Shown in pieces: positions 1 to 5,019 of a stretch of DNA of 5,019 nucleotides. This stretch comes from Thermoplasmatota archaeon. GTDB taxonomy: Archaea > Thermoplasmatota > Thermoplasmata > Thermoplasmatales > Thermoplasmataceae. The position numbers were made by a program, and so were the translations under genes. The stretch spans positions 4,098-9,116 of the forward strand of contig JAMDCG010000012.1 in assembly GCA_023489425.1 (NCBI GenBank), read 5' to 3'. The notes under the pieces were generated by a model. It was not told where the DNA came from, did no database searches, and was given only the letters and a program-made list of their open reading frames with translations. Every line of letters starts with the position of its first letter. The first letter of the stretch is position 1.

Positions 1-443
1 AATATTCCATATGCAGTAGAGGAATAACTTTCAGGATAGAGCCCAACAAGTACAATAGCAGCCTCGAAAGCTTCTATAACTCCGGCTGTGTAAGCTGTAA
101 GGGAAACACCAGAATCAGTTGGCTCTTCCTTATGGGATTTGGGGAAGCTTTTCAGGTGCTGAAATTTCATGGACCTTTTGGCACTCTTGGCCAGTCTTTG
201 AGCGAAATACAGCAGGAGAGTGGCGGAAACAAGTCTCACATAAATCAGTGGAAGCAGTGAAATTGCACTACCTATAAATGCCGTAGGAATAAGAACAGTA
301 ATTACGCCAAGAGACGCAGCCAGTAGTGGAATATTGCTCTTAGCATCAACTGACAGGGACATGGAAATTGCAGATGCTTCTGACATTTCCAGTACTATTA
401 TACCAGTTGCTGCAAGGAATATGGCAGGATCGAAATATGACAC
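1..443 (-). CDS. Multi-pass integral membrane protein, N-terminal part (runs off left edge)
   Basis: An open frame of 147 codons reads leftward from a GTG at 443 to the window edge without a stop, so the C-terminal part is missing. The product is strongly hydrophobic. Likely membrane segments lie near residues 7-29, 40-62 and 62-84, then comes a basic, charged loop (about 85-112, rich in Lys, Arg and His), then another hydrophobic segment from about 115. Two acidic motifs lie in hydrophobic context: E19-M-S-E22 in the first segment and E124-A-F-E127 in the last. A repeated acidic motif of this kind is known in duplicated transporter families such as GDT1/LysE-like proteins and in Ftr1-type iron permeases, and the pattern recalls the archaeal COG4280 membrane proteins; this family link is from memory and tentative. 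The substrate is unknown. An in-frame ATG at 458 is the alternative start, adding five residues. I prefer the GTG because a TATA-like box lies about 24 bases before it and there is no Shine-Dalgarno sequence before either codon. Confidence 0.8.
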   Translation of the reverse strand, partial: MSYFDPAIFLAATGIIVLEMSEASAISMSLSVDAKSNIPLLAASLGVITVLIPTAFIGSAISLLPLIYVRLVSATLLLYFAQRLAKSAKRSMKFQHLKSFPKSHKEEPTDSGVSLTAYTAGVIEAFEAAIVLVGLYPESYSSTAYGI

Positions 444-462
444 GTTGCAGCATGACATTCAA

Positions 463-472
463 ATTAAAAAGT
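463..472 (-). promoter_or_regulatory. TATA-like box for the leftward membrane protein gene
   Basis: Read on the minus strand this is CTTTTTAATT, centred about 24 bases before the GTG at 443. That is the spacing expected for an archaeal TATA box driving a leaderless transcript. It is only about 9 bases before the alternative ATG at 458, too close to serve that start as a leaderless codon. It abuts the rightward box at 472-479. Confidence 0.45.
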
Positions 473-479
473 TTTTATG
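472..479 (+). promoter_or_regulatory. TATA-like box for the cysteine-rich small gene
   Basis: TTTTTATG is centred about 25 bases before the ATG at 500, matching the usual distance from an archaeal TATA box to the transcription start. No Shine-Dalgarno sequence precedes the ATG, so a leaderless mRNA is likely. Together with the opposite box at 463-472 it makes a compact divergent promoter. Confidence 0.5.
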
Positions 480-499
480 TTACGACACTATGGCAATTA

Positions 500-619
500 A
501 TGTGTTCTGATTGTTTCGAGGAGCAGTGCACATGCGAATACTGCGTGGAATACAGGCATCAGCAGGCATGCCCCGTATGTGGTCACCTTGTATTCCTGGA
601 CTGCTGCCAGGGATTTTAG
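500..619 (+). CDS. Small cysteine-rich protein, probably zinc-binding (39 aa)
   Basis: A frame from ATG at 500 to TAG at 617-619 encodes 39 residues, of which nine are Cys (2, 5, 10, 12, 15, 24, 27, 34, 35) and two are His (20, 29). The ligand pattern is C-x2-C-x4-C-x-C-x2-C-x4-H-x3-C-x2-C-x-H-x4-C-C and includes a typical zinc-ribbon knuckle, CPVCGH (residues 24-29). There are enough ligands for two metal sites, but a cross-brace arrangement is only an inference. There is no signal peptide or membrane segment, so a cytosolic role is expected; the function and partner are unknown. The frame stays open upstream to an ATG at 368, but that start would overlap the divergent membrane gene. The ATG at 500 has a TATA-like box at 472-479 at the right spacing. 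The cysteine density is far above what a chance frame would give. An alternative reading is a remnant of a larger zinc protein. Confidence 0.65.
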   Translation: MCSDCFEEQCTCEYCVEYRHQQACPVCGHLVFLDCCQGF

Positions 620-671
620 GAAGTAAATGTGAATAAAAAAATGCATTATGCAGTATGGTGTTTTCCCGTGA

Positions 672-678
672 TTTTTTT
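672..678 (+). terminator. Oligo-T terminator candidate after the cysteine-rich gene
   Basis: A run of seven T lies about 53 bases after the stop codon of the small cysteine-rich gene, preceded by a T4 run at 661-664. Archaeal intrinsic termination usually needs only a U-rich tract, and no stable hairpin is seen here. Confidence 0.4.
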
Positions 679-707
679 GGAGTGAGAAATCAGTGATAAA
701 AGAGAAA

Positions 708-717
708 AATTATATTT
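708..717 (+). promoter_or_regulatory. TATA-like box for the potassium channel gene
   Basis: The stretch AATTATATTT is centred about 26 bases before the TTG at 739, with A-rich sequence just upstream that could act as a TFB recognition element. The spacing predicts transcription starting within a few bases of the start codon, so the mRNA would have almost no leader. There is no Shine-Dalgarno sequence before the start codon. Confidence 0.55.
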
Positions 718-738
718 CCAATCTGAAATTATCCATGG

Positions 739-1767
739 TTGGTTGACCTACAGACATTCATATTAAGGGTAAAAAAGGCATTAAAACACAATATAGGTAA
801 AACTATACTTATGGCAGTGTTAGTACTAATATACAGCGTGTTCTCTGAATATTACATAGAAAACCCAATTGGAAGCTCCGGCATTCACTCTCTTTTCGAA
901 TCACTCTGGTGGACAATGCAGACAGTTACGACGGTTGGGTATGGGGACGTAACAATTGTTGGATTCATGGGAAAATTAAATGCCATATTCATAATGATTA
1001 TCGGTGTGGGAAGTTTCAGTCTATTGCTCGTGTCAATAGGGGCTGAACTTATAGACGCCAAGCTTCTCAGAAGATTTGGAGAGGTGAGAACAAAAATGAA
1101 GGATCATGTAATAATATGTAATTATTCAGAAAAGCAGGCAGACATAATTGAGGCCATAATGAAGGATAAGAATCCCTTTATAGTACTTGGTCAGGATCCC
1201 CCGGCAAAGGAAAAGGAAAACATGGAGTTTGTGAAGGGAAACCCCCTGGATTATAATGACCTCAAGAGGGCTGGTATTGAAAACAGTCACACAGCAATAA
1301 TTTTTCCAAACGAGAAATATGGCTCAGAAAATTCACTTGCTGTAGATGCTGAATCGATTCTTATCGTGATGACAGTCAAAAAATTAAATCCGGAAATCAA
1401 CACGATTGTGGAACTCATGAATAAATCAAGCAGAGAGCATGCCATTGAATCAGGCGCAGACGAAATTATAGTGAGAGGGGATATGAGTTCCTCAGCTATT
1501 GTTAAACTGATAAATAATCCCGGGTCCTGGAAATTCATTTCAAAAATATTTTCTCAGTCAGACGGCATGGACTTCATAGAAACAACAGAAGATGATTATA
1601 AGGGAAAAAGTTTCAGTGAACTATACCGGTCAGTGGAAAATGACTGGAGGAAAATAATTGCCATTAGAAAGGGTGATGATTACCTGTTAAGGCCTGATGA
1701 GAACTCTATATATCAGGGAGAATTACTCATTATTCTGGAGAAATCCAAGAAAACAATGAAAAATTAA
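739..1767 (+). CDS. RCK-domain potassium channel, MthK type (342 aa)
   Basis: This is a ligand-gated potassium channel subunit of the two-transmembrane class. Segment 1 spans about residues 20-39. The pore helix and selectivity filter follow at about 53-70, with the filter signature TVGYGD at 65-70. Segment 2 spans about 80-104 and carries glycines 89 and 91 as possible gating hinges. The rest is cytoplasmic: an RCK N-terminal (TrkA-N) Rossmann domain from about 121, beginning DHVIICNYSE, then an RCK-C (TrkA-C) domain from about 265 to the end. The length is close to that of MthK. The nucleotide-binding GxGxxG of TrkA is not present; as in MthK, the loop is C-x-x-S-E. The start is TTG at 739, because an in-frame TGA at 724 limits the frame and no ATG occurs in frame before residue 25. 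A strong Shine-Dalgarno sequence inside the gene precedes Met120, suggesting a second, soluble product. The channel presumably supports potassium balance across the cytoplasmic membrane; the gating ligand is not evident. Confidence 0.93.
   Translation: MVDLQTFILRVKKALKHNIGKTILMAVLVLIYSVFSEYYIENPIGSSGIHSLFESLWWTMQTVTTVGYGDVTIVGFMGKLNAIFIMIIGVGSFSLLLVSIGAELIDAKLLRRFGEVRTKMKDHVIICNYSEKQADIIEAIMKDKNPFIVLGQDPPAKEKENMEFVKGNPLDYNDLKRAGIENSHTAIIFPNEKYGSENSLAVDAESILIVMTVKKLNPEINTIVELMNKSSREHAIESGADEIIVRGDMSSSAIVKLINNPGSWKFISKIFSQSDGMDFIETTEDDYKGKSFSELYRSVENDWRKIIAIRKGDDYLLRPDENSIYQGELLIILEKSKKTMKN
1081..1087 (+). promoter_or_regulatory. Internal Shine-Dalgarno site before Met120 of the channel
   Basis: GAGGTGA is a seven-base match to the complement of the conserved 3' end of archaeal 16S rRNA (anti-Shine-Dalgarno CACCUCC) and lies eight bases before the ATG at 1096. 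The main start of the gene and most other starts in the window lack such a site. It would direct synthesis of the free RCK domain. Confidence 0.6.
1096..1767 (+). CDS. Probable internal-start product: soluble RCK subunit (223 aa)
   Basis: Starting at ATG 1096 (Met120 of the channel), the same frame gives 223 residues containing both RCK-N and RCK-C but no membrane segment. The start falls exactly between the end of transmembrane segment 2 and the first RCK beta strand (DHVIIC). In MthK of Methanothermobacter, an internal start at the equivalent junction (Met107) gives soluble RCK subunits that pair with the tethered ones to form the eight-domain gating ring; this is established for MthK. Here the inference rests on the position and on the Shine-Dalgarno site at 1081-1087. 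The alternative is that the site is coincidental and both RCK layers come from other genes or from domain rearrangement. Confidence 0.5.
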   Translation: MKDHVIICNYSEKQADIIEAIMKDKNPFIVLGQDPPAKEKENMEFVKGNPLDYNDLKRAGIENSHTAIIFPNEKYGSENSLAVDAESILIVMTVKKLNPEINTIVELMNKSSREHAIESGADEIIVRGDMSSSAIVKLINNPGSWKFISKIFSQSDGMDFIETTEDDYKGKSFSELYRSVENDWRKIIAIRKGDDYLLRPDENSIYQGELLIILEKSKKTMKN

Positions 1768-1770
1768 ATA
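1760..1770 (+). promoter_or_regulatory. Possible promoter of the tRNA-Leu gene
   Basis: The A/T-only stretch AAAATTAAATA overlaps the stop codon of the channel gene and is centred about 34 bases before the tRNA 5' end. This would allow transcription to start a few bases upstream of the mature tRNA, with RNase P trimming the leader. Read-through from the channel gene is the alternative. Confidence 0.35.
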
Positions 1771-1798
1771 AGGTTTGCAACATTGCAGTAAAAAAGAA

Positions 1799-1883
1799 GC
1801 AGAGGTTGTCGAGATTGGTCAAAGGCGCCAGATTGAGGGTCTGGTTTCGTAGGGATACGAGGGTTCAAATCCCTCCCTCTGCA
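1799..1883 (+). tRNA. tRNA-Leu, anticodon GAG
   Basis: The cloverleaf folds completely. The acceptor stem GCAGAGG (1799-1805) pairs with CCTCTGC (1876-1882), with A1883 as discriminator. The D stem is GTC (1808-1810) with GGC (1824-1826). The anticodon stem CCAGA (1828-1832) pairs with TCTGG (1840-1844) around the loop TTGAGGG. The T stem GAGGG (1859-1863) pairs with CCCTC (1871-1875) around TTCAAAT. The anticodon GAG (1835-1837) reads the leucine codons CUC and CUU. The long variable arm (1845-1858), with a short GTA/TAC stem, marks a class II tRNA as expected for leucine. There is no intron, and CCA is not encoded, so it must be added by the nucleotidyltransferase. Confidence 0.96.
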
Positions 1884-1889
1884 TAGTTG

Positions 1890-1894
1890 TTTTT
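1890..1894 (+). terminator. Oligo-T terminator candidate after tRNA-Leu
   Basis: A run of five T begins seven bases after the discriminator base of the tRNA, the usual place for a U-tract stop of a short archaeal RNA gene. No hairpin other than the tRNA itself precedes it. Confidence 0.45.
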
Positions 1895-1985
1895 ATGAAT
1901 CTACTTAGATATCTTCTCTAAAAACTATATTTTGAACTGATTAAAACCAGATATATACACAAATTAAATTGTTATTCAAATAAAA

Positions 1986-2132
1986 CTACTTGTCAAGCTT
2001 CTTCTTCAGGTCATTAATTTCATTCTGAATATTCTTGTCCTTTGGATTTCGCCTTGCCCTTTCTTCCAGTTCTTCTATCTTTGATTCTATACTCTTTTTC
2101 TTTCTTGTGAGATCTCTTTTGCTAAGCCCCAT
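1986..2132 (-). CDS. Small charged coiled-coil protein (48 aa), unknown function
   Basis: Reading leftward, ATG at 2132 to TAG at 1986-1988 gives 48 residues rich in Lys, Arg, Glu and Asp, with no Cys and no hydrophobic segment. Regularly spaced Ile and Leu residues (for example SIESKIEELEE at 14-24 and EINDLKKKLDK at 38-48) suggest two short amphipathic helices broken near Asn29-Pro30, compatible with a helical hairpin or a coiled-coil dimer. A TATA-like box sits at the proper distance upstream, and T-rich sequence follows the stop. The net positive charge would allow nucleic acid or ribosome binding, but nothing identifies a partner. It faces the tRNA gene convergently and is divergent from the aminopeptidase gene. 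I do not recognise the family; a chance frame is possible but less likely given the composition and promoter. Confidence 0.65.
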   Translation of the reverse strand: MGLSKRDLTRKKKSIESKIEELEERARRNPKDKNIQNEINDLKKKLDK

Positions 2133-2153
2133 ACGTACTAATTTAATCAGGTA

Positions 2154-2164
2154 AAATAAATATT
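2154..2164 (-). promoter_or_regulatory. TATA-like box for the small coiled-coil gene
   Basis: On the minus strand this reads AATATTTATTT and is centred about 27 bases before the ATG at 2132. No Shine-Dalgarno sequence lies between them, so a leaderless or nearly leaderless mRNA is expected. Confidence 0.5.
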
Positions 2165-2223
2165 TGCATTTGGAAGAATATTCAAATTCAATAATTACTA
2201 TTAAAATGACTGTGGCAAAACAA

Positions 2224-2234
2224 TAAAGTTTTAC
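2224..2234 (+). promoter_or_regulatory. Weak TATA-like box for the aminopeptidase gene
   Basis: TAAAGTTTTAC lies about 28 bases before the ATG at 2257, at the distance used by the other promoters here, but it is a poor match to a TATA box. The short GTGGA at 2249-2253 is too close to the start codon to be a convincing ribosome binding site. Confidence 0.3.
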
Positions 2235-2256
2235 ACATTAAATTCATAGTGGAACT

Positions 2257-4638
2257 ATGGAAGTTCTAAACTACTGGATAAAACTGGAATATGATCACAG
2301 CAACAAGACATATAGTGGAAAGGAAAAGATACAGCTTGAAGGAAAGGAAGACAAACTAATTCTGAACACTCTGGAACAGAAAATAAGCAAGATAACTCTT
2401 GACGGAAAGAATGTGGAACTTCTGGCAGGCAGGAGGGACGACGAAAAGGTGATCGAGGCAAAATTAAATGGAAAATCACTTCTTGAAATCGAATTCACTT
2501 CAAAACTTAATGACGCATTAACTGGACTTTATCTGGCAAGGGCATCAGACGGCTCAGAGATGGCAACTACCCAGTTCGAGTCCATAGGTGCCAGAAGGGC
2601 GTTTCCATGTTTTGACAATCCATCCATGAAAGCAACTTTTGATATAGAGATCACCACAGGCTCAGATCTTGATGTGATTTCCAATATGCCTGAAAAGGAG
2701 GTAGTCAAATCAGGCAGCGTGAAGACTGTCAAGTTCCAGAGAACACCAAGAATGTCAACCTACCTTGTTTACATAGGAATAGGAAAGTTCGAGACAAAGG
2801 AGAGCAGCTTTGAAAATGTAAAGTTATATCTTTCTGGACTCAGGGGAAACCTTGATACTACAGATTTCCCTCTGGTAATGGCAGCACAGTCTCTCGAATT
2901 TTTTAACAAATACTTCGGGATAAAATACCCATTGCCAAAGATGCATCTCATATCTGTTCCAGAATTTGCAGCAGGTGCGATGGAAAACTGGGGCGCAATA
3001 ACATTCAGGGAGGTTGCAATCCTGGTCAACAAGAGTACCGGAGGGGCAACAAAAAAGAGGGTTGCAGCTGTAATTGCTCACGAGATAGCACATCAGTGGT
3101 TCGGGAACCTTGTAACAATGAAATGGTGGAATGATCTGTGGCTGAATGAGAGTTTTGCAACATTCATGATGTATAAGGTCGTGGAAAATTACTATCCTGA
3201 ATGGAAGGTTACCGGTGATATGCTATTATCAAGGGGAAGAGGGGCTTTCACCGATGACTCACTTGAAAGCACTCACCCAATAGAAGCTAATGTGAAGGAA
3301 CCTGAAGAAATTGAGCAGATATTCGATCAGATAAGCTATGGAAAGGGGGGAATGATCCTGAGAATGATTGAATCCTACGCAGGCAATGAGAGCTTCCAGG
3401 ATGGGTTACACAATTATCTGGAGAAATTTTCATACTCAAATGCAGAAGGACAGGACCTCTGGAAAAGCATTGCTAAATCATCAGGAAAGCCGGTTGATAG
3501 AATAATGGAATCCTGGGTGAAGAGGGAAGGGTACCCCATGTTGAAATTAAAATATGATTCCAACAGGATAAAGATAACCCAGTCAAGGTTCTATCTTGAT
3601 GGCAGGGAAGGCAGGGATATATGGCCTGTTCCACTTACTGTTCTGAGGGAAAACGGCGTAGAAAGCAACCTTATGGAAACAAGGGAAATCACGATTCCAG
3701 GAGATGGATTTGTCAAGCTGAACGTTGGAGAAACAGGATTCTATAGGGTACTTTATCCTGAGGAATTTTACGCAAACATTTACAGCAGATCAGAAAAGCT
3801 CGACTACAAGGATTTCATAGGAATACTGTCTGATCTTTATGCATTTGTTGTATCCGGGAAGATAGATCTAAAGGTATACCTTGATGTGGTAAAGCAATTC
3901 TCAAATTCCTCAGATCTTAATGTTGTAACCCAGATATCAAACGACCTGGCAGAATTGAGAAACATATTAACATCCAGCAACGCCCTTGATGAAACGTACC
4001 TAAACTTCCACAGGGAGCAGGTAAGGAGACTCGAAGCAAAGAAATCAACAGACGTAAATGATTCCATTCTATACGGAACAGTACTCAGAAGACTTGTTGA
4101 TGTTGATGGCGAGAAGGCAGGGGAAATGGCTGCAAAATTCAAAAATATGGAAAACGAAATTCCCGATATAAGAGATTCCATAGCAGTTGCATATGCAAAG
4201 GAGACAAAGAACCTGCAGGAAATACAAAAGAAGATGTTTGCACTTAAGAGCGATGAAGATAAGGTAAAGCTCATAGTGGCCGCAGGGCATATTCCAGGGG
4301 AGGACGCATTCAATTCAATGTACGGTCTGATAGAAGAGGGAAAGATAAAGAAACAGGATGTGGCTTCATACTTTACCTCATTTGGGGCCTATAGAGAGAA
4401 CAGGGACCTTGCGATGAAGGAATTCGGCAAAATGGTTTCAAAACTTCAGGACATCTTCAGTGGATCTGGAACCGCATCAAACCTGGTCTTTGCCCTTGCA
4501 CCCCTTGTTGGCCTTAACAGGGTTAAGGAAATGGAAACTCTTCTAAACAGCATACGAAATCCGAAGGTGGAAAGAGGAATAATGAAAGGCATGGAAAGAC
4601 TGAAAATAAACCAAAAACTTCTGGATAGAATGCAGTGA
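2257..4638 (+). CDS. M1-family zinc aminopeptidase, tricorn-interacting factor F2/F3 type (793 aa)
   Basis: This cytosolic metallo-aminopeptidase removes N-terminal residues from short peptides; in Thermoplasma the F2 and F3 enzymes finish degradation of proteasome and tricorn products to free amino acids. All M1 hallmarks are present. TQFE at 105-108 and GAMEN at 240-244 bind the substrate N-terminus and backbone. The zinc site is HEIAH (275-279) with the third ligand Glu298 in NES, exactly 18 residues after His279; Glu276 is the general base. Tyr361 in SYGKGG is the expected transition-state tyrosine. Domains in order: N-terminal beta domain (about 1-170), thermolysin-like catalytic domain (about 170-425), small beta sandwich (about 425-510) and C-terminal helical domain (about 510-793). 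The length is full for the family, there is no signal peptide, and the frame is intact. The sequence recalls F3 somewhat more than F2, but substrate preference (acidic or basic) cannot be assigned by eye. There is no tricorn or proteasome gene in the window. Confidence 0.96.
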   Translation: MEVLNYWIKLEYDHSNKTYSGKEKIQLEGKEDKLILNTLEQKISKITLDGKNVELLAGRRDDEKVIEAKLNGKSLLEIEFTSKLNDALTGLYLARASDGSEMATTQFESIGARRAFPCFDNPSMKATFDIEITTGSDLDVISNMPEKEVVKSGSVKTVKFQRTPRMSTYLVYIGIGKFETKESSFENVKLYLSGLRGNLDTTDFPLVMAAQSLEFFNKYFGIKYPLPKMHLISVPEFAAGAMENWGAITFREVAILVNKSTGGATKKRVAAVIAHEIAHQWFGNLVTMKWWNDLWLNESFATFMMYKVVENYYPEWKVTGDMLLSRGRGAFTDDSLESTHPIEANVKEPEEIEQIFDQISYGKGGMILRMIESYAGNESFQDGLHNYLEKFSYSNAEGQDLWKSIAKSSGKPVDRIMESWVKREGYPMLKLKYDSNRIKITQSRFYLDGREGRDIWPVPLTVLRENGVESNLMETREITIPGDGFVKLNVGETGFYRVLYPEEFYANIYSRSEKLDYKDFIGILSDLYAFVVSGKIDLKVYLDVVKQFSNSSDLNVVTQISNDLAELRNILTSSNALDETYLNFHREQVRRLEAKKSTDVNDSILYGTVLRRLVDVDGEKAGEMAAKFKNMENEIPDIRDSIAVAYAKETKNLQEIQKKMFALKSDEDKVKLIVAAGHIPGEDAFNSMYGLIEEGKIKKQDVASYFTSFGAYRENRDLAMKEFGKMVSKLQDIFSGSGTASNLVFALAPLVGLNRVKEMETLLNSIRNPKVERGIMKGMERLKINQKLLDRMQ

Positions 4639-4644
4639 AGAATC

Positions 4645-4665
4645 AAAATTTTCATTATTTTCATC
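4645..4665 (+). terminator. T-rich termination region after the aminopeptidase gene
   Basis: Seven bases after the stop codon there are three short T-rich blocks (two TTTT runs and an ATTATTTT context) with no hairpin. This is compatible with U-tract termination in archaea but is not strong. Confidence 0.3.
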
Positions 4666-4689
4666 CTAATAATGCAAAGCCAATGGGGA

Positions 4690-4700
4690 GAATTATAAAG
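4690..4700 (+). promoter_or_regulatory. TATA-like box for the rightmost gene
   Basis: GAATTATAAAG is centred about 36 bases before the TTG at 4731. Transcription would start near 4720, leaving a leader of about ten bases that would hold all or most of the Shine-Dalgarno sequence at 4719-4724. Confidence 0.45.
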
Positions 4701-4718
4701 AATATCAACATGAAGTTA

Positions 4719-4724
4719 GAGGTG
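4719..4724 (+). promoter_or_regulatory. Shine-Dalgarno site supporting the TTG start at 4731
   Basis: GAGGTG matches the complement of the archaeal 16S rRNA 3' end and lies six bases before the TTG. An in-frame TGA at 4725-4727 rules out any earlier start in the same frame. The next in-frame ATG is 16 codons later and has no such site. Confidence 0.55.
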
Positions 4725-4730
4725 TGAACT

Positions 4731-5019
4731 TTGAGTGGAGAATTAACAAGAAGTCAGAAAAATTTTTTGAACAAACTTATGGAGGAATCCTCTGAAAGAC
4801 TTGAAGCTTCAGAAAAATTCATGAGAAATCTTGGAAAGGGAGAGATATCTGAACTGAGTGTACAGGAGGCATCCAGACTTATTGATGAACTGCAAAAGAT
4901 AAAGACTGAGGGTGGCAGTTCCATTGGAGGCAATGGGCCAACGAAGAAGCAGAAAACATTCATTTCAAACTTGCAGGATAGTGAAGAGAGAATAGCGTTC
5001 ACAAGAAAGTATCTCGAGA
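4731..5019 (+). CDS. Charged helical protein with repeated T-x2-Q-x2-F motif, N-terminal part (runs off right edge)
   Basis: The frame starts at TTG 4731 and stays open for 96 codons to the window edge. The product is hydrophilic, rich in Lys, Glu and Ser, with no membrane segment or signal peptide. It contains two copies of the motif T-x2-Q-K-x-F-[LI]-x2-L, starting at Thr6 and at Thr71. The first copy is followed by the helical stretch SVQEASRLIDELQKI (43-57). The copies are separated by a flexible Gly/Ser-rich linker (61-69). I have seen short T-x2-Q-x2-F-[IL]-x2-L ... S-x2-E-A-S-x-L-I-D-x-L units in uncharacterised proteins, some connected with phages or DNA metabolism, but I cannot name a family with confidence. 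The TTG start is supported by the Shine-Dalgarno site at 4719-4724; translation from ATG at 4779 is the alternative and would lose the first motif. It follows the aminopeptidase by 92 bases with its own promoter-like box, so co-regulation is not implied. Confidence 0.72.
   Translation, partial: MSGELTRSQKNFLNKLMEESSERLEASEKFMRNLGKGEISELSVQEASRLIDELQKIKTEGGSSIGGNGPTKKQKTFISNLQDSEERIAFTRKYLE

Follow-up and report, generated by a model that had tools for sequence, protein, structure and literature searches.

This locus raises the question of how a potassium channel with a single RCK domain is supplied with an eight-domain gating ring, and whether one gene can provide both of the proteins required. 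For MthK, a passage of PMC9440719 gives the internal start and the eight-domain ring as fact, and a methods passage describes the purification of the free RCK domain (M107-A336) from E. coli cells in which the wild-type gene was expressed (PMC2573919). According to a passage of another paper, an internal start is required by most single-RCK channels of prokaryotes (PMC3510474). However, the internal start of MthK is called a proposal in a passage of PMC2920069, which also refers to an opposing result on E. coli Kch: removal of the putative internal start reportedly left expression and function unaltered (Kuo 2003, as cited there). Kch resembles the channel analyzed here in combining a channel and an RCK domain with a putative internal start (PMC2920069, same passage).

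The window, a stretch of 5,019 nucleotides from an acid-loving archaeon, contains a full-length channel ORF (739..1767, + strand) encoding 342 amino acids from a TTG start, with two TM segments, a K+ filter and one RCK domain. The two-TM pore with its TVGYG filter was recognized by PF07885 (Ion_trans_2, 9.5e-13), and the single C-terminal RCK domain by PF22614 (2.3e-13) and PF02254 (2e-9). The selectivity filter TTVGYGD (928..948, + strand) corresponds to residues 64-70, which are invariant in a 13-row alignment. MthK is the best PDB match of the channel by sequence (3.2e-21). Among named relatives, the protein search placed one from Cuniculiplasma sp. closest (P0004, 77%); it also gave P0055 (named Picrophilus oshimae) and P0075 (Ferroplasma), and the channel of a related genome, G051, is 89% identical to that of the window. 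The neighbours of the channel are a tRNA-Leu(GAG) (1799-1883, +), an M1 aminopeptidase (2257-4638, +) and an OFeT_1 iron permease (3-458, -). A 39-residue cysteine-rich, zinc-ribbon-like protein, which reads MCSDCFEEQCTCEYCVEY...CPVCGHL...CC, is encoded at 500-619 (+) from an ATG at 500; it lies within a longer mechanical ORF (368-619) for which no Pfam match was found, and it is also present upstream of the channel in L010. A three-codon frame, ATG GTT GGT TGA (735-746, +), overlaps the TTG of the channel in another frame and is found in L010 too, but is absent from L011.

A leaderless TTG start for the membrane form had been proposed by an earlier sequence-only reading of this DNA. A TATA-like element, TTATAT (710..715, + strand), read by eye, has its centre about 26 nt 5' of the TTG, and the sequence around it, GAAAAATTATA, was also found 5' of the TTG in L010 and L011. 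Among the relatives inspected, four (L010, L011, L012 and L014) have a TTG start at the same place. These signs in the sequence suggest that the mRNA of the membrane form is leaderless. According to a passage of a review, leaderless mRNAs are widely used in Thermoplasma (PMC7531240). In G051, an SD of at least 5 bases precedes 38% of 66 operon-type genes (start within 30 nt of the previous stop) and 6% of 199 genes standing apart, both rates being rough since the first ATG was assumed to be the start. The difference indicates that the SD is a real signal in G051, so that a leaderless-looking TTG combined with an internal SD-led start fits the apparent translation of first and later cistrons in this lineage.

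Within the channel gene, the Shine-Dalgarno sequence GAGGTGA (1081..1087, + strand) covers the codons of Glu115 and Val116 plus the opening base of the Arg117 codon, with a predicted duplex of -11.8 kcal/mol. As the sequence-only reading had stated, eight bases (1088-1095) separate it from an ATG (1096-1098) that forms codon 120, in frame with TTG 739 and located at the TM2-RCK junction. Its claim of a seven-base match also held on the 16S tail of the relative G051: since this rRNA ends ...GGATCACCTCCT, GAGGTGA is an exact 7-base complement of the anti-SD. The proposed internal start (Met120) would open a nested 223-residue soluble RCK subunit (1096..1767, + strand), with the frame and stop of the channel. 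Such an arrangement is rare. In 400 kb of G051 (276 ORFs), none of 2280 internal in-frame ATGs has GAGGTGA 5-10 nt before it, 15 have an SD match of at least 7 bases and two (0.0009) have a duplex as strong as that of the window. GAGGTGA itself is common, with 26 copies on both strands of the same 400 kb, and the rarity lies in its placement. The spacing in the window is 17, counted from the base aligned with A1 of the SD; in G051 operons (15 genes) the commonest spacing is 14 and the range is 11-19. The predicted RNA accessibility at the site ranks 43 of 299, only a little higher than the average of the gene and not a convincing signal. A 6-bp inverted repeat (1064-1069/1085-1090) that could pair with part of the SD was considered as a regulator and dropped, because L010 has TGCGAA where the second arm needs TGAGAA. 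By eye, no TATA-like element from which an internal promoter could give a leaderless RCK mRNA was seen about 26 nt before 1096.

We consider it highly probable that these features reflect an internal, SD-led start from which a free RCK subunit is made. One frame of the channel gene would then give two proteins. Ribosomes starting at TTG 739 would make the membrane channel subunit, and those recruited by GAGGTGA would start at ATG 1096 and make the 223-residue free RCK domain. As the sequence-only reading suggested, the two modes of initiation might set the ratio of the products. The free copies would pair with the tethered copies, and four channel subunits with four free RCK domains would form an eight-domain gating ring. 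We infer both the presence of the two proteins in the cell and the stoichiometry of the ring.

If the second product is made, the SD and start should be retained beyond what the codons need, which the sequence-only reading had offered as a check among orthologs. An order-level search of 117 genomes gave matches in 86. Loci were read from 64 of these, 47 carrying fused channels and 17 split ones; the other 22 gave weak matches of other channel types, judged by length and E-value, and were left out. The fused set comprises 53 channel genes, that is, the window and 52 loci, in 24 clusters at 70% identity. L062, a fragmented gene, was left out of the SD counts, L053, where the start codon is absent, out of the resampling, and L053 and L054 out of the tree; L054 entered the SD counts through its first frame only. 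Within 11 residues at the junction, 19 of the 24 cluster representatives contain an ATG whose SD duplex reaches dG <= -7 kcal/mol (17/24 when an SD match of at least 5 bases is used instead), while intervals elsewhere in the gene have an SD-led ATG in at most 3/24 clusters (mean 0.34). At the level of sequence and of selection, a putative internal start is present at the TM2-RCK junction.

The SD-like bases might nevertheless be a by-product of the protein, the linker residues (Gly-Glu-Val-Arg...Met) being kept for their own sake and their purine-rich codons resembling an SD by constraint or chance. The linker often contains Gly-Glu/Arg and Met, and the synonymous test on the window gene alone was not significant (p = 0.13), so it is the whole set that is decisive. 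When synonymous codons were redrawn from the same gene with the proteins fixed, the real mean dG of the 24 clusters was -9.63 against -6.79 +/- 0.42, and none of 2000 draws was as strong; in this test the best linker ATG was taken where there were several, which is a source of bias. A per-residue test on fixed columns is free of that bias. It gave a z of -7.4 at residue 120, with the SD excess peaking at residues 118-122, while the 285 positions outside 113-126 had a mean z of -0.29 (SD 1.15, minimum -3.6). The highest synonymous SD signal outside the junction lies at alignment residues 283-286 (z -3.6 at 285). Moreover, the SD is spelled differently from gene to gene (GAG GTG A, GGG AGG T, AAG GTG A, AGG AG, GGT GAT, GGGGAG GTG A, AGG AGG) and is encoded by different amino acids in different lineages. 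In one clade of 14 genes (SH-aLRT 99), residue 120 is Glu and an ATG stands at codon 117 instead, behind GGTGAT or GGTGAG, so that the Met has shifted along with the SD. An origin in protein constraint or chance is strongly disfavoured by these results, and we regard it as very improbable. The Met column itself does not discriminate: Met120 is present in 17/24 clusters and is conserved no better than Met60, Met86 or Met211, which would fit a protein constraint, and for this reason it is the SD, rather than the Met, that carries the case for the internal start.

Over the set, therefore, SD and start are kept beyond codon need, but the ortholog check also gave exceptions, in which the SD is altered or weak or the start is missing. 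L010 has an SD of 6 bases, and in L011 it is weakened to 4 contiguous bases (dG -7.6). The SD is weak in L019, L020, L033, L060 and L061, L053 lacks a start codon at the junction, and L024, L025, L027 and L055 have GTG or TTG only. Of the 19 positive clusters, five are near the threshold (L032, -7.1; L051 and L052, -7.2; L021, -7.7; L054, -7.9), and for L051 it was ATG115 that was counted and not ATG120. Of 52 genes that have a linker start, 14 contain one other internal ATG whose SD is at least as strong. L060 and L061 are second channel paralogs of the genomes G062 and G063. Neither has a good SD ahead of Met120, and the reading frame of L061 is broken by TAG and TAA codons. Disappearance of the internal SD may be tied to paralog decay.

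A related group of channels has a different arrangement. In 17 genomes (L063-L079), a separate RCK gene follows the channel. Its start abuts or overlaps the channel stop (-23 to 0 nt) in the 16 that were resolved (L078 was not), with SD duplexes of -9.3 to -17.0 in these 16, and the encoded protein starts with the same first strand of the RCK domain (MIVCGYN...). At the junctions of the split channels, an SD-led ATG at dG <= -7 was found in 0 of 17; a GTG at -7.1 is present in two of them and an ATG at -6.4 in one. The excess of SD at the junction, with a z of -6.5 in the 24 fused clusters, is absent from the 12 split clusters (z -0.45). Among 99 loci, of which L001-L004 repeat genes already counted, one RCK frame was found in 81 and two in the 17 split ones, while L054 has one frame cut in two. 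No second, separate RCK frame was found in the fused loci within the flanks scanned (about 0.8-1.5 kb, shorter at contig ends). The window has one RCK frame only, and lacks the separate adjoining gene of a two-gene RCK ring of the TM1088 type. The split channels have TLGYYP or TLGHYP-like filters where TVGYGD is found otherwise, and thus may not be K+-selective.

These loci bear on two other explanations. An SD-like sequence directly after TM2 and ahead of the cytosolic domain could slow elongation and give time for membrane insertion, the Met being incidental. However, a pause does not need a start codon, yet an ATG stands at a usable spacing in most genes and shifts with the SD in one clade; and the split channels, which have the same TM2-RCK layout, show no SD excess. 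That the split lineage lacks the excess and the fused loci lack a second RCK frame argues against pausing, which we judge to have little probability, and for a need of free RCK subunits. The internal start could also be used to make a free RCK domain that acts away from the ring of the channel, perhaps by binding a Trk-type transporter or by serving as a sink for free ligand. Free RCK/KTN proteins are known as gates of Trk and Ktr transporters, which lends this proposal some plausibility. Against it, a single gene would yield both products, and the RCK gene of the split lineage adjoins or overlaps the channel gene (16/17 resolved), as expected for the parts of one complex; a role elsewhere seems to us very unlikely. 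A free RCK subunit that joins the ring of its own channel remains the preferred reading. Since the split channels are distant from that of the window (best E 3e-8 to 4e-15), that one solution replaced the other is something that we infer.

A class-wide draw of 400 genomes gave matches in 65 of them, and 24 distant homologs beyond those already counted were read. Eight of the 24 have an SD-led ATG (dG <= -7), five of them at codon -3 from the His of the first RCK strand and three (L142, L144 and L150) at -8. Three more have an SD-led TTG. In the remaining 13, neither an SD-led ATG nor an SD-led TTG at dG <= -7 was found, and no second RCK frame was present in the flanks scanned; free RCK may be encoded elsewhere in these genomes, or dispensed with. 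Universal conservation of the internal start was consequently rejected. The start lies 10 codons before the His of the first RCK strand in MthK, 8 in some distant relatives, 6 in the Ferroplasma/Picrophilus clade and 3 in the window, and is thus seen at no fewer than four places along the linker. It appears reasonably probable that evolution keeps the supply of free RCK and not the site of the start: the start has moved, mostly with its own SD among the genes read, and a related lineage has a separate cistron instead. The start of MthK would then be native to archaea and not an artefact of expression in E. coli.

The claim of the sequence-only reading that Met120 stands at the same place as the internal start of MthK was incorrect by seven codons, since MthK Met107 aligns with Phe113 of the window channel, and Met120 aligns with Lys114 of MthK. 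Both starts precede the first RCK strand (His117 in MthK, His123 in the window), which makes the design alike and the site different. The core of that reading, an internal SD-led start for a soluble RCK subunit, passed the comparative test that it had proposed, while the position it took over from MthK differs. A structure model of the 223 residues from Met120 has an RCK-like fold (mean pLDDT 87.3, pTM 0.69), with the first strand at window residues 124-127. In Foldseek it matched MthK chains best (E about 1e-15), at TM-scores of 0.45-0.49 and an rmsd of about 14 A; these values show that the placement of the lobes in the model differs or is uncertain. The Ca2+ site of MthK comprises D184, E210 and E212, the first and last of which are also named in PDB titles. 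These residues align with S199, E225 and M227 of the window channel (1333-1419), so that two of the three (D184 and E212) differ and the Ca2+ site of MthK is not retained.

Several known systems are comparable. MthK has, like the window channel, a 2-TM pore and one RCK domain, and its internal junction Met yields the free RCK (passages of PMC9440719 and PMC2920069). In Thermotoga maritima, according to a passage of PMC4380455, TM1088A and TM1088B are two RCK polypeptides that form one octameric ring and are expressed from one promoter; the start and stop codons overlap, and an internal RBS (GGGAG) serves the second, an arrangement that resembles the split lineage L063-L079. Unlike the window, TM1088A/B is a TrkA transporter regulator made of two different proteins, while here one frame would be read twice. 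A further parallel is Cas11b of Haloferax volcanii, made from cas8b: an internal in-frame ATG with an SD-like sequence gives the C-terminal part, which is a subunit of the complex (passage of PMC11899642). That case concerns an unrelated protein of a CRISPR gene and was tested by experiment, whereas the start in the window is predicted from sequence. In the open-access literature, our search found nothing on codon-level conservation or movement of the internal start of RCK channels, and searches there on TvoK and CglK gave nothing on SD conservation in RCK channels.

By its sequence, the window channel would join the MthK kind, and what is new is evidence suggesting that selection keeps the internal start in native archaea. 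The understanding of how single-RCK channels are supplied with an eight-domain ring rests on MthK. Codon-level selection for an internal RBS across an archaeal order, together with the split lineage, speaks independently for both production of and a need for the second product in native cells, and the same codon-level signal predicts, gene by gene, where that product may start.
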